NCBI GenBank assembly: GCA_949959185.1
Contig: CATLIX010000007.1
Location: 1-64,000 of the forward strand
Direction: 5' to 3'
DNA length: 64,000 bases
Source of the DNA: an uncultured Eubacterium sp.
GTDB taxonomy: Bacteria > Bacillota > Clostridia > Lachnospirales > Lachnospiraceae
Position numbers and translations under genes: made by a program. Within the stretch, counting starts at the first letter, position 1. The number at the start of each line of letters is the position of its first letter. Shown here piece after piece: positions 1 through 64,000 of the stretch. The notes beneath the pieces are model-generated. The model saw only the letters and a list, made by a program, of their open reading frames with translations. It ran no database searches and was not told the DNA's origin.

Positions 1-43
1 CCTCCTGTAAGTCCGGCTCAACCGGGCCTTTGCCCTATTGGAA
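1..43 (-). other. Intercistronic end with hairpin and an AGGAGG site at the edge
   Basis: Downstream of the XRE gene on the minus strand there is a short hairpin (9-16 pairing with 22-30, one bulge). The first six bases of the window read AGGAGG on the minus strand. This looks like the ribosome-binding site of a further minus-strand gene that begins just outside the window. Confidence 0.4.
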
Positions 44-1606
44 TCAAGATTTTGAACTTGTTTCGCAATTACCTATTCCTCTGTGATAATATTCATACAA
101 AGACTCCAAAATCTTTACGGATTCCTGCTGGTTTCCCATCAAACGATATAATACAGCCTGTTGATTTAACAAAGAAATCTCAATCTGAGTGGGCTGATAA
201 TAAATTCGGAAACGTTCCTCTTTCCGGTCAAGGGTCAGTTCCAGTGCCTGTTCTATCCTGTGGGCCAGTTCCTCCAGATTTCCATGATACAGTTCGCGTT
301 CCAGAACAGCATGGTTAAATGTCAGATACTGCATGTTTCTTACTTTCGTTCTATCTATTTCGGTTTCAATTTCCCGCAGCTTCTCCTCTGCCTGACGAAA
401 TTCTCCCAGTACAAGCAATCGCTGCAGCTGCCTGCCCTTTTCCAGAGTCTCGAATCTCTCCACATCAAAATATGTATTGTAATACCCCAGTTCCAGCCCC
501 AGCTTCTGCATCAGTCCATAGAAATGTTTTACCGTAGGATTCCGCTTCCCGGTTTCAATCCGTGACAGAGTTTCCGGTGCGCATATGCCTTCGCTTAATG
601 TCTCCTGAGACAGTTCCTTTCGTATTCTGGCATAATGGAGCAGTTCATCCACCATCTGTTTCTCCTGAAAACTGCTGCGAAACAGGAACAAAGAAGTTTC
701 TTCTGCCATTTCCCCGCCATATTCCTGCAACACAGACTGCAAGACCTGATACTGTTTCTTTCTCAGGTTCTGGTTTTTACAGAACACTCCATGGTCCAGG
801 CAGCACAGTTCCAACGCCAGCGCCCGTTCCATCAGTCCAGGGGAACCTGTTTTTCCTTCTGCTGCAATCACTGTCTCACAGAATTCCAGACATTCCTGCC
901 ATTGTCCCCGTTTCCCGCTGTTTTTTGCCAGCAGATACATCGCCTGCGCCATCTGGCGATTTTGGGATTCCGAATCCGTTACCTTCCACTGAATATAATC
1001 CCGAATACATTCCAGCAAATCCCGGCTTTCTTCTCCCTCTTTTTCCCTGAGATAACCATACAGCAGCAAAAGTCCTGTCTCCGTCTCACTCAGCCACAGC
1101 CGCGTCATCAGCTTTTTCCGAAAATCAGAAGCGAATACTGTAAAATCCCGCCGGGCCGTCTCCCGGAAATCCGGGATGGTTGACGTGACCGCCTCCAGAA
1201 TATGTTCTTTTACTTTCTGTTCATCCTGTTTCCACTGCAGATAAAGCATGGCATACTGCCTGTGAAGCTCCTGTCTTTTCAGGGGATGGTCTCCCACACG
1301 TCTCTCCTGTTCCTGCAATTCCCGTTCTCCGCGCTCATACTCTTTCAGGGAAAGGGAAATCCCAATATTTCTCTGCTCCACCACATATTCAAATTCTTCC
1401 AGCGTCAGAGTAATGCCGATATTGTCCATGGTTTTGCCCAGACGCTGGCATAATGCATTGAAAATAAGAATGTCCGGCCGCCGCTCCCCGGACTCCAGCC
1501 GGCACAGAGTCGCCACAGAGCAGATTCCTCTGCACAGGTCCTCCTGAGAAATCTCTTTTTCGGTTCTCAGCGTGTATATCATTCTCCCGATTTCCCTTAT
1601 CTTCAT
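44..1606 (-). CDS. XRE-family regulator with two HTH-plus-helical-repeat halves
   Basis: This 520-residue cytoplasmic regulator has two Cro/C1-type helix-turn-helix domains, one at about residues 1-60 (ISQEDLCRGICSVATLCRLESG) and one at about 315-375 (LSQETLSEGICAPETLSRIETG). Each is followed by a helical, probably TPR-like segment, so the protein looks like a tandem duplication of one HTH-TPR unit. The ATG at 1606 is chosen over an in-frame ATG seven codons upstream because a GGGGGAG ribosome-binding site sits directly before it. A consensus promoter lies at 1656-1684. HTH-TPR regulators of the RRNPP group often sense a small peptide encoded just downstream. A ribosome-binding site does appear at the window edge, but the gene behind it is not visible, so peptide sensing is only a possibility. 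Confidence 0.8.
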   Translation of the reverse strand: MKIREIGRMIYTLRTEKEISQEDLCRGICSVATLCRLESGERRPDILIFNALCQRLGKTMDNIGITLTLEEFEYVVEQRNIGISLSLKEYERGERELQEQERRVGDHPLKRQELHRQYAMLYLQWKQDEQKVKEHILEAVTSTIPDFRETARRDFTVFASDFRKKLMTRLWLSETETGLLLLYGYLREKEGEESRDLLECIRDYIQWKVTDSESQNRQMAQAMYLLAKNSGKRGQWQECLEFCETVIAAEGKTGSPGLMERALALELCCLDHGVFCKNQNLRKKQYQVLQSVLQEYGGEMAEETSLFLFRSSFQEKQMVDELLHYARIRKELSQETLSEGICAPETLSRIETGKRNPTVKHFYGLMQKLGLELGYYNTYFDVERFETLEKGRQLQRLLVLGEFRQAEEKLREIETEIDRTKVRNMQYLTFNHAVLERELYHGNLEELAHRIEQALELTLDRKEERFRIYYQPTQIEISLLNQQAVLYRLMGNQQESVKILESLYEYYHRGIGNCETSSKS

Positions 1607-1655
1607 GGTATCTCCCCCTTGTATCATTTAAAATCTGTCTGGAATGATTTTAATC

Positions 1656-1684
1656 ATTATAAGCGGTGTCAGATAAAGTGTCAA
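1656..1684 (-). promoter_or_regulatory. Sigma-A promoter of the XRE regulator gene
   Basis: On the minus strand TTGACA (1679-1684) and TATAAT (1656-1661) are separated by 17 bases, a full consensus promoter. The 36-base block 1656-1691 recurs with about six mismatches at 2604-2639, where it again forms a promoter (TTGGCA, 17 bases, TATAAT). Confidence 0.75.
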
Positions 1685-1737
1685 TCAGATTCTGCATTCT
1701 GTTTTTCCACTGCATTTACCGAGATTTCAAAAAAATG

Positions 1738-1768
1738 TTGATTTTCAAGTTCAGGAATGTTATATTAT
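1738..1768 (+). promoter_or_regulatory. Promoter for a short plus-strand RNA
   Basis: TTGATT (1738-1743) and TATATT (1761-1766) are spaced by 17 bases. The predicted start is near 1773, just upstream of a small hairpin and a strong terminator, with no reading frame between. Confidence 0.5.
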
Positions 1769-1771
1769 AGA

Positions 1772-1865
1772 AAAGGAGCAACTGCCCACAAGGTGGGTTG
1801 ACCGAACAATAAAGTAGAAAAACCACCTTGCTACTCGTCAAAGTTTAAGGGTGGTTTTTCTATGT
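1772..1865 (+). ncRNA. Probable antisense RNA of a type I toxin-antitoxin locus
   Basis: A roughly 90-base transcript is predicted from the promoter at 1738-1766 to the hairpin at 1816-1861. It contains a 5' stem-loop (1784-1789 with 1793-1798) and no convincing reading frame. It converges on the small hydrophobic peptide gene encoded on the other strand. Their 3' ends overlap across the shared terminator hairpin, as in Fst- or TxpA-type loci. The role as antitoxin is inferred from this arrangement alone. Confidence 0.45.
1816..1861. terminator. Bidirectional terminator shared by toxin mRNA and antisense RNA
   Basis: A perfect 12-base inverted repeat (1816-1827 and 1850-1861, AGAAAAACCACC with its complement) carries an A-run on one side and a T-run on the other. 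It can therefore end transcription from both directions. Confidence 0.7.
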
Positions 1866-1869
1866 ATGG

Positions 1870-1965
1870 CTACTTACAAAACGTAAAAACGAACGTAAGC
1901 AATGCCAAAAGGAACAGATCAAAAGTCATTACGTCCTTAAAATCAAAATGATTTTTCACAGGCAT
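1870..1965 (-). CDS. Small hydrophobic peptide, holin-like type I toxin candidate
   Basis: The frame codes for 31 residues if started at the ATG of 1965, or 19 residues if started at the internal ATG of 1929, which has the better-spaced AAGGA ribosome-binding site. The C-terminal part (MTFDLFLLALLTFVFTFCK) is a single short membrane segment ending in a lysine. This is like the small putative holin-like toxins common in Firmicutes. Transcription would run into the shared terminator at 1816-1861. Toxicity is not shown by sequence. The call rests on the hydrophobic segment, the size and the converging RNA. Confidence 0.5.
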   Translation of the reverse strand: MPVKNHFDFKDVMTFDLFLLALLTFVFTFCK

Positions 1966-2193
1966 CACCCCCATTCTGTAAAAATGGAAGGTCAGCCCGC
2001 CCTGCAACACGATTACTCCATTTACAAATTATAGTATACCTTATCCCATCCGGCAATCTGCTTTTTCCACTCTTTGGTTTTCTCCGTAAATATTTTCCCC
2101 ATGAACAACAGTAAAAAAAGAACACGGGTGCATTTGTGAAATAAACCACCGAAAGGAGACGCAGATGAATAAGCTGAAGAATGATATATGCCC

Positions 2194-2442
2194 TTAAGCA
2201 CGGCTTTGGAACCAGCCGTAAAACAGGCTCTTTCTTGCTGCCCGAAAACGAACCGTAAAGAAAGGAGCAGCCATAAACCACTCCTTTTTTGCGTCCTCCG
2301 CATTGCTTACTGCTGATTCAAGAGTTGCCCCGCAGGTCATGCACCCCGGCAGTTCCGGGAATGTTACGGCATATCCCCCTTCTTCCTTATCAGGTATAAC
2401 CTCCATACGGTAAGGCAGTTCCATATATTCATTCAGTGTCAT
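2194..2442 (-). pseudogene. HicB-type antitoxin, C-terminal part lost
   Basis: From the ATG at 2442 (ribosome-binding site GAGGTGG) the product begins with a clear HicB partial RNase H-like fold: MTLNEYMELPYRMEV, then a GGYAVTFPELPGC core, then NAEDAKKEWFMAA. After residue 58 or so the homology stops, and an unrelated basic tail runs to a stop at 2194. The usual C-terminal DNA-binding part (an Arc- or HTH-like segment with a serine-rich start) is missing. The gene overlaps the HicA remnant by 14 bases, the normal hicAB arrangement. It is probably non-functional as an autoregulator. Confidence 0.65.
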
Positions 2443-2604
2443 CCGTATCCACCTCACTCTTTGTTATTTTCTTAACCATTTCCACATATGCTTTCTTTAT
2501 CGGCTCATGCTTTGGAATTGTAACCGGCCTGCCCCCTCTTCCCGAAAGGTACAATGGCTGCTGCCGCCTTTCGGCTGGTACACCAGAATACCTCCCTGCC
2601 ATTA
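2429..2604 (-). pseudogene. HicA-type mRNA interferase remnant, truncated and frameshifted
   Basis: The C-terminal part reads GRPVTIPKHEPIKKAYVEM, typical of HicA. The conserved histidine motif just upstream (PKGGSSHCTFR) is present, but in a different frame. The two parts are joined across a run of five G on the minus strand (2532-2536), where a length change would restore one frame. The N-terminal third of HicA is absent, replaced by a promoter at 2604-2632. A GTG with GGGAGG seven bases upstream (about 2585) could start a short frame. This is a dead toxin rather than an active one. Confidence 0.65.
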
Positions 2605-2632
2605 TTATAAGTGGTGTCATATACGGTGCCAA
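2604..2632 (-). promoter_or_regulatory. Promoter in front of the HicA/HicB remnant
   Basis: TTGGCA (2627-2632) and TATAAT (2604-2609) are spaced by 17 bases on the minus strand. The spacer shares the TGACACC block with the promoter of the XRE gene at 1656-1684. Confidence 0.6.
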
Positions 2633-2639
2633 TCAAATT

Positions 2640-2747
2640 TTATTTCCCTGCATTTCCTCGCTGCCATCCATTCAGGATTCTTCCTGTCTTCTTTTGCAGA
2701 CAGGGTGTTAATCGCCCTGTGGCGTTTGTCTGAATGTTGTCGTTCAT
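2640..2747 (-). CDS. Possible 35-residue small protein of unknown function
   Basis: A short frame starts at an ATG at 2747 with AAGGGAAG upstream and ends directly before the promoter at 2604-2632. The product is polar (MNDNIQTNATGRL start) and I recognise no family. A second frame over the same bases also reads openly to a stop near 2613, so this may be a decayed gene end. Low confidence. Confidence 0.2.
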   Translation of the reverse strand: MNDNIQTNATGRLTPCLQKKTGRILNGWQRGNAGK

Positions 2748-2844
2748 TGTTCTTCCCTTAATGGCAAAAAAACAGAGCATACAGACTTCAGTTCCTATAT
2801 GCTCTAACCCCGTTACTATATTTGGTTTTGATTGATACGATTGA

Positions 2845-3156
2845 TTATGCAAACTGCATTGACTGGCCTGCTAATTCTTTTATTGTATCAAAATCGTTGC
2901 CCCTGTATTTCCCATTAACATATATAATATGCGAATCATCGCCAAACAATACTTTATTTTCCCCGATAGCGACATATCTCTCTACTGGACAGGTCGGCTG
3001 GTTTCCTTTCATTACATCATTTTCTGTTATGCATTGCCCTACGCCTGCTCCTGCATCTTTCCTCTGAATTTCCACATCAGATTCCTTATCGGTGCTGTCA
3101 CATGAACATCTAAAACAGTCGAACGTCCCTGCAAATAAATCTGTTTTATATATCAT
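2845..3156 (-). CDS. Unknown 103-residue protein coupled to a lipoprotein gene
   Basis: The start codon lies inside the last codons of the upstream lipoprotein gene (11-base overlap), which suggests translational coupling. The product has four cysteines in its first half and a C-terminal part that looks like a small beta fold (ERYVAIGENKVLFG then SHIIYVNGKY). There is no signal peptide or membrane segment. I do not recognise a family. Both genes of this pair lie in the accessory stretch beside decayed genes. Confidence 0.5.
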   Translation of the reverse strand: MIYKTDLFAGTFDCFRCSCDSTDKESDVEIQRKDAGAGVGQCITENDVMKGNQPTCPVERYVAIGENKVLFGDDSHIIYVNGKYRGNDFDTIKELAGQSMQFA

Positions 3157-3838
3157 TTTTATTAGTCAATCGTTCTTCTTTTAACCAGTTAATATCATCT
3201 TCCGTCGGGATTTCGTAGGAAGCTGCAATTTTCAGACAGGCCGGGGTATCTCCACAGCAATATCCAAAACTGATTCTTAACGTCCACTCACCCTCCGTAA
3301 CAGAAATTTGTTCCTGTATGGAAGTATCCCTGGTAATTTCATCTCCCATTTTTTCAAAACGGTATACGGTTTCATCTTCCGGTGAAATTACTTCAACTTT
3401 AACCTGTTCACCTGTCGGGAAAATACTTTCTTTTGATTTCATAAGTAAATTAGAAAAACTAATTTCCAGATTGACAGTATTTTTCTCATGCACATAAAAA
3501 GACCAATTTCCCTGTGTAACAAATGGTGCATAATCTTTTTTAAGTGCTGTATCTAAACGAAAGATATAACCCTGTTCAATATCTGAGATAAGTTCTTCCC
3601 CTGTAAGATAATATTCATAACCGTCCTGGCTACTGTCAAAATCAGCAACTGTATCATCACTTTTTAATGGAATGGTTGCATTGTTGGCTTCTGATGCATC
3701 AGTAGTGACAATATTTACACTTTCAGTATTGTCAACACTACTGGAATCCTCCTGTTTTGCAGACCTGCCACATCCGCTTAATGACAATAAAACAGATATT
3801 GATAAAAATACGATTCCTAATCCTTGTTTTTTTGACAT
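3146..3838 (-). CDS. Predicted lipoprotein of unknown function
   Basis: The 230-residue product has a signal peptide with a lipobox (LLSLSGC, cysteine at 23), so it should be anchored on the outer face of the membrane. A serine/aspartate-rich linker follows. The C-terminal 130 residues contain short beta-rich segments (WSFYVHEKNTVNLEISF, then EWTLRISFGYCCG). The ATG is preceded by AGGAGG at the right distance. No family was recognised. It is translationally coupled to the 103-residue gene downstream. Confidence 0.6.
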   Translation of the reverse strand: MSKKQGLGIVFLSISVLLSLSGCGRSAKQEDSSSVDNTESVNIVTTDASEANNATIPLKSDDTVADFDSSQDGYEYYLTGEELISDIEQGYIFRLDTALKKDYAPFVTQGNWSFYVHEKNTVNLEISFSNLLMKSKESIFPTGEQVKVEVISPEDETVYRFEKMGDEITRDTSIQEQISVTEGEWTLRISFGYCCGDTPACLKIAASYEIPTEDDINWLKEERLTNKNDI

Positions 3839-3989
3839 AACTATACCTCCTACGGAATGAAATCATCTGATAGCTTTACTTTACCACAAATGAATACGCA
3901 ATTCTACTAAATATTCCTTAAACTTTTTACCCTGTTCCGTTCAGTCATCATCTGCCTTACCCTGTCAGTTTATAAGTATCGGAAAAGTT

Positions 3990-4415
3990 TCATAATGCCT
4001 GTTCCACTCCCACAAGAACCAGCCTGCTGTCTGTATCATGCCCGTTACAGGTAGAAAGCATTACAAAAAATTCTCCATATACAAACTGGTAACCTGTATC
4101 ATAAAGCCGATTTTTTCTGATAAAATCCATACATTTCTGAAACTCCTGCTCATCGTAATTATGAAAATCGTAGTAACAGAAGTCCTGTATATCTGACACG
4201 TCCGTTACCAGCACTGCTGCAATCTGATACATGGATTTCTCATAAAGGGTGTCAAATTCAAAATTGGGGTGTTTCTCGTAAAAGGTTCTGTCTTTATATT
4301 TTTTTAATTCTCCAAACATACTCCCATCGCTCATATTATGTCCATATAACACAATATCCAACAATAAAACAGCCGTAAGAAACGCCAGAATTCCAATCTG
4401 CCATCTGCTCCACAA
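3990..4415 (-). pseudogene. Class B sortase, N-terminal half missing
   Basis: The frame contains the C-terminal two thirds of a sortase B: YGHNM with the catalytic histidine, then GSMFGELKKY, LSTC with the catalytic cysteine, and DSRLVLVGVE with the arginine. The usual N-terminal membrane anchor plus the first beta strands are lacking. Only a short hydrophobic stretch precedes the histidine motif. The frame opens with TTG and has no ribosome-binding site. All three catalytic residues survive, but the truncated fold makes activity unlikely. No sortase substrate is visible nearby. Confidence 0.65.
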
Positions 4416-4485
4416 GACTGTCCATCATCTCATTGCATTCGTGAGATTTTGGAAAATTGATTTTCGTATATGTTGCGATAAGTGA

Positions 4486-4514
4486 TTGCTATTTTCCCTG
4501 CTTTTCAGTATACT
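4486..4514 (+). promoter_or_regulatory. Promoter of the DtxR/MntR-like gene
   Basis: TTGCTA (4486-4491) and TATACT (4509-4514) are separated by exactly 17 bases. The GGAGG ribosome-binding site and ATG at 4553 follow at the expected distance. Confidence 0.65.
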
Positions 4515-4552
4515 GGAGATATCAGCATACATCAGGCCATGGAGGATATTTT

Positions 4553-4930
4553 ATGATGAAAACCAGTGAATCTGCAGAAAATTATCTGGAAACCATTTTA
4601 ATTCTGAGCCGGAAACTGCCCGTGGTCCGTTCCATAGACGTATCGGTGGAACTGGGCTTTAAGAAATCCAGCGTCAGCGTAGCCATGAAGAATCTGCGGG
4701 AAAAAGGTCATATTACCGTTTCTGATGCAGGCTATATCACCTTAACGGAATCGGGACGTGACATTGCAGAAATGATTTACGAACGCCACCGTTTTCTCTC
4801 CGGCTGGCTCACCAGCCTGGGCGTGGACGAAAAAATTGCGGCAGAAGACGCCTGCCGCATGGAACATGTTATCAGCCGGGAGAGCTTTGCAGCTATCAAG
4901 AAAGCTGTGGAACATAATTTTTCTTTGTGA
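4553..4930 (+). CDS. DtxR/MntR-family metal-dependent repressor
   Basis: The 125-residue protein has an N-terminal winged HTH (SIDVSVELGFKKSSVSVAMKNL) and a C-terminal dimerisation helix pair. Candidate metal ligands are the histidine of ERHRFL and the acidic/histidine set in AEDACRMEH, as in MntR. It lacks the SH3-like third domain, like MntR and unlike DtxR. The ATG at 4553 is chosen because GGAGG lies seven bases upstream. The longer frame starting at 4457 covers the promoter. It would sense manganese or iron in the cytoplasm. No transporter gene is adjacent, so its targets are elsewhere. Confidence 0.8.
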   Translation: MMKTSESAENYLETILILSRKLPVVRSIDVSVELGFKKSSVSVAMKNLREKGHITVSDAGYITLTESGRDIAEMIYERHRFLSGWLTSLGVDEKIAAEDACRMEHVISRESFAAIKKAVEHNFSL

Positions 4931-4938
4931 AATTCCTG

Positions 4939-6597
4939 TTATGAAAGGGGTACGGCCTGCTGCTTCATGACAAATTTTTCATGATACATCATTTTATCCG
5001 CCCTGCGCAGGGTATCGCCCAAATCGTAATCTATCTCATTGTCATATAGTTTGTAACCACAGGCAATCTGAATGGGATATTCCTCCGGATTGCTCTGATT
5101 ACATCTGTCCACCTCTGTTTTCAGCTTCTGAACCCGTTTTCCGCATTCTTCCAGCGAAACGCCTTTCAGGAGCACGCAGAATTCGTCGCCGCCCATACGG
5201 TAACACTTCCCAATATCGCCGAACACCTTTTCTATCAGCTTTGCACTGCATTGGATATAGCGGTCGCCCTTTTCATGGCCCAGGGTATCGTTGCATTTTT
5301 TCAGATTATTCAAATCAAACATAACCACAATGCTGTTCTCCGGAGAAAAATCCTTCTGCTCAATATATTCGGCATAGGCGGTACGGTTTAAAATCCCTGT
5401 AAGCTGATCGTGATACGCCATCTCCTCGTATTTCCGGGCCTGCAGGCCAATGGCCATCAGCCGCCGGGTTTCTTTGACCGAACGGACGCCCAGCACAATA
5501 ATATAGGTGAGAAATCCCACCATACCCAGAACCATCATGGAAGTTCCGTTGGATATATAATAGACCACAATATCTACCGCCATCCCCAGGATACAGGCAC
5601 AGGCGCATCCCAGCAGTGTCTGCAGCTTCTTATTCCATCCCACGGTACGCAGTTCCCGCACGGACATAACAAGAAACACCAGCACCAGAAAAACCATGGT
5701 TGCATGGGTCATCCACAGGGTCTGCCTCAGGTCTGCAATTCCTTTTACCTGCAATATCAGGGACAGCACCGTTACTGCCATGCTCAGAATACAGGGCAGG
5801 TACCATATCAGACTGTCTCTGGTGGAAAACAGTTCCTTCACATACAGAATAAAGGGAACCACTACCAGCATCAGGCACAGAAAAGGCAGATTGGCCAGCG
5901 GAATGGAAAATGGAAAAATCAGAGACATGGAAGCCATATCCGTAATTTTCCACAGACCGATATTCAGAGAAAACATCCCCAGCATAATCAGGCTCTTGTC
6001 CACTTCGGCAGTGTGATAAATGGACATGGTAAAAAAGATGAACACCAGCCCTATCACAATCGCCACAAAACTTAACACAAAGGCCAGAAAATCCTCTTTT
6101 AAAATATGTCCCCATATACCGTACTTTGAACCCACATAAAAATCCGGTACAATATTCCCGGAGCTCTCATAAACCGGCGTCAGTATTACCCGGACTTCCT
6201 TCCCCGCATCCGCAAAATTAATCAGAATCGTATTCCAGTTACTTCCCGGCGTTTTCCCAAATCCATTGGTTTCTTCCGGCCGGAGGGTATAGATACACTC
6301 CCCTTCCAGATATGCTTCCACATTTTGATGAATACTGTAAAAGGCCAGGCTGCTTCCTCCCTCAGATACATCGGAAATTTCCATGGTGTACACATCTCTC
6401 ACCCCCAGAGGGGCGCTTTCATCTTCCATATGAACCAAATCATAATTTTCAAATTTAAAGAAACTGGTGTCCATCTGGTTATGTACTGCATGGTTGGTAA
6501 TATTTGCACACAAATACAGAAAAAAGAAAAACACCATCACAACACAGGCTGCATAAAATCCCGGTATTATACGCCTCATCTTCTTTTTCCATTCCAT
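4939..6597 (-). CDS. Membrane diguanylate cyclase (7TM sensor plus GGDEF)
   Basis: The 552-residue protein has a membrane segment at about residues 9-30, an extracellular domain to about 170, some seven membrane helices to about 375, and a GGDEF domain to the end. The catalytic motif is intact at residues 469-473 (MGGDEF). No RxxD inhibitory site is visible in front of it, so product inhibition may be weak. It would make c-di-GMP from two GTP in response to an outside signal. The architecture resembles 7TMR-DISM sensors. It follows an HD-GYP gene by 31 bases, probably in one operon, which puts synthesis and breakdown of c-di-GMP under shared transcription. Confidence 0.85.
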   Translation of the reverse strand: MEWKKKMRRIIPGFYAACVVMVFFFFLYLCANITNHAVHNQMDTSFFKFENYDLVHMEDESAPLGVRDVYTMEISDVSEGGSSLAFYSIHQNVEAYLEGECIYTLRPEETNGFGKTPGSNWNTILINFADAGKEVRVILTPVYESSGNIVPDFYVGSKYGIWGHILKEDFLAFVLSFVAIVIGLVFIFFTMSIYHTAEVDKSLIMLGMFSLNIGLWKITDMASMSLIFPFSIPLANLPFLCLMLVVVPFILYVKELFSTRDSLIWYLPCILSMAVTVLSLILQVKGIADLRQTLWMTHATMVFLVLVFLVMSVRELRTVGWNKKLQTLLGCACACILGMAVDIVVYYISNGTSMMVLGMVGFLTYIIVLGVRSVKETRRLMAIGLQARKYEEMAYHDQLTGILNRTAYAEYIEQKDFSPENSIVVMFDLNNLKKCNDTLGHEKGDRYIQCSAKLIEKVFGDIGKCYRMGGDEFCVLLKGVSLEECGKRVQKLKTEVDRCNQSNPEEYPIQIACGYKLYDNEIDYDLGDTLRRADKMMYHEKFVMKQQAVPLS

Positions 6598-6628
6598 ATC
6601 AAATTCACCGTATCCTTACAAACAGTTA

Positions 6629-7735
6629 CTATTTTATGATGATACTGGCACAGCTCATATCTTCTGCCAGATTGTAAATTCTGCCGGATTTCAGCCCTAC
6701 GACCGTAGGTCTTAAAATATAGCCGGATTTATTGGCCACCACTTTTGCTTTCTCCCCGTTACTCAACTCCACAATACAGTCCACCGGATACAGAATTACG
6801 CTTTCCATGAAACTTTTCATCACATTGATGTCCAGTTCCCCGGTCATAGACATAATCATTTCCACCGCGTCCCGCTGGGAATATGCTTTCTTGTAGACGC
6901 GTTCCGTCACCAGCGCATCGTAGATATCTGCTACTGACAGGATTTTGGCAAAAAGATGGATTTTTTCTTCGGGCAGCCCCATGGGATATCCTCTGCCGCT
7001 GATTTTCTCATGGTGCTGCAGCACTCCCATGGCAATAGGCTCTGAAATGGCCTCTTTGTCTTTCAGTATGGTATAGCCGAACAGGGAATGCTTTTTCATC
7101 ACGGCAAATTCTTCGTCTGTGAGTTTGCCCGCTTTATTCAGAATCTCATTGGGAATTCTTGATTTACCCACATCATGAAGCAGGCCGGAAATCCCGATAT
7201 CGTACACCTGCCTGTCCGACAGTCCATGCTTCTTTCCCACAATCATGGCCATGGTAGCCACATCCACGCTGTGCTTAAAGGTATATTCGTCGCTCACTTT
7301 CAGGGCGCTGATGTCCACCGCAATGGCCTGATTGTCTGTAATGGCCTTCATCAGGTTCTGGGTAATTGCGTCGGTGGTATCTGCAAAGTTTTCCGCATCC
7401 GTATTGTTGTACAGATACTGAATTCCCGCAGATACCCGCTGTTTCACGCTCTCGGATAATTTTACTTTGGCAGGGTCCGATTTCCGGGTCTTCTCGATGG
7501 TTTTCTGAATGGATTCCGGTATTTCCGGTTCCTGACTGCCCGGCTCCTCCGGATCTTCTTCCCCTTCTCTGATATACACACCCATAACGCCCATTTTCAA
7601 CAGGGATTCTATCAGATAATCATCCAAAGGAGCGCCTCTTGCAATCAATACTCTGCCTGACCGGTCCACAATGGCCTGGTCTATCCTCATTCCTTCTTTT
7701 AATCTTCTCGTACTTGTATAAATTCTTCTGACCAA
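6629..7735 (-). CDS. HD-GYP domain c-di-GMP phosphodiesterase
   Basis: The 368-residue protein has an N-terminal small beta domain (residues 5-55, DUF3391-like), an acidic linker, and an HD-GYP domain with H155, the HD pair at 187-188 (LLHDVGK) and GRGYP near 247-251. Family members hydrolyse c-di-GMP to pGpG or GMP using a di-iron type centre. There is no membrane segment, so it acts in the cytoplasm. The start is TTG with only a weak ribosome-binding site. An ATG 15 codons later is possible, but it would cut into the N-terminal domain. It is the first gene of a pair with the GGDEF protein. Confidence 0.85.
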   Translation of the reverse strand: MVRRIYTSTRRLKEGMRIDQAIVDRSGRVLIARGAPLDDYLIESLLKMGVMGVYIREGEEDPEEPGSQEPEIPESIQKTIEKTRKSDPAKVKLSESVKQRVSAGIQYLYNNTDAENFADTTDAITQNLMKAITDNQAIAVDISALKVSDEYTFKHSVDVATMAMIVGKKHGLSDRQVYDIGISGLLHDVGKSRIPNEILNKAGKLTDEEFAVMKKHSLFGYTILKDKEAISEPIAMGVLQHHEKISGRGYPMGLPEEKIHLFAKILSVADIYDALVTERVYKKAYSQRDAVEMIMSMTGELDINVMKSFMESVILYPVDCIVELSNGEKAKVVANKSGYILRPTVVGLKSGRIYNLAEDMSCASIIIK

Positions 7736-7814
7736 CTGACTTTACCGCCTCACTGTCCATTTTTCGTGCATATTATAACACAATTACCGTGCAATTCCAA
7801 CAGAAACCTGTATG

Positions 7815-10301
7815 TTATCTGGCTCTGACAGACTTTACTTTAGACCAGCCGGAATAAATTTTCATCTGTTTCCCGCCTGATTTTACTGTTTTGTACGTGC
7901 GGATTCTGACGTAATACTTTTTCCCGGCTTTCTGACCGGAAATGGTTTTGGATGTGGTTCTGCTGCTTTTCACCGTCACTTTTTTCGTGGATTTTCCGGT
8001 AAATTTACTGCTGGTGGAATACTGGATTTCATATCCGCTGGTCTGGGTACTCTGTTTTTTCCATTTCACGGTAAATCCCCTGGATTTTGCTGTCAGTCCG
8101 GTAAGGGATGTTTTCCCAGGTTCAATCACAAAGTTCTTTTTCAGGGTTCCGCTGTAATCTCCGATGAGCCGGACTGTTACCTCTGCCTGCCCCACCAGCA
8201 CATTATTCCGGTAAGAAATCTGATACTGTCTGCTGTTGATATTCCTGCCTGTCCGATCCCTCACCCATACCTGAGGCTTCTTGCTTTTTCCGCTGTATAC
8301 GGTGCGTTCCATGGACAGTACGACTTTTTCCGGCCGGTAAATGATTTCCTGTGACGCCACTTTTCCGCAGCTGCATTCCTCCATTCTGGAGCCGTCCTGC
8401 CGGGGTGTAGCCGGCTGCACCACAGTCTCAAAATCATGAATATGCACTTCTTCCGGTACTTCTTCCGGAGACTCAGGTTCCGGCGAAATAACCGGAGGGG
8501 TTACCGGCATTTCTTCCGGCGGGGTAACGGGCGGAGTTACCGGTATTTCTTCCGGCGGGGTGACTGATGTTCCATCCTGAAACAGCACAGGCTTCTGAGC
8601 CAGTATCCTGTCTTTCAGATTCTTTACGTCTGCCACCGTATTCAGGTCTTCCGTATAATACTCAGACAAAAACAGGAAGGTATAGTCTCCCGGTTTTGCA
8701 TCCGGCTCCGCCTGCAGATAATACCGTCCCGGATGTTCCTGAGCGGTGATCAGTGCAATGCTGTTGCCCCAGTCGGTTTTTGCAGAAATATCTGCCCCGC
8801 TGCCTTCCCAGTATTCCGTCTTTATCTTAATTACATAATCTGCTTCATACAGTCCCAGTTCATCGGCTTCTTCACTGGTAAAAGGCGTTCCGTCTTCATC
8901 GTACCACACCAGCTCAAAAAAGACGTTTTCATCCGGTATGGCTCCGTCCGGAGTTCTTCTGATTTTATTCAAATCCACTTCCCTGGGAGCAGAGGCAATG
9001 GAAATACTCCTCACCTGTGGTTCGTCTGCCACAGTTCCTCTCACCACGCTCCACACGCCTCTGTCATATTTCAGACTGAAACCATTCTCAATACTTCTCT
9101 CCGCCAGCACGAAATTACTCCGCACCGCATTGGAAGGATCCGCTGTGATATAGTCTCTCCCCGGTATAATGGAACCTGTAGCCATACGGTTTCCCGGACA
9201 GATTACGGTGGTACCGGTAACCTGCCCCCGAATCGCTGCCTGCGTTGTCCCATCCAGTATCAGAACGCCCCGTTCTCCATCCTGAATACCTGTACCTCTG
9301 AAATTCCCTTTAATTTCCGCATTCACTCCGCTTAAGTCCAGGCCGCCGCCATTGCGCAGCGTGACGTTCTCCAGGGTTCCCGCCTTAAATTTCAGAGTTC
9401 CTCCGTCTGCAATTACAATATTTCCGATATTTTCCACTTCTGCATCTGACATCAGACTGGCCCTCAGAGTCAGCGTCGTAGTTCCGTTACCGCGGAATTT
9501 GTTTATCCACATGGTACTGCCTGCCGCACCTGCAGCCTGAATTTCCGCCTGGCTGGTCAGACTGGTATCCACATAATCCCGCACCCTTACTCTGGTATCC
9601 AGATTCACCGTTGCTTTGCCTCTGTACGGCACATTTCCATCTATTGCCTCATGGCCCATAAGGACTGCCTGAAGGATGGTTTTGTCATTGGAATTCTGAA
9701 CCGTCAGGGAAGCATTGCTGCCAACTGCTGTTCCCGGATAACCGCCGGCACAGATGGTGGGCAGCAGTTCTTTTTCCGTACCGCCCATACCTCCTGAGCC
9801 GCCGTCCAGATAAGTATCCACATTGTCCAGTGTCAGGCTGTGGCCTGCCAGAAAGATTTCCCGGTGAGGAACACTGTTCAGCGCATTGGAAGATTCCATG
9901 GTCAGTTTCATATTCCGAAAGACCACATTATCCCCTTCCAGCTGCAGGGGACTTCTGCAGTTTAAAGTACTCTGGCTGACAGAAATACCCTGAATCACCG
10001 TTCCTGCCGGAATTTTCACCGGAATCATCCGGCCGCCTGGCTCTGCCTCCTGGCCAATGGTAATCAGATTGTTTATGGTAATGGGGCTCTGTTTCTGCTG
10101 CAGCGCCGCCATAAATTCTTCTCTTGTGTAAACGGTAACTCCGCCTTCTCTGGCGGTTCCCCGAACTTCCGTATGCTGCCGCACCGCTTCCGTGCCCTGT
10201 GCCGGAACTATCTGCGTATTCTGTGCCAGAGCTGTCTCAGACAGGCTCATAAGCAGAATGGCTGCCGCAAGTAACATACGAAAAGACCTGTTTTTTCTCA
10301 T
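7815..10301 (-). CDS. Large secreted protein with beta-helix-like, linker and Fn3 domains
   Basis: The 828-residue protein has a signal peptide (residues 1-26). About 400 residues of short glycine/asparagine-rich repeats follow, resembling a right-handed beta helix (pectate-lyase type). A proline-rich linker at about 590-630 is built from VTPPEE repeats. The C-terminal part has a CSCG-containing segment, an Ig-like repeat (YSGKSKKPQVWVRD) and a fibronectin type III domain ending in a basic tail. No LPXTG motif is seen. It is probably an extracellular adhesin or glycan-binding protein. There is no visible catalytic motif, so enzymatic activity is not claimed. It has its own AAAGGAG ribosome-binding site. 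Confidence 0.7.
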   Translation of the reverse strand: MRKNRSFRMLLAAAILLMSLSETALAQNTQIVPAQGTEAVRQHTEVRGTAREGGVTVYTREEFMAALQQKQSPITINNLITIGQEAEPGGRMIPVKIPAGTVIQGISVSQSTLNCRSPLQLEGDNVVFRNMKLTMESSNALNSVPHREIFLAGHSLTLDNVDTYLDGGSGGMGGTEKELLPTICAGGYPGTAVGSNASLTVQNSNDKTILQAVLMGHEAIDGNVPYRGKATVNLDTRVRVRDYVDTSLTSQAEIQAAGAAGSTMWINKFRGNGTTTLTLRASLMSDAEVENIGNIVIADGGTLKFKAGTLENVTLRNGGGLDLSGVNAEIKGNFRGTGIQDGERGVLILDGTTQAAIRGQVTGTTVICPGNRMATGSIIPGRDYITADPSNAVRSNFVLAERSIENGFSLKYDRGVWSVVRGTVADEPQVRSISIASAPREVDLNKIRRTPDGAIPDENVFFELVWYDEDGTPFTSEEADELGLYEADYVIKIKTEYWEGSGADISAKTDWGNSIALITAQEHPGRYYLQAEPDAKPGDYTFLFLSEYYTEDLNTVADVKNLKDRILAQKPVLFQDGTSVTPPEEIPVTPPVTPPEEMPVTPPVISPEPESPEEVPEEVHIHDFETVVQPATPRQDGSRMEECSCGKVASQEIIYRPEKVVLSMERTVYSGKSKKPQVWVRDRTGRNINSRQYQISYRNNVLVGQAEVTVRLIGDYSGTLKKNFVIEPGKTSLTGLTAKSRGFTVKWKKQSTQTSGYEIQYSTSSKFTGKSTKKVTVKSSRTTSKTISGQKAGKKYYVRIRTYKTVKSGGKQMKIYSGWSKVKSVRAR

Positions 10302-10406
10302 TGCTCATCTCCTTTTCCGGAGGGACGCAGGACACCGACAGGCGCCCTGCTCCCCTGAGTTTTAAAGTATCGCTGAAACATTGCCTGTTTTCCGTCAGCA
10401 GACGCC

Positions 10407-10751
10407 CTAAGATACTTCTATTTCTTTAATCTGATGTTCATTTCCCTGTATCAGATATGTATGCTCGCTGCCGCAGTAAGGGCAGATTTTTCCATGCTCC
10501 ACCGTAGGGTAGGTTTCCTGACAGTCTTCGCAGTAAGTAATGGCCGGGATGGTCTCTATTACCAGCTCGCATCCGTCCATCCGCTGGCTTTTGGAGCATT
10601 TCCATTTCCAGCAGTCCTTCAGATAATAAGGAATGATGGTGGAAACTTCTCCAATCTGAAGGGTTACTTTTGTAATTTTGTCTGCCTGGTTTTCCTCTGC
10701 CACACGCTCTACGGTTTTCACAATATGAAACACGATTCCTAATTCATGCAC
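10407..10751 (-). CDS. hypA: HypA-family nickel metallochaperone
   Basis: The 114-residue protein begins with Met-His-Glu-Leu, giving the nickel ligand His2. The start codon is GTG with GGAGAG upstream. Two CxxC pairs (C74/C77 and C90/C93) form the zinc site. HypA delivers nickel to hydrogenase (and urease) with HypB. No hypB or hydrogenase gene is in the window. It is instead the last gene of an operon with a CooC-like nickel ATPase and a CODH/ACS-like protein, 24 bases after the FAD/Fe-S oxidoreductase gene. This context suggests a nickel protein other than a standard hydrogenase. Confidence 0.8.
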   Translation of the reverse strand: MHELGIVFHIVKTVERVAEENQADKITKVTLQIGEVSTIIPYYLKDCWKWKCSKSQRMDGCELVIETIPAITYCEDCQETYPTVEHGKICPYCGSEHTYLIQGNEHQIKEIEVS

Positions 10752-10775
10752 GGCTGCTCTCCATTCTGTGTCCCG

Positions 10776-13673
10776 CTATTTTATATGAGCCTGTTTTCTT
10801 CCTGTCTTCCGCTTTTCCGCAGTTTTCCCAGGTCTCCCGGTCTTTTTCCCGGCTTTTTTCACTGCCGGCTTATTGGCGAAAATGCTCTTAAATGCTTTTC
10901 CTGCCGCATAAGCTCCGATTTCCTTAAATTTATCCTCGGATCTGCTCATCTTTGAGCATTCGGGATGATCCCGGTGGAGTCTGATAGCGTCAAATTCGCA
11001 TTTGGTGGTACATACGCCGCAGCCGATACACTTGTTCTCATCCACAATGGACACGCCGCAGCTTAAGCAGCGTCCTGCTTCCAGATGTACCTGTTCTTCC
11101 GTCAGTGTCTTATGGGCATCCCGGAAGGAATGTTTATGGTCAATCTTTTCGTCCATGCCTGCTTCCTGACGTCCGATGGTGTCATAACCTTCCACCTTAA
11201 TATTCTTCTTGTTCAGTTCATGGAAATCCCGGCGGTTCCGGCCAATGGTCATGCTGGTGCCCGGATGTACATAACGGTGCAGGGATACGGCCGCATTCTT
11301 GCCGGCCTCAATGGCGTCAATGACAAACTGAGGCCCTGTATATACATCTCCGCCCACGAAAATATCGGGCTCTGCAGTCTGATACGTCAGAGCATCCGCT
11401 ACCGGGTAATTGCCATGCCAGAATTCCACTTTGCTTCCGTCCAGCAGACCGCCCCATTCAATGCCCTGTCCGATGGCAAAGATGACCTGAGCACAGTCCA
11501 CGGTTATCAGCTCGTCTTCGTCGTACTGAGGATTGAATTTTCCTTCTTCATCCAGTGTGGCGGTACATTTCTTAAATACCACGGACTGTACCTTTCCGCC
11601 GGAATCTTTGACAATCTCTTTCGGCCCCCAGCCGTTGTTGATTTTAATTTCTTCTTCCAGTGTTTCCTGAATCTCTTCATCGGAGGCGGGCATGGTCTCT
11701 CTGGATTCCAGACAGAACATTTCCACATCTTTTCCGCCGAAACGGTATGCGGTTCTGGCACAGTCGATGGCTACGTTTCCGCCGCCAATCACAATTACTT
11801 TGCCCTCCAGCTTCTGCTCCTGGTCTTCCGTTGCATGATGGAGGAAGTTCACTGCAATGTCAATGCCTTTCGCGTCATTTCCGGGAATAGGCGGAATCTT
11901 GCCGCCCTGGCAGCCGATGGCGATGTAGAATGCCTGGTATCCTTCCCTGCGCAGTTCATCCAATGTTACATCTTTGCCCACTTCCACGCTGCATTTTATC
12001 TCAACGCCAAGTGCACGAATCACGTCAATTTCTGCTTCAATCACGTCTTTTTCCAGTTTATAGGAAGGAATGCCGTAGGTCATCATTCCGCCCGGCCTTG
12101 CATGTTTCTCAAATACCGTGGGCTTATAGCCTTTTGTCGCCAGATAATAAGCGCAGGATAATCCGGCAGGGCCTGCTCCGATAATGGCAATTTTCTGCTC
12201 CCACTGAGTCAGGCGGTTAGAGGCAATCACCACCGGAGGAATGTATCTGGTTTCCTCATGGAGATCCTGTTCTGCAATGAATTTCTTAATATCGTCAATG
12301 GCCACCGGAGCGTCAATGGTGCCTCTGGTACATGCCATCTCGCATCGTTTGTTGCAGACCCGTCCGCAGATGGCCGGGAATGGGTTGTCTTTTTTAATCA
12401 GCGCCAGTGCTTCCTGATATTTTCCCTCTTTTGCCTTGCGGATGTAGCCCTGTACTGCAATATGGGCCGGACAGGCTGCTTTACAGGGCGCAGTACCTGT
12501 TTTGTAACAGTTAATCCGGTTGTTGTCCCGGTAATCTTCGTCGTATTTGTCTTTGCCCCATACCAGTTTGTCGGGCAGCTCGTGTTTGGGATAACGCACT
12601 TCTTTCCCGTTTTTCTTACAGAGCTTCTGTCCCAGCTTCACTGCGCCTGCCGGACAGTATTCCACACATTTTCCGCAGGCCACGCATTTTTCTTTTTCCA
12701 CCTTTGCGGTAAATGCGCTGCGGCTCATATTTGGGGTGTTAAACAACTGGGAGGTTCTCAGGGCGTTGCAGATATTCACATTACAGTTGCAGATTCCGAA
12801 AATTTTGTTTTCTCCGTCAATATTGGTAATCTGATGTACGAATCCGTTGTCCTCGGCTTTGCGGAAAATTTCCATGGCTTCTTCGTATGTAATATCATGG
12901 CCTTTGCCTGTCTCACGGCAGTAGTCTGCAAAGTCTCCCACACCGATACACCAGTTCATCTCGTCGTCGCCGCAGCCTTCTCCCAGTATCTGGCGGCTGA
13001 CGCGGCAGGAACACTGGCCCACGCCGATGTGGCCCTCATATTTTTTCAGCCAGTAGGAGATATGCTCCAGGTCAATGGTGCCGTTTTCCATGGAAATGGC
13101 TTTTTCCACCGGAATAACATGCATACCGATACCTGCACCTCCCGGAGGTACCATGTGGGTAATCCCGTCCAGAGGAATAAAAGTCATGCGCTCAAAGAAG
13201 CTGGCCAGAGCCGGATGTTCCCTGAGACGTTTGTTGCCTTCCGGCCCTTCTTCCATATTAAAGAGTTCTGCGGAACCGGGTACGAACATGGGCAGGCAGT
13301 ATCTGCGGTCTGTGGGCCCCGGAATGGAGCCGTAATGGTCGTAGTTATTGCCATAGTCATATTCCAGAAGGCCGATATAACTCATTTCATCCAGCACTTC
13401 CTGGAAATGCTCTTTCTCCTCTTCCTTCACATCGTTCATTTTCCAGAGTTCTTCAATTTTGTAATGGTGGCGGACTTTCATGGTCAGGGCAATGTCCGCC
13501 ATTTCCTCTGTGACGATTTCCGCCAGCCCCCAGTATTCCGGGTCGGCCACCGTCAGTCCTTTCAGTTTGTGTTTGGCCACATCTGTAATCTTTCTTCCAA
13601 GTTTCAGTATTTTTTCACTGGGTACCTTGTCTCCCATGTGAGGCGGAATAACCGCTTTGCTCATTTCCGGCAT
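10776..13673 (-). CDS. FAD/NAD(P) oxidoreductase with several Fe-S clusters
   Basis: The 965-residue protein has an N-terminal part of about 320 residues with cysteine motifs (CSCR near 221, ICNCN near 295). A ferredoxin-like cluster CVACGKCVEYC follows at 330-340. Next is a GltD-like module with its Fe-S cysteines (389-448), an FAD GAGPAG at 499-504 and an NAD(P)-binding GGGNVA. A second ferredoxin motif CIGCGVCTTKC lies near 900, with a lysine-rich tail of some 30 residues. It would move electrons from NAD(P)H to low-potential Fe-S partners in the cytoplasm. The operon partners make it a likely electron donor to the HgdB/activase system. That link is inferred from gene order. Confidence 0.75.
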   Translation of the reverse strand: MPEMSKAVIPPHMGDKVPSEKILKLGRKITDVAKHKLKGLTVADPEYWGLAEIVTEEMADIALTMKVRHHYKIEELWKMNDVKEEEKEHFQEVLDEMSYIGLLEYDYGNNYDHYGSIPGPTDRRYCLPMFVPGSAELFNMEEGPEGNKRLREHPALASFFERMTFIPLDGITHMVPPGGAGIGMHVIPVEKAISMENGTIDLEHISYWLKKYEGHIGVGQCSCRVSRQILGEGCGDDEMNWCIGVGDFADYCRETGKGHDITYEEAMEIFRKAEDNGFVHQITNIDGENKIFGICNCNVNICNALRTSQLFNTPNMSRSAFTAKVEKEKCVACGKCVEYCPAGAVKLGQKLCKKNGKEVRYPKHELPDKLVWGKDKYDEDYRDNNRINCYKTGTAPCKAACPAHIAVQGYIRKAKEGKYQEALALIKKDNPFPAICGRVCNKRCEMACTRGTIDAPVAIDDIKKFIAEQDLHEETRYIPPVVIASNRLTQWEQKIAIIGAGPAGLSCAYYLATKGYKPTVFEKHARPGGMMTYGIPSYKLEKDVIEAEIDVIRALGVEIKCSVEVGKDVTLDELRREGYQAFYIAIGCQGGKIPPIPGNDAKGIDIAVNFLHHATEDQEQKLEGKVIVIGGGNVAIDCARTAYRFGGKDVEMFCLESRETMPASDEEIQETLEEEIKINNGWGPKEIVKDSGGKVQSVVFKKCTATLDEEGKFNPQYDEDELITVDCAQVIFAIGQGIEWGGLLDGSKVEFWHGNYPVADALTYQTAEPDIFVGGDVYTGPQFVIDAIEAGKNAAVSLHRYVHPGTSMTIGRNRRDFHELNKKNIKVEGYDTIGRQEAGMDEKIDHKHSFRDAHKTLTEEQVHLEAGRCLSCGVSIVDENKCIGCGVCTTKCEFDAIRLHRDHPECSKMSRSEDKFKEIGAYAAGKAFKSIFANKPAVKKAGKKTGRPGKTAEKRKTGRKQAHIK

Positions 13674-13692
13674 AATGTTCTCCTTTCTTTTC

Positions 13693-14415
13693 TCATCCGC
13701 TGTAACTGTTTCGGTGTAATTCCTTCAGTCCTTCCACTTCATCGCAAATCTGCTTCAAACTGCAGGCGTTGCAGTCCATGGAAAGATTTTTCAGTACATG
13801 ATCTATTGCCTTTGTAATCTGTTCTGATTTTTTTAACCGGGCTTCCAGCTCTGCCCAGGGAAATTCCGGTCTGGTGACAAACATTAATTTTACCGCTTCC
13901 ACATCCCTGTTCTTATGATATGCTGCCAGAAACATACTGCCCACCTGGGCAAAGCCCAGTCCTTTCCGGAGGGCCTGTCTGCCCACCCGCACCGCCTCCC
14001 GCTCCTGCGCGGCGGAAACCCGCATCATAAACCCTTCGGGAAACAGGCGGTATCTGATGTACTCCAGGTTCCGTATACGGTTGTACAGCTCATTGCCTTC
14101 TCCCAGGCTGCCCTGTTTCATGCGTACCGCCGCAATTCTGGCATAAGGCCAGTCTTTACGGATTTCTCCCAGGTCTTTTCCGTACAGCAGGATTTCATCC
14201 TCCGGCACCAGTTCCTGATTCGTGGTAAGTATGGTGCTCCCCAGGGCCGGAAGTGTGCCTCCGCCCAGTTCATAAGCCATATCGCTGCGAAGAATCATGG
14301 CCTCTTTGCCCGTATCTTTCCAGCAGCTCTCTCCATGCTTATTCAGCCTCCGGGCCGGATATGCTTCCAGTCCCGCCAGTACTTCCCGCAGCACGTCGTC
14401 ATACAGTTTCATCAT
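13693..14415 (-). CDS. CODH/acetyl-CoA synthase beta-like protein
   Basis: The 240-residue protein resembles a domain of the acetyl-CoA synthase beta family (AcsB/CdhC). It has the AYELGGG segment near residue 47, FMMRVSAAQEREAVR near 129-143, and a C-terminal DCNACSLKQICDEVEGL with cysteines at 215, 218 and 224. It is far shorter than AcsB (about 730 residues) and no A-cluster motif is seen. It is therefore not an acetyl-CoA synthase by itself. The start codon overlaps the stop of the preceding 59-residue gene by one base. Family assignment is from memory of the pattern and should be checked by profile search. Confidence 0.5.
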   Translation of the reverse strand: MMKLYDDVLREVLAGLEAYPARRLNKHGESCWKDTGKEAMILRSDMAYELGGGTLPALGSTILTTNQELVPEDEILLYGKDLGEIRKDWPYARIAAVRMKQGSLGEGNELYNRIRNLEYIRYRLFPEGFMMRVSAAQEREAVRVGRQALRKGLGFAQVGSMFLAAYHKNRDVEAVKLMFVTRPEFPWAELEARLKKSEQITKAIDHVLKNLSMDCNACSLKQICDEVEGLKELHRNSYSG

Positions 14416-14594
14416 TACAGCCTGCGCTCCCGTTTCACCCGGTCATGCCATTTTTCCAGGTAAGGCTCCAGGGCTGCTGTCAGCTTCATATCCAGGTTAA
14501 AAAAATAAACGGTAAAGGAAATCAAAAAAAACGCAACTGCTGACAGGCTTACCACTTTCAGCACTTTTTTCACTGCTTTTCCGGTTTTCTTCAT
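14415..14594 (-). CDS. 59-residue single-span membrane protein
   Basis: The reading frame starts with an ATG that overlaps the activase stop as ATGA and ends in a TAATG overlap with the next gene, so it is tightly coupled on both sides. The product has a basic N-terminus (MKKTGKAVKKVLK), one membrane helix at about residues 14-33, and a charged amphipathic tail ending KWHDRVKRERRL. No family is known to me. Its placement inside the reductase operon suggests a membrane anchor or docking peptide for the complex. Confidence 0.7.
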   Translation of the reverse strand: MKKTGKAVKKVLKVVSLSAVAFFLISFTVYFFNLDMKLTAALEPYLEKWHDRVKRERRL

Positions 14595-15397
14595 ATTCTG
14601 TCCCCCTTACCCATTCCCTTTTGTCTGGCAAATTCTGCCGCTCCAAGGGCTCCGATTAACTGAGGGTCCACGGGGAGTTCAATGACCTTCAGCTTCAGTA
14701 CTTTTTCAATGGCGGCTTTCAGCCCTTCGTTCTTGGCACATCCGCCTGTCAGGGTGATTCTGTCCACCGCTCCCGCCTTTTTGGACATAACGAAGCACCG
14801 TTTTGCCACGGACAGCTCAATGCCCGCCGCAATCTCGTCCATGGGCTTTCCTTCCCCTACCAGGGAAATTACTTCACTTTCGGCAAACACCGTGCACTGG
14901 GAGGTAATGGGAATGACGTTTTTCGCCTTCAGGGCCAGTTTTGAAAATTCCGGCAAATCCATCTCAAAGGCCTTTGCCATGGCTTCAAAGAACCGCCCGG
15001 TTCCTGCCGCACATTTGTCGTTCATGGCAAAATTCTGTACGGTTCCGTCGGTATCCACAGCAATTCCCTTTACATCCTGTCCTCCAATATCAATAATAGA
15101 TCTGACCGTGGGGTCTGCCACATGGACGCCCATGGCATGACAGCTAATCTCTGAAATATTTTCATCAGCAAACGGAACTTTATTTCTTCCGTATCCGGTT
15201 CCCACCAGATAAGCCAGATCTTTGGCGCTCTCAAGTTCTTCCACCTGTTCTATGGCTTCATCCAGGGCCGCCTGTGCGCTCAGCACAGAATTGATACGGC
15301 TTTTCAGGGTGACATTTGCCGCCATTTTTCCGGTTTCATCTATAATCACACATTTGGTATAGGTACTGCCTGAATCGCAGCCTCCAAAATATCTCAT
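14591..15397 (-). CDS. ATP-dependent activase of the BcrA/BadF/HgdC family
   Basis: The 268-residue protein has the ASKHA fold signatures: GGCDSGSTYTKCVI at the N-terminus, GTGYGRN near 67, DIGGQDVKGI near 103-112 and the GGCAKN motif. Cys129 (DKCAAGTG) and Cys168 (SQCTVFAESE) match the ligands of the [4Fe-4S] cluster that bridges the homodimer. Such activases use ATP to push one electron at very low potential onto a 2-hydroxyacyl-CoA dehydratase, benzoyl-CoA reductase or double-cubane protein. The likely target here is the pair encoded upstream at 15645-18397. Confidence 0.9.
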   Translation of the reverse strand: MRYFGGCDSGSTYTKCVIIDETGKMAANVTLKSRINSVLSAQAALDEAIEQVEELESAKDLAYLVGTGYGRNKVPFADENISEISCHAMGVHVADPTVRSIIDIGGQDVKGIAVDTDGTVQNFAMNDKCAAGTGRFFEAMAKAFEMDLPEFSKLALKAKNVIPITSQCTVFAESEVISLVGEGKPMDEIAAGIELSVAKRCFVMSKKAGAVDRITLTGGCAKNEGLKAAIEKVLKLKVIELPVDPQLIGALGAAEFARQKGMGKGDRI

Positions 15398-15450
15398 ACT
15401 TTCGTCCTTTCTGTCTCATGTTTGTTCCTCGGTCTGTGATACGCATCCTG

Positions 15451-15555
15451 CTGTGAAAGCCGGAGGGTTTCACAGTACGTAACTATTCAGCCTTCGGCTT
15501 CATAGTTACTGAACCCGGCCTGTTCCAGTTTGCCTTCGGCAAAGAGGCCGGATTC
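15451..15555 (-). other. Cluster of three intercistronic hairpins
   Basis: The 247-base gap between the HgdB-like subunit and the activase gene contains three consecutive stem-loops. They are GTGAAA...TTTCAC (15453-15473), an 8-base outer stem with an inner GCC-GAA-GGC hairpin (15479-15509), and a long stem with another GCC-GAA-GGC core (15511-15555). None is followed by a clear T-run. They may process or stabilise the mRNA so that subunits and activase are made in different amounts. Confidence 0.5.
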
Positions 15556-15644
15556 TTCTCAACCATTACACATTCTCACGAACTTTGCAGCAAGTGCAAA
15601 GTCCTGGGCTGAACTGTTACCACAGTACAGCAGCTCCTGACATT

Positions 15645-17198
15645 TTACCAGGAGGCGGCATCGTCGATTTCTTCCAGGCTTGGGTCCAGCGGTTCTTCCC
15701 GCAGCACGCTTCGCATATAACGGTTTACGTCCTGTCTGAGACTCGCCCTTGGCACCACGCGGGGGTCCATCAAATCGTGTACCGCCCATATTAACCGGAT
15801 ACCGTGTTCCCTGGCCTGTTCTTCAAACAGCCCGTGCATTCCGTCCAGGGCCTTACAGCTCATGTGCTCCCACAGGATAACCATATCCGCATGGAACTGC
15901 TCGCAGAATCTCCACAGATCATCCAGCAGCACCTTATATCCTCCGTGGGTACGGTTGCGCATAATCATATTCTCGTAGAGATGGGCCATATCGTAAATGG
16001 CCTGCTCCGGGTCGTCCTCGGAAATCATTTTCGTGGACACCAGACTCAGCATATCCACCAGGGGCAGAATTCCCCAGCAGTTCTGCAGCCAGGGCAGGAA
16101 ATCCGTATAATACTGGGCCTGCACGCCCCATATAATGGCCCGATGGCGGTACTCCGGCACAATCATTTCTTTCTTCCTGTAAGACTCCATGGCCAGCCGG
16201 GTAATCTTTTTATCCGCTTCCAGAAAGGCCGGCACTTTTCCGCCAATGGCCATGTACACCGTCTCCGTATACAAGGCCAGATTTGCTCCGATAACCTGAG
16301 GATATTCCGTGGTACTTAAATCCAGCCATTCCATCCGTTCTCTTGTCTCCGCATTAAACCGCTTTGCACATGCAAAATATGCGTCCCAGTCCCAGGTCTC
16401 CCCGGTACAGTCTTCAATAAATTTAATGGCATTGCGGATTTCCTGAGCCGCATATTCCTGCACGCCTTCTTCCGTATGGCGGATAGGGGCCGCTAACTGG
16501 AAACAGGGAATGCCATGTTCTCCTTCCAGTCTTCTGGCTATTACGCCGTTTCCCATCAGACTGCCGTCGCAGGTGGTGTTGCACTGGATGGCGCAGGCGC
16601 CGAAAATGGGATAATCATCGTCAATGGACACGCCCACTTCCGCCTCCGGCATGGGGCATACGTCCCCGGAAAGACCGTATTCCTGCGCCACATCTATGTA
16701 AGGACACACTGCGTCCTGCTGCAGCAGCACACTTACATACACTGCGGGAATCTCCCGGCCCACGCCGATAAGATTGGGAAAACCGCACAGCAGATGGGAC
16801 ATTTCATTTTCATCCAGGATAACCAGTTTTTTTGAAAATTCCTCATCGTTTCCAGTATTTTTATCGGCACGGAACATGTTTGCCATCAGCTTTGCAATAT
16901 CTTCTACCACCAGATCATATTCCGTGTGGGCAATCCGGAGCTGATTTCCCCGAAGGCCCGCCGTGTGCCGGTCCACCATCATGGGAACAGCCAGATAATT
17001 CAGCATCCAGCGGTACCGGAAAAATGCTTTCACATTGTTTTTATTCAGCATGAATTTCCCCAGGACGCCCATGGTATGAAGCCAGCGGCTGTAATCGTAA
17101 AGGGTGTCTTTCACGCCCCGCCATTCCCGGCGCCTGCGGACCTTTTTCCCTGGCCGGTACAAATCTCCCAGCCGTTCACTTCCGATTTTCCTGCCCAT
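15645..17198 (-). CDS. 2-hydroxyacyl-CoA dehydratase / benzoyl-CoA reductase-like subunit, cysteine-rich
   Basis: The 517-residue protein belongs to the HgdB/BcrC-like superfamily, whose members hold low-potential Fe-S clusters. Candidate cluster cysteines are Cys165, Cys181 and a tight set at Cys202, Cys206 and Cys210 (GACAIQCNTTCDG). It is longer than typical HgdB (about 380) with a basic N-terminal extension. Its start overlaps the stop of the preceding subunit gene by one base (TAATG). With the 399-residue neighbour it probably forms a heterodimer reduced by the activase. The substrate is unknown. Double-cubane-cluster reductases are a possible relative, suggested by the crowded cysteines. 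Confidence 0.7.
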   Translation of the reverse strand: MGRKIGSERLGDLYRPGKKVRRRREWRGVKDTLYDYSRWLHTMGVLGKFMLNKNNVKAFFRYRWMLNYLAVPMMVDRHTAGLRGNQLRIAHTEYDLVVEDIAKLMANMFRADKNTGNDEEFSKKLVILDENEMSHLLCGFPNLIGVGREIPAVYVSVLLQQDAVCPYIDVAQEYGLSGDVCPMPEAEVGVSIDDDYPIFGACAIQCNTTCDGSLMGNGVIARRLEGEHGIPCFQLAAPIRHTEEGVQEYAAQEIRNAIKFIEDCTGETWDWDAYFACAKRFNAETRERMEWLDLSTTEYPQVIGANLALYTETVYMAIGGKVPAFLEADKKITRLAMESYRKKEMIVPEYRHRAIIWGVQAQYYTDFLPWLQNCWGILPLVDMLSLVSTKMISEDDPEQAIYDMAHLYENMIMRNRTHGGYKVLLDDLWRFCEQFHADMVILWEHMSCKALDGMHGLFEEQAREHGIRLIWAVHDLMDPRVVPRASLRQDVNRYMRSVLREEPLDPSLEEIDDAASW

Positions 17199-18397
17199 TA
17201 CTTCTCACCTCCCCTGCTTTTCCGCAGCTTTTTGATTTCGATACTTTCCACAAAGGCCTGTACCCGTGTCCGAAGCTGGCCGGAACTGCCTACCGCATAA
17301 GGCCGGTCTACGGAAAGTACCGGATATCCGTATTCCTCCCGCAGTACATGGGTGCCCACCATCCGCTCGTAGGCCCAGTAATCGCAGAATTTCATCTGCT
17401 CATAAATGATTCCGTCCGCATGGTATTCTTCGGCAAGCTGATTTACATAGAGACGCCTTCCCTGAATCTTCTCCCGGTTCATGTAACGGGCGCACTGGCT
17501 GGCATACATGTAATGGCGGCACACCTGTGTCAGCACATCTTCTTTCTGATTCAGGGGAATCTCCTCCCGGCCCGGCAGTGCTCCGAAACAGAACCGGTCT
17601 GCCACCACCAGCGCTCCCGCTTCTTCTATGAGCTTTATCATATCCACATCGTCAATCTCCGAACCTGCCACCATCACTCTGGCCCGGAACTGTTTCCGGT
17701 CGTCGGGCTCTCTGGCCTTTAACTCCTCCAGGGTTTCTTCCAGCATATCCATCAGCATGTCTTTGGGGCATACATAGGAAGCCAGTGTGAGCATGTGGTA
17801 TTCATATCCTGTAATCCGGGGATTTTCTTCTTTCCGGAAATCTCCGATTTCCGTGAGCAGCCGGCAGATCTTATTGTGATTCTCCACTGCCTGCTCCAGG
17901 GCTTCTTCTGAAATATCAATGCCGTATATCTCATGAAGGGGCTCAAGAATCTTACTCCTGCATTCCGACACATACACAGACAGTCCGTTATCGTCGGCTT
18001 TCATGGGAATCTCCATATAACGGTAGAAAAACTTTTCTTTGGACATGGTGTTCAGAAGTTCCATGTTCTCCACCGCCCGATTAATCATGGAGCAGGCGTC
18101 CGGCGCAATCAGACCGTCCAGGAACTGATAACCGCCCTCAATGGCCCGCTCCAGCAGGGCCCTGCTGTATTCGCACAGAAAACTGGTCATATAATAGGTA
18201 CCCATATCCATGGAACCTGTTCTGGGCGCCCGAAGCCGGACGGTAAAGACTCCCGGAAGCTCCAGCAGCACTTCCGGCACCAAGCTGCATACAGTTCCAA
18301 TGCAGATTTTCCCCTCTTCCTGGGCTTTGCGAACCAAATCGTTATTGGCCTCCTCCAGCAACCGTTCAAACTCATATAAATGTTTTAAATCTTTCAT
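17198..18397 (-). CDS. HgdB-family subunit (second half of the reductase)
   Basis: The 399-residue protein has the two-lobed HgdB fold signs: GTVCSLVPEVLLELPG near residue 33, DACSMINRAVENM near 104, and ASQCARYM in the C-terminal lobe, ending with the KFCDYWAYE and VLSVDRPY segments typical of the family. It sits 12 bases after the CooC-like gene, with AAAGGAGG as ribosome-binding site, and overlaps the 517-residue gene. In characterised relatives such subunits bind one [4Fe-4S] cluster and the thioester substrate. The actual substrate here cannot be read from sequence. Confidence 0.8.
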   Translation of the reverse strand: MKDLKHLYEFERLLEEANNDLVRKAQEEGKICIGTVCSLVPEVLLELPGVFTVRLRAPRTGSMDMGTYYMTSFLCEYSRALLERAIEGGYQFLDGLIAPDACSMINRAVENMELLNTMSKEKFFYRYMEIPMKADDNGLSVYVSECRSKILEPLHEIYGIDISEEALEQAVENHNKICRLLTEIGDFRKEENPRITGYEYHMLTLASYVCPKDMLMDMLEETLEELKAREPDDRKQFRARVMVAGSEIDDVDMIKLIEEAGALVVADRFCFGALPGREEIPLNQKEDVLTQVCRHYMYASQCARYMNREKIQGRRLYVNQLAEEYHADGIIYEQMKFCDYWAYERMVGTHVLREEYGYPVLSVDRPYAVGSSGQLRTRVQAFVESIEIKKLRKSRGGEK

Positions 18398-18409
18398 GTA
18401 TCCTCCTTT

Positions 18410-19177
18410 TCAAACACGCTCCAGGATATGTATCTTCTCCAGGGCCGCCCGGACGCCCCGGACAATGGGCGCATCCTCCGGCAGGTAAAATACGTTTTCT
18501 CCTTTTAAATCAAATTCTGTCAGTGCCCTGTCATCCTGTATTCTGGCCAGAACCGGAAGATTTCCCACATCCATATAAGAGGCTGCTTCCGGAGAAGGCA
18601 GGCGGTTGAAAATCACCCCGGCTTCCTCGTACATCACCAGTTCATCCGCTACTTTCCGTATAGTCTGCACCACCTGGGTCCCTTTTCTGCTGGAATCCGT
18701 AATCAGAAGCAAATGGGTCACCTTTTCCATTACACGCCGGTTAATCTGTTCAATCCCGGCTTCTCCGTCAATCACAATATAGTCAAAATTTCCGGAAAGA
18801 ATCCCGATTACTTCTTTCAGATAACTGTTAATCTTACAGTAGCACCCTGCCGCTTCCGGTCTTCCTACTGCGATAAAAGAAAACCCGTCCTGCTCCACCA
18901 GTGCGTCAAAAATCCGGTACCTTGCTTCTCCCAGGAGTTCAATGGCTCCTGCGGCGTCACCGCGTTCCGCCTGAGCCACTACCTCTCTGCGGATATCGTC
19001 CACCGTCACTTTTGTCTCCAGACCCAGGGCAGTGGAAAGTCCCACTGCCGGATCCGCGTCAATAGCCAGTATCTTTTTTTCAGGAAAAGAAGACACCAGC
19101 ACTTTCACCATTGCAGCCGCCAGGGACGTTTTTCCCACGCCTCCTTTCCCGGCTACTGCCAGAATTTTCGCAGCCAT
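18410..19177 (-). CDS. cooC: CooC-like nickel-insertion ATPase
   Basis: The 255-residue protein is a deviant Walker A (GKGGVGKT, residues 10-17) SIMIBI ATPase of the MinD/CooC group. It carries the CxC pair C112-Y-C114, at the same numbers as the metal-binding CxC of CooC from Carboxydothermus. CooC loads nickel into the C-cluster of CO dehydrogenase. No CODH gene is present here. It is the first gene of an operon that ends with a HypA-like chaperone, so two separate nickel-handling proteins flank an HgdB/activase set. Confidence 0.8.
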   Translation of the reverse strand: MAAKILAVAGKGGVGKTSLAAAMVKVLVSSFPEKKILAIDADPAVGLSTALGLETKVTVDDIRREVVAQAERGDAAGAIELLGEARYRIFDALVEQDGFSFIAVGRPEAAGCYCKINSYLKEVIGILSGNFDYIVIDGEAGIEQINRRVMEKVTHLLLITDSSRKGTQVVQTIRKVADELVMYEEAGVIFNRLPSPEAASYMDVGNLPVLARIQDDRALTEFDLKGENVFYLPEDAPIVRGVRAALEKIHILERV

Positions 19178-19230
19178 AGCACCCCTCCTTTTCTGAAAAT
19201 TTTCCCTTCAGAGTATAATAATCTACTCTT

Positions 19231-19260
19231 ATTTTACCAGGTAACTTCTCCTTATGTAAA
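19231..19260 (-). promoter_or_regulatory. Likely promoter of the cooC-hypA operon
   Basis: On the minus strand TTTACA (19255-19260) and TAAAAT (19231-19236) are spaced by 18 bases. The start codon of the cooC-like gene follows about 55 bases downstream. No operator is obvious. Confidence 0.45.
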
Positions 19261-19283
19261 TTGACATAATCGCAGAAATGTAC

Positions 19284-19320
19284 AAAAAAAGACTGCCCAT
19301 GAAATATTTTCAGGACAGCC
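19284..19320 (-). terminator. Terminator after the HPr-like gene
   Basis: A hairpin (19291-19320, GGCTGTCC arm with GGGCAGTC arm, some wobble pairs) is followed by seven T on the minus strand. It lies downstream of the HPr-like gene and upstream of the cooC operon promoter. Confidence 0.6.
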
Positions 19321-19383
19321 CTCTGTCTGTTGAACTTTTATTTGAAACCCTTCGTATAATTCCATCTCCGGCTCTGCTCTGTT

Positions 19384-19608
19384 TTAACAGATGAAAGACA
19401 TGATTTTTTCCCTGATGGCAGAATCTTCCGAATCGTATTTCAGGCATAAGGGGCCTGAAAAATCCAGCGCCATCACACCAAGAATTGATTTTGCATCCAC
19501 AACTCTCTGTCCGGAACCCAAATCAAAATTGGCATCACATTTGTCAATAATATTTACAAACTGTCTGATTTGTTCCACGTCACGAAATCTCACATTCACC
19601 TGCTGCAT
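19384..19608 (-). CDS. HPr-like (Crh-type) protein lacking the catalytic histidine
   Basis: The 74-residue protein keeps the second half of the HPr fold, including DAKSILGVMAL, which matches the regulatory Ser46 motif of HPr. The usual GLHARP motif with the phosphotransfer His15 is absent. The region reads RDVEQIRQF instead. Such a protein cannot relay phosphate to sugar PTS proteins. It could still be phosphorylated by HPr kinase and act as a CcpA co-repressor, as Crh does in Bacillus. It is monocistronic, with a promoter at 19702-19730 and a terminator at 19284-19320. Confidence 0.7.
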   Translation of the reverse strand: MQQVNVRFRDVEQIRQFVNIIDKCDANFDLGSGQRVVDAKSILGVMALDFSGPLCLKYDSEDSAIREKIMSFIC

Positions 19609-19701
19609 AAGTATTCCTCCCTGAATCTCCTATTCTGGTTTTGCTAAGAATTTTTCTGATACATTTTCCGGAAATTATGTTATCGGTTTCATGCTGGTAC
19701 T

Positions 19702-19730
19702 ATAATACTATCCCATAATTTTTTTGTAAA
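19702..19730 (-). promoter_or_regulatory. Promoter of the HPr-like gene
   Basis: TTTACA (19725-19730) and TATTAT (19702-19707) are 17 bases apart on the minus strand. The GGAGG ribosome-binding site and ATG at 19608 follow after an approximately 90-base leader. Confidence 0.5.
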
Positions 19731-19791
19731 TGGTCAGTTTCAACAATTCTTTTATACTTTTTTGTGTAAAATAGTGAAATCGTTTTCGTGT

Positions 19792-21105
19792 TCAGGAATA
19801 AACTTCCCCGCAGCAGGGAATATTCAGCAAAATCCTGGTGGTAAACTCTCCTTTCTGCACCTCAAAATCTGTTTCACCGTCATAACGGGAAGCTGTTTTA
19901 ATAATACTGGGCACCCCCAGCCCGGCGCCTTTCTTCGATTTGGGCAGCCCTTTATGAAAATTCACATTTTCGGCACTTGTATTGGAAAAACGGATGACAA
20001 TTTTATTTCCTTTCTGAGCAATATAAATATTGATTTCCTGATGGGAGGCTCCGGAAGACGTGCAGCCATGAATGGCATTTTCAAAGGCATTGGCAAGGAT
20101 TGCAATCCAGTCAATATCCCGAACCGCAAGATGTTCCCCCACTTTCACGTCCATATGTACCTGAATATTCCGGCTTCTGGCCTTTCTGGCATAAACGGAA
20201 AGTATACTGTTGACCGCCCGGTTCCTGGAGATATATTTTATTTTCTGATTTTCTATGTCTTCATCATACTGCTCCAGATAACCCAGGAGTTCCTCAATTT
20301 CTCCTTTGCTGGCATATTCTTTGATAAGAAGGGTGTGATGCCGCACATCATGGCGGATTCTGGCCGCCTCCTTTTCCGATTCTCTCATAATCTCCATCTG
20401 CTGGTACAGAAGCTGTTCGTTGACCTCCAGAAGTTCTTTTTCCCTCTGATAGTAATGTTCCTGTCCAAGATGGATATACAGATGGAGAATTGTATATTGC
20501 AGAACCCCTACCATAAATAAGGTAACAAATGCCCGCACCATATTAAATATGGAAAAACCCTGCAGATTGGGCCAGTAAGCCACCACCGCTCCTATCATAA
20601 CCGAGACCAGAAGGGTCACTGCGCTGAACAAATCCATTTCCTCCACCAGAAAATCCACTCCGTCCAGAAACAGACGCCGGAGCTTTATCCAGGTAAATCC
20701 AAGAACAATCACAACACAGAAAAATCTGACCAGAATATCCACCCACACATTTCCGCCAAACCACCAGCGCGCCACATCCACGCCGCAAAACACACATACT
20801 GACAGCAGATAAAAAGCCACCGCCATTTTATACAGAGACAGATAAACCCTGCCGCTGCTCATCAGCCCGCAGAAAAGCCCGGTAACAACAATAGATGAAA
20901 GACTGGCATATTTTACAAAACTCTCTGCAGCAGCAAGATACCAGAGACTGTAACCTGTGACTGCAAGACTCCCGAAAACCACATAATATCCGATGGTTTT
21001 TTTCATCACATACCTGGGCCGGTCCAACATCAGAAAAAAAGACATCATCAGTCCCATACTCATGGCATTGCGCAAAACTGCAACCCAGAATGAGCCTCCC
21101 AGCAT
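19792..21105 (-). CDS. AgrC-like membrane sensor histidine kinase (GHKL)
   Basis: The 437-residue protein has six or seven membrane helices (to about residue 215), a coiled-coil dimerisation segment with the phospho-accepting histidine in RIRHDVRHH, and a GHKL ATPase domain with FENAIHGC and GAGLGVPSI. This is the layout of AgrC/ComD peptide receptors. The start is placed at the ATG of 21105, because AAGGAGG lies nine bases upstream. A longer frame would include that site as coding. No LytTR response regulator or peptide gene is adjacent, so it is an orphan kinase. Confidence 0.75.
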   Translation of the reverse strand: MLGGSFWVAVLRNAMSMGLMMSFFLMLDRPRYVMKKTIGYYVVFGSLAVTGYSLWYLAAAESFVKYASLSSIVVTGLFCGLMSSGRVYLSLYKMAVAFYLLSVCVFCGVDVARWWFGGNVWVDILVRFFCVVIVLGFTWIKLRRLFLDGVDFLVEEMDLFSAVTLLVSVMIGAVVAYWPNLQGFSIFNMVRAFVTLFMVGVLQYTILHLYIHLGQEHYYQREKELLEVNEQLLYQQMEIMRESEKEAARIRHDVRHHTLLIKEYASKGEIEELLGYLEQYDEDIENQKIKYISRNRAVNSILSVYARKARSRNIQVHMDVKVGEHLAVRDIDWIAILANAFENAIHGCTSSGASHQEINIYIAQKGNKIVIRFSNTSAENVNFHKGLPKSKKGAGLGVPSIIKTASRYDGETDFEVQKGEFTTRILLNIPCCGEVYS

Positions 21106-21220
21106 ACTTCTATTCCTCCTTAAAAATAAGACAGTTTTTGACATAATATATCATAATCTGCTCTTGTTTCAAGGATTCAGGTATACTTTGCATATTTTTT
21201 GGTACTGTTTGCAGTCCTCT

Positions 21221-22627
21221 TTACCCTTTCCCGTTCCAGCAGTAAGTGCAGAGCCTGCACTTATCCAGTCCCGTAGCGTCCAGCATATCATCCAGCCGGT
21301 TAAACCGCAGGGAAGTAAAGCCCTGCTCCTTACGCATTTCCTCTACCATCTGTTCATATCTTTCCGATTCCGGATCCGCATACTCGGCCAGAATTTCTTC
21401 TGTTACATTCCCATGTTCCAGCTTATCAATCACCCGGCGGGAGAACAAATCCATATCCGAAGTGGAACGGGAAAAATTCAGATACTTACATCCGTATAAA
21501 ATAGGCGGGCAGGCCGGACGGACATGTACCTCCGTTGCCCCGCTCTGGTAAAGGAATTCCACCGTTTCCCGCAGCTGGGTCCCCCTTACAATGGAATCGT
21601 CAATCAGAATCATACGCTTGTCCTGAATTAAATCTTTCACTGCCAGCAGCTTCATTTTGGCAATCAGATCCCGCTTGCTCTGAATGGTGGGCATAAAGGA
21701 CCTGGGCCAGGTGGGAGTATATTTGATAAAAGGTCTGGTAAAGGGTATGCCGGATTCATTGGCATATCCGATTGCATGAGGAACGCCGGAATCCGGAACG
21801 CCCGCCACAATATCCGGCTTCACATCATCGCGTTTTGCCATCTTTTCTCCGCAGCGGTAACGCATCTGCTCCACATTCATGCCCTCATATGAACTGGCGG
21901 GATATCCATAATAAACCCAGAGGAACGTGCAGATTTTCATTTCATTTCCGGGTTCCGACAGAGTAATGCAGTCTTTCTCTGTCACCAGAACGATTTCCTC
22001 CGGCCCCAGCTCTTTATAATCAGAATATCCCAGATTGTGATAGGCAAAATTCTCAAAAGAAATGCAGAATGCGTCTTCTTTTCTGCCGATTACCACAGGT
22101 GTTCTGCCATATTTATCCCTTGCGGCATACAGCCCCTTCTGATTCATCAGAATCAGGGAAAGGGAACCTTCCACAGATTCCAGTGCATAGCGAATTCCCT
22201 CAATGAGATTTTCCTTCTGATTAATCAGAGCCGCCACCAGTTCCGTAGCGTTGATTTCTCCGCCGCTCTGCTCCATAAAGTGAGAGTGGCCCCCTTCAAA
22301 GAGCTGCTGCAGCAGCCGGTCACTGTTATCTATCCGCCCTACGGTGGTAATTGCATAAGTCCCATGGTGCGACCGTATCATCAACGGCTGAGGTTCATAA
22401 TCAGAAATACATCCGATTCCAAACCATCCTTTCATCTCGTTGACGTCTTTATCAAATTTGGTCCGAAAAGGAGCATTCTCTATATTGTGGATGGCCCGAT
22501 TAAAGCCTTTTTCACCATATACTGCCATTCCGCCACGCCTTGTTCCCAGATGGGAATGATAGTCAATGCCGAAAAACAAATCAAATACGCAATCCTGCTG
22601 TGACGCCACGCCAAAAAAACCGCCCAT
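21221..22627 (-). CDS. PurF-like amidophosphoribosyltransferase paralogue without the catalytic cysteine
   Basis: The 468-residue protein has the full class II glutaminase plus phosphoribosyltransferase architecture. The PRPP loop RMILIDDSIVRGTQL is intact at residues 338-352. The N-terminal nucleophile is missing: it starts MGGFFGVAS where true PurF has MCG. The glutaminase half therefore cannot hydrolyse glutamine in the normal way, while the PRPP site could still use ammonia or serve another role. The C-terminus ends with a CRLCTYC cluster. It is probably a paralogue rather than the main purine enzyme. No other pur genes are nearby. Confidence 0.75.
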   Translation of the reverse strand: MGGFFGVASQQDCVFDLFFGIDYHSHLGTRRGGMAVYGEKGFNRAIHNIENAPFRTKFDKDVNEMKGWFGIGCISDYEPQPLMIRSHHGTYAITTVGRIDNSDRLLQQLFEGGHSHFMEQSGGEINATELVAALINQKENLIEGIRYALESVEGSLSLILMNQKGLYAARDKYGRTPVVIGRKEDAFCISFENFAYHNLGYSDYKELGPEEIVLVTEKDCITLSEPGNEMKICTFLWVYYGYPASSYEGMNVEQMRYRCGEKMAKRDDVKPDIVAGVPDSGVPHAIGYANESGIPFTRPFIKYTPTWPRSFMPTIQSKRDLIAKMKLLAVKDLIQDKRMILIDDSIVRGTQLRETVEFLYQSGATEVHVRPACPPILYGCKYLNFSRSTSDMDLFSRRVIDKLEHGNVTEEILAEYADPESERYEQMVEEMRKEQGFTSLRFNRLDDMLDATGLDKCRLCTYCWNGKG

Positions 22628-22661
22628 TCTTCTATCCTCTTTCTTTCTGTCCTGCTGTCCG

Positions 22662-22758
22662 CCGCTTCCTGCAGCGGATTAATGTTGTAGTTTCCGCGTT
22701 TTCTGCGGAATATTTTATTTCAGGCATTATTATACATGGTTTCCATATCATTATGCAA
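22662..22758 (-). promoter_or_regulatory. Promoter and two-hairpin leader of the PurF-like gene
   Basis: On the minus strand TTGCAT (22753-22758) and TATAAT (22729-22734) are 18 bases apart. The leader then carries two short hairpins, TTCCGC/GCGGAA (22692-22710) and CCGCT/AGCGG (22662-22677), before the ribosome-binding site. I do not recognise a riboswitch class. Confidence 0.45.
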
Positions 22759-22844
22759 TCGTTTACGGATATATTTTATCAAAATTTGTATCAGTGCAAA
22801 TCTTTCTTTTCCACATGATTCTTCCTGTATTGGCTTCCTGTCAG

Positions 22845-23408
22845 TTACATCTGTCTTACAGAAAGAAGTTTCTTTGCAATTTCACAAAAATCTTCCTTTG
22901 CAGTCTCATATCTGGAGTTATCCCGCGGAATTGCCGAAGGATGAAATGTGGCAGTCAGCGCGCAGCTTTTCCGGTATGTCCAGGTCCCGTGCTGTCTGGT
23001 AATTTTAAAATCCGGTGAAATAATGCGCTGTGCGGCCACACGCCCAAGACAGACAATGATTTTGGGCTTCAAAAGAAATGTTTCGTATTTCAGATAGGGA
23101 AAACATGCCGCCTTTTCCTCCTCTTTCGGATCCCGATTGCCGGGAGGGTGGCACTTTAAAATGTTCGTAATGTAAATTTCTTCTCTGGAGAGCCCGCCCT
23201 CCTGCAAAAGACGGTCCAGCAGTTCGCCGGAGGGCCCCACAAAGGGGAGCCCCTGCCGGTCTTCCTCACCTCCCGGCGCTTCGGCAATCAGCATAATCTC
23301 TGCCTGATGGCTGCCCCGCCCCATGACCGGCCGCTGTCTGGTGCGGCTCAGCGGACAGCAGGTGCAGGTGGCCACGTGCTGTTCAATATCGTTCCATGTG
23401 TATTCCAT
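22845..23408 (-). CDS. Family 4/5-type uracil-DNA glycosylase
   Basis: The 187-residue protein matches the Fe-S uracil-DNA glycosylase family. It has N-terminal CTCCPL cysteines, motif A AEAPGGEEDRQGLPFVGPSG and motif B HPSA near residue 158. It removes uracil from DNA that arises from cytosine deamination or misincorporation. The length is normal and the ribosome-binding site AAAGGAG is well placed. It is cytoplasmic and acts in base excision repair. Confidence 0.85.
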   Translation of the reverse strand: MEYTWNDIEQHVATCTCCPLSRTRQRPVMGRGSHQAEIMLIAEAPGGEEDRQGLPFVGPSGELLDRLLQEGGLSREEIYITNILKCHPPGNRDPKEEEKAACFPYLKYETFLLKPKIIVCLGRVAAQRIISPDFKITRQHGTWTYRKSCALTATFHPSAIPRDNSRYETAKEDFCEIAKKLLSVRQM

Positions 23409-23444
23409 AAAGTCTCCTTTTGCTCCTGTCCGTATCTCTCGATT

Positions 23445-26060
23445 TTACAATGTATTACCAGTTTTACGCTCCTGACCGCCGCTCAGCCGGCACATGACCT
23501 GAAACATTTTCCGAGTGTCCACCGGCTTCGCCAGATGTTCATTCATCCCGGCATCTTTTGATAATGCAATATCTTCTTCGAATGCATTTGCCGACAGCGC
23601 TATAATGGGCACGGTTTTTGCATCTGCCCGGTCCAGACTGCGAATCACCCTGGCTGCTTCATATCCGCTCATAACCGGCATCATCAAATCCATGAGCACG
23701 CAGTCAAAAGTTCCCGGCCCGGAGGCTGTGAATGCCTCCACAGCAGCCTTTCCGTCATTGGCGGTCACAACTTCTGCGCCTGCCTCTTCAAGAATGTACT
23801 CTACGATTTCACAGTTCAGTTCATTGTCCTCCACCAGAAGCACGCACATTCCGGTCACATCGTCCTGTATATCCTCCCGGTCCTCCTCCACCGGCTCTCC
23901 CTTCCACGCATCATCAACGCGAAGAGACAAACTGATGCGGACCACACTTCCCCTGCCAGCCTGGCTGTCTACTTCGACTGTTCCTTCCATCTGCTCTACC
24001 AGATTTTTTACAATGGACATACCAAGCCCGACGCCGTTATAATTGGTTCTCGCCCCCTGATGTTCCTGCGTAAACGGCTCAAAAATGTGTTCTTTAAATT
24101 CCTCTCCAATGCCGATTCCGGTATCTTCAATAATAAACTGGCAATTTGCAGTCCCGTCCTGAAATGCAGTTTCTTTAGCCTGTACAAATACGGAACCGTG
24201 AGGACGGTTATATTTGAGCCCATTGTCAATGACATTCATCAGAATCTGTTTCAAATGCAGCGGATTTCCAATTACTCTGTGATGATGTAAACCGGATTTT
24301 TCCAGCTCCAGCCGGATTTCCCGCTCATCTGCCAGGGGTGACAGAATCGTAATACATTCTTCCAGTACGTCATGAAGGTCAAAAGATTCCTCCACTGCTG
24401 CCGGCCTCCCGCTTTCCAGCTTACTTATCTGGAGAACGTCGTTCACCAGAGACAGCAGATGCTCCGTTGACACACGGATTTTTCTCCGGCACTCTCTCTG
24501 ACGCTTTGCATCAGCCTGACTGTTTTCCAGCATAGCCAACATGCCCAGAATTCCGTTGATAGGTGTACGCAAATCATGTGACATATGGGAAAGGAATTCA
24601 CTTTTTGCCGAATTTGCCTGCCTCACCCGCTCCAGAAGCTCCATGATGGACTGTTCCTGTTTCTTCCTTGTCATCATGGTCTCCGTAATATCCTGATGGT
24701 AGCCATTCAGGCAGACACCCGGCTTTTGAAATGTTTTGTCCGGCACCCCGCCGCAGCGGACATAGATTTTCCCCAATTCCGGATGGTTCCATGGATAAAT
24801 CACCTCATTGCGTCCGGTTTCCAGCATTTCCTGTACCGCTTCCTGTACCATTGCCACATAGTCCGAATCAATACGTTCAAACCAGTGCCGGTAACATTCC
24901 TCCGGCCCGGTTTCCTCCGATACGCCCAGAAGAATCCTCATGGTCCGGTCTGCATACATCCTGGGCCGGCATCCCTCCTCCATCTCAATGGTCCAGATGC
25001 CGGTTCTGGCCCCTTCCAGAATATCTTCAAGGCTCCGCCTTGCCTCCAGTTTGTATTTCTCCTCCTGCTTCACCACATCATTGATGTCCCGCTGCGCAAA
25101 AATCGCGCAGTTCTCCTCCCCTGTATTCCCGGTGGCGGAAAAATGCATTTCCAGATACTTCAGACCTGAAAAGTTGTCTTTTACCTGATACCGGACAGAA
25201 AACTTTTTCTCTGTCCGGAGCTGAGCCAGCACATGAGCTTTCGTCGTCACAGCGCGGAGACGCTCCTGGTCCTGAGGAGCCACGCATCCGGAAATATACC
25301 GCTCCATGGCTACCTGATAACCGTCTTTAAAATGAACCTCCCAATCCAGTCCAATCCCCTTACTGCTCCGATAGACCTCGCATTCCCCTGTGTCAAGATT
25401 TACCTGACAGATACCCAGATAATCTACACTGAGAGCATGGAGCACGTTATAGCTCCGATTTTGAAGTTCGCGAAACAGATTCCGCCGCTTCAGGGAGGAT
25501 ACGATAAAATATGCCGCCGTCTGGAGCATATTTGACGCATATTCCAGTGACTTTACAGGGGGATTGTCCACACCGTAAAAGCCAATCACATTTTTGCCAT
25601 CATAAAGGGGAACCACCACAAGGGAACGAATCCCCTGCCGCTTCAGAATCTTATACTGAAGGGGATCTGTCTTCCGTATATTTTCCAGTTTCTCAATGAC
25701 AATATGCCTGCCGATGCTGAAATTCCGATACCAGCCGGCGCATACCTCCGATGGAAGGTTTTGAAGGTTATCCTTTTCCGGTTCCACCCCGCAGGCTGTC
25801 CACTCGTACGTATTGTCGTCGCCGCCGGATTCATTCTGTTCAAATATGTAGGTCCGTTCCCCGTCCAATGCTTTCCCCAGATGCTCCAGCAGCACATCCA
25901 GCGAATCGTCCGGATTTTCTTCCAGCAGGGAAGCACGCAGGCCTTCATTGATGACAGCCTCCAGATTCTGAACATTCCGTATGCTGCTGTGCTGCTCATA
26001 AGTCTCAGCATCCGCAGCCCCTTTTCTGACTTTTTCAAACATTTCTCCTGAATCATCCAT
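23445..26060 (-). CDS. Hybrid sensor histidine kinase with GAF, PAS and receiver domains
   Basis: The 871-residue cytoplasmic protein has a GAF-like domain (about 30-200), one or two PAS-like segments (about 210-490), and a HisKA domain with the phospho-histidine in LSHMSHDLRTPINGI. The ATPase domain has NGLKYNRP, DTGIGIG and GVGLGMSI boxes. The C-terminal receiver has VEDN, the phospho-aspartate in VLMDLMMPVMSG and the lysine in HLAKPV. There is no membrane segment. The start is set at the ATG of 26060 with GGAGG upstream. The next frame upstream starts with GTG inside that site. No partner regulator is adjacent. Confidence 0.8.
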   Translation of the reverse strand: MDDSGEMFEKVRKGAADAETYEQHSSIRNVQNLEAVINEGLRASLLEENPDDSLDVLLEHLGKALDGERTYIFEQNESGGDDNTYEWTACGVEPEKDNLQNLPSEVCAGWYRNFSIGRHIVIEKLENIRKTDPLQYKILKRQGIRSLVVVPLYDGKNVIGFYGVDNPPVKSLEYASNMLQTAAYFIVSSLKRRNLFRELQNRSYNVLHALSVDYLGICQVNLDTGECEVYRSSKGIGLDWEVHFKDGYQVAMERYISGCVAPQDQERLRAVTTKAHVLAQLRTEKKFSVRYQVKDNFSGLKYLEMHFSATGNTGEENCAIFAQRDINDVVKQEEKYKLEARRSLEDILEGARTGIWTIEMEEGCRPRMYADRTMRILLGVSEETGPEECYRHWFERIDSDYVAMVQEAVQEMLETGRNEVIYPWNHPELGKIYVRCGGVPDKTFQKPGVCLNGYHQDITETMMTRKKQEQSIMELLERVRQANSAKSEFLSHMSHDLRTPINGILGMLAMLENSQADAKRQRECRRKIRVSTEHLLSLVNDVLQISKLESGRPAAVEESFDLHDVLEECITILSPLADEREIRLELEKSGLHHHRVIGNPLHLKQILMNVIDNGLKYNRPHGSVFVQAKETAFQDGTANCQFIIEDTGIGIGEEFKEHIFEPFTQEHQGARTNYNGVGLGMSIVKNLVEQMEGTVEVDSQAGRGSVVRISLSLRVDDAWKGEPVEEDREDIQDDVTGMCVLLVEDNELNCEIVEYILEEAGAEVVTANDGKAAVEAFTASGPGTFDCVLMDLMMPVMSGYEAARVIRSLDRADAKTVPIIALSANAFEEDIALSKDAGMNEHLAKPVDTRKMFQVMCRLSGGQERKTGNTL

Positions 26061-26190
26061 ATGCCCGTCCTCCACATTGACTACTTCAGAAAGTTCCTGC
26101 CACTTTCCATTAAATTTAATTATACATACTGAAACACTTTTTGTACACTGTTAAAAATCCCTGATTCTCATTTAACATGTTTGTATCAGT

Positions 26191-26600
26191 CTACATACGC
26201 TCAATCAGCTCATTCAGTCTTTTCACCAACTGCTCATCCGGCTCCATGTGATAGATGAATGAACTGTCCATTCCGCTCATCCTCAATCTGTCAATCCATA
26301 ACAGGGCCGCCTCCCGGCTTATGTTTTGCTCCAACATGCCGTAATAAATAAATCTGTTCCCATGTGCCCAAAAATTCCAATGTCGCTCTGTTTCACATCC
26401 AGTTTTTTACAACATCTGTTCCTCTGGACTCGCCAACTTTAGCTTTTGCAATATCAGTAATACAGATATAATCATCAAAATTTTCCTCTGAAATAGTAAT
26501 ATTGATATTTTGCACCACAATTACTTTATTTTTCCCATTCTTTTTCTCCCGTATTGCCTTACTGAAACCCCCATTACTTATATAAAATCATATCGTGTTA
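26191..26600 (-). pseudogene. Decayed KilA-N domain protein
   Basis: One frame over 26393-26551 reads VVQNINITISEE, then DYICITDIAKAKVGESRG, then DVVKNW, a KilA-N DNA-binding domain of phage type. It then hits a stop. The continuation (TLEFLGTWEQIY) is found in another frame just downstream. A third frame gives a different C-terminal segment (FIYHMEPDEQLVKRLNELIERM) that ends at 26191. At least two frameshifts are present and no full gene survives. It is probably the scar of a former phage or mobile element. The area around it is AT-rich and otherwise empty. Confidence 0.6.
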
Positions 26601-26717
26601 TCTCTGTTTTTTTAATTATTTTACGAGCATATGTTCTTTTTGTGGTTTTTACTTTAATTTAAAAACGATTATTCACTCTTAAATTTACCAGTTGCCAATA
26701 CAACATCAGGTAATGCA

Positions 26718-26765
26718 AATAAGCACTTTATTCGGCACCATATACCATAAAATAAAGTGCTTATT
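26718..26765 (-). terminator. Long inverted repeat after the subtilase gene
   Basis: A perfect 14-base inverted repeat (AATAAGCACTTTAT at 26718-26731 with 26752-26765) lies 21 bases downstream of the subtilase stop. There is no T-run, so it may be a weak terminator or an mRNA-stabilising hairpin. Confidence 0.45.
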
Positions 26766-26785
26766 ATCCCGAAAGCCTCCCTGTT

Positions 26786-28501
26786 TTACCCCGGCAGAGA
26801 GTCCCTCAGACACAGCACGCCCCAGCCAAGCTGCGGATTTGGGTACTCCTGCAAAATCGGCAAATGCCTTGCCCCTCTTATGAGATAGGCCTTGACTTTC
26901 TCCCCATACAGATAAGGGTCATTCCCTTCCACAATCCCCCATTGCATTAAAAGGGCTGCGCTTCCCGTTACAAAAGGCGTTGCCATGGAAGTACCGCTGC
27001 GCACCGCATACCCGCCGCCGGGGGCCGCAGAGCGGATATCCACGCCAGGGGCTGCAAGATCCGGCTTAATCTGATTGGTCTGTCTGGTAAAGCCCCGTCC
27101 GGAAAAGTCTGCAAGCTGGTTATATCCGGAGTCATAGGCTCCTACGGAAATTACTTTTTCCGCTGTGGACGGAATGGTCAGGGTCGTCTCCTCTATGGGA
27201 TACAGAAACCCCGTGCCCTGATTCAGCACAGTCTGTCCCGGCAGCCACAAATCATAATTTCCCCGGACAATCCGCTCCGGCACCAGCAGAATTTTCCAGA
27301 TTCCCCCGTCAATATAGTCATTCCTGGGAAGAAAATCCATATAAATCTCCTGATAAAGATTATAGGGACTTGGTTCCCCGTAATAAATCAGCAGCTCCGT
27401 CTCCCCCAGAACAAACCGCTGGGGCCCCTGCACCTGGCGTATGGGCCCAATACGGATTCCGGAAGGATGAACCAGAACCACGTCATACTGGTCCGCATAG
27501 GATTTCCAGAGCTGCAGATTAATGGTACTTTCATATTCTCCCACGCCCAGCTCAATTTCCTGCACCTGCCCCTGCTGCAAAATCCCGGAAGTATGTCCTC
27601 TGGCAGCGCCCTCATTGCCGGTTCCAATGGAAATGCTGGTTTTCCAGTAATTGGAAATATCGTTAATATAGCTTTCCAGCAGTGCTGTCCCGCTGTGGGA
27701 ACCGTAAGTATTTCCAAAGCTGATATTGACTGCCATGGGCATCTGGTATTCCAGAGATTTGTTCACCACATAATCAAGGCCTCGCATAAGCTGGGTGGTT
27801 CTTGGAAATCCATTGGGCTCCTGGGTCCCCAGCTTCACTATCAGCAACGGGCTTTCATAAGCCACACCCCGGTTCACTCCGCCGGAGGCCCTTCCGTTTC
27901 CGGCCGCAATTCCCGCCACATGGGTGCCATGCCCGGAAGTATCCCGGCTGGGCACCAGGTGGAACCGCTCCCGCTCATCGGAAATTTCCAGAGCCTGATT
28001 GATTTCCTCTGCGGTAAATTCCCGGTCCAGTGTTTCATCATATAATGCCAGAATCCTGGTGCTGCCGTCCTCGTTCCGAAAATCCGGATGGCTGTAATCA
28101 ATACCGGAATCCAGAACCGCCACAATCACATCTTTCCCGGTAAGATTATACCGGGCTCCCTGAACAGGGGTGATACAGGCCGCCTGTTTTCCCTCCTGCA
28201 CTGCAAAATACATCCGTTTGGGCTTTTCCACATATTCCACTTCCGGCGCTGCAGCCACCTGGTCCATGGCACTCTCCGGCACATACAGAATGGCATACTC
28301 ATTCATCAGTTCCACAACTTCTATCTCCGGATTCTCCTGTGCCAGCCTCATGATATTTCCGGAATATTTTACAATCAGTTCCCATATTTCTTCCTCAGGC
28401 TCATACCCCACGCCAAGCTGCAGGGATTTCGCCCGCTCCCGCCCGGTGGCGTCCAGCGCAAGGTTCAGAAGATTTTCAAATTTCTCGCTGTTTGCGGCCA
28501 T
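26786..28501 (-). CDS. Subtilisin-like serine protease (Csp type)
   Basis: The 571-residue protein has the S8 catalytic triad: Asp131 (VLDSGID), His191 (SGHGTHVAGI) and Ser505 (GTSMATP). A large insert of some 170 residues between His and Ser is typical of the Csp germination-type and Lachnospiraceae subtilases. An N-terminal prodomain of about 100 residues precedes the catalytic part. The start is placed at the ATG of 28501 with AGGA upstream. A TATAAT-like -10 box at 28533-28538 supports this over the longer frame to 28654. There is no signal peptide, so it is either cytoplasmic or packed into spores or forespores. Confidence 0.8.
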   Translation of the reverse strand: MAANSEKFENLLNLALDATGRERAKSLQLGVGYEPEEEIWELIVKYSGNIMRLAQENPEIEVVELMNEYAILYVPESAMDQVAAAPEVEYVEKPKRMYFAVQEGKQAACITPVQGARYNLTGKDVIVAVLDSGIDYSHPDFRNEDGSTRILALYDETLDREFTAEEINQALEISDERERFHLVPSRDTSGHGTHVAGIAAGNGRASGGVNRGVAYESPLLIVKLGTQEPNGFPRTTQLMRGLDYVVNKSLEYQMPMAVNISFGNTYGSHSGTALLESYINDISNYWKTSISIGTGNEGAARGHTSGILQQGQVQEIELGVGEYESTINLQLWKSYADQYDVVLVHPSGIRIGPIRQVQGPQRFVLGETELLIYYGEPSPYNLYQEIYMDFLPRNDYIDGGIWKILLVPERIVRGNYDLWLPGQTVLNQGTGFLYPIEETTLTIPSTAEKVISVGAYDSGYNQLADFSGRGFTRQTNQIKPDLAAPGVDIRSAAPGGGYAVRSGTSMATPFVTGSAALLMQWGIVEGNDPYLYGEKVKAYLIRGARHLPILQEYPNPQLGWGVLCLRDSLPG

Positions 28502-28662
28502 GGTTATTTCCTGTCTGTTACGCATTTCTGTTATTATATGTGTGAGTTTTACTTCTGACACATCGGCCGTCCATCCTTCATCTGCCTCACTGCTTACCGC
28601 CGGATATTCTTCTGCGTGCGGCAGGAATTCAAAAGAAAATACGCCGATGAACAACAGCCTCT

Positions 28663-29952
28663 TTATACCGAACCGGAATCATCCTCCTGCGTCATCATGC
28701 TGATAATCGTCCTGTCCGTTTCCCGCATTCCCTGGCTTGCCAGTTTTCCGATATTCCGGATGGTATTTTCCACGCCTTTTCGGATAATTCCCTCTCCGTC
28801 ATGGAATTCCACATTCTTTCTCTGCATCTGAACGCCCAGCAGCCCGGCTTCCACCGCGGAGGCAATTTTCGCAGCGCAGCTTGCCTTTGCCCCATCACAG
28901 ATAACGCCGGAATTGATGGCCACCGCATTGACAATCACATGGGAAATCTCATATGCGCGTCCCCCATACAGATAACAGATTCCTGCTCCGGCGCCGCACC
29001 CTGCACTGATGGCGCCGCAATATGCGGAAAGCCTTCCGATTCCTGTTTTCAGGTGAATGGTGACCAGATTGGAAACCACCAGAGCCCGCAGTAATGTCTC
29101 CCTGGACGCCTGCAGTTCTTCCGCATACACAATCACCGGCAGGGAAGCTGTCATTCCCTGATTTCCGCTGCCGGAATTGATAATAACCGGGAGCTCGCAG
29201 CCGTTCATTCTGGCGTCAGACCCTGCCGCCGCCATGGCTTTGGCCCGGTTCTGCACACTGCTTCCGTAACATTCCAGCAGAATTTTTCCAATCTGAGCGC
29301 CCCAGGATCCCTTCATTCCTTCCTTTGCAATGGCTGTATTATAGGCAATCTGCCGTTCCAGCACTTCCTCCACATGAGAAATTTCCACACACTCCGCAAA
29401 AGCGGCAATTTTCTCCACCGTAAGGAGTTCCCGATCCGTATCACAGGACTGCTTCTGCTCCGCATATGGCTTTTCCTGAATCACTTTTCCGTCTTTTTTT
29501 ATGCAGACGACATTCGTGTGATGACCGGCAATCTGCGCATACCCGGAATGTTTTCCCGCACTGGCCTTAATCTGAATATCAAAAATATAACCGCTTTGGG
29601 ATTCGTTTACGCTGACCGGAAGATGAGCCTTCAGCGCTTTTGCCTGTTCTTTCTGTTCTTCTGTCATGAAAGCCAGAATTTCCAGTCCCTTTCCGGCATC
29701 TCCGGCCACAATTCCGGCGCATACCGCAGCGGCAATTCCCCGCTGGCCGCCGGTACACGGAACCACCACGCTTTTCACATTTTTAATGATATTTGCACTG
29801 GCCCGCACTTCTACCCGCTCCGGCTCCATGCCCAGCGCCTGGGCTGCAACTGCCGCCCCATATGCAATGGCAATGGGCTCCGTACATCCCATGGCAGGAA
29901 CCAGTTCTTCCTGCAGTATTCTCACATATTCATTATAAATCTTCTGTTCCAT
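28663..29952 (-). CDS. L-cysteine desulfidase / UPF0597 (serine dehydratase alpha-like) protein
   Basis: The 429-residue protein has the conserved Fe-S-type cysteines of the family: MGCTEP near residue 22, then VVPCTGG, SGSGNQG, and the ISAGCGAGAG with CDGAKASC segments at the C-terminal half. Relatives break cysteine into pyruvate, ammonia and sulfide, or act as L-serine dehydratase. It should be cytoplasmic and oxygen-sensitive. The ATG at 29952 is preferred because GGGAG lies upstream. The longer frame to 30006 has no such site. Substrate choice between cysteine and serine cannot be fixed from sequence. Confidence 0.75.
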   Translation of the reverse strand: MEQKIYNEYVRILQEELVPAMGCTEPIAIAYGAAVAAQALGMEPERVEVRASANIIKNVKSVVVPCTGGQRGIAAAVCAGIVAGDAGKGLEILAFMTEEQKEQAKALKAHLPVSVNESQSGYIFDIQIKASAGKHSGYAQIAGHHTNVVCIKKDGKVIQEKPYAEQKQSCDTDRELLTVEKIAAFAECVEISHVEEVLERQIAYNTAIAKEGMKGSWGAQIGKILLECYGSSVQNRAKAMAAAGSDARMNGCELPVIINSGSGNQGMTASLPVIVYAEELQASRETLLRALVVSNLVTIHLKTGIGRLSAYCGAISAGCGAGAGICYLYGGRAYEISHVIVNAVAINSGVICDGAKASCAAKIASAVEAGLLGVQMQRKNVEFHDGEGIIRKGVENTIRNIGKLASQGMRETDRTIISMMTQEDDSGSV

Positions 29953-30124
29953 ATCCTGTTCTCCCTGAACGGTGTCTATCCACGCAGAATTTAGCATAAA
30001 GTTCATTTTCTACAGTTTAGCACAAAAACGTAATTTCTTCCACACTGTCCCGGCTCCGGCTCTTTTCTTTCTCTTCTTTTTATATTATAATAGTGCGGGA
30101 GTACAACAGAAAAAGGAGGAAATT

Positions 30125-30913
30125 ATGATTCAGTACATAGCAAGTGATCTTGACGGAACCTTACTTCCGGACGGCGGACAGGAAATGAACCCTGAGATTT
30201 ACGATTTGATTTTACAGTTAAAGGAAAAAGGTATCCGGTTCATTGCCGCAAGCGGCAGGCAGTACCACAGCATCCGCCGGTTGTTCCATCCCGTCCGGGA
30301 CGATATTTCCTATATTACGGAAAACGGCTCTCTCTGCCTCCATCAGGGACAGGTCATATACCGGGGCCTGATTGAACGGGAAACAGGTCTTCGTATCATT
30401 GACGCCGGAAGGGAATATCCGGGAAGCCATACGCTCCTTTCCTGTGAAAGCCGGACTTATACCGATTCCCAGGACCCGGACTTCCTTCACCACATGCGCG
30501 ACGTGCTTCACAATGATATTGCTGTTGTGGAGGATCTGCGCCAGGTACAGGAACCTTTTCTGAAAATTGCCATCTGCGACCCTGAGGGCACTGACCGGCT
30601 GGAGCCATTTCTGAGAGAACGCTTTTCCTCTGAAATCCGGGTAGTCACCGCCGGAAGAATCTGGGTGGATTTTCTTGCGCCCAACGCAGACAAGGGCAAA
30701 GCTCTTGAAGTTCTGCTGAAACACCTGAATATTCCCCCTGAAAACGGCATTGCTTTTGGAGACCAGCAAAATGACACCCAGATGCTCCGGTTTGCAGGCA
30801 CCGGCTACGCCATGAAAACCGCAGCGCCGGGCGTGGCAGAATATGCGGACCATATCACAGAATCTGTAACAGAAGTCATCCGGAAACTGCTGGCAACAGA
30901 ATCTGTTTCATAA
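30125..30913 (+). CDS. Cof-type HAD sugar-phosphate phosphatase
   Basis: The 262-residue protein has HAD motif I (SDLDGTLLPDG), motif II (AASGRQ), the lysine region, and motif IV GDQQNDTQML. The C2-type cap between motifs II and III marks it as a Cof/YidA-like enzyme. Such enzymes dephosphorylate sugar phosphates or flavin precursors with broad specificity. The ATG at 30125 follows AAAAGGAGG at the right distance and a TATAAT-like -10 box at 30086-30091. It ends 21 bases from a convergent gene, with no clear terminator between. Confidence 0.8.
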   Translation: MIQYIASDLDGTLLPDGGQEMNPEIYDLILQLKEKGIRFIAASGRQYHSIRRLFHPVRDDISYITENGSLCLHQGQVIYRGLIERETGLRIIDAGREYPGSHTLLSCESRTYTDSQDPDFLHHMRDVLHNDIAVVEDLRQVQEPFLKIAICDPEGTDRLEPFLRERFSSEIRVVTAGRIWVDFLAPNADKGKALEVLLKHLNIPPENGIAFGDQQNDTQMLRFAGTGYAMKTAAPGVAEYADHITESVTEVIRKLLATESVS

Positions 30914-30934
30914 GCTGACTGTTTCAGACACCTG

Positions 30935-31966
30935 CTAATACAGGAAATCCCTGACATTTTCATCTGTCACTTTCTGATAAGGCAGATAGATATATTTCTC
31001 ATTCTCAAATGAAATATCCCTCAGGCCCCTGCCGGTAACAGCGGCAACTGCCAGCCTGGCAATGGCCTGAGCCTGCCCTTCCTTATCATTGTAAACAGTG
31101 GCGGCCAGCTTTCCGTCTATGACAGCTTCCAGTCCGGCTTCCGTTCCGTCAATGCCAAAGAACACCGGCAGGGCTGTCTCTGTATAATTCAGCTTCTCAT
31201 AAGCGTCAATGGCTCCCAGAGCCATGGCGTCGTTATTGGCCAGCACCATTTCAATCTGATTGGGATACTGGCCAAGAAGCTGCTGCATCCGGTTCTGAGC
31301 CTGAGCCCGGTCCCAGTTGGCAATTCCGGATCCTGATTTTTCAAGGGAGAATCCTCTGCTTTTCAGGGTATCCACTGCGCTTTCGGTACGGATAATGGCA
31401 TCCTGATGTCCGGGCTCCCCCTCCAGCACCACATACTGGATTTTCCCATCCCGATTCCGGTCAATCAGACTGTTCTCTTCCATGGCGTCGGCCGCCAGTT
31501 CCCCCTGCATCTGACCGGACTGCCGGGCGTCGGCTCCCACATAGTAAATTTTTTCCCACTGCAGCATATCTTCCGCCACCGGCTCCCGGTTAAAAAATAT
31601 AATGGGAACGTCATGTTCTTTTGCCAAATCTATAATTTCCGACGGGTCCGCCCGGTCCACCAGATTTACACAGAGCACATTGCAGCCCATGTCAATCAGT
31701 TTTCTGACCTGATCATCCTGCGTACGCTGGGAGCCCGCCGCGTCCCGCACCATTACCGTAATCTCAATATCTCCGCTTCCCAGATCATCAAATTCCTGCC
31801 GCAGACAGGATACCAGTTCACTGAGAAACACATCGCTCTGATTGTAAACGGCAACGCCTGCCTGGATTTTCACCGGAATTTCCGGCTGCTGTCTGCCGCA
31901 GCCTCCCAAAAGCAGCAGAACCATGCAGCATACCATTCCTGCTGCCAGATATTCTCTTATTTTCAT
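30935..31966 (-). CDS. Galactose/methyl-galactoside-type sugar-binding lipoprotein
   Basis: The 343-residue protein has a signal peptide and lipobox (LLGGC) and a periplasmic-binding-protein fold of the MglB/RbsB class. It carries DRNRDGKIQYV, a calcium-loop-like segment, and LANNDAMALGAI and FFGIDGTEAG, as in glucose/galactose binding proteins. It is the fourth gene of a unit with response regulator, kinase and a second, membrane-anchored binding protein. This suggests that it presents sugar to the kinase rather than to a permease. The start at 31966 has GGAG six bases upstream. Confidence 0.8.
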   Translation of the reverse strand: MKIREYLAAGMVCCMVLLLLGGCGRQQPEIPVKIQAGVAVYNQSDVFLSELVSCLRQEFDDLGSGDIEITVMVRDAAGSQRTQDDQVRKLIDMGCNVLCVNLVDRADPSEIIDLAKEHDVPIIFFNREPVAEDMLQWEKIYYVGADARQSGQMQGELAADAMEENSLIDRNRDGKIQYVVLEGEPGHQDAIIRTESAVDTLKSRGFSLEKSGSGIANWDRAQAQNRMQQLLGQYPNQIEMVLANNDAMALGAIDAYEKLNYTETALPVFFGIDGTEAGLEAVIDGKLAATVYNDKEGQAQAIARLAVAAVTGRGLRDISFENEKYIYLPYQKVTDENVRDFLY

Positions 31967-32024
31967 ACTACGCTCCATTCCGCTGCCTTTTGGCTATCTC
32001 CTGTTTTACCGTACAGGCATTCCC

Positions 32025-32999
32025 TCACTGGCTCATGGTAAACAATAATTCCTGATTTTTTTCTGTAAACAGCTCCTCACGGCGCAGTACCGTACAGGCA
32101 ACTGTCATGCTTTTGGCCCGCTGAAATTGATGCTCCAGACGCTTTGCCAGTTCCGTCAGACTCTGATATCCCATCTGGAATCCATCGGGCACCACCAGAC
32201 ACTGTAATACATCCGTATCAAGATAATAAGCGGCTTCCGTGGAATTCCCAATGCCATATACCAGCGCACCGTGCAAATCATTGGCTGCTGAATATTTTCC
32301 GGCAGCCACCGCACTTCTGTCATCCAGTGCAGCCACAAAATCCACCTTTGAAAGGGATTTCAGAACATTTCCTCCCTCTTCTGTAAAAGAACCGGAAACC
32401 GACCAGCGCATTTCGGCCCCTCTGTCTTCCAGCACTTCCCGCAGTCCCTGTTCCCGGCTGACAACAGCCTGAGAGCTCCCATCCTCTGAAAGGATTCCGA
32501 ACGCCTTCCCTTCCAGGTTTTTGCCGTAATCTTTCCATAATTCTTCCGCCAGTGTTTTTCCCGCCAGATAGTTATCCGGCCCTGTCACCGGAAGGGCTGC
32601 ATCTTCCTCTGCTTCGGAGGCCGGACATACCACAAGCATGATGGGAATTTTTTTGTCCATCTTCCGCAGCATTTCTCCTGTTTCCTGCCCCGGCACAGGC
32701 TGTACAATCACAGCGTCTGTTCCTCTGGCAATTTCAGCTTTCAACAGTTCCTGCTCTTCTTCTGTCGTCAGCGTCCCTCCCGTACTGACAATGGACAGCT
32801 CCATGTTCCGGTCTTCCGCTGCCATTTTAAGCCCATATTTAAAAGAAGCCCACTGGCTGCTGTCCGAATTCTGAATTACCACAGCAATCTGGTAGCGGCT
32901 CTCTCCGCCTTTTTCCAGAAACATGCGAACCACCAGCAGAATCAGCATTACCGCCAGTATGGACTCCACCAGAATAAAAATCTTTTTATTATCCCTCAT
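32025..32999 (-). CDS. Membrane-anchored periplasmic-binding-like sensor protein
   Basis: The 324-residue protein has one N-terminal membrane helix (residues 8-28, without a lipobox) and then a two-lobed sugar-binding fold (YQIAVVIQNSDSSQWASF, then GTDAVIVQPVPG). It overlaps the histidine kinase gene by 11 bases, which suggests coupled synthesis. Because the anchor is uncleaved it may sit beside the kinase and hand it ligand information, like XylFII with LytS-type kinases. The longer frame to 33170 is rejected, as it runs inside the kinase gene. Confidence 0.7.
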   Translation of the reverse strand: MRDNKKIFILVESILAVMLILLVVRMFLEKGGESRYQIAVVIQNSDSSQWASFKYGLKMAAEDRNMELSIVSTGGTLTTEEEQELLKAEIARGTDAVIVQPVPGQETGEMLRKMDKKIPIMLVVCPASEAEEDAALPVTGPDNYLAGKTLAEELWKDYGKNLEGKAFGILSEDGSSQAVVSREQGLREVLEDRGAEMRWSVSGSFTEEGGNVLKSLSKVDFVAALDDRSAVAAGKYSAANDLHGALVYGIGNSTEAAYYLDTDVLQCLVVPDGFQMGYQSLTELAKRLEHQFQRAKSMTVACTVLRREELFTEKNQELLFTMSQ

Positions 33000-34842
33000 A
33001 AGCTGCTTCCTCTTTGCCCGGCAAATATCCCTGTTCCAGGACTTTCCGGTTTTTCTCCGTATAAAGGACTGCCGGAATACGGATGGAAACCTCTGTTCCC
33101 TCGTCCGGCTCGCTGAGTACCGTAAGACCGTATTCTTTTCCAAATAAAATCCGAATCCGGCTGTCCACATTGATAAGCCCTACTCCGGAGCCATGCTGGG
33201 GTTTCCTGCTGCTGTCTGTCAGAATCAGGCTGGCGGCCTCCCCGGTCATCCCCATACCGTTATCTGTTACCGACAGAATCACAAAACCATCCGCAAGCCT
33301 TCCGGTAACCTGAATCTCTCCGGCGCCTTCCATGCCTGCCACTCCGTAATTGATGGCATTTTCCAGAATGGGCTGCAGAATCAGTTTTACCGTACAGAAA
33401 GAATAAATGGCTGAATCCACGTCAAATTTCACCGAAAAAGAATTTTTATAGCGGATTTTCTGAATGTTCATATAGCTTTTCGCATGTTGGAGTTCATCCT
33501 TTACCATGATAATGGTACGCCCTCCGGAAAGGCTGATGCGAAACAGCCTGGCCAGCTCTGAAATCATAAATGCTGCCTCCTCATTCTTTTCATCCTCTAC
33601 CATCCAGATAATGGAATCCAGCGTATTATAAAGAAAATGAGGATTAATCTGACTCTGCAGTGCATCCAGTTCACTTTTCCTGCGCTCATTCTGCTCCTGA
33701 ACAATCTCTTTCATCAGCCTGTCAATCTGCTCATAGGAAGTCTGAATGGAAGAACCCAGATGTCTGATTTCCTGAGAACCGCCAATATAGATTTCCGGCA
33801 TTTCCCCCGCTTCATATCCTCCTACCACCGTATCGTTCAGCTTTAAAATGGGACTGGAAATCCTGACGGATACAATCCGGTTTACAAGCACCAGCATCAT
33901 TGCCATAAAAAGCATAAAAATTCCGAAAAAGTACCGAAGGCTGAACAATCCGGAAGTGAAAGAAGAATAGGGAATTACCCCCACCAGTTTCCATCCCGTA
34001 TAGCTGATGGTGTTGACAATTACCTTCCGGTGTTCTCCTTCAAAATATTCATCATAGACGCCGTCTTTGTATCTGGCCGCCTGGACACTGTTTTCATTTC
34101 CAATGCCGTTGCTAATCTGAATCTGGCGGTTGTGATAAATAATCTGCCCGTTGCTGTCACAAAGATAAAAATGCTGCCCGCTGCCGGATTCATTCATCTT
34201 CCTCATCATCCGTTCTATGACGGAATAGTCCATATCCACCAGAAGCACACCAAACCGGGAACTTCCGTTGTCTGTCAGTTCCACCGCACGGCTCAGGGAA
34301 ATGACCCAATAGTACCTGAGGGCCCCGTCGTCAAAGAGATTCTGTATATGAGGCGTGGAAAAATGCATGTTTTCCATTTCCTCCTGAGCCTTCTCATACC
34401 AGCCCTGCCTGGTAATATTGGGGTCTTCTTTCTGCAATACCACCGGCTCTGCCGCCATCAGGCTCCCGTATTCATTGTAAACGGCCACACTGTGCAGATT
34501 CTCCCGATTCGCCCCATACAAAAGGTTCATTCCCTGCTGAATTTCCTGAAGCTGCCGGGAAAAATCCTTTTCTTTAATCACATTATAGTAAATGGAATCC
34601 GACACCCTGCGCATACTGACCAGATAATCCTCCAGATTTTCTCCTGCCTGCTCCATCAGCTTCTGTGTTCCCGATACAATTTCCTGACGGGCCGAAGCTG
34701 AAAACCTGATATACATCACGACCCCAAGAATCAGCAGAATGGAAAGGGATATCACGGAAAATACAACCATGATAGTGGACTGGATTCCCCACAGTTCCGG
34801 TTTTTTCAGATATCTGAAATGTTTATTTTTCACTCTCCTCAT
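32989..34842 (-). CDS. YesM-family sensor histidine kinase
   Basis: The 617-residue protein has a membrane helix near residue 25-45, an extracellular Cache-like domain to about 290 and a second membrane helix near 300-325. A HAMP region follows, then the His_kinase domain with phospho-histidine in QINPHFLYNTLD, and an ATPase domain with LENAINYG and GVGLINV. Such kinases pair with AraC-type response regulators. The start at 34842 overlaps the regulator gene by 20 bases. The ribosome-binding site is weak and re-initiation is likely. It is the kinase of the sugar-sensing unit. Confidence 0.85.
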   Translation of the reverse strand: MRRVKNKHFRYLKKPELWGIQSTIMVVFSVISLSILLILGVVMYIRFSASARQEIVSGTQKLMEQAGENLEDYLVSMRRVSDSIYYNVIKEKDFSRQLQEIQQGMNLLYGANRENLHSVAVYNEYGSLMAAEPVVLQKEDPNITRQGWYEKAQEEMENMHFSTPHIQNLFDDGALRYYWVISLSRAVELTDNGSSRFGVLLVDMDYSVIERMMRKMNESGSGQHFYLCDSNGQIIYHNRQIQISNGIGNENSVQAARYKDGVYDEYFEGEHRKVIVNTISYTGWKLVGVIPYSSFTSGLFSLRYFFGIFMLFMAMMLVLVNRIVSVRISSPILKLNDTVVGGYEAGEMPEIYIGGSQEIRHLGSSIQTSYEQIDRLMKEIVQEQNERRKSELDALQSQINPHFLYNTLDSIIWMVEDEKNEEAAFMISELARLFRISLSGGRTIIMVKDELQHAKSYMNIQKIRYKNSFSVKFDVDSAIYSFCTVKLILQPILENAINYGVAGMEGAGEIQVTGRLADGFVILSVTDNGMGMTGEAASLILTDSSRKPQHGSGVGLINVDSRIRILFGKEYGLTVLSEPDEGTEVSIRIPAVLYTEKNRKVLEQGYLPGKEEAAYEG

Positions 34843-36427
34843 GCTCCGTTCTGTATTTTGACGGGGACGTCCCAAACCGTTTTTTAAACACATAACTGAA
34901 ATAATTCGGGTCAGAATATCCCACCTGACTGGCTATCATATAGCTTTTCTCATTGGTTTCAATCAGAAGACGCGCTGCCCGGTCCAGCCGGTAATCTGTG
35001 AGATACCCTACAAATGAACTGCCTGTCTCCTTCTTAAATACCGTGGAAAAGTAAGAATTCGACACGCCCAGAAAGGCACAGATATCATCCAGGGACAGCT
35101 TTTCGTCCGCATAATGATTCTGTACATACTCTCTGGCCCTGGCAACCAGAGATTCCGTGGAGTTGCTCCGCACACGAATCAACTGTTCCCGGAAAGAAAG
35201 GCTCACCTCCAGCAGCCAGTTCTTCCACGCATCCGGCTCCATATCCAGCAGACTCCCGTACAGCCGGCCCATATCCTCTGTATTCTCTCCCATTGTAATA
35301 CCATTATTTGCGGAAAACCGCAGAAGCATACTCAGCAGTTCCATCCGGTCCATATAGTGCTGCTGCAGGGATTTATCCGTAAAGGAAGTATGGTGAAAAT
35401 ACCGGTTCACTGCTTCTGCAATCTCTTCTGCAGAACCCACCCGTATCATACGAAACAGATCCGACAGTTCCGTCTCGTTGGAAGTAACGGACCTGTCCAT
35501 TTTCTGCGGAACAATTTCTTTGATGTTGATAGCTCTGGAGGCGCCGTATACCGCCCGGTAGGAAACAGCTTCTCTGGCGCTGCTGTAGGACCGGGGCAAA
35601 TCCAGAATATTTCCGCAAATCTGCCCGATTCCCACGGTGACCACAGCTCCCAGCATCCGTCTGGCATACCGGCAGAACCGGTCGCATTCATCCGTCAGCT
35701 CCCATCCTTCATTTTCATCTTCCAATTGCAGAATCAGCACCGTATTCCCAAGATAAGAGAAACTTTTCGCCTGCCATTTCCTGCCCAGCCGCTCCTTTGC
35801 ATGTTCCCGGACAGAAGCAGCCAGCAGCAGCGGATCTATCGTTCCCGCTTCCTGGCTGGAGGAAGTATGAATCACAAGACAGCAGAAAAACGGGCCCGGA
35901 AAGGATAACTGGCAATCCGAAAGATATCTGGAAAGTTCATCTTCATGCACTCTTCCTTCAATCAGACCGGAATAGAAATCCGCACGCAGGATAGGCAGCG
36001 ATTCCAGATAATACTTTTCCAGAGTTTCCACACTGCGCTTCTCACTGATTTCCTGGTCCAGCTTGCGTTTCAATCTGGCAAACACGGATTTCAGTTCCGC
36101 AGAATTCATGGGTTTTAAAATATATTCTTCCACCTCCAGGTGAATGGCTTCTTTCGCATATTCAAATTCATCAAATCCGGTAAACAGCAGAATCCTGGTG
36201 GCCGGAAATTCAGCTTTCACACGATGGGCCAGTTCCATACCGTCCATATAAGGCATTTTAATATCTGTCACCAGCACATCCGGCTGAAATTCTTCCATCA
36301 GTTCCAGAGCCTTCACCCCATTGCCTGCTGAGCCAATCACGGAAAATCCCAGTTCTTCCCAGTTGATTTTACGCATAATGACCTGTACCACTTCTTCTTC
36401 GTCGTCCACTAAAAGTACCGTATACAT
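34823..36427 (-). CDS. YesN-type response regulator (receiver plus AraC HTH)
   Basis: The 534-residue protein has a receiver domain with LLVDDEEEV, the phospho-aspartate in VLVTDIKMPYMDG, and the lysine in ILKPMN. A middle region of some 270 residues follows, then a C-terminal AraC-type double HTH (LSLDDICAFLGVSNSYFSTVFKKETG, then QVGYSDPNYFSYVFKKRFGTSP). It is the first gene of the four-gene sensing unit. A promoter is at 36483-36511. The adjacent mgl operon is the natural target, though this is inferred from position. Confidence 0.85.
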   Translation of the reverse strand: MYTVLLVDDEEEVVQVIMRKINWEELGFSVIGSAGNGVKALELMEEFQPDVLVTDIKMPYMDGMELAHRVKAEFPATRILLFTGFDEFEYAKEAIHLEVEEYILKPMNSAELKSVFARLKRKLDQEISEKRSVETLEKYYLESLPILRADFYSGLIEGRVHEDELSRYLSDCQLSFPGPFFCCLVIHTSSSQEAGTIDPLLLAASVREHAKERLGRKWQAKSFSYLGNTVLILQLEDENEGWELTDECDRFCRYARRMLGAVVTVGIGQICGNILDLPRSYSSAREAVSYRAVYGASRAINIKEIVPQKMDRSVTSNETELSDLFRMIRVGSAEEIAEAVNRYFHHTSFTDKSLQQHYMDRMELLSMLLRFSANNGITMGENTEDMGRLYGSLLDMEPDAWKNWLLEVSLSFREQLIRVRSNSTESLVARAREYVQNHYADEKLSLDDICAFLGVSNSYFSTVFKKETGSSFVGYLTDYRLDRAARLLIETNEKSYMIASQVGYSDPNYFSYVFKKRFGTSPSKYRTEHEESEK

Positions 36428-36482
36428 ATTCTTACCTTCTCTCAGATTCTGCTTTCTGTGATTCTGCTTTCTTTTTTTCTTT

Positions 36483-36511
36483 ATTATAACAAAGGGGATA
36501 AAAAAAGTAAA
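36483..36511 (-). promoter_or_regulatory. Promoter of the sugar-sensing two-component unit
   Basis: TTTACT (36506-36511) and TATAAT (36483-36488) are 17 bases apart on the minus strand, upstream of the response regulator ATG at 36427. Confidence 0.6.
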
Positions 36512-36627
36512 CGACGCTGTCAGAGCTGAGCCCGGCTTCTTTTCATTATTTTTTTACAGTCTCTTGCATTATCTTTTGAATATTGTAAAACTCGGTTTGT
36601 CCGAGGGCAACAAATTTGATATCTAAA

Positions 36628-36655
36628 AACAGGCCCGCCGTCCGGCGGGCCTGTT
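36628..36655 (-). terminator. Terminator of the mglBAC operon
   Basis: A perfect 12-base stem (36628-36639 with 36644-36655, AACAGGCCCGCC) has a four-base loop and is followed by a run of T on the minus strand. It lies 20 bases after the mglC stop. Confidence 0.85.
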
Positions 36656-36675
36656 TCACATATTCTTACACAGAA

Positions 36676-38322
36676 TTATTTCTTCTGTACATATTTCAGA
36701 CAGTCAAGAGTTACTGCTGCGATAATGATAATACCTTCAAATACAAACTGCAGGTTTGTATCAATTCCAAGAATGGTAAGAGAATAGGTAAGGGCTGTAA
36801 AAATCAGCACACCTACTACCACGCCGGAAATCTTTCCGATACCACCGGTAAAGGAAACACCGCCCACTACGCAGGCTGCAATGGCGTCCATATCCCAGCC
36901 CTGTCCATAAGCTGCGGAACCGGAACCAACCATTCTGGCACATTCCAGCCAGGAACCGAAACCATACAGTACGCCTGCCAGCATAAATGCGCCCATGGTT
37001 ACCTTGAATACGGAAATACCGGATACGGATGCAGCTTCCGGATTTCCGCCTACTGCATACAGGTTCTTTCCGAATGTGGTCTTATTCCAGATAAACCAGA
37101 TAATTGCGATGGCTGCAACTGCCCAGAGAATAATGGTTGGGAACCCATTAATCTTGGGAATAATCATATTCGGAATCACCGGTTCAATGGCTCCGAAGGA
37201 TACACCTTTGGTAGCATAGGTAATGATACCGAAAATCATCAGCATGTTCGCCATGGTTGAAATAAAGGGGTGCATCTTGAATTTGGCAGTAAAGAACCCG
37301 GCCAGCGAGGTAAAGCAGGTACACAGGAAAATACATGCCACCAGTGCAAAAATAACACGTACAATAACAGGAAGCCCTGTAAAGTCAAATATATGGCCGA
37401 ACACTCCTCCGGTATTGATTCCCTGGTGCATGATAATAGTAGCTGTGGTCATACCCATACCAACCATACGCCCGATGGAGAGGTCCGTACCGGTAAGTAA
37501 AATCAGTCCTGCAACGCCAAGGGCAAGGAACATACGCGGGGAAGCCTGCTGCAGAATATTTAATACGTTATTATAAGTAAGCAGCGGAGTATTCTTCACA
37601 ATAGGAGTAATCACACACAATGCCACGAAAATCAGCACAATGACAATATACAGTCCGTTCCGCAGGAAGAAAGATCTGCGGTTAAAGGTATATTTGTAAT
37701 TCTCCCATTTCTGAGCCCGTGCTTCCATAAATGTAAACTTGGACATGCGCAGCATATCAATCAGATGATATCTGTGAGCATACGCCGCATGTTTTCTGTC
37801 CTTAATCTGCTGGAGATCCTTTTCCAGCTCCATTTTGGCAGCGAAGAGACGATTCTTGTGCACATACTTTTCATCTTTGATTTCATTATGGTCAGAAAGT
37901 TTTGCCAGAGCTTCTTTGTGCTCTTTTTCCAGCCGCTCCACTTCCCTGGAGTATTTCGCCTTTGCCTCTGCTTTTTCCCGCTCGCAGCTTTCTTTTACCG
38001 GCTGGAAATACTCTTTATCATAACTGGCTTTCAGATACTCTTCTGCCTGAGTAATTAATTTTGCAATCTGGTCTTTGTTTTTGGCCTCAACTGCTCTGGC
38101 CTGTTCCAGCTCTGTCTGGTATCTGGCAATTGCAGCGTCCTTTTCCGCCTTTGTATAAATGCGGTCTCTCTTTACAGCATCAATCTCATTCTGAACAGAG
38201 ATAACCTTATTTGTACCCTCAGCTCTTAAGCTGTCAATTTCTTTCTGAATTGCACCGACACGATCATCAATTGGCTTACGCAGCTTCAGTTCCTGCTCAG
38301 CCGTAAGAATTTTATTATCCAT
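36676..38322 (-). CDS. mglC: MglC-type sugar permease with a long N-terminal coiled coil
   Basis: The 548-residue protein has a charged, almost uninterrupted coiled coil over roughly the first 190 residues (repeated EKE/AEAKAK patterns). A standard MglC/RbsC permease with about ten membrane helices follows from residue 220 on. E. coli MglC has about 336 residues and no such extension. The permease half keeps GLILLTGTDLSIG and the GGVSFTGGIGK loop. It imports galactose-type sugars with MglA and MglB. The role of the coiled coil is unknown. It may tether a cytoplasmic partner or help the transporter to cluster. Confidence 0.85.
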   Translation of the reverse strand: MDNKILTAEQELKLRKPIDDRVGAIQKEIDSLRAEGTNKVISVQNEIDAVKRDRIYTKAEKDAAIARYQTELEQARAVEAKNKDQIAKLITQAEEYLKASYDKEYFQPVKESCEREKAEAKAKYSREVERLEKEHKEALAKLSDHNEIKDEKYVHKNRLFAAKMELEKDLQQIKDRKHAAYAHRYHLIDMLRMSKFTFMEARAQKWENYKYTFNRRSFFLRNGLYIVIVLIFVALCVITPIVKNTPLLTYNNVLNILQQASPRMFLALGVAGLILLTGTDLSIGRMVGMGMTTATIIMHQGINTGGVFGHIFDFTGLPVIVRVIFALVACIFLCTCFTSLAGFFTAKFKMHPFISTMANMLMIFGIITYATKGVSFGAIEPVIPNMIIPKINGFPTIILWAVAAIAIIWFIWNKTTFGKNLYAVGGNPEAASVSGISVFKVTMGAFMLAGVLYGFGSWLECARMVGSGSAAYGQGWDMDAIAACVVGGVSFTGGIGKISGVVVGVLIFTALTYSLTILGIDTNLQFVFEGIIIIAAVTLDCLKYVQKK

Positions 38323-38337
38323 ATTCCTCTTTCCTCC

Positions 38338-39846
38338 CTACAGGTATTTGGCGCTGAGCCTTAAGAGTTCTTCCTGATTTGTCTCATTTGTATTTACAAT
38401 TCCGGAAAGATGTCCGTTTGACATGACGCCAATCCGATTGGTAATTCCCAGAATCTCCGGCATCTCAGAGGAAACCACGATAATGGTCTTTCCCTGTTTT
38501 GCCATATTGATAATCAGCTCGTAAATCTCATATTTCGCGCCTACATCAATTCCTCTTGTGGGTTCGTCCATCATAAAAATCTGCGGGCCGCGCTCCAGCC
38601 ATTTTCCGAAAATTACTTTCTGCTGGTTTCCGCCGGAAAGATTTGCAATCATGTCCTCCGGACCCATGCATTTCGTATGCATAACCTTAATCTCATTGGC
38701 GGTAGCCTTTGTCATCTTCTGGTTATCAAGGGCAAGACCGGATTTATACTCAGAAAGATTTGCAATGGTAGTATTAAAAATAAGATTGCCTTTTATGAAC
38801 AGCCCGTTGGCCTTCCGTTCCTCCGTAATCAGGGCAAAACCGTGTTCCATGGCCTCCAGCGCGCTGTTAAAATTCATCAGGCGGTCTTTAAAATACACAC
38901 GTCCGGCTGCTCTGGTACGGATTCCGAAAATCGTTTCCAGAAGTTCCGTACGTCCGGCTCCCACCAGTCCGTACAGTCCGAAGATTTCTCCCTCTTTTAC
39001 ATCAAAGGAAATATCCTGCAAATGGGGCTCAAACTTGGTAGACAGGTTCTGAATGGATAAAATCACATCTTTCGGCGTATTGTCCACCGGCGGGAAACGG
39101 TTCTCAAGAGAACGCCCAACCATTGCCGCAATCAGTTCGTTCATATCCGTGTCTTTTGCAGCCTTTGTCATAACAAGGTTACCGTCACGGAGCACGGATA
39201 TTTCATCGCAAATCTCAAAAATCTCATCCATTTTATGAGAAATGTAAATCAGGGAAATTCCCTGGGATTTTAACATCCGCATCATTTCAAAAAGTTTATC
39301 CACTTCCTGCACCGTCAGGGAGGAGGTAGGCTCATCCAGTACAATTACTTTCGAGTTATAGGAAATTGCCTTTGCAATTTCACACATCTGTCTCTGCGAC
39401 ACTGACATGTTCCGCATGGGCTGGGTCAGGTTTACCGTCATTCCCAGTTTCCGGAACAGCTCGGAGGCTTCCTTTTTCATTCGGCCTTCGTCTATAATTC
39501 CCATGGAATTCACGGGATAACGCCCAAGGAACAGGTTGTCAATGACATTTCTCTCCAGACACTGATTCAGTTCCTGATGCACCATTGCAATTCCGTTCTC
39601 CAGTGCGTCTTTCGGTCCTGAGAAACTTACTTCCCTGCCGTCAAGAAAAACATTGCCCTCATCCTTCTGGTACGTTCCGAACAGGCATTTCATCATTGTT
39701 GACTTTCCTGCACCGTTTTCACCCATCAGCCCCATAACCGTACCGCGCTTAATATCCAGATTGATATGGTCCAGCACCCGGTTCCGGCCAAAGGATTTGC
39801 TCATGCCCCGTATCGATAAGACGGTATTATCTTTCTTATCTGCCAT
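38338..39846 (-). CDS. mglA: MglA-type sugar ABC transporter ATPase
   Basis: The 502-residue protein has two ABC modules. The first has Walker A GENGAGKST, Walker B VIVLDEPTSSL and the signature MSVSQRQM. The second has a degenerate Walker A (GLVGAGRTEL), LSGGNQQK and IFMMDEPTRGID. This tandem layout, with a degenerate second Walker A, is usual for MglA/RbsA/XylG proteins. The start at 39846 has AGGAG upstream. It powers sugar import through MglC, 15 bases downstream. Confidence 0.9.
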   Translation of the reverse strand: MADKKDNTVLSIRGMSKSFGRNRVLDHINLDIKRGTVMGLMGENGAGKSTMMKCLFGTYQKDEGNVFLDGREVSFSGPKDALENGIAMVHQELNQCLERNVIDNLFLGRYPVNSMGIIDEGRMKKEASELFRKLGMTVNLTQPMRNMSVSQRQMCEIAKAISYNSKVIVLDEPTSSLTVQEVDKLFEMMRMLKSQGISLIYISHKMDEIFEICDEISVLRDGNLVMTKAAKDTDMNELIAAMVGRSLENRFPPVDNTPKDVILSIQNLSTKFEPHLQDISFDVKEGEIFGLYGLVGAGRTELLETIFGIRTRAAGRVYFKDRLMNFNSALEAMEHGFALITEERKANGLFIKGNLIFNTTIANLSEYKSGLALDNQKMTKATANEIKVMHTKCMGPEDMIANLSGGNQQKVIFGKWLERGPQIFMMDEPTRGIDVGAKYEIYELIINMAKQGKTIIVVSSEMPEILGITNRIGVMSNGHLSGIVNTNETNQEELLRLSAKYL

Positions 39847-39905
39847 TTTCGTTACTCCTGTATGCATAATTGATAGTTACAAGTTACAAAAAGTTCCTGT
39901 ATAAA

Positions 39906-39938
39906 GGGCTGCCAGAAAGTTTTCCTTCCTGGCAGCCC
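39906..39938 (-). terminator. Attenuator hairpin between mglB and mglA
   Basis: A perfect 10-base stem (GGGCTGCCAG at 39906-39915 with 39929-39938) sits 20 bases after the mglB stop and is followed only by TTTATA. It should end part of the transcripts, giving more binding protein than ATPase and permease. Confidence 0.65.
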
Positions 39939-39957
39939 GGCTTTGCATAATGGCAGC

Positions 39958-41298
39958 TTACTGACTAAGCAAAGATGTATAGGAAGCTGCATTGTCTGTT
40001 TTAACCATGTTGATGGCAAATGCATCATACTGGCCTGGATTTCCAAGACGGTTTGTAATATTGGACTCTGTCTGTCCGTCACCGCCGATATACTCAACTT
40101 CAAGGTTCAGAACATCATCATAATTCTGAAGCAGAGGCTGATAAGTAGAACTTAAGAAGTTATCGGAAGCATTGTAGATATTCAGCCATACTTTTTTGGA
40201 TGCATGGGAGCCTTCGTCAAGCTGGTTTGATACCGGCTCATAAATCTTGGTGGAATCTGTGAAATCCTGATAGTTGTCAGCAGTAACTGCTACGTTCAGT
40301 GCGTAGTAGGAACGTTCTTCTTCTCTGTATACATATACGTCGTCTGTCAGAACATTTCCTGCTTCGTCAGCAGTTCCGATTCCTGTATCAATGTCAACGC
40401 CGTCCAGAGCATTACGCAGAACTCTCAGAGTCAGATAAGCCTGTACGTCTGCGTGCTGGCTGATGGTTCCGCCATATCCTTCTGCAATGGCTGCAACTGC
40501 GTCGCTGTTTGCATCATAACCAAAAGTAGGAACTTTGTTGTCCTTGGACCATGCGTTGAACATGGACATTCCCATACCGTCATTATTGGAAACTACAACG
40601 TCAATCTGCTCACCGAAAGAAGAAGACCATGTGCCGATTGCGTTTCCTGCTGTAGCTGCATCCCATGTAGCTCCTGCAGAGTTCTTCATTTCCTGAGAAG
40701 CAAGCTCGCGAACCACATATTTCTTGCCGCCGACTTCAATCTCGCCATCCTGTACCATGGTTGCTGTTCCGTCTGTGTTGGTACCAGCAGGATCACTGTT
40801 GATATTGCCGTCTTTTTCCACTGCTGTTCCAAGAGCCTTACGAACGCCTCTGGTACGTGCGATGGAATCGTTGTGTCCGATATCGCCGATTGCCAGAACG
40901 TAGCCGATGGTTCCGTCGCCGTTGCGGTCAATTTCATCAATGTGCGCTTCAATATATTCTTTTACCATGGTTCCCTGAAGTTCCGCACCCTGGTTTGCAT
41001 CAAAACCAACATAATATGTATTGGCATTGAAATTCAGAGCTGCTGTATCCAGTTCTCCGGTGGAGCTGTTGGAAGGCTGGCGGTTGAACCATACCAGAGG
41101 TTTGTCTTTATTTGCAGTATCCCCTGTGGAACCGGCATCTTCGGAACCTGCGTCGTCACCTGCGTCTGCTGCGGGCTCCTGGGTATCCTCTTTCTTATCT
41201 GTCTCTGCCGGAGCATTGCCGCCGCTGTTATTGCCGCACGCTGCAAGGGAGAGTCCCAGTGCCAGTGCCAGAGTTACCGAAACAAATTTCTTTTTCAT
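39958..41298 (-). CDS. mglB: MglB-type galactose/glucose-binding lipoprotein
   Basis: The 446-residue protein has a signal peptide with lipobox (LSLAAC, cysteine 21) and an acidic, low-complexity linker rich in Asp, Glu and Ala. The galactose/methyl-galactoside binding fold follows. The calcium loop DRNGDGTIGYV and the ligand segment VVSNNDGMGMSMF are present. It is anchored on the outer membrane face and feeds MglA/MglC. It is longer than E. coli MglB (about 330) by the linker and by an extra C-terminal part (about 80 residues). Confidence 0.9.
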   Translation of the reverse strand: MKKKFVSVTLALALGLSLAACGNNSGGNAPAETDKKEDTQEPAADAGDDAGSEDAGSTGDTANKDKPLVWFNRQPSNSSTGELDTAALNFNANTYYVGFDANQGAELQGTMVKEYIEAHIDEIDRNGDGTIGYVLAIGDIGHNDSIARTRGVRKALGTAVEKDGNINSDPAGTNTDGTATMVQDGEIEVGGKKYVVRELASQEMKNSAGATWDAATAGNAIGTWSSSFGEQIDVVVSNNDGMGMSMFNAWSKDNKVPTFGYDANSDAVAAIAEGYGGTISQHADVQAYLTLRVLRNALDGVDIDTGIGTADEAGNVLTDDVYVYREEERSYYALNVAVTADNYQDFTDSTKIYEPVSNQLDEGSHASKKVWLNIYNASDNFLSSTYQPLLQNYDDVLNLEVEYIGGDGQTESNITNRLGNPGQYDAFAINMVKTDNAASYTSLLSQ

Positions 41299-41477
41299 AA
41301 TGAATATCTCCTTTCCTCCTGCGCTGTCCGCGCCTTGTTGATAGTGACAGTATAGACCATGTGTCCGGAAGAAAACATAGAATATTTTTCACTTAACATT
41401 GAAATTTATATGATATTATTTTCGTCATATATAACAATATTTGCCAGATTATGTATAATTTTTACAGCAATAACAAT

Positions 41478-41503
41478 AAAAAAGCGGGCAGGCCCGCTTT
41501 TTT
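41478..41503 (-). terminator. Terminator of the SNF transporter gene
   Basis: A perfect 12-base stem (AAAAAAGCGGGC at 41478-41489 with 41492-41503) with a T-run lies 27 bases downstream of the transporter stop. It also has A on the opposite side. Confidence 0.85.
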
Positions 41504-41529
41504 ATTGCATCTGCAGCAATGCTTTACGT

Positions 41530-42936
41530 TTATATAATGGTCAGAATTCCAATGGATTTCAGCAGCAGAATCACCAGAAGAACCGGAGCCGCATAACGTA
41601 TCATAATAATATACAGCTGCTTTCTGCCGAATCTGCATCCTGTCTTTTCCACTTCGTCTATGATGGTCCGGGGCTTCACAATCCATCCAATCAGAATACA
41701 GGTTCCGATTGCCACCAGGGGCATCAGGCAGTTGTTGCTGATATAATCCATAATATCCAGAATCTGGGCATGGGCTCCGTTGGGCAGTTCAATGTCAAAA
41801 TACAGTTTGTTGTAGCCAAGACATACCAGAAGGCCTCCTGCCAGCGCAATCACTGTCTCCAGAACCGTTGCCTTTACCCTGGACATATGAAACTGGTCCA
41901 TAAAACTGGAAACCACTGCTTCCATAACTGATACCGCACTGGTCAGAGCCGCAAAGAGCACCATGGCAAAAAACAACGCTCCTATAAAACCTCCTATTTT
42001 TCCCATATGGGAAAATACTTTCGGCAGAGATACAAACATCAGGCTGGGCCCGGAAGCCTCCATTCCCTCTCTTCCCATAAAGGTAAACACTGCCGGAATA
42101 ATCATAACTCCTGCCAGAAATGCCACTGCTGTATCAAAAATTTCTATCTGGTTAATGGAACGCACCAGATTTGCATCATCTTTCACATAGGAACCGTATG
42201 TGATCATAATTCCCATGGCCACGCTGAGGCTGAAAAACAGCTGCCCCATAGCGTCCAGCAGTACGGTAAAAAATCCTTTCAGCGTCAGGCCTTCAAAGCT
42301 GGGCACCACATAAATCAGAAATCCTTCCAGTCCGGTTCTGGTTGCCCCCGTTTCATCTGTGGCACTGATAGTCAGAGAAAATACCGCAATACCGACTACC
42401 ATAAGAAGCAAAAGAGGCATCAGTATTTTTGAAAAAGACTCAATCCCATGATTAACGCCCCGGAATATAATCACCGCCACAACCAGCAGAAATACCATCA
42501 TAAATACCAGAGGCTCCACCGTCCCGGTAATATATCCGGTAAAATACCCGTCAGCGGCTGCACTGCCTCCGTCTCCGGCAAGATAAGCCAGAAAATATTT
42601 CACTACCCATCCGCCGATTACACAGTAATAAGGCATGATAATCACCGGCACCAGACAGGCCAGCACGCCCAGAAATTTCCACTTTTCCTTTAACTTGCCG
42701 TAAGCTGTCAGAGGGCTCTGTTTCGTTTTTCTTCCAATGGCAATTTCCGTGGTCAGCAGCGTAAAGCCAAAGGTAAGAGCCAGAATCAGGTAAATAACCA
42801 GAAAAAGCCCTCCTCCGTCTTTGGCCGCCAGATACGGAAATCTCCAGATATTTCCCAGTCCTACAGCGCTTCCCGCCGCTGCCAGTACAAATCCAATTGA
42901 TCCTGAAAATGAATGTCTGTTTTTTTCTTTTTCCAT
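41530..42936 (-). CDS. Sodium-dependent SNF-family amino-acid transporter
   Basis: The 468-residue protein has about 11-12 membrane helices and the typical N-terminal NSS segment (GSIGFVLAAAGSAVGLGNIWRFPYL). This holds the unwound sodium and substrate site of LeuT-like carriers. It should bring in amino acids or related solutes with sodium. The ATG is preceded by ACAGGAA. No neighbour points to the solute. Alternative substrates such as tryptophan or tyrosine are common in this family. Confidence 0.85.
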   Translation of the reverse strand: MEKEKNRHSFSGSIGFVLAAAGSAVGLGNIWRFPYLAAKDGGGLFLVIYLILALTFGFTLLTTEIAIGRKTKQSPLTAYGKLKEKWKFLGVLACLVPVIIMPYYCVIGGWVVKYFLAYLAGDGGSAAADGYFTGYITGTVEPLVFMMVFLLVVAVIIFRGVNHGIESFSKILMPLLLLMVVGIAVFSLTISATDETGATRTGLEGFLIYVVPSFEGLTLKGFFTVLLDAMGQLFFSLSVAMGIMITYGSYVKDDANLVRSINQIEIFDTAVAFLAGVMIIPAVFTFMGREGMEASGPSLMFVSLPKVFSHMGKIGGFIGALFFAMVLFAALTSAVSVMEAVVSSFMDQFHMSRVKATVLETVIALAGGLLVCLGYNKLYFDIELPNGAHAQILDIMDYISNNCLMPLVAIGTCILIGWIVKPRTIIDEVEKTGCRFGRKQLYIIMIRYAAPVLLVILLLKSIGILTII

Positions 42937-43008
42937 GTTTCCTGTGGGGAAATCCCCGCTCCCTTCCTGTAAAATTTTAAATCCATTATACTATAAACAG
43001 GCCCTGTG

Positions 43009-43515
43009 TCAAAGTTTTATTTCATATCCGTATTCCCGCAATGTCAGTTCTTCATCAATGGCCATGTCATAAACACCCTTTGCCTTTGTAAATCCATGTT
43101 TCTCATAGAAGCCGATAGCAGGTCTGTTAATATCCACAACAAACAGCCTCAGATACTCTGCTCCCAGAGCTTTTGCTTCTGTTTTGGCTTTTACCAGCAT
43201 CCTGCCGCCAATTCCTCTTCCTCCATATTCCGGACTTACGCCGAAACGGTCCATATACAGGGCCTTCACTGAGCATTTCTCCCATTCCACACGATTTTCC
43301 CCGCCATCCTGGTCACATAATGCAAATGCAGAGACAGGTTCAGCACGTTCCAGCATAAGCCAGAGACGATGGTTCCTGATGTCATCCTCCAGAAATTCAC
43401 AGGGATAAATATCATCCCAGATAGAAATCTGATTTTCATCCATATTTCGTATCACTTTTCGGTACATGAGTTTAAGCTGCTCCAGATCCTGCAACACTGC
43501 CTGTCTGAATTCCAT
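43009..43515 (-). CDS. GNAT-family N-acetyltransferase
   Basis: The 168-residue protein has the acetyl-CoA binding motif GVSPEYGGRGIGGRML and the C-terminal NRPAIGFYEKHGF segment typical of GNAT enzymes. It would transfer acetyl to an amine or small molecule. The ATG at 43515 is selected since GAGGAGG lies eight bases upstream. The longer frame has no site. No substrate can be named. Confidence 0.85.
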   Translation of the reverse strand: MEFRQAVLQDLEQLKLMYRKVIRNMDENQISIWDDIYPCEFLEDDIRNHRLWLMLERAEPVSAFALCDQDGGENRVEWEKCSVKALYMDRFGVSPEYGGRGIGGRMLVKAKTEAKALGAEYLRLFVVDINRPAIGFYEKHGFTKAKGVYDMAIDEELTLREYGYEIKL

Positions 43516-43593
43516 ATATGTTTCCTCCTCATTCCGGCCCTGTTCCTGCAGCAGCAAAGCAATCTGTGTTCACCAGCAAACCATCAGCCGATT

Positions 43594-44817
43594 TTACTGC
43601 TGCCGGATTGTCCCGTCTTCTCCAACCTGAATTCCATAAGAAATCTCTTCCAGATACCCATACAGCTCCGCCGCCTGCTCTCCGCTCATTTCCTGGGTTT
43701 TCGCGCCTGCCGCATACGCCGGAAAAATCTGCAGGAGCGTTTCATTTTCCGGCGTCACATTAACTTTCAGCAGCATGGTAGACGGAATCTCCTGATTGAA
43801 AATAAAATTTCCAAGACTGTAGACAATGGGCTTTCCATTGTAGTATTCCACCCCCTGCAGCACATGGGGATGGGCTCCGATTACCAGATCCGCTCCGGCG
43901 TCTATATATTCTTCTGCAAGCTGTCTCTGATATTCCTGAGGCGTATTTTCCCGCTCAATCCCCCAGTGAACATACACTGTAAGAAAATCACACTGCTGTT
44001 TCGCCTGGCGGATGGCTTCGCAGAGGAGAGCGCTGTTGTAGGTGCACAGCATCCCCGGCTGCTGATTTTCGATATTCCATTCCGGCACCGGAATCACTCT
44101 GGAAGCCCCCAGAAATCCAAAGGTTTTCCGGCCCGTCTGAACAAAAAAGGGCTTCGAGGCTCGCTCTCTGTCCATGCCCGCGCCCACATATGCAATCTCG
44201 GCCCCGTCCAGCGTCTCAAACGTTTCCTCAAGAGCTTCCGGCCCATAGTCCAGTGCATGGTTGTTGGCAAGGGTCACCCCATGGACTCCCATATCTTTCA
44301 GTATATTTATATAAGAAGGATTTACCCGGAAGGTGAACTGCTTGTCCGGCGCCTGTTCCCCGCCGGTGGAAAAGGGAAATTCTTCGTTTGCCATCACCAC
44401 ATCCCCCTGAGCCATTTCTGACAGCAGCTTTTCTGACAGTACGCCGCTGATTCCCTCCCTGTCGTACTGTTCCAGCACATAGGGACTCAGGTAAATATCT
44501 CCTGCAAAAATCAGCGTGGTTTCCTCCGGAACCTGTACTTCTTCCTCCGGCAGTTGCGACGTTCCGCTTCCATCCTCCTGCACTTCTTCCCCGGTACGGT
44601 TTTTATTTTCCTCTCCCGGCAGTTCTGCAGTCTGGCTTCTGTCTGCTTCGTCTGGCCTGCCGGCCTCCTGCTCCGATATCCGAATCTCATTTTCTTTACG
44701 GGCAGATTCGGCCTTTTCTCCGTAATTTCCCGATTTGTATACCCAGAAACACAGGCCTGCCCCGGTAAGGGTCAGAATGAGCATGGAAATCATGGCTCGT
44801 CGAATACTTTTTTTCAT
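43594..44817 (-). CDS. CapA-family metallophosphatase-like protein
   Basis: The 407-residue protein has an N-terminal membrane anchor (residues 9-27), an acidic Glu/Gln-rich linker to about 110, and the CapA/PgsA-like domain. That domain carries FAGDIYLSPY, NEEFPFST, LANNHALDYG, HWGIE and GAHPHVLQG, metal-binding motifs of the calcineurin-like fold. CapA homologues take part in poly-gamma-glutamate export or cell-wall related hydrolysis, but no capB/capC genes are near. The start at 44817 has GGAGG at the right distance. The longer frame covers the divergent promoter. Confidence 0.85.
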   Translation of the reverse strand: MKKSIRRAMISMLILTLTGAGLCFWVYKSGNYGEKAESARKENEIRISEQEAGRPDEADRSQTAELPGEENKNRTGEEVQEDGSGTSQLPEEEVQVPEETTLIFAGDIYLSPYVLEQYDREGISGVLSEKLLSEMAQGDVVMANEEFPFSTGGEQAPDKQFTFRVNPSYINILKDMGVHGVTLANNHALDYGPEALEETFETLDGAEIAYVGAGMDRERASKPFFVQTGRKTFGFLGASRVIPVPEWNIENQQPGMLCTYNSALLCEAIRQAKQQCDFLTVYVHWGIERENTPQEYQRQLAEEYIDAGADLVIGAHPHVLQGVEYYNGKPIVYSLGNFIFNQEIPSTMLLKVNVTPENETLLQIFPAYAAGAKTQEMSGEQAAELYGYLEEISYGIQVGEDGTIRQQ

Positions 44818-44880
44818 ATACGCACCTCCTTCCACATTTTGGTAGTGCGTGAGCGAATTGCGCAGCAGTAAATTTCCTCT

Positions 44881-44920
44881 CATTGTACCATTGATTTTTG
44901 TACCAATCAATGGTACAATG
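44881..44920. promoter_or_regulatory. Palindromic divergent promoter
   Basis: A perfect 16-base inverted repeat (44881-44896 with 44905-44920) with an 8-base centre gives the same promoter on both strands. TTGATT-17-TACAAT runs right (44891-44896 and 44914-44919). Its mirror image runs left (44905-44910 and 44882-44887). It should serve the CapA gene and the 149-residue gene alike. Confidence 0.7.
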
Positions 44921-44953
44921 AATTGCAAATTGTATAAAGAGGGAGGTTTTCTT

Positions 44954-45403
44954 GTGGCAACATGGCAAATTGTACTGATTGTAATTACCGTTCTTTTGCT
45001 TGCGGCAACCATTACGCTTTACATATTAGGCAAAAAATCACAGAAGAAAAAAGAAGAGCAGGATGCTCAGCTTGCCGCAACGGCACAGACCATATCCATG
45101 CTGGTCATTGATAAAAAACGGATGAAGCTGAAAGACGCCGGTCTTCCCGCCGCGGTACTGGCACAGACTCCAAAGCTGCTGCGGGGTTCCAAACTGCCCG
45201 TGGTAAAAGCAAAAGTAGGACCAAAAATCATGACTTTTATCTGTGAAGGGGAAATTTTTGACAGTATCCCCACCAAAAAAGAAGTAAAAGCTGTGGTAAG
45301 CGGCCTCTATATTACTTCTGTCAAAGGCCTCCGGAGTTCCGGTGAACCGGTAGTAAAGAAAAAGAAATTTCTGGACAGGCTGAAGGAAAAAGCAGCAAAA
45401 TAA
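44954..45403 (+). CDS. 149-residue membrane-anchored protein of unknown function
   Basis: The protein starts with GTG (GGGAGG seven bases upstream) and has one membrane helix at about residues 5-25. A lysine-rich stretch (KKSQKKKEEQ) and a cytoplasmic domain of some 110 residues follow, ending with KKKKFLDRLKEKAAK. I do not recognise a family. It shares a palindromic promoter with the CapA-family gene, so the two may be expressed in balance. It ends in a strong terminator at 45414-45450. Confidence 0.65.
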   Translation: MATWQIVLIVITVLLLAATITLYILGKKSQKKKEEQDAQLAATAQTISMLVIDKKRMKLKDAGLPAAVLAQTPKLLRGSKLPVVKAKVGPKIMTFICEGEIFDSIPTKKEVKAVVSGLYITSVKGLRSSGEPVVKKKKFLDRLKEKAAK

Positions 45404-45413
45404 TTACATGCGG

Positions 45414-45450
45414 AAAAGGGCTCTTTTGCAACAGCCCTTTTCCTTTTTTT
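45414..45450 (+). terminator. Terminator of the 149-residue gene
   Basis: A 9-base stem (AAAAGGGCT at 45414-45422 with 45433-45441) is followed by a run of seven T (45444-45450). Confidence 0.85.
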
Positions 45451-45460
45451 CCCGCAATGG

Positions 45461-46411
45461 CTATTCCTCTTTTGCCAGTTCTTCCGCGCATACTGCGTCT
45501 GTGATTAAATTATTAATGTAGCGTCCGCGGATGGCGCCCCGAATAGCTGCAATTTTCTCAGTTCCTCCCGCTATACCAATGGAATGAGGTACTTTTTGCA
45601 GCCTGCTGATTTCAATTCCCACTACATTATTATCATTCCGATAGCTGGCCATATCGCCGGATTCATCAAAAAACTGCATACAGATATCGCCCGCTACATT
45701 TCTTTCTTTCAAAGATTCAATCTCATTTTCCTCGAAATACCCTGTGGCTTTTATGGCCGAATTTTCATTGGGATAGCCAATCCCCACAATGGCCACGTCC
45801 ATACGCTCCGCCATACGAATCGTAGTGCTCAGACTGGCTTCCCGTAACAGTTCCGTCCGGATTTTGGGATTGGACACTCTGGCCGGCGCATGGAAGGGAA
45901 TAAATTTCCCATCGTAAATCCGGGCCAGTTTCTCCGCAAGGCTGTTGGAATGAAGTTCGGTCCGAAGCCGCCCCATCCCTCCAATCAGAGGAACAAACGT
46001 TACATTCCTGGCAGCAGGCCTTGTAACCTGCGATACCACCCGGTAAAGGGTGGAACCCATGGAAACTCCCACAATATTCTCGTCCTTAATCACCTGTTCC
46101 AGATACCGCCCCGCCACGGTTCCAAGAGCACTTTTCCTCTCTTCTTCCCCGGAAGGAGCATCCGCAACAAGAACCCGGTTCAGATGATACTTCTCCTCCA
46201 GTTTCCGCTCCAGTTCCCAGTACTTAATTGCGTCCAGACCGGAAATATCAATCTGAACCACCCCCTGTTCTCTGGCTGAGGAAAGAATCCTGGAAACCGT
46301 AGGCCGGGAAAAATTCAGTATTTTTGCAATTTGCTGCTGACTGACATTCTGATTATAATACATATCACAAATCTTAATCATCAGACGCACATCATCTATT
46401 ACTTTCTTCAC
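45461..46411 (-). CDS. SorC-family sugar-responsive regulator
   Basis: The 316-residue protein has an N-terminal HTH (VSQQQIAKILNFSRPTVSRIL) and the SorC effector domain with VGVSMGSTLY, VPLIGGMG and GIAGGTEKIAAIRGA. This fold is related to sugar-phosphate isomerases and binds phosphorylated sugars. The start is set at a GTG (46411) with AAGGTGG upstream. A GTG 15 codons earlier has no site. It lies downstream of the polyol-type operon, separated by a terminator and a repeat region. It may sense a phosphorylated intermediate of that pathway. Confidence 0.75.
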   Translation of the reverse strand: MKKVIDDVRLMIKICDMYYNQNVSQQQIAKILNFSRPTVSRILSSAREQGVVQIDISGLDAIKYWELERKLEEKYHLNRVLVADAPSGEEERKSALGTVAGRYLEQVIKDENIVGVSMGSTLYRVVSQVTRPAARNVTFVPLIGGMGRLRTELHSNSLAEKLARIYDGKFIPFHAPARVSNPKIRTELLREASLSTTIRMAERMDVAIVGIGYPNENSAIKATGYFEENEIESLKERNVAGDICMQFFDESGDMASYRNDNNVVGIEISRLQKVPHSIGIAGGTEKIAAIRGAIRGRYINNLITDAVCAEELAKEE

Positions 46412-46522
46412 ATCTGCCACCTTAATCTTTATCACAATACACTTTTCGTTTCTCACCGATTAAAGGTAACACAACTTCCCGGCTCTGTCCAGAACAAAAT
46501 GAGCAGGCCCTGCGCATCTTAC

Positions 46523-46761
46523 TTTTATCTTACAGAAAGATACTTTCACTCTTTAGCGTGACAAGGTTTTTCCTGTAAGAGAACAAAGCGGACAGGTCCG
46601 CAGGGGCTCCCTGAATCCCTCAATCATGAGGGACCTGGACGGTTTGCTGCGCCGAGCACAATTGCGAAGCAATATTTTCCTCCTGTGCGAGTGCGCATAT
46701 TATTTTTTATCTTACAGGAAGACACTTTCACTCTTTAGCGTGACAAGGTCTTTCCTGTAAG
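46523..46761. repeat. Intergenic element bounded by two 57-base palindromic repeats
   Basis: The blocks 46523-46579 and 46705-46761 match at 54 of 57 positions, in direct orientation. Each is itself a long imperfect palindrome (CTTACAGGAA...TTCCTGTAAG outside, TTTCAC...GTGA inside). Between them are further short hairpins, including GCGGAC-AG-GTCCGC and ATTGC-GAA-GCAAT, and no reading frame. The element fills the upstream region of the SorC gene. It could be a small non-autonomous mobile repeat or a regulatory array. Confidence 0.6.
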
Positions 46762-46763
46762 GT

Positions 46764-46800
46764 AAAAAACTGCCCCGGAACCATCATGGCTCCGGGGCAG
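46764..46800 (-). terminator. Terminator of the polyol-type operon
   Basis: A perfect 10-base stem (CTGCCCCGGA at 46770-46779 with 46791-46800) is followed by six T on the minus strand, just after the membrane protein gene that ends at 46823. Confidence 0.85.
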
Positions 46801-46822
46801 CGGCGTGTTGGGGAACACTTAT

Positions 46823-47731
46823 TTATACGGGAAAGCATGCGTTCACTACAAATGTAAGAATGAAAATAGCACATGCCGGACCGTCAATATGGGAATCTTC
46901 TCCGCTGTTAATCAGCTTGCCTTCCATATCACAGATAAGAGCGGAAACGGTACCGAATACAACGCTCATGAACAGAGCAAAATAAAGATTTCCTGTGCTG
47001 GCATAAGACTGCACTGCCGCCTCAGCCGCAATAATCACAATATGATGGCATCCATAATATGCGTGTCCCATGGTGGCAAACACAAGACCGATGGCCGCAA
47101 TACCAAAAATCATCTGGGGATAACATCCGCCAAAGGCCTCTACCGGAAATCCGGCTGAAACAGCGGCAACGAAAAGTCCTCCTACCATAATGCTGTAACC
47201 TATTCCGATTACAATCGTTGCAGATAATGCTTTGCCTTTGCTTATTGTTTCCGTTCCTGTCCTCAGTTTGCCTCCGAACACAAGGCGGACCAGGATTGCG
47301 GACAGGAAAACGGTAATTCCAGGCGCGTCCGTAATCAGACGGTTGGAGATGGTTCCTGCAAAAAGATTTGCAACTACCAGTTCTTTAAAGAGACATCCGA
47401 TTACGCCGAATACTCCGCCCACCAGCAGTACACTGGCGTCATTTAATCCGGCCAGCGGAGTTGTAATATCCGCTCCGTTTTCCAGAATCCCTTTTTTCCT
47501 GGCGAATGCGGAGCCTGCTACCGCCCCGGCAAATGCGATATGGGGGCCGAAAAACGGTCCGAATGCGAAATAATTCAACAAAAGGTCAGATGCTTCCCCT
47601 GCACCGCACATCCCGGCTGCAGAACCCAAAATGGAAAATACACCTGTCAGAATAAACGCCGGCACACCTCCGATGGCCGCTGCAAATACACCTCCGCCAA
47701 AAGCGGCAATTACATATAAAATACTAATCAT
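46823..47731 (-). CDS. Multi-span membrane protein, possible solute carrier
   Basis: The 302-residue protein has about eight glycine-rich hydrophobic segments (GGGVFAAAIGGVPAF start, LLVGGVFGVIG, GIGYSIMVGGLFVA). No ABC, PTS or MFS signature is visible. It is the last gene of the operon with kinase, isomerase, epimerase and transketolase genes. A role in uptake of the operon's substrate is plausible by position only. I do not recognise a characterised family. Confidence 0.6.
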   Translation of the reverse strand: MISILYVIAAFGGGVFAAAIGGVPAFILTGVFSILGSAAGMCGAGEASDLLLNYFAFGPFFGPHIAFAGAVAGSAFARKKGILENGADITTPLAGLNDASVLLVGGVFGVIGCLFKELVVANLFAGTISNRLITDAPGITVFLSAILVRLVFGGKLRTGTETISKGKALSATIVIGIGYSIMVGGLFVAAVSAGFPVEAFGGCYPQMIFGIAAIGLVFATMGHAYYGCHHIVIIAAEAAVQSYASTGNLYFALFMSVVFGTVSALICDMEGKLINSGEDSHIDGPACAIFILTFVVNACFPV

Positions 47732-47765
47732 ACTTTTACCTCCTCTTTTGCATACACTTTTCCCA

Positions 47766-48416
47766 CTACATTGCGTTTCTGAGTTTTCTTACATTTTCTG
47801 AAATATTTCCTTCGAATATGGAGGAGCCGGCCACAAAAGTATCTGCTCCGCATTCTGCAATACTTCCGATGTTTAAGGGATTTACACCCCCGTCCACTTC
47901 CACTCTGACCGGCAGCCCTTCTTCTTCAATCATGTTCCGCAGCATACGGATTTTCCGGTCGCAACAGGTTATATATTTCTGTCCCCCGTATCCGGGATTC
48001 ACTGTCATCTGCAGCACCATGTCCAGATCAGAAAGCAGATACCTGACGGTTTCCGGGGATGTTGCAGGATTCAGCGCCACCGCAGCCTTTTTTCCGCAGG
48101 CGCGAATCTGCTGAACAACCCGATGCAGATGCACACAGGCCTCCGCGTGAACACAGATGATATCCGCTCCCGCCGCTGCAAATTTTTCGATATGCCGCCC
48201 TGGTTCTTCTACCATCAGATGTACGTCGAATACCGCGTCTGTCAGAGACCGCAGAGACGTCACCACAGGAAGCCCAAAAGAAATCTCCGGTACGAACCTG
48301 CCGTCCATAACATCAATATGTATATAGTCCACCCCCGCTTTTACTGCTTCCAGAACGTCTTTTCCAAGTTCCGCAAAATCTGCGGACAGCACAGACGCCG
48401 CCAACACCTTTTTCAC
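47766..48416 (-). CDS. rpe: Ribulose-phosphate 3-epimerase
   Basis: The 216-residue TIM-barrel protein has the Rpe motifs ASVLSADF, HIDVMDGRFVPEISFG, DVHLMVEEP, VNPGYGGQKY and VDGGVN. It interconverts ribulose 5-phosphate and xylulose 5-phosphate. The start is GTG with GGGAGG upstream. Within this operon it links pentulose phosphate products to the split transketolase. One unusual point is VHAEAC in place of the more common FHxE segment. Confidence 0.9.
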   Translation of the reverse strand: MKKVLAASVLSADFAELGKDVLEAVKAGVDYIHIDVMDGRFVPEISFGLPVVTSLRSLTDAVFDVHLMVEEPGRHIEKFAAAGADIICVHAEACVHLHRVVQQIRACGKKAAVALNPATSPETVRYLLSDLDMVLQMTVNPGYGGQKYITCCDRKIRMLRNMIEEEGLPVRVEVDGGVNPLNIGSIAECGADTFVAGSSIFEGNISENVRKLRNAM

Positions 48417-48459
48417 AATTGTTTCCTCCCTGTGGTTTTCCTGATTTCACCGTTACATT

Positions 48460-48906
48460 TCAGCCTTCTATATCATGAATCATACCGACTCTTTTTTCAT
48501 GGCGTCCATTTCCTTCATATTCTGCTTCCAGCCATGCGGTTACAATGGCCTTTGCTGTTTCCGCCCCCACAATCCGGGCTCCAAACGCAATGATATTCGT
48601 ATTGTTATGTTCTTTGGTAAGCCTTGCTGTCACCGGCTCGCTGCAGACGACAGCCCTTACCCCTTTTACCTTGTTTGCGGCAATGGAAATCCCTGCTCCG
48701 GTTCCGCAGATAAGTACGCCGGCGTCCACCTCTCCTTCTGCCACTGCCCTGCCGACACGTGCTCCGTAGACAGGATAGTCGCAGCTTTCTGTGGTATCTG
48801 TTCCGTAATTGATAACCCTGCAGCCCTTTTCCTCCAGAAATTTCTGAATTTCCTGCTTCAGCTCCACTGCTGCATGATCATTCCCGATACCGATTACCTT
48901 TGCCAT
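48460..48906 (-). CDS. rpiB: RpiB/LacAB-family sugar-phosphate isomerase
   Basis: The 148-residue protein has GNDHAAVELK (the His of the SDHAG-type motif kept), the cysteine motif LICGTGAGISIAANK, and the NIIAFGARIVG segment. RpiB converts ribose 5-phosphate to ribulose 5-phosphate, and family members also act on allose-, galactose- or tetrose-phosphates. The start at 48906 has AAAGGAG upstream. It is the first of two RpiB-type genes in the operon. Confidence 0.85.
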   Translation of the reverse strand: MAKVIGIGNDHAAVELKQEIQKFLEEKGCRVINYGTDTTESCDYPVYGARVGRAVAEGEVDAGVLICGTGAGISIAANKVKGVRAVVCSEPVTARLTKEHNNTNIIAFGARIVGAETAKAIVTAWLEAEYEGNGRHEKRVGMIHDIEG

Positions 48907-48919
48907 GTTCCTGCTCCTT

Positions 48920-50482
48920 TCACCCTGCCTGCGCAAGACTGTTATGTTCCACGGTCTTATGAACCACAGTTTTCATCTGAGGCCAGGTCTCCATGTAACG
49001 TTCCATATAGAACTGGTATTCTTTATGGGCTTCCTCATTGGGAATATATTTCCGGTCAATACGCACCATCTTTTCTGCAGCTTCCTCAAAATCTTTGAAG
49101 ATTCCTGCTCCTACCCCTGCAATCATACAGTCTCCCAGACAGCCTGCACTCTGATTTTCCACGGTAGTATACATGGGAACTCCGATAATATCCGCATGCA
49201 TCTGCATCCAGAAAGGAGATGTTGCCAGACCGCCGCAGGCATAAATTTCATTCACCTCGTATCCCGCGTTTTTCATGCTGACAATACAGTGGTTTGCACC
49301 ATAGGCAACTCCCTCAAACACGGCTCTCGCCATATGAGCTGTCGTTGTTCCAATGGACAGTCCCCAGAACATGCCTCTCGCTTTGGAATCGGAATAAGGG
49401 GCGCGGTTCCCCTGAAAATAATCCATCATCACCAGTCCTTCGCTTCCGATTGGAACTTCCGATGCTTTTTCAGAAATCAGGTCATAAATATTCATCTCTC
49501 TGTTTATTGCTTCTTCCATCCAGGAACCTGGAAGCAGGTTATTCCGGAACCAGGTCAGAATGGAGCCTGCCGCTGTCTGACCGCCTTCCAGAAGGCTGGT
49601 TCCCTCATACATACAGTTGGGATACGTCCCGTTCACACCTGCTTCATGAAAATCTTCCGGAGAAAGCCCCAGCAGACAGGTGGACGTTCCGCCAATCAGC
49701 GTCATGCCATTCGGTTTTACACCGCCCACGCCAAACATACATGCGTTGCAGTCTGCCGTTCCCTGTACCACAATTGTTTTTTCGCTCAGGCCAAACTCTC
49801 TGGCAGCCTCCGGGCTGACCGGCCCGATGACCTCGCCCACACGAAGGATTTCTTCCGGGAATTTTTCCACCATGTCATCCAGGCCGCAGGCATGATAGAA
49901 GTCCAGCGGATATCCTCCGTTGGCGTCATCATAATGCCAGCGGAATGCGGCAATAGACATGCAGACCGTTTTTTTGCCTGTCAGCTTCCAGTTCATCCAG
50001 TCTTCAAACTCAAACAGCGTTTTGGTTTTCGCCCAGTTTTCCGGTTCATGCTTTTTCATCCACATGCATTTTGGAACCATAATATCCGCCCGGCTGTTAG
50101 GCTTGTAAAATCTTGTGGCCGCATATTTATCTCCCAGCCTGTCAATTTCCGCCGCTTCTTCCGTAGCGCGGACATCCATCCACAGAATCGGAGTGCGCAC
50201 CGTTTCGTCGTTCTCATCCAGAAAAACAATGGTATTGGTTGTGGCGTCACAGGTCAGTGCGACAATATCCTCCACATCCACGCCGGCTTTTTTGATACAT
50301 TCCGGTATGGCCTTTTTGAGGGCCTCCCACCAGCCCCTGTCGTCCTGCTCTGCCCATCCGTTTCTCGGATAGGTGGTAGCATACTCCTGAATATCATAGG
50401 CCCGGTTCTGGCCTCTCAGATCAAACAGCGCCACCCGCACGCTTCCTGTTCCTGCATCAATCCCCATTAAATATTTTGCCAT
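48920..50482 (-). CDS. FGGY-family carbohydrate kinase
   Basis: The 520-residue protein has the ATP- and sugar-binding signatures of the family: GIDAGTGSVRVALFD at the N-terminus, GGTSTCLLG, the QGNRAPYSDSKARG segment and the C-terminal CGGLATSPFWMQM. FGGY kinases phosphorylate pentuloses, polyols or glycerol. It differs from the AraB-like kinase in the same operon (55747-57417), so two kinases with different substrates or enantiomers are likely. Its substrate is not fixed by sequence. Alternatives are xylulose, ribitol or a tetritol. Confidence 0.85.
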   Translation of the reverse strand: MAKYLMGIDAGTGSVRVALFDLRGQNRAYDIQEYATTYPRNGWAEQDDRGWWEALKKAIPECIKKAGVDVEDIVALTCDATTNTIVFLDENDETVRTPILWMDVRATEEAAEIDRLGDKYAATRFYKPNSRADIMVPKCMWMKKHEPENWAKTKTLFEFEDWMNWKLTGKKTVCMSIAAFRWHYDDANGGYPLDFYHACGLDDMVEKFPEEILRVGEVIGPVSPEAAREFGLSEKTIVVQGTADCNACMFGVGGVKPNGMTLIGGTSTCLLGLSPEDFHEAGVNGTYPNCMYEGTSLLEGGQTAAGSILTWFRNNLLPGSWMEEAINREMNIYDLISEKASEVPIGSEGLVMMDYFQGNRAPYSDSKARGMFWGLSIGTTTAHMARAVFEGVAYGANHCIVSMKNAGYEVNEIYACGGLATSPFWMQMHADIIGVPMYTTVENQSAGCLGDCMIAGVGAGIFKDFEEAAEKMVRIDRKYIPNEEAHKEYQFYMERYMETWPQMKTVVHKTVEHNSLAQAG

Positions 50483-50518
50483 TTCCTTTCTCCTTTCGCT
50501 TTTGCACCTCTATATAAA

Positions 50519-50573
50519 GGCCTGCTGTCCGGCAGGCCCTGTGGCCTTCTCTGCCGTGAAAGTCAGCAGCTTT
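50519..50573 (-). other. Two intercistronic hairpins between transketolase and kinase genes
   Basis: Just after the tktC stop there is a GTGAAAG/CTTTCAC hairpin (50556-50576). Then comes a GGCCTGC/GCAGGCC hairpin (50519-50538) followed by TTTATA. The first is very similar to one at 15453-15473. They probably attenuate or process the long operon mRNA. Confidence 0.5.
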
Positions 50574-51511
50574 CACAGTATGGTTTTTATTTCTCTGTAA
50601 ATCCCCTTACCATCCAGTCCGTATTTTTCAATCAGCTTCGCCGCCGGGCCGGATTCCCCATATACATCGTTGATACCAATCCGCTTTATTTTTGCCGGAT
50701 GTTTTTCGCTCAGCACTTCGCACACTGCCCCTCCAAGGCCTCCAATGACTGAGTGCTCTTCCACAGTGACAATTTTTCCGGTTTCTTCTGCCGCCCGAAT
50801 CAGAATTTCTTCATCCAGAGGCTTGATGGTATGTATATTAATAACTCTTACAGAAATGCCTTCTGCTGCAAGAAGGTCTGCCGCATCCAGTGCGGAACTT
50901 ACACAGAGTCCGGTCGCTACAATCGTCAAATCCGTACCCTCCCGCAGAATCACTCCTTTTCCAATTTCAAATCTGTAATCGGGGTTATCATTAATCACCG
51001 GAACAGCAAGCCGTCCGAATCTCAGATACACCGGGCCTTCCAGTTCATAAGCCGCTTTCACTGCCGCTTTTGCTTCCACATCGTCCGCCGGACTGATAAT
51101 GGTCATTCCGGGAATGGTCCGCATCAGGGCAATGTCTTCGTTGCACTGATGGGTAGCCCCGTCTTCTCCCACGGAAATTCCTGCATGGGTAGCTCCGATT
51201 TTTACATTCAGATGGGGATAACCAATGGAATTACGTATCTGTTCAAAGGCCCGTCCTGCAGCAAACATGGCAAAACTGCTGGCAAAGGGTACCATTCCTG
51301 CCGCGGCGATTCCTGCCGCCACGCCCATCAGATTGGATTCTGCAATTCCGCAGTCGAAAAAACGTTCCGGAAAGGCCTTTTTAAATGTCCCTGTTTTTGT
51401 AGCGGCTGCAAGGTCCGCATCCAGAACCACCACATCCTCATGCTCTCTGCCCAGTTCCACAAGGGCTTCCCCATAACTGACCCTGGTGGCAATCTTCTTT
51501 ACTTCTGACAT
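50573..51511 (-). CDS. Transketolase, C-terminal (pyrimidine-binding) subunit
   Basis: The 312-residue protein corresponds to the second half of transketolase, with FDCGIAESNLMGVAAGIAAAG, HAGISVGEDGATHQ and the C-terminal VEEHSVIGGLGGAV. It pairs with the N-terminal subunit encoded directly upstream, and the genes overlap by 13 bases. Split transketolases are common in Clostridia. Together they move two-carbon units between pentose and hexose or triose phosphates with thiamine diphosphate. Confidence 0.9.
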   Translation of the reverse strand: MSEVKKIATRVSYGEALVELGREHEDVVVLDADLAAATKTGTFKKAFPERFFDCGIAESNLMGVAAGIAAAGMVPFASSFAMFAAGRAFEQIRNSIGYPHLNVKIGATHAGISVGEDGATHQCNEDIALMRTIPGMTIISPADDVEAKAAVKAAYELEGPVYLRFGRLAVPVINDNPDYRFEIGKGVILREGTDLTIVATGLCVSSALDAADLLAAEGISVRVINIHTIKPLDEEILIRAAEETGKIVTVEEHSVIGGLGGAVCEVLSEKHPAKIKRIGINDVYGESGPAAKLIEKYGLDGKGIYREIKTIL

Positions 51512-52338
51512 AATGCTTCCCCCGCTTTCTTCAGTTCTTCCATGGCTGTCTCATACTGCCCGTCATCTGGCGCAGTTCCGTGCCAGGACACCTGGTTTTC
51601 CATAAAAGAAACGCCTTTGCCCTTTATGGTTCTGGCTATGATAGCAGTGGGAACGCCTCTGGTCTCCCTGGCTTCCCGAAAAGCTGCCTCAAGCTGCGCA
51701 AAATCATTTCCATCTGCCACATTAATCACATGAAACTGAAAAGATTCAAATTTTTTATCTATGGGATATGGTGAATTTACTTCTTCCACAGGCCCGTCAA
51801 TCTGGAGTCCGTTGTTGTCCACAATTACCACCAGATTATCCAGTTTTTTGGCAGCGGCAAACATGGCTGCTTCCCATACCTGACCTTCTTCCAGTTCACC
51901 GTCTCCCAGAAGGGTATATACCCGGTAAGACTTTTTCTGCAGCTTTCCGGCAAGAGCCATGCCGCAGGCTGCGGAAATCCCCTGTCCCAGAGAGCCGCTG
52001 GACATGTCAATGCCGGGCGTATGCTGTCTGCAGGGATGTCCCTGCAAATGAGAACCAATCTGACGCAGTGTCAGAAGGTCTTCTACCGGAAAATACCCTT
52101 TCTGTGCCAGTGCTGCGTAGAGTCCCGGCGCCGTATGGCCTTTTGACAGGACAAAGCGATCCCGTTCCGGGTCTTTGGGACATTCCGGATTCACATTCAT
52201 TTCCGCAAAATACAGATATGTAAAAATCTCTGCGGCAGACAGGGAGCCGCCCGGATGTCCCGCCTTTGCTGCATGAACGCTCTCGATAATGCCTTTTCTC
52301 ACTTCGTTTGCCATTTTCTGAAGTTCTAATCTGTTCAT
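51499..52338 (-). CDS. Transketolase, N-terminal (thiamine diphosphate-binding) subunit
   Basis: The 279-residue protein has HAAKAGHPGGSLSAAEI, the ThDP motif GDGELEEGQVWEA with downstream NN, and SKGHTAPGLYAAL. It forms the active heteromer with the following C-terminal subunit. The start at 52338 has AGGAGG upstream. It belongs to the pentose phosphate set of the operon. Confidence 0.9.
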   Translation of the reverse strand: MNRLELQKMANEVRKGIIESVHAAKAGHPGGSLSAAEIFTYLYFAEMNVNPECPKDPERDRFVLSKGHTAPGLYAALAQKGYFPVEDLLTLRQIGSHLQGHPCRQHTPGIDMSSGSLGQGISAACGMALAGKLQKKSYRVYTLLGDGELEEGQVWEAAMFAAAKKLDNLVVIVDNNGLQIDGPVEEVNSPYPIDKKFESFQFHVINVADGNDFAQLEAAFREARETRGVPTAIIARTIKGKGVSFMENQVSWHGTAPDDGQYETAMEELKKAGEALCQK

Positions 52339-52355
52339 ACCATCCTCCTGCACGC

Positions 52356-53009
52356 TTATGCCCCAAAAACAGCCCGGTAATCTTCCTGGAATTTTACTAT
52401 TCCCGCATCTGTCAGAGGGTGTTTCGTCATGGTTTCGATTACTTTATAAGGAACGGTTGCAATATCTGCGCCGGCAAGGGCACAGTCCGTCACATGGATG
52501 GGATTGCGCACACTGGCTGCAATAATCTGCGTCTCAATTCCCGCAATTTTAAAAATCTGCGCGATTTCCTGAATCAGATCCACGCCCCGGACATTGATGT
52601 CGTCCAGACGTCCCAGGAACGGAGATACATAAGTAGCTCCCGCTCTGGCTGCCAGGAGAGCCTGATTTGCATGGAATACCAGAGTCACATTTGTTTTGAT
52701 TCCTTCGGCAGTCAGGGCTTTGCAGGCTTTCAGCCCTTCGGCGGTCATGGGAATTTTCACTACCATGTTGGGATGGATTTTTGCAATTTCCCGGCCTTCC
52801 GCAATCATGCCTTCCGCGTCCGTAGTGGTGGCTTTTACTTCTCCGCTGATGGGCCCGTCCACAATTCCCGCAATCTCTGCAATAACTTCTTTAAAATCCC
52901 GGCCTTCCTTTGCAATCAGGGAAGGATTGGTGGTAACGCCGCAAATCACTCCCATGTCATTGGCTTTTTTAATATCTTCCACATTGGCAGTATCAATAAA
53001 AAATCTCAT
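52356..53009 (-). CDS. FSA/TalC-type transaldolase
   Basis: The 217-residue protein has the short transaldolase/fructose-6-phosphate aldolase signatures: [35 protein letters not shown] with the Schiff-base lysine, and NVTLVF. It moves a dihydroxyacetone unit between sugar phosphates or cleaves fructose 6-phosphate. It fits between transketolase and RpiB in the non-oxidative pentose phosphate branch. Aldolase versus transaldolase activity cannot be decided from sequence alone. Confidence 0.85.
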
Positions 53010-53011
53010 GG

Positions 53012-53449
53012 TTACGCCCCCTTTTCAAAATCAACAATTCTCTGTACTTTGTCTCCGGATCTTCCGTTCTCATCAAAGGTACAGGACAGATATTCTTTTA
53101 CCATCATTTTTGCAAGCTGGATACCTACCACCTGAGCTCCCATGGTAATAATATTGGCGTGGTTGGAAAGTTCCGCCCGCTGGGCCTGATACACATCATG
53201 AATGCAGGCTGCATATGCGCCTTTCACCTTGTTAGCCGCAATGGAAACCCCGATTCCTGTTCCGCATACCACAATTCCACGGTCAAATTCTTTTGCAGCT
53301 ACCGCCTGGGCACATTTTATGGCTACGTTCGCGTAAATGGGATCTTCGCTTCCGAAATCTGTCACCTCATGGCCAAGCTCTTTTACATATTCCATCAGTT
53401 CCTCTTTAAATTCTGCGGCGTTTGGGTCGCAGCCGAATACTATTTTCAT
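53012..53449 (-). CDS. Second RpiB/LacAB-family isomerase with an altered N-terminal motif
   Basis: The 145-residue protein has the family cysteine motif [15 protein letters not shown] and [11 protein letters not shown]. The first loop reads [10 protein letters not shown], with proline and asparagine where RpiB has the phosphate-contacting DHAG-type sequence. This points to a changed substrate, perhaps another pentulose or a tetrulose phosphate. The start at 53449 (GGAGG upstream) leaves a block of short tandem repeats outside the coding sequence. It lies two bases before the transaldolase gene. Confidence 0.8.
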
Positions 53450-53463
53450 ATTTTTTCCTCCAT

Positions 53464-53546
53464 AAATGCTTCGCATTGCTTCCTTTCTGGAAATGCTTCG
53501 CATTTGCCTTCTTCCCTCAAAATGCTTCGCATTGCCTTCTTCCTAC
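53464..53546 (-). repeat. Three tandem 27-29 base repeats with GCGAAGC hairpins
   Basis: Copies start at 53464, 53491 and 53520. Each contains AAATGCTTCGCATT, which on the minus strand forms a tiny hairpin with a GAA loop, followed by a purine-rich GGAAG stretch. They separate the AraL-like phosphatase gene from the second rpiB gene. They probably affect the mRNA around the start of that gene. Confidence 0.6.
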
Positions 53547-54337
53547 AAATAATTTTTCATTTCTCCCAGTGAATCATAGATACAGGTGGGCACTGTGCCC
53601 GATTCTTCTACCGTCTGCATGGTGGCTTCCCCGGTCAGCACCAAAAATCCTTTTGCCCCGTTGTTTACACCTGTAGCTACATCTGTATACAGGCGATCGC
53701 CTACAAAAGCAATTTCTTCTGTGTGATACCCCGTAATCTCCGTAATCATATCTACGGTTTCTTTCCAGGGTTTTCCCAGAAACCGGGGCTCAATTCCGGT
53801 GGATTCCGTAATCAGCCTGCACATGGCTCCGCAGTCCGGCATAAATCCATATTCCGTAGGACAGTTGGTATCCATGTGGGTGGCGATAAAGGGAACTCCA
53901 TTGCGGACATAGTGACAGATTTTATCCAGCTTTTCATAAGTCAGCGTCGTGTCAAAGCTCTGTACCGCCACATCGGGATTTTCCTCCACAAGATGGATGC
54001 CCCGCTGCTGCCAGTTTTCTTCCAGAAGGGGCGTGCCATTCAGATATACGCTCGCTCCCGGATAATTTACTTCCAGAAATTCTGCGCAGACGTCTCCGGC
54101 TGTCACAATTTTATCTTCCGTCACATCCAGCCCCAGCTTATGGAGCTTTTCCACATATATGGAAGGTACCTTGGAAGCATTGTTGGTAAAGAAAATATAA
54201 TCGCGGTCTTCCATCTTTTCCACAGCCCGGATAAATTCCAGAGAACCTTCAATCATCCGATCCCCCAGGTAAACCGTACCGTCCATATCCAGAACAAACA
54301 GTTTTACTCCTTTCAGAGCATCTTTTTTCTTCATCAT
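53543..54337 (-). CDS. NagD/AraL-type HAD sugar phosphatase
   Basis: The 264-residue protein has HAD motif I (VLDMDGTVYLGD), motif II (FFTNNASK), and motif III/IV (GKPWKETV, then FVGDRLYTDVATG). The C2B cap is typical of NagD and of AraL from the Bacillus ara operon, which removes phosphate from toxic sugar phosphates. Its neighbours AraM-like and AraB-like mirror the araBDLM arrangement, so a detoxifying role in this pathway is likely. Confidence 0.85.
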   Translation of the reverse strand: MMKKKDALKGVKLFVLDMDGTVYLGDRMIEGSLEFIRAVEKMEDRDYIFFTNNASKVPSIYVEKLHKLGLDVTEDKIVTAGDVCAEFLEVNYPGASVYLNGTPLLEENWQQRGIHLVEENPDVAVQSFDTTLTYEKLDKICHYVRNGVPFIATHMDTNCPTEYGFMPDCGAMCRLITESTGIEPRFLGKPWKETVDMITEITGYHTEEIAFVGDRLYTDVATGVNNGAKGFLVLTGEATMQTVEESGTVPTCIYDSLGEMKNYL

Positions 54338-54349
54338 AAGTCTGCCCTC

Positions 54350-55528
54350 TTATCCATAAATTTCTTTTGTAATCTTCTCTGCGATTTCTTCCAGACGTCC
54401 CTTTTCTTTCGCATACTGCAGGATGGAATAACGGGGACGTACTTTCCACCCTTCCAGAAGGCTCTGATGGAACAAATCGCGCTCAATGCCGATTTCCTTC
54501 GGGTCTGCCGGTGCGCCTCCTTTTCTCAGCAGTTCCTCAATCTCCTGATGAGACGGACAGAGCCGGGCAGTTCCTTCCGGCAGCATATCTTTCATTTCCT
54601 CGAAAAATCTTGCAATCACCGGTGTTGCAACCCCCACCTGAATGCCATGATGATTGGGATTCAGGCCTCTGGCAATAAAATCCATTTCCCAGAAATGGGA
54701 CAGCATATGTTCCGCACCGGAAGCCGGCCTTGACATATTTACAAGGGCCATGGCCACTCCGGTCAGGGTCAGCGCCTCCAGCAACGCTCCCAGAGATTCC
54801 GCATCTCTCGTCTTCAGTCCTGCCGCCTTTGAGAAGCATTTGTCCAGCGCCCGGTTTACCAGTTCCACGCAGGTATCGCAGCGGTAATCGTTGTTGGCTT
54901 TCACTGCCAGATCCCAGTCCACAATTGCAGTGATTTTTCCCACCACATCGCCGAATCCTGCCTGAATCAGATCATCGGGAGCAGTCTGTAAAATATCTGT
55001 GTCGCCAATCAGTCCGTAAGTCAGATGAGCGTCATAGGAATATTTATATCCGGCGGAAATCAGCGGCGCTCCGTCTGCCACGTATCCGTCCATGGAAGGC
55101 GCGGTAGCTACAATGATATAGGGCAGCCCGGTACGTGAAGTTACATATTTTACGGAATCATTGATGACACCGGACCCCACTGCAATCATCAGTTTCACAT
55201 CCGGATCCTGTTCCTGCAGAATCCGCCCCACCACGGATTCATCGGGAATCAGAATATCATCGCCGGAATCAAACAACAGCTCTTTCAGATGGAATCCGTC
55301 ATTTTTCAGAAGTTCCACCGCTTTCTGTCCTGCCACCTTATATGTATTCTGGTCAAAGACAACCAGAATTTTTTCATTTTTGAAAGGTGCTGCCACTTTC
55401 GGCAGTTCCTCTATGGCTCCTTTTCGGATGACCATATCATGGACGCTGAAATTGTGATGGCGGCCGCAGGAACAGTCAAATTCTGTCCGGGGCATTTCGT
55501 TAATGCTCATGTTTAAAATCTCGTTCAT
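54350..55528 (-). CDS. araM: AraM-like (sn-glycerol-1-phosphate dehydrogenase family) enzyme 1
   Basis: The 392-residue protein has the NAD-binding AVGSGVINDSVKY and the metal ligands in AGFGDVVGK, SGAEHMLSH and NHHGIQVG, matching the zinc/nickel site of AraM. An N-terminal CSCGRHH motif is shared with the second copy at 57491-58843 and is not part of the standard AraM that I know. Family members oxidise or make glycerol 1-phosphate. In this pathway a polyol or tetritol phosphate substrate is my inference. It has its own promoter at 55617-55645. Confidence 0.8.
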   Translation of the reverse strand: MNEILNMSINEMPRTEFDCSCGRHHNFSVHDMVIRKGAIEELPKVAAPFKNEKILVVFDQNTYKVAGQKAVELLKNDGFHLKELLFDSGDDILIPDESVVGRILQEQDPDVKLMIAVGSGVINDSVKYVTSRTGLPYIIVATAPSMDGYVADGAPLISAGYKYSYDAHLTYGLIGDTDILQTAPDDLIQAGFGDVVGKITAIVDWDLAVKANNDYRCDTCVELVNRALDKCFSKAAGLKTRDAESLGALLEALTLTGVAMALVNMSRPASGAEHMLSHFWEMDFIARGLNPNHHGIQVGVATPVIARFFEEMKDMLPEGTARLCPSHQEIEELLRKGGAPADPKEIGIERDLFHQSLLEGWKVRPRYSILQYAKEKGRLEEIAEKITKEIYG

Positions 55529-55616
55529 AGTCTACCTCCTCCTGGTACTGACCAGCGGCTTTCTTTTTTCTTTCTCTGGAAAGCCGATAATCGGGTGTTT
55601 TGCATTTCATGGCCAT

Positions 55617-55645
55617 ATCATAGTTCCCCGCCCAGTTTTTGTCAA
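55617..55645 (-). promoter_or_regulatory. Internal promoter in front of the first AraM-like gene
   Basis: TTGACA (55640-55645) and TATGAT (55617-55622) are exactly 17 bases apart on the minus strand. The surrounding 218-base gap (55529-55746) is strikingly AT-rich and holds a 14-base palindrome (TTTACATATGTAAA, 55727-55740). Genes from here down to the membrane protein can thus be transcribed without the upstream kinase. Confidence 0.7.
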
Positions 55646-55746
55646 TAGATTTTCCGCATATATATTTACATTATTTCACTTTTTATACTATTTTTATTTA
55701 TTTTATCTTATTTATTTCATTTTATTTTTACATATGTAAATATATT

Positions 55747-57417
55747 TTATTTTTCTCTCTGTTCTTCGCGTATTCTGTTCAGACGCTTCATCACATCATT
55801 TGCGCCCTTTCCAAAATATTCGTGAAGTGTCACATATTCCATGTAAAGCCTGTCATAAACTGCTGCATTTTCCGGATTTGGCGTATAAACTTTTTCATGA
55901 AGTTTTCCGATTTTCCGGGCTATATCACTGGCGTTTTTATATCCGGTCACTTCTTCTCCTGCCGCTGCAATGCCAAGAATGGCTGCTCCCAGAGCACTGG
56001 CCTGGGTGCTTGCAGAAACCCTGATACTGCGTTTGCAGATGTCAGAATACACCTGAACCAGCATACTGTTTTTCACCGGTATTCCGCCGCTTAACACAAC
56101 GGAATCCACCTTTACCCCTGCTTTTTCAAAGGATTCTATAATCATTCTGGTTCCGTAAGCTGTGGCTTCTATTAAGGCCAGATAGATTTCTTCCGGTTTT
56201 GTCAGAAGATTCATGCCCATAATCAGCCCGTTCAGGTTAAAATCCATCAATGGAGAGCGAACCCCGTTAAACCAGTCAAGGGCCACCAGCCCGCTCTGAC
56301 CTGCCTTATATCCTTCCAGTTTCTGTGTTAATAACTGATGAACGGAAATTCCTTTATCTCTTGCTTCCAGCCAGTAGCTTTCCGGCACGCAGTTATCCAC
56401 AAACCAGGCAAAATGATCTCCAACGCAGCACTGGCCTGCTTCGTATCCAAAATATCCGGGCATAATTCCGTCTTTTACCAGACCGCCGACTCCCTCAATA
56501 CCCGCTTCTATCTCGGAAAGCATCATATGGCAGGAGGAGGTTCCCACAATAATCATCATTTCACCCGTTTTTCCGATTCCGCATCCGGGCAGTGAGGCAT
56601 GGGCGTCAATAATGCCGGTGCCCACAGGGGTTCCTTCCAGCAGCCCCATCCGTTCTGCCATGGACGGACAGAGATATCCCGCTGTTTCTCCAATGGATTT
56701 GACAGGGGCATTCATTTTTTCTTCCACAAAATTTTCCATGGCCGGATCCAGCGCCCGAAAAAATTCTCTGGTGGGATATCCGGTATCATGGCGGTAAAAG
56801 GCCTTATATCCCGCGCCGCAGGCGCTTCTGGTTTCCACCCCGGTCATTTTCCAGATCACCCAGTCCAGGGCCTCCATCATTCCGTCAGCCTGTTTGTATA
56901 CTTCCGGCGCATTGCGCAGGGTCTCAAGGACTTTGGGAATCATCCACTCGCTGGAAACCTTTCCGCCGTATAAATCAATCCACTTTTCACCGCGTTCTTT
57001 AATTACCTGGTCGATGAACTGTGCCTCCTGTTCTGCCCCGTGATGTTTCCACAGTTTGACGTATGCATGAGGCTCATTCTTAAATTCTTCCAGCTGGCAC
57101 ATGGGGGTCGTGTCGCTTTTCACCGACATAACCGTAGAAGAAGTAAAATCAACGCCGATGCCCACCACTTCCTCCGGAAAAATTTCTTTCTGGGAAACAA
57201 CAAATTTCACCGTTGCAATCAGTCCGTCCAGATAATCCTGCGGGTCCTGCAGGGCCCACCCCGGCGCCAGTGCGGCTCCTGACGGAATCCGTTCTTCCAT
57301 CACCCCGTGAGGATACTCATACACGCTGCTGGCAACTTCTTCCCCTGTGTTGATATCCACCAGCAGAGATCTGACTGACAATGTTCCATAATCCACTCCA
57401 ATTGCATATTTACCCAT
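55747..57417 (-). CDS. araB: AraB-like ribulokinase (FGGY)
   Basis: The 556-residue protein matches L-ribulokinase: AIGVDYGTLSVRSLLVD, GVDFTSSTVMSV, the WMIPKVLETL region, IVGTSSCHMM, DWFNGVRSPLMD and the C-terminal GGIPVKNSMLVQVYSD. AraB enzymes are known to accept ribulose, xylulose, ribitol and L-arabitol. No AraA isomerase or AraD epimerase is in the window. The start at 57417 has AAAAGGAG upstream. The gene is second in the operon after the second AraM-like gene. Confidence 0.85.
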   Translation of the reverse strand: MGKYAIGVDYGTLSVRSLLVDINTGEEVASSVYEYPHGVMEERIPSGAALAPGWALQDPQDYLDGLIATVKFVVSQKEIFPEEVVGIGVDFTSSTVMSVKSDTTPMCQLEEFKNEPHAYVKLWKHHGAEQEAQFIDQVIKERGEKWIDLYGGKVSSEWMIPKVLETLRNAPEVYKQADGMMEALDWVIWKMTGVETRSACGAGYKAFYRHDTGYPTREFFRALDPAMENFVEEKMNAPVKSIGETAGYLCPSMAERMGLLEGTPVGTGIIDAHASLPGCGIGKTGEMMIIVGTSSCHMMLSEIEAGIEGVGGLVKDGIMPGYFGYEAGQCCVGDHFAWFVDNCVPESYWLEARDKGISVHQLLTQKLEGYKAGQSGLVALDWFNGVRSPLMDFNLNGLIMGMNLLTKPEEIYLALIEATAYGTRMIIESFEKAGVKVDSVVLSGGIPVKNSMLVQVYSDICKRSIRVSASTQASALGAAILGIAAAGEEVTGYKNASDIARKIGKLHEKVYTPNPENAAVYDRLYMEYVTLHEYFGKGANDVMKRLNRIREEQREK

Positions 57418-57490
57418 AATTCTTCTCCTTTTGTATGTATTCTTATCACCATTCAGAATCCTGCCGGAGCCTGACAGACCTGTCCGGGAC

Positions 57491-58843
57491 TCAGCAGCTC
57501 TTCTGAAAATATGTTTCCATATCATCTGCGTACTGTTCCAGCAGCCCCAGATCCCACAGAATCTGCAGGATTGTGAAACGGTTCCGCACTTCTTTGGCAA
57601 GGATAATCCCGTCTTTTACCTGTTTCATGGAAATTCCAATCTGCTGGGGGGTAACGGGCGCGCCAGGTTCTTCCAGCATCTGTCTCATTTCTTCCGGATC
57701 AGGAAGTTCTTCCGAAATCAGAGAAACCAGCTCCGGCCACACTTCTTCCAGCCGTTCCAGACGCTTCAGACGTTTCTCTTGGCTGTTTTTCCCGCATTCT
57801 TCTTCCAGTGCAAGGATTCCCTCTGCAGCGTCCTTATAACATTCACATACTTTTGCTTTCCAGGCATCTTTGTCAAATTCCAGCTCTTTCAGAGCGGAAA
57901 AGTCCACCTTTTCCTGTGCCAGCCTGCGGTACATGTTCAGTACCGTCAGAAGGCCGACTCCAACCTTGATTCCGTGCAGGACCGGCTTCTTTCCTTCCAT
58001 CTGGAACTGCATTTCCCAGTAATGTGAAAGATGGTGCTCACTGCCGGAAGCCGGACGGGAATTGCCCACAAAGCTCATGGCCACTCCGGTAAGGACCAGT
58101 GCTTCTGTGATTGCTTTTACGGCCTCCGGATTTCTGTCTTTGATCCGGCTGCTCTGTTCTGCCACAACTGTCACCGCCTGCCTTACCATATCCGCAATTT
58201 TTTCACAGTAATATTCCCCTTCAATCAGATGAGCCATTTTCCAGTCCATCAGGCAGGTGTATTTTCCAAGAATATCTCCAAGCCCTGCCACAATCATTTC
58301 CATGGGCGCCTGTGAAAGCACTTCCGTATCTCCGATAATGGCCACCGGCACATGGGCGTCATAAGTTGTCTTCACATGGTTTGTAATCAACGCCGCCCCC
58401 ACGGAAGCAAATCCGTCCATGGAAGGAGCTGTTGCACAGACCATATAGTCCACTCCAACCTGAAAACTGATAAATTTACAGAGGTCATTCAAAGTCCCTG
58501 AACCCACAGCAAGTATCAGGTCTGTTTTTCCTGGAAACGCTGTTATTACCGTTCCTGCCGCCTTTTCATCCGGAACCAGTTCTTTTTCCTGAATAACCAG
58601 GTACTTATGGTCAATCCCCCTGCTGCAAAGCAGCTCTTCCACTGCTTTTCCGGCTGCCTCCCAGGTATTCACATCACATACCATGAAGACATGTGCGTAG
58701 CCCATCTCCTGAATAAGGCCCGGAAGCCTCTTAAGGGCTCCTTTCTCAATATCAATTTTTTTCAGCAGCGTTCTGTGTTCATGGCCGCAGCTGCATGCCA
58801 TGGGTTTTCCAAGATACTGCTCTAACTGAATGGATTGTGTCAT
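57491..58843 (-). CDS. AraM-like (sn-glycerol-1-phosphate dehydrogenase family) enzyme 2
   Basis: The 450-residue protein has AVGSGTLNDLCKF, AGLGDILGK, SGSEHHLSH and VLHGIKVG, so all metal ligands are kept. It also has the N-terminal CSCGHEH motif seen in copy 1. It is about 60 residues longer, with a charged helical insert at about 325-390. It is the first gene of the operon, behind a strong promoter with LacI-type operator. Two AraM paralogues in one operon suggest two related polyol- or triose-phosphate substrates, or a hetero-oligomer. Confidence 0.8.
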   Translation of the reverse strand: MTQSIQLEQYLGKPMACSCGHEHRTLLKKIDIEKGALKRLPGLIQEMGYAHVFMVCDVNTWEAAGKAVEELLCSRGIDHKYLVIQEKELVPDEKAAGTVITAFPGKTDLILAVGSGTLNDLCKFISFQVGVDYMVCATAPSMDGFASVGAALITNHVKTTYDAHVPVAIIGDTEVLSQAPMEMIVAGLGDILGKYTCLMDWKMAHLIEGEYYCEKIADMVRQAVTVVAEQSSRIKDRNPEAVKAITEALVLTGVAMSFVGNSRPASGSEHHLSHYWEMQFQMEGKKPVLHGIKVGVGLLTVLNMYRRLAQEKVDFSALKELEFDKDAWKAKVCECYKDAAEGILALEEECGKNSQEKRLKRLERLEEVWPELVSLISEELPDPEEMRQMLEEPGAPVTPQQIGISMKQVKDGIILAKEVRNRFTILQILWDLGLLEQYADDMETYFQKSC

Positions 58844-58903
58844 TTCTCTTTCCTCCTGTAACATTTTCAGTACGTCAAACTGACTTGTCTGTTGTTGTTT
58901 TGT

Positions 58904-59045
58904 ATTATATATAAAAAATTCTTACCGTCAACATGCACAAAAACCCTTGATTACTAATCATTTTTATTATATAATTAAACAAAATTTTGATTAACAGGGA
59001 AGTGTTTCCATTTTATCCAAAATCAGGACTTTTGATTAGTAATCA
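58904..59045. promoter_or_regulatory. Operator pair and promoter between the operon and its LacI regulator
   Basis: Two 13-base palindromes, TGATTACTAATCA (58948-58960) and TGATTAGTAATCA (59033-59045), lie 85 bases apart centre to centre. That is about eight helical turns, fit for DNA looping. Extra half-sites TGATTA are at about 58988 and 59075. The minus-strand promoter TTGACG (58926-58931), 16 bases, TATAAT (58904-58909) is right beside the first operator. The LacI protein encoded next door is the natural ligand. Confidence 0.75.
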
Positions 59046-59105
59046 GAGCGAACAGCATACGGAAGACAGATTTTGATTAATTTTTCAAGAGAAAGAGGCC
59101 AGGAT

Positions 59106-60188
59106 ATGTCTGAGAAAAAGAAACCAACCACAAGAGATATTGCAAAAGCATGTTTTGTGTCCCAGTCCGCTGTTTCCATGATTTTAAGCGGACGCACCGA
59201 CGTGCATTTTTCCCAGGAAACCATTCAGGCAGTCAGGCAGGCTGCCGATGATATGGGATATGTTTACAAGCCCAGAAAAAAAAGAAGTCTGATTAATTCT
59301 GACAATGTGATTATGGTGTTCTGCCCTTCTCTTTCCACCCAGTATTACACCACGTTGGTTCAGTCCATCACTGCTGCAGCGGAAAAGAAGGGAATGTACG
59401 TTCTCACAGCCTGTACTGACCGGGTGAAAGAGCGGGAAGAACATTATCTTCACATGGCAGCAGACTGCAGATATTATGGAGTCATTTATACCTTTGCACC
59501 AAGGGCTGTCTCCCTGCTGAACCGGATATACAAAGAGATTCCCATGGTTCTGATTAATGATTACAATCCCAGCCTGAAGCTGGAGCTGCTGGAACTTGAC
59601 AGCCTGAAATCCGGCCAGCTGATTGCCCGTCATCTCCGTGAACTCGGACACAAACATATTGCCTATGTATCCACCCCGCTGAACGCACTGGAAATTCCCC
59701 GGCTGCGCCGGCTGGAGGGAATCCGGAGCGTATGGAGACAGGAAGAACTTGGAATCTCCTGCATTGAGGTGCTGGATTCCAGAAAAAAGGAGCAGGATCC
59801 GGGAGAAAATGAACATTACCGTACCGGATACGAACTGACACTGGAATATATCAGATCCTCCCCGGCAGACCCGGTAACGGTGTTTGTGGGCACCAATGAT
59901 CTGGTTGCCATAGGAATTATGGATGCTTTAACGGGACTTGGATACCGGATTCCCAGAGATTTTTCCGTGTGCGGTTTTGACAATACACTGGTTTCCGCTT
60001 TTTCCGGAATTTCGCTGACTACCATTGAACATTCCATTGTGGAAAAAGGTTTTTATGCAGTGGCCATGCTTGAGAACCAGAAAGAACTGATCAAAGAAGG
60101 GCAGCACAAATCTGCTCCGAAACTGCGTGTGGAATATGAACCCCGGCTGATTATCCGGGATTCCACAGGAAAGGCGCCGGAGCGTTGA
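59106..60188 (+). CDS. LacI-family transcriptional regulator
   Basis: The 360-residue protein has an N-terminal LacI HTH (TTRDIAKACFVSQSAVSMILSG) with hinge, and a sugar-binding domain with the VFVGTNDLVAIGIMDAL and CGFDNT segments. The ATG at 59106 is chosen. The longer frame begins with TTG inside a TGATTA half-site. It probably represses both its own gene and the divergent operon through the palindromes at 58948-58960 and 59033-59045 until a polyol or sugar binds. It ends in a bidirectional terminator. Confidence 0.9.
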   Translation: MSEKKKPTTRDIAKACFVSQSAVSMILSGRTDVHFSQETIQAVRQAADDMGYVYKPRKKRSLINSDNVIMVFCPSLSTQYYTTLVQSITAAAEKKGMYVLTACTDRVKEREEHYLHMAADCRYYGVIYTFAPRAVSLLNRIYKEIPMVLINDYNPSLKLELLELDSLKSGQLIARHLRELGHKHIAYVSTPLNALEIPRLRRLEGIRSVWRQEELGISCIEVLDSRKKEQDPGENEHYRTGYELTLEYIRSSPADPVTVFVGTNDLVAIGIMDALTGLGYRIPRDFSVCGFDNTLVSAFSGISLTTIEHSIVEKGFYAVAMLENQKELIKEGQHKSAPKLRVEYEPRLIIRDSTGKAPER

Positions 60189-60215
60189 AGAGAAAACTTT
60201 CCTATTAGAACAAAA

Positions 60216-60257
60216 AAGACTCCCTGAACCGTACCGCAATACGGTTCAGGGAGTCTT
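60216..60257. terminator. Bidirectional terminator between LacI gene and ABC exporter gene
   Basis: A perfect 18-base stem (60216-60233 with 60240-60257) with a six-base loop is preceded by A and followed by TC-rich sequence. It serves the convergent genes on both sides. Confidence 0.85.
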
Positions 60258-60283
60258 CTTTCGTCAACGTGGACAAAGGTTAT

Positions 60284-62005
60284 TCATCCATTGGTCACAT
60301 GATATAATGAATAAAAATATTCTTTCTTTTCCAGTAATTCATAAAAACCGCCCCGTTCACATACACTACCATGATGTAATACGATTATTTCATCATACTG
60401 TTCCAGTAAAACATCATCCAGCCGATGGGTAACCACCACACGAGTCAGTCCGTCTAATTTCAGAATAGCGTCCGTAATGGCATATGCCGTCTGGCTGTCC
60501 AGAGAGGCTGTGGCTTCATCCAGCAGCAATACCGGCGTGCCCCGTAGCAAACACCGGGCAATGGACACCCGTTGCCGTTCACCGCCGGAAAGTCCCGATC
60601 CATTCTCACCGCAGAGATAATCTCCGCCCCGCTCTGCAACCAGTTCAGACAAACCGGAACGTTGAATGGCCATGTCTGTTTCTTCTTCCGGGAATTCACG
60701 AAACATGGTGATATTACGGAGGATGGTATCGTTAAACAGAAAAACATTCTGGTCAATCAGGCTGATCACATCATAAAGGCTGTTGGCATCTACTTCCCGT
60801 AATTCCTTTCCATCCACAAAAATATGACCGGAATAATCATCACAGGCTCCCATCAGAAGATTAAGCAGGGTACTCTTGCCGCTTCCGGAAGGTCCCACCA
60901 GAGCGTATTTTTTCCCGGCTTCCAACCTGATATTTATATGCTCCAATACAGGCTGGTCCGGCTCATAACCAAACGTAACATCCTCAATAGAAATTGCTTC
61001 TTTCAGCATCGGTTCCACTCTGTCTCCGGCAGATTCTGCATTTTCCCTGGTAATTTCAGCCAACTTCTCAATAAGGGCTCCGGCCCCTTTGCGACTGGCC
61101 TGGTATTGGGGAACAATATTGACAGGCATTATAATATAATTGCAGAGATTGAAAAAAATAAGTACCGTTCCTGCTGTAATATCCCCCCGAACAGCCAGAA
61201 ACGCTCCTGCCAGGAAAATACCGAACTGTAAAATATTTGCACATAAGTCCTGGCTCACTGCTGCCAGCAGACATTCCCACCAATAACGCCGGAATTTTTT
61301 CTCCTCCACTCTGCGGCTGACATCGCTGAATATCTGCCGGGCTTCCTGCTCTGCCTTAAAGCTCTTGATGACAGAAAATCCTGCAAGCAAATCCTGAAGC
61401 TGAGAAACAAATTTTTCACTTTCGTCACTTACATCCTTTTCCCTGGCCGCCATCTCTTTTCCCATAAAAACAGAAGCTGTCATCGGCAAAAAAGCCAGAA
61501 ACAGTGTTGCAAGGGTCAGGATAGGACTATACCAGAACATCATACCCAGGGTTCCGATAAAAACCAGGATATAATGCAGCATCAGAAAGGACTTCCTGAG
61601 GTAATTCTCTTCCACAGAACTGACGTCATTCGTCAGCAGGGAAATATAACTGCCCGTATTTTCTCTGGTAAAAGCGCTGATATTCTTTTCTGAAAGATTC
61701 TGAAACGCCAGGTTCTTGTACTGAATCAGAGCTTTATATATGAATCTGCTTTTTGCCCGATACATGGCCGCACTTACCAGGAACATCACCGTAACAAAAC
61801 CAATACTGAAAATCAGAACTTCCTTTAACTGCTGCAAATCCCCGGAAGCAATAACGTCTATTACTCTGCCTAACAGCCAGGAACCCACCAGACTTGCCGG
61901 AAAATTCAAAATCACCAATACCAGGGCCAAAATGAACTGTCCTCTGTTTTTGTAATAAAAAGCATGAAAATATGATTTCACATAGTTATTTTTACTGTCT
62001 TTCAT
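60284..62005 (-). CDS. ABC exporter, fused permease and ATPase
   Basis: The 573-residue half-transporter has six membrane helices (to about residue 310) and an ABC ATPase with Walker A GPSGSGKST, Q-loop, signature LSGGERQR and Walker B VLLLDEATASLD. It needs to dimerise. It exports an unknown substrate such as a lipid, drug or peptide. The ATG at 62005 has GGAGG upstream. No partner half-transporter is adjacent, so it is probably a homodimer. Confidence 0.85.
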   Translation of the reverse strand: MKDSKNNYVKSYFHAFYYKNRGQFILALVLVILNFPASLVGSWLLGRVIDVIASGDLQQLKEVLIFSIGFVTVMFLVSAAMYRAKSRFIYKALIQYKNLAFQNLSEKNISAFTRENTGSYISLLTNDVSSVEENYLRKSFLMLHYILVFIGTLGMMFWYSPILTLATLFLAFLPMTASVFMGKEMAAREKDVSDESEKFVSQLQDLLAGFSVIKSFKAEQEARQIFSDVSRRVEEKKFRRYWWECLLAAVSQDLCANILQFGIFLAGAFLAVRGDITAGTVLIFFNLCNYIIMPVNIVPQYQASRKGAGALIEKLAEITRENAESAGDRVEPMLKEAISIEDVTFGYEPDQPVLEHINIRLEAGKKYALVGPSGSGKSTLLNLLMGACDDYSGHIFVDGKELREVDANSLYDVISLIDQNVFLFNDTILRNITMFREFPEEETDMAIQRSGLSELVAERGGDYLCGENGSGLSGGERQRVSIARCLLRGTPVLLLDEATASLDSQTAYAITDAILKLDGLTRVVVTHRLDDVLLEQYDEIIVLHHGSVCERGGFYELLEKKEYFYSLYHVTNG

Positions 62006-62075
62006 AACTCCTCCTACTTCTGCAATATTCTGTCCTTCCATGAAATGAATATTGGCTGTTTCGGAATTTTCTCTC

Positions 62076-62528
62076 TCAGGCCAGGGTAAAATTCCCCGAC
62101 TCTCTGGACTTGATATTCATGGTGATGGAACAGTCTGCCAGATGTTCATAATTCACCTCCAGATTGTATTTCACCCGCACATCAATATTATCCTCCGTTT
62201 CTGCAATATCCACACTTTTGGCGTCAATACCAATTAAAATACTTCCGAACGGGGTATTGTAGTAGGAGATATTTTTCTTGTTTTTTTCAAAAATCATATG
62301 TACATTGGAAATGCCTTTTTTGGTGATATCCAGATAATCATCGGTGAGTTTGATGACATTCCTGGTATTTCCGTCAAATCCTTCCATAACCTCATCATAC
62401 AGGATGTAGTGCTTTCCGTTTTTCTTGTAGTAATCGCCGGCGGTAATCACTTCTACCGGTTCCGCATCATCTTCGTCTTTGACTGCAAACTGCAGTCCGC
62501 TGATTGATAATAACACATCTTTTGTCAT
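62076..62528 (-). CDS. DUF1934-family (YwiB-like) small beta-barrel protein
   Basis: The 150-residue protein reads KDVLLSISGLQF at the N-terminus, then YYKKNGKHYILYDE, and YNTPFGSILIGI in the middle, matching DUF1934 proteins. The function of the family is unknown. A lipocalin-like beta-barrel is expected. It lies four bases after murI, and this order is common in Clostridia. Confidence 0.8.
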   Translation of the reverse strand: MTKDVLLSISGLQFAVKDEDDAEPVEVITAGDYYKKNGKHYILYDEVMEGFDGNTRNVIKLTDDYLDITKKGISNVHMIFEKNKKNISYYNTPFGSILIGIDAKSVDIAETEDNIDVRVKYNLEVNYEHLADCSITMNIKSRESGNFTLA

Positions 62529-62531
62529 AAG

Positions 62532-63365
62532 TTACTCCTCAATATGTATTAACTGCGCTTCTTTGATTTCACAGGGCAGAATGGAACTGGCAAAACTCCT
62601 GAATTTCTCTGCGGCATCACTGACATAAAACTGGTACCGCACAGCAGGCGCCTGTCCCTTTCCGTCATTGGCAAGGTGATGCTGCCAGAGCAGACGCTTC
62701 AGGCCCTGAGCAGTTTCATAAGCCGGATTTACCAGATTGACCCCTTCCCCCATAATATCCCGGATCGTGGAACGAAGCAGCGGATAATGGGTACATCCCA
62801 GAATCAGCGTGTCAATATCTGATTCCTGAAAAGAGGCCAGATACCGTTTTGCCACCTCAATGGTAACGGAATCCTTCAGCCAGCCCTCCTCCACCAGCGG
62901 TACAAACAGCGGACATGCCTTGCCCAGTACCACCGCATCCGGATTATGTCTGTGTATCATTTCTGTATAAATCTGGCTTCCCACCGTTCCTTCCGTTCCG
63001 ATTACGCCGATTCTGCCGTTCCCGGTGGATTCTGCAGCCACTTTTGCCCCCGGTTTCACCACACCGATCACAGGCATTTTCACTTCCGGCCGAATTTCCT
63101 CCAGGGCAAAGGCGCTGGCTGTATTGCAGGCAACCACAATGGCTTTCACACCCATGGTTTCCAGAAACCGGATAATCTGCCTGGAATAACGGATAATGGT
63201 TTCTTTTGACTTGCTTCCATAGGGTACGCGGGCCGTATCCCCAAAATAAATGATATGTTCCATGGGAAGCTGGCGCATAATTTCTCTGGCCACCGTCAGC
63301 CCTCCCACCCCGGAATCGAACACGCCTACGGGAGCATATTTCTTATCTTCAAAGGATTGATTCAT
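62532..63365 (-). CDS. murI: Glutamate racemase
   Basis: The 277-residue protein has GVFDSGVGGLTV, YFGDTARVPYG, and the two catalytic cysteines in VVACNTASA and LGCTHYP. It makes D-glutamate for peptidoglycan in the cytoplasm. The start at 63365 follows GGAGAG. The longer frame to 63428 lacks a site. It is probably transcribed with the DUF1934 gene. Confidence 0.9.
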   Translation of the reverse strand: MNQSFEDKKYAPVGVFDSGVGGLTVAREIMRQLPMEHIIYFGDTARVPYGSKSKETIIRYSRQIIRFLETMGVKAIVVACNTASAFALEEIRPEVKMPVIGVVKPGAKVAAESTGNGRIGVIGTEGTVGSQIYTEMIHRHNPDAVVLGKACPLFVPLVEEGWLKDSVTIEVAKRYLASFQESDIDTLILGCTHYPLLRSTIRDIMGEGVNLVNPAYETAQGLKRLLWQHHLANDGKGQAPAVRYQFYVSDAAEKFRSFASSILPCEIKEAQLIHIEE

Positions 63366-63483
63366 TTTACTCTCTCCATAAAACAGGTCATACACATGTA
63401 TATTACCTGTTTTGCATGGAAAATGCAAGAGGAGGTGAAAATTTTCAGGATTTTACCATGCCGTCCGGCCAGGGCCCTGCAGC

Positions 63484-64000
63484 TTACTCAAACTTCTCTC
63501 TCAGCCACTCCAGCAGGGCAGATTTCACCTTATAATTTTTGTGTTCCATCAGACTTTTATATTCTTCCTGAGTCAGCACCTGTTCCAGCGACTTTTCTGC
63601 TTCTTCATCCACCACCTCATAGGTGCTGTTGAAAAAACAGAGATTCGGGTACATGACACACCACCAGTTCTGTCCTTTTCCCTCTCCGATTACCACTTCC
63701 AGCGCCTCATATTTTCCTGCCGGAAAGGTATAATTTCCATAGGTTTTTTCCGGAAAATCCACCACTGCCAGTTCAGCCCTGACAGGATAATCATAGCCTT
63801 CCTCACTGATTACCCGCTCTGCTTCTTTTTCAATTCCAAACAGATGATCTGTTATAATCCGGCGGCTTTTTTCAATATCAGACACACCGGAAAGCGCCGG
63901 CTGCATACTGGCTCCTATGGCGTCCCGCACCTTTAATTTCAGTTCCTGGTCCAGAGGGGCGTCACTGTTTGCCCGCACATGGAACCGGATGATTTTTCCT
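63484..64000 (-). CDS. spoIIR: Stage II sporulation protein R (3' part, start outside window)
   Basis: The frame stays open to the window edge and reads GKIIRFHVRANSDAPLDQ, then KLKVRDAI, the typical SpoIIR domain. It goes on with YPVRAELAVVDFPEKTYG, FPAGKYEALEVVIGEG and NWWCVMYPNLCF. SpoIIR is secreted from the forespore and triggers SpoIIGA cleavage of pro-sigma E. It shows that the organism has the sporulation pathway. The signal peptide part lies outside the window. Any apparent internal start (GTG at 63978) is not the real start. Confidence 0.85.
   Translation of the reverse strand, partial: GKIIRFHVRANSDAPLDQELKLKVRDAIGASMQPALSGVSDIEKSRRIITDHLFGIEKEAERVISEEGYDYPVRAELAVVDFPEKTYGNYTFPAGKYEALEVVIGEGKGQNWWCVMYPNLCFFNSTYEVVDEEAEKSLEQVLTQEEYKSLMEHKNYKVKSALLEWLREKFE

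Follow-up and report, generated by a model that had tools for sequence, protein, structure and literature searches.

A CooC-type ATPase and an acetyl-CoA synthase middle-domain protein in one gene module with a predicted reductase of the benzoyl-CoA reductase/double-cubane superfamily

The BCR/double-cubane superfamily is known, to our knowledge, for Fe-S-only chemistry at very low potential. In the DNA of an uncultured Eubacterium sp. analysed here (64,000 nucleotides of contig CATLIX010000007.1, hereafter the window) two subunits of this superfamily and their activase are encoded together with a CooC-type ATPase and HypA, both of nickel-handling families, which raises the question of which of these genes form one system and whether the reductase may depend on nickel. 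A sequence-only reading had described a single operon of eight genes and suggested that they serve a new nickel-dependent reductase. The eight minus-strand open reading frames were located exactly where this reading had put them and are the following.

18410..19177, minus strand: CooC-type P-loop ATPase, 255 aa, with GKGGVGKT and C112-Y-C114, matching 3kje
17198..18397, minus strand: HgdB-type subunit, 399 aa, BzdN-like, with predicted [8Fe-9S] double-cubane cluster (Pfam HGD-D, 303 bits)
15645..17198, minus strand: HgdA-type subunit, 517 aa, with predicted open-site [4Fe-4S] cluster (Pfam HGD-D, 123 bits)
14591..15397, minus strand: BcrAD/HgdC-type activase ATPase, 268 aa, with C129 and C168 (TIGR00241, 222.6 bits, cut-off 125.4)
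14415..14594, minus strand: TM59, 59 aa, one hydrophobic stretch (by eye) and the conserved YFFNLDMK (tblastn, motif)
13693..14415, minus strand: CdhC-like protein, 240 aa, acetyl-CoA synthase (ACS) middle domain with a C-terminal Cys motif (profiles, Foldseek)
10776..13673, minus strand: FAD/Fe-S oxidoreductase of IsrA type, 965 aa (Cys pattern, CxC spacing)
10407..10751, minus strand: HypA, 114 aa, GTG start, partner of the IsrA-type gene (Pfam HypA, 111.8 bits, cut-off 28.9)

Two separable modules in one gene run

The overlaps of starts and stops are as had been read: the HgdB and HgdA genes have base 17198 in common, the activase and TM59 genes overlap by 4 nt, and the TM59 and CdhC-like genes have base 14415 in common. 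The single operon stands in part, since the HgdA and activase genes are separated by a strongly structured gap of 247 nt (15398-15644), despite which the layout makes one transcript likely. The genes themselves are as described; instead of one unit, however, they fall into two separable modules. Module 1 (13693-19177) comprises the genes for CooC, HgdB, HgdA, the activase, TM59, and the CdhC-like protein, and module 2 (10407-13673) those for the IsrA-type FAD/Fe-S protein and HypA.

Module 1 is a genuine unit. Of 195 related genomes, 16 encode the CdhC-like protein; each of these also has HgdA (scoring 400 bits or more) and module-type CooC (360 bits or more), and neither occurs in any other genome of the set (Fisher p 9e-24 for one pairwise table, kinship not corrected for). 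Weaker matches were dropped, namely five genomes with HgdA-profile scores of 24-44 bits (G048, G052, G127, G140, and G173) and CooC matches of 181.5 bits or less; some CooC-profile match at E 0.001, other P-loop ATPases included, occurs in 176 of the 195 genomes. This distribution and the local gene order bear out the view that the ATPase is not a chance neighbour: where a locus extends 6 kb or more upstream, CooC precedes the CdhC-like gene in 56 of 58 cases, and a local CooC is absent only at L081 and L082. The complete gene order is kept at 48 of 58 loci, and five loci are without a local HgdA (L028, L046, L050, L058, and L082), each of these genomes having HgdA elsewhere. TM59 was detected by tblastn at 55 of 58 loci and recovered by its motif at two of the three remaining ones (L089 and L097). 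The module was present in 13 of the 154 genera of relatives searched, scattered through Lachnospiraceae and relatives among gut and rumen bacteria, with Pseudobutyrivibrio and Emergencia among the named isolates, and no description of the six-gene module was found in the open-licence papers searched.

HypA, in contrast to CooC, is not tied to HgdA and the CdhC-like protein, so that only part of the expected co-occurrence of CooC, HypA, and HgdB-like genes was recovered. The protein does have the His2 ascribed to it and two CxxC pairs (H2, C74/C77, and C90/C93 in 35/35), but with 80.8 bits it falls short of the NCBIfam equivalog cut-off for HypA, 88.1. Its gene travels with that of the FAD protein: among 48 loci with both flanks, both genes are present at 25, neither at 19, HypA only at 2, and FAD only at 2, which places the IsrA-type gene at 27/48 loci when FAD matches below 45% identity are dropped. 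The pair also stands without module 1 in the same-genus relatives L133-L135, whose genomes are negative for module 1; at L136 and L137 an antisense frame in the list of open reading frames hid any HypA. Judged by its sequence, the 965-aa protein is of the IsrA type (putative isoprene reductase), with C221xC223, C242, C295xC297, and C302 in 37/37 sequences and the two CxC pairs 74 residues apart, as in IsrA (Cys180/182 and Cys254/256); the features of IsrA clade 9, that is the six-Cys site, this spacing, a GltD-like core, and a HypA neighbour, are all found. The IsrA-HypA pairing has been published (Kronen et al. 2023, PMC10134865). Because the FAD-HypA pair is published and separable from the other six genes, HypA says little about HgdBA, and its assignment to the HgdBA system was withdrawn; the informative chaperone is CooC.

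Cluster ligands and the probable client of CooC

The families and cluster ligands of module 1 were established by computation. The best PDB match of HgdB is BzdN (8s02_B, 1.3e-24), and C37/75/102/270/302/338 fall on BzdN Cys36/73/100/263/293/327, the six [8Fe-9S] ligands, each being retained in 67-69 of 69 sequences. HgdA combines the BCR/HAD/DCCP fold with an additional helical N-terminal region, the Pfam HGD-D match beginning at residue 157 (AF2 model pLDDT 81.4; Foldseek top 20 entirely BCR/HAD/DCCP). Its C181, C210, and C448, conserved in 73/73, 72/73, and 73/73 sequences, occupy Cys positions of [4Fe-4S] ligand type in profile alignments with DCCP, MbdO, and HAD alpha from the PDB; they are matched to BzdO Cys95/128/380 by analogy, BzdO being a hit and the alignment coming from these other proteins. 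No counterpart of the catalytic BzdO His131 is seen, the place at C210+3 (judged by offset) being taken by S213, which is invariant in 25 sequences. A nickel site at HgdA C202/C206/C374 was considered and abandoned as a firm claim, because seven distant members have no C206, one of these (L131b) also has no C202, and neither C202 nor C374 is seen by eye in the distant locus L158. In the activase C129 and C168 are present as had been read, and invariant in 79/79. The module proteins score under the NCBIfam BCR cut-offs, as well as under those for DCCP (NF040772, cut-off 350; HgdB 151.4 and HgdA 27.5 bits) and for the 2-hydroxyacyl-CoA dehydratase HadC (cut-off 700; HgdB 107.8 bits).

The protein that had been called CODH/ACS-beta-like does match ACS, but only residues about 299-483, the middle domain, while the catalytic part is not covered. 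The best match to ACS chains is 5.6e-7, hhalign gives a probability of 96.9 (E 1.3e-10) for an alignment covering ACS 321-483 only, and the model (pLDDT 90.6) retrieves entirely ACS among the Foldseek top 21. The A-cluster domain with the Ni-binding Cys was not found in the 240-aa protein by profile alignment. It carries instead a C-terminal motif, C215-x2-C218-x5-C224-x9-H234, each residue of which is present in 84/84 sequences (L158 not included, where H234 is Arg by eye). The identification of C215/C218 as A-cluster Cys is weakened, since the profile-profile alignment ends before them and they pair with the first A-cluster Cys only against a single ACS sequence (global and local alignment). 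The position of ACS Trp418, which we take to be a CoA contact, is Met130 in the alignment.

CooC has the deviant Walker A and the CxC of its family, its C112-Y-C114 aligning, in agreement with the first description, with the CYC of CooC1 (3kje, E 5e-16). In the tree, 20 module CooCs lie on one side of a branch with support 91/94, which is under the 95/80 mark; this branch sets them apart from three CODH-adjacent CooCs and four AcsF-like ones and is closer to the CODH-linked group than to AcsF, group labels being assigned by position and eye. A search of the 98%-complete host genome, covering CODH, ACS, and [NiFe]-hydrogenase among nickel enzymes, found no Prismane-family protein, no ACS, and no NiFe-hydrogenase; CooC therefore most likely serves module 1. 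PF03063 had zero matches in five of 14 genomes searched (G000, G024, G009, and two others) and matches in 9/14, which could be CODH or hybrid cluster proteins; the hydrogenase search covered all module-positive genomes but G010 (15/16).

Proposed mechanism and its alternatives

It appears about an even matter whether module 1 encodes an ATP-driven, low-potential reductase of the BCR/HAD/double-cubane superfamily in which an Fe-S site containing nickel is completed by CooC. The activase, presumably a homodimer holding a [4Fe-4S] cluster by the C129/C168 pairs, would spend ATP on driving electrons one at a time into HgdB, which would hold them on its [8Fe-9S] cluster (six Cys, BzdN-like) and hand them to HgdA, where the substrate would be reduced at the open-site [4Fe-4S] cluster (C181/C210/C448, BzdO-like). 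We infer that CooC delivers nickel and completes the Ni-Fe-S site, located either in HgdA or in the CdhC-like protein at its C-terminal Cys3(His) motif. The CdhC-like protein may be a docking or CoA-binding subunit, and TM59 would tether the complex to the membrane. The stronger statement, that nickel dependence appears in the BCR/double-cubane superfamily for the first time with HgdBA, the [8Fe-9S] cluster being coupled to the CooC-installed site and a free-standing ACS middle domain helping to hold it, is put forward tentatively.

The nickel is made uncertain by the P-loop superfamily of CooC-type ATPases, which includes Fe-S carriers as well as MinD/NifH (weak matches), and HgdBA has a complete plain Fe-S ligand set. 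The CooC-like and CdhC-like proteins could instead help to build the [8Fe-9S] or [4Fe-4S] cluster of HgdBA or to put it in place, the enzyme itself being an ordinary double-cubane reductase or dehydratase. This nickel-free explanation is considered rather unlikely, given the CxC of CooC invariant in 65/65 sequences and the CooC found beside CODH-like genes as the nearest group in the tree; moreover, CooC is not known to accompany BCR, DCCP, or HAD systems in other settings.

The neighbourhood bears on what is reduced. A scan for dedicated flanking genes yielded only FAD, HypA and, at 8 loci, a gene that by eye is HypB-like. Other families recurring in at least 10 loci appear by eye to be either widespread ones, for example ABC ATPases, or syntenic Pseudobutyrivibrio genes. 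The C=C reductases nearby allow the guess that the substrate is a conjugated or unsaturated (CoA-bound) compound; this clue is weak, because OYE-type genes occur at 5/102 loci (matches below 250 residues dropped) and both FAD and HypA are missing at 19/48 loci. The IsrA-type protein with HypA would be a second, independently matured reductase, which may act next in the same reductive pathway. In the distant version L158, from another class, CooC and the CdhC-like protein are joined to a four-subunit benzoyl-CoA-reductase-like set, with HgdB and its six Cys (by eye) and two activases retained.

Fixed catabolic neighbours other than IsrA were not found, and IsrA-type genes are enriched in module-positive genomes (13/16 versus 27/179, counted by hand at the list top, about 590 bits or more). 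HgdBA and the activase may accordingly be imagined not as the catalyst but as a reductive activase serving a nickel site, be it that of the CdhC-like protein or of some other nickel enzyme, for example the IsrA-type one; a precedent is the MCR activation complex, where electrons reach nickel F430 along a path of complex Fe-S clusters (PMC12176620). An activase of this kind is nevertheless improbable: the IsrA-type gene was not found in 3 of the 16 module-positive genomes (about 4 candidates scored per genome), it is present in 27 module-negative ones, and L158 adjoins two acyl-CoA dehydrogenases, like a catabolic enzyme.

Far less credible is the identification of module 1 with a missing non-canonical CODH/acetyl-CoA synthase of Lachnospiraceae such as 'Ca. 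Galacturonibacter soehngenii'. For enrichments of this organism a paradox is described, bicarbonate carbon entering acetate and CODH activity being measured without CODH/ACS genes, and Pseudobutyrivibrio xylanivorans and Butyrivibrio fibrisolvens are named there among relatives without the full complex (PMC7000372); both species names occur among the module loci (L021 and L023). Against it, the CdhC-like protein is without the ACS catalytic domain, and the full-length corrinoid Fe-S protein (PF03599) is present only in G053, the other 15 module-positive genomes giving nothing or weak partial matches up to 26.6 bits, which further weakens the idea. None of 79 loci bears the name 'Ca. Galacturonibacter soehngenii', whose genome may be outside the collection.

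Relation to known systems

The gene combination may indicate a metal enzyme of a new kind. If the nickel reading is true, the BCR/double-cubane superfamily gains a nickel branch, CooC a non-CODH client, and a part of acetyl-CoA synthase a stand-alone use. Should nickel play no part, the unit of six genes, with three marker genes always together in the searched set and no assigned function found for it, is still a clear target.

The CdhC-like protein resembles the middle domain of acetyl-CoA synthase (AcsB/CdhC) in fold and profile, while the N-terminal and catalytic A-cluster domains are missing and a C-terminal Cys motif of its own is added. The CooC of Ni-CODH operons shares the Walker A and GCYC motifs; the module CooC is linked instead to HgdBA, in a host genome where CODH was not found. 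The IsrA-HypA pair agrees with the published one in its six-Cys site, CxC spacing, and adjoining HypA, and differs in lying downstream of the HgdBA module. A functional analogy is offered by the MCR activation complex, in which ATP drives electrons to nickel by way of complex Fe-S clusters that reside in McrC and Mmp7; MCR is not claimed here. DCCP and its reductase (6eno, 7yyl), a system that reduces acetylene, hydrazine, and azide, likewise have the six-Cys double-cubane pattern seen in HgdB and a single activase, whereas module 1 has two unlike subunits and adds CooC and the CdhC-like protein. The class I benzoyl-CoA reductase BzdNOQP (8s02) shares the [8Fe-9S] ligand pattern of BzdN, the three Cys at [4Fe-4S] ligand positions in HgdA, and a BcrAD-type activase, which consists of two unlike subunits there and is encoded by one gene in module 1; CooC, the CdhC-like protein, TM59, and the N-terminal helical region of HgdA are added. 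The novelty of the module lies in the partners that it gives to a reductase of this superfamily, a dedicated metallochaperone of CooC type and an ACS-middle-domain protein.

Gene run and its two modules

The eight minus-strand ORFs that the sequence-only reading had placed from 19177 down to 10407 agree with the ORFs of the window, which lies in a 3.4 Mb draft genome of 98% completeness (G000). By family searches the run encodes a CooC/MinD-type ATPase, two HGD-D family proteins (HgdB and HgdA), a BcrAD activase, a 59-residue protein with no family assigned (TM59), a CdhC-like protein with a weak CdhC match (21.8 bits against a cut-off of 24), a GltD-like FAD/Fe-S protein and HypA.

13693-19177, minus strand: module 1, from CooC to the CdhC-like gene
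10407-13673, minus strand: module 2, FAD/Fe-S protein and HypA
19384-19608, minus strand: HPr-like small protein directly upstream of CooC (21.2 bits; Pfam requires 23)
15398-15644, minus strand: HgdA-activase gap with a hairpin chain (-87 kcal/mol, z -4.4, none of 200 shuffles equally stable)

No terminator-like site was seen on the minus strand of this gap, and in homologous loci the gap was at most 134 nt in 48 of the 64 cases measured.

Around relatives of the CdhC-like protein 79 loci were collected, onto which all eight window proteins were mapped. Where the sequence reached 6 kb or more beyond CdhC on its upstream side (58 loci), the activase was always present, TM59 at 55, HgdA at 53 and HgdB at 52, and the order CooC-HgdB-HgdA-activase-TM59-CdhC was kept at 48. 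Two of the ten deviating loci (L089, L097) lacked only a tblastn match to TM59, which a motif scan recovered; four have no local HgdBA, two no local CooC (L081, L082), and in another two, L094 and L095, the genes are rearranged. Of the 48 loci that had sequence on both flanks, 25 carried FAD together with HypA, 19 neither, 2 HypA alone and 2 FAD alone, so the pair mostly travels together yet is optional. Three same-genus relatives carry it without module 1 (L133, L134, L135), their genomes (G023, G020, G015) being negative for the CdhC-like protein, strong HgdA and strong CooC. G010 has its FAD gene and its module 1 on separate contigs (L137, L138). Of the single eight-gene system proposed earlier, the part that holds is the tie of CooC, present at 56 of the 58 loci, to module 1; HypA mostly goes with FAD as a separate, optional module.

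Among 195 relatives, searched with thresholds of at least 400 bits for HgdA and 360 bits for CooC (next CooC match 181.5), the CdhC-like protein, strong HgdA and strong CooC were each found in 16, the identical 16 genomes (a pairwise table gives Fisher p 9e-24, uncorrected for kinship); of the co-occurrence raised by the sequence-only reading, the part that joins CooC to HgdA thus held in this set. Where flank was present and local HgdA missing (L028, L046, L050, L058, L082), each genome has one HgdA elsewhere; at L037 the contig stops before HgdA, of which two partial stretches were located on two further contigs. Module 1 is a genuine metalloenzyme unit of six genes, conserved and patchily distributed.

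FAD-HypA pair

IsrA is described as a 901-residue FAD/Fe-S oxidoreductase with a six-cysteine site (including Cys180xCys182 and Cys254xCys256), and HypA is reported near 73% of 988 IsrA homologs (Kronen et al. 2023, PMC10134865). In the window protein the matching cysteines are C221xC223 and C295xC297, together with C242 and C302, all kept in 37 of 37 sequences, and the CxC-to-CxC spacing is 74 residues in both proteins. Judged by sequence, the window pair belongs to the known IsrA-HypA kind. A further pair of this kind, accompanied by a HypB-type gene, lies in the host, a genome in which no NiFe-hydrogenase was detected.

L132 5866-9684 (G000:C1): second IsrA-type gene (912 residues), HypB-type gene upstream, HypA downstream

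IsrA-type genes were found in 13 of the 16 module-positive and 27 of the 179 remaining genomes (about 4 candidates scored per genome); hence IsrA is enriched with module 1, yet seems neither needed nor sufficient.

Range and variants of module 1

In a class-level sample the CdhC-like profile matched 11 of 391 genomes, seven carrying a short form, in ORFs of 234-249 residues, and four with long ORFs (537-715 residues) that are ACS-like (acetyl-CoA synthase). At phylum level 42 of 398 matched, the short form being present in G000 and G747 and the other 40 matches lying in ORFs of 403-784 residues. G747 carries a variant resembling benzoyl-CoA reductase (BCR).

L158 8596-15971 (G747): four-subunit BCR-like version with CooC and CdhC-like protein

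It includes an HgdB with six cysteines (by eye), a 466-residue HGD-D protein, two activases, a CdhC-like protein above the Pfam CdhC cut-off (53.9 bits) and a 594-residue protein that at E 1e-4 matches nothing in Pfam or NCBIfam, and adjoins two acyl-CoA dehydrogenases.

OYE-type reductases were found in 5 of 102 loci chosen by a fixed rule: in L131, L142 and L143 they are immediate neighbours of the module, in L144 the distance is 0.6 kb and in L124 4.5 kb. The L144 protein, the only one compared with a family library, had bilirubin reductase and BaiCD as its nearest families and scored under both cut-offs. A second, divergent HgdBA pair adjoins the module in L131 (at 1137-4336) and L144 (at 11904-15109), accompanied by a small hydrophobic protein of its own with the motif FYFDLDGK. 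A stand-alone HgdBA pair (L128 5943-15158), with CooC/CdhC elsewhere in the genome (L046), neighbours metK-like (by eye), NifH-like, two NifD/K-like and MTA/SAH-nucleosidase-like genes.

Module 1 proteins and known systems

With a CdhC-like profile built from 29 aligned members, all 15 PDB matches down to 3e-4 were chains of CO dehydrogenase (CODH)/ACS, and the profile-profile match covered ACS 321-483 (E 1.3e-10); the 21 top structural matches of the model (pLDDT 90.6) were all ACS. C215, C218, C224 and H234 are invariant across the 84 aligned sequences, and L158, outside this alignment, has Arg in place of H234 (by eye). In contrast to ACS, the catalytic nickel domain is absent.

Searched for Prismane-family protein, ACS and NiFe-hydrogenase, the host genome gave none of the three; among 15 module-positive genomes 13 had no NiFe-hydrogenase and two had partial 69-residue matches. 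In a 28-sequence tree, which has long branches and groups labelled by position and eye, 20 module CooCs fell on one side of a branch with support of 91/94 (below the 95/80 mark), their neighbours being three CooCs encoded next to CODH-like genes, with four AcsF-like sequences standing apart. Since none of these three types of client was found in the host, the simplest reading is that CooC would serve a protein of module 1. Its coupling to the module is well supported, and nickel is a plausible metal of the system.

No description of module 1 was found in the open-licence PMC literature searched. A Lachnospiraceae acetogen is reported with CODH activity and without CODH/ACS genes (Valk et al. 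2020, PMC7000372); there is little to favour module 1 as its missing enzyme, and in 15 of the 16 module-positive genomes no full-length corrinoid Fe-S protein was seen.

The best solved relative of HgdB is the BCR subunit BzdN (1.3e-24), whose [8Fe-9S] ligands are given as Cys36/73/100/263/293/327 (PMC11971306); HgdB C37/75/102/270/302/338 align with all six, each kept in 67-69 of 69 sequences. HgdA diverges more: its profile matches double-cubane cluster protein (DCCP), MbdO, the alpha subunit of 2-hydroxyacyl-CoA dehydratase (HAD) and BzdO, its AF2 model (pLDDT 81.4) retrieves the same fold, and C181, C210 and C448 stand at [4Fe-4S] ligand-type positions in alignments to DCCP, MbdO and HAD alpha, while the acid/base His131 of BzdO is replaced by Ser (judged by offset). 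The HgdBA reductase architecture is thus a well-supported prediction. As the ligands are kept, HgdBA should work like a BCR-type pair, yet the pair missed the cut-offs of the NCBIfam BCR, DCCP and HAD models, which places the predicted enzyme outside any named type.
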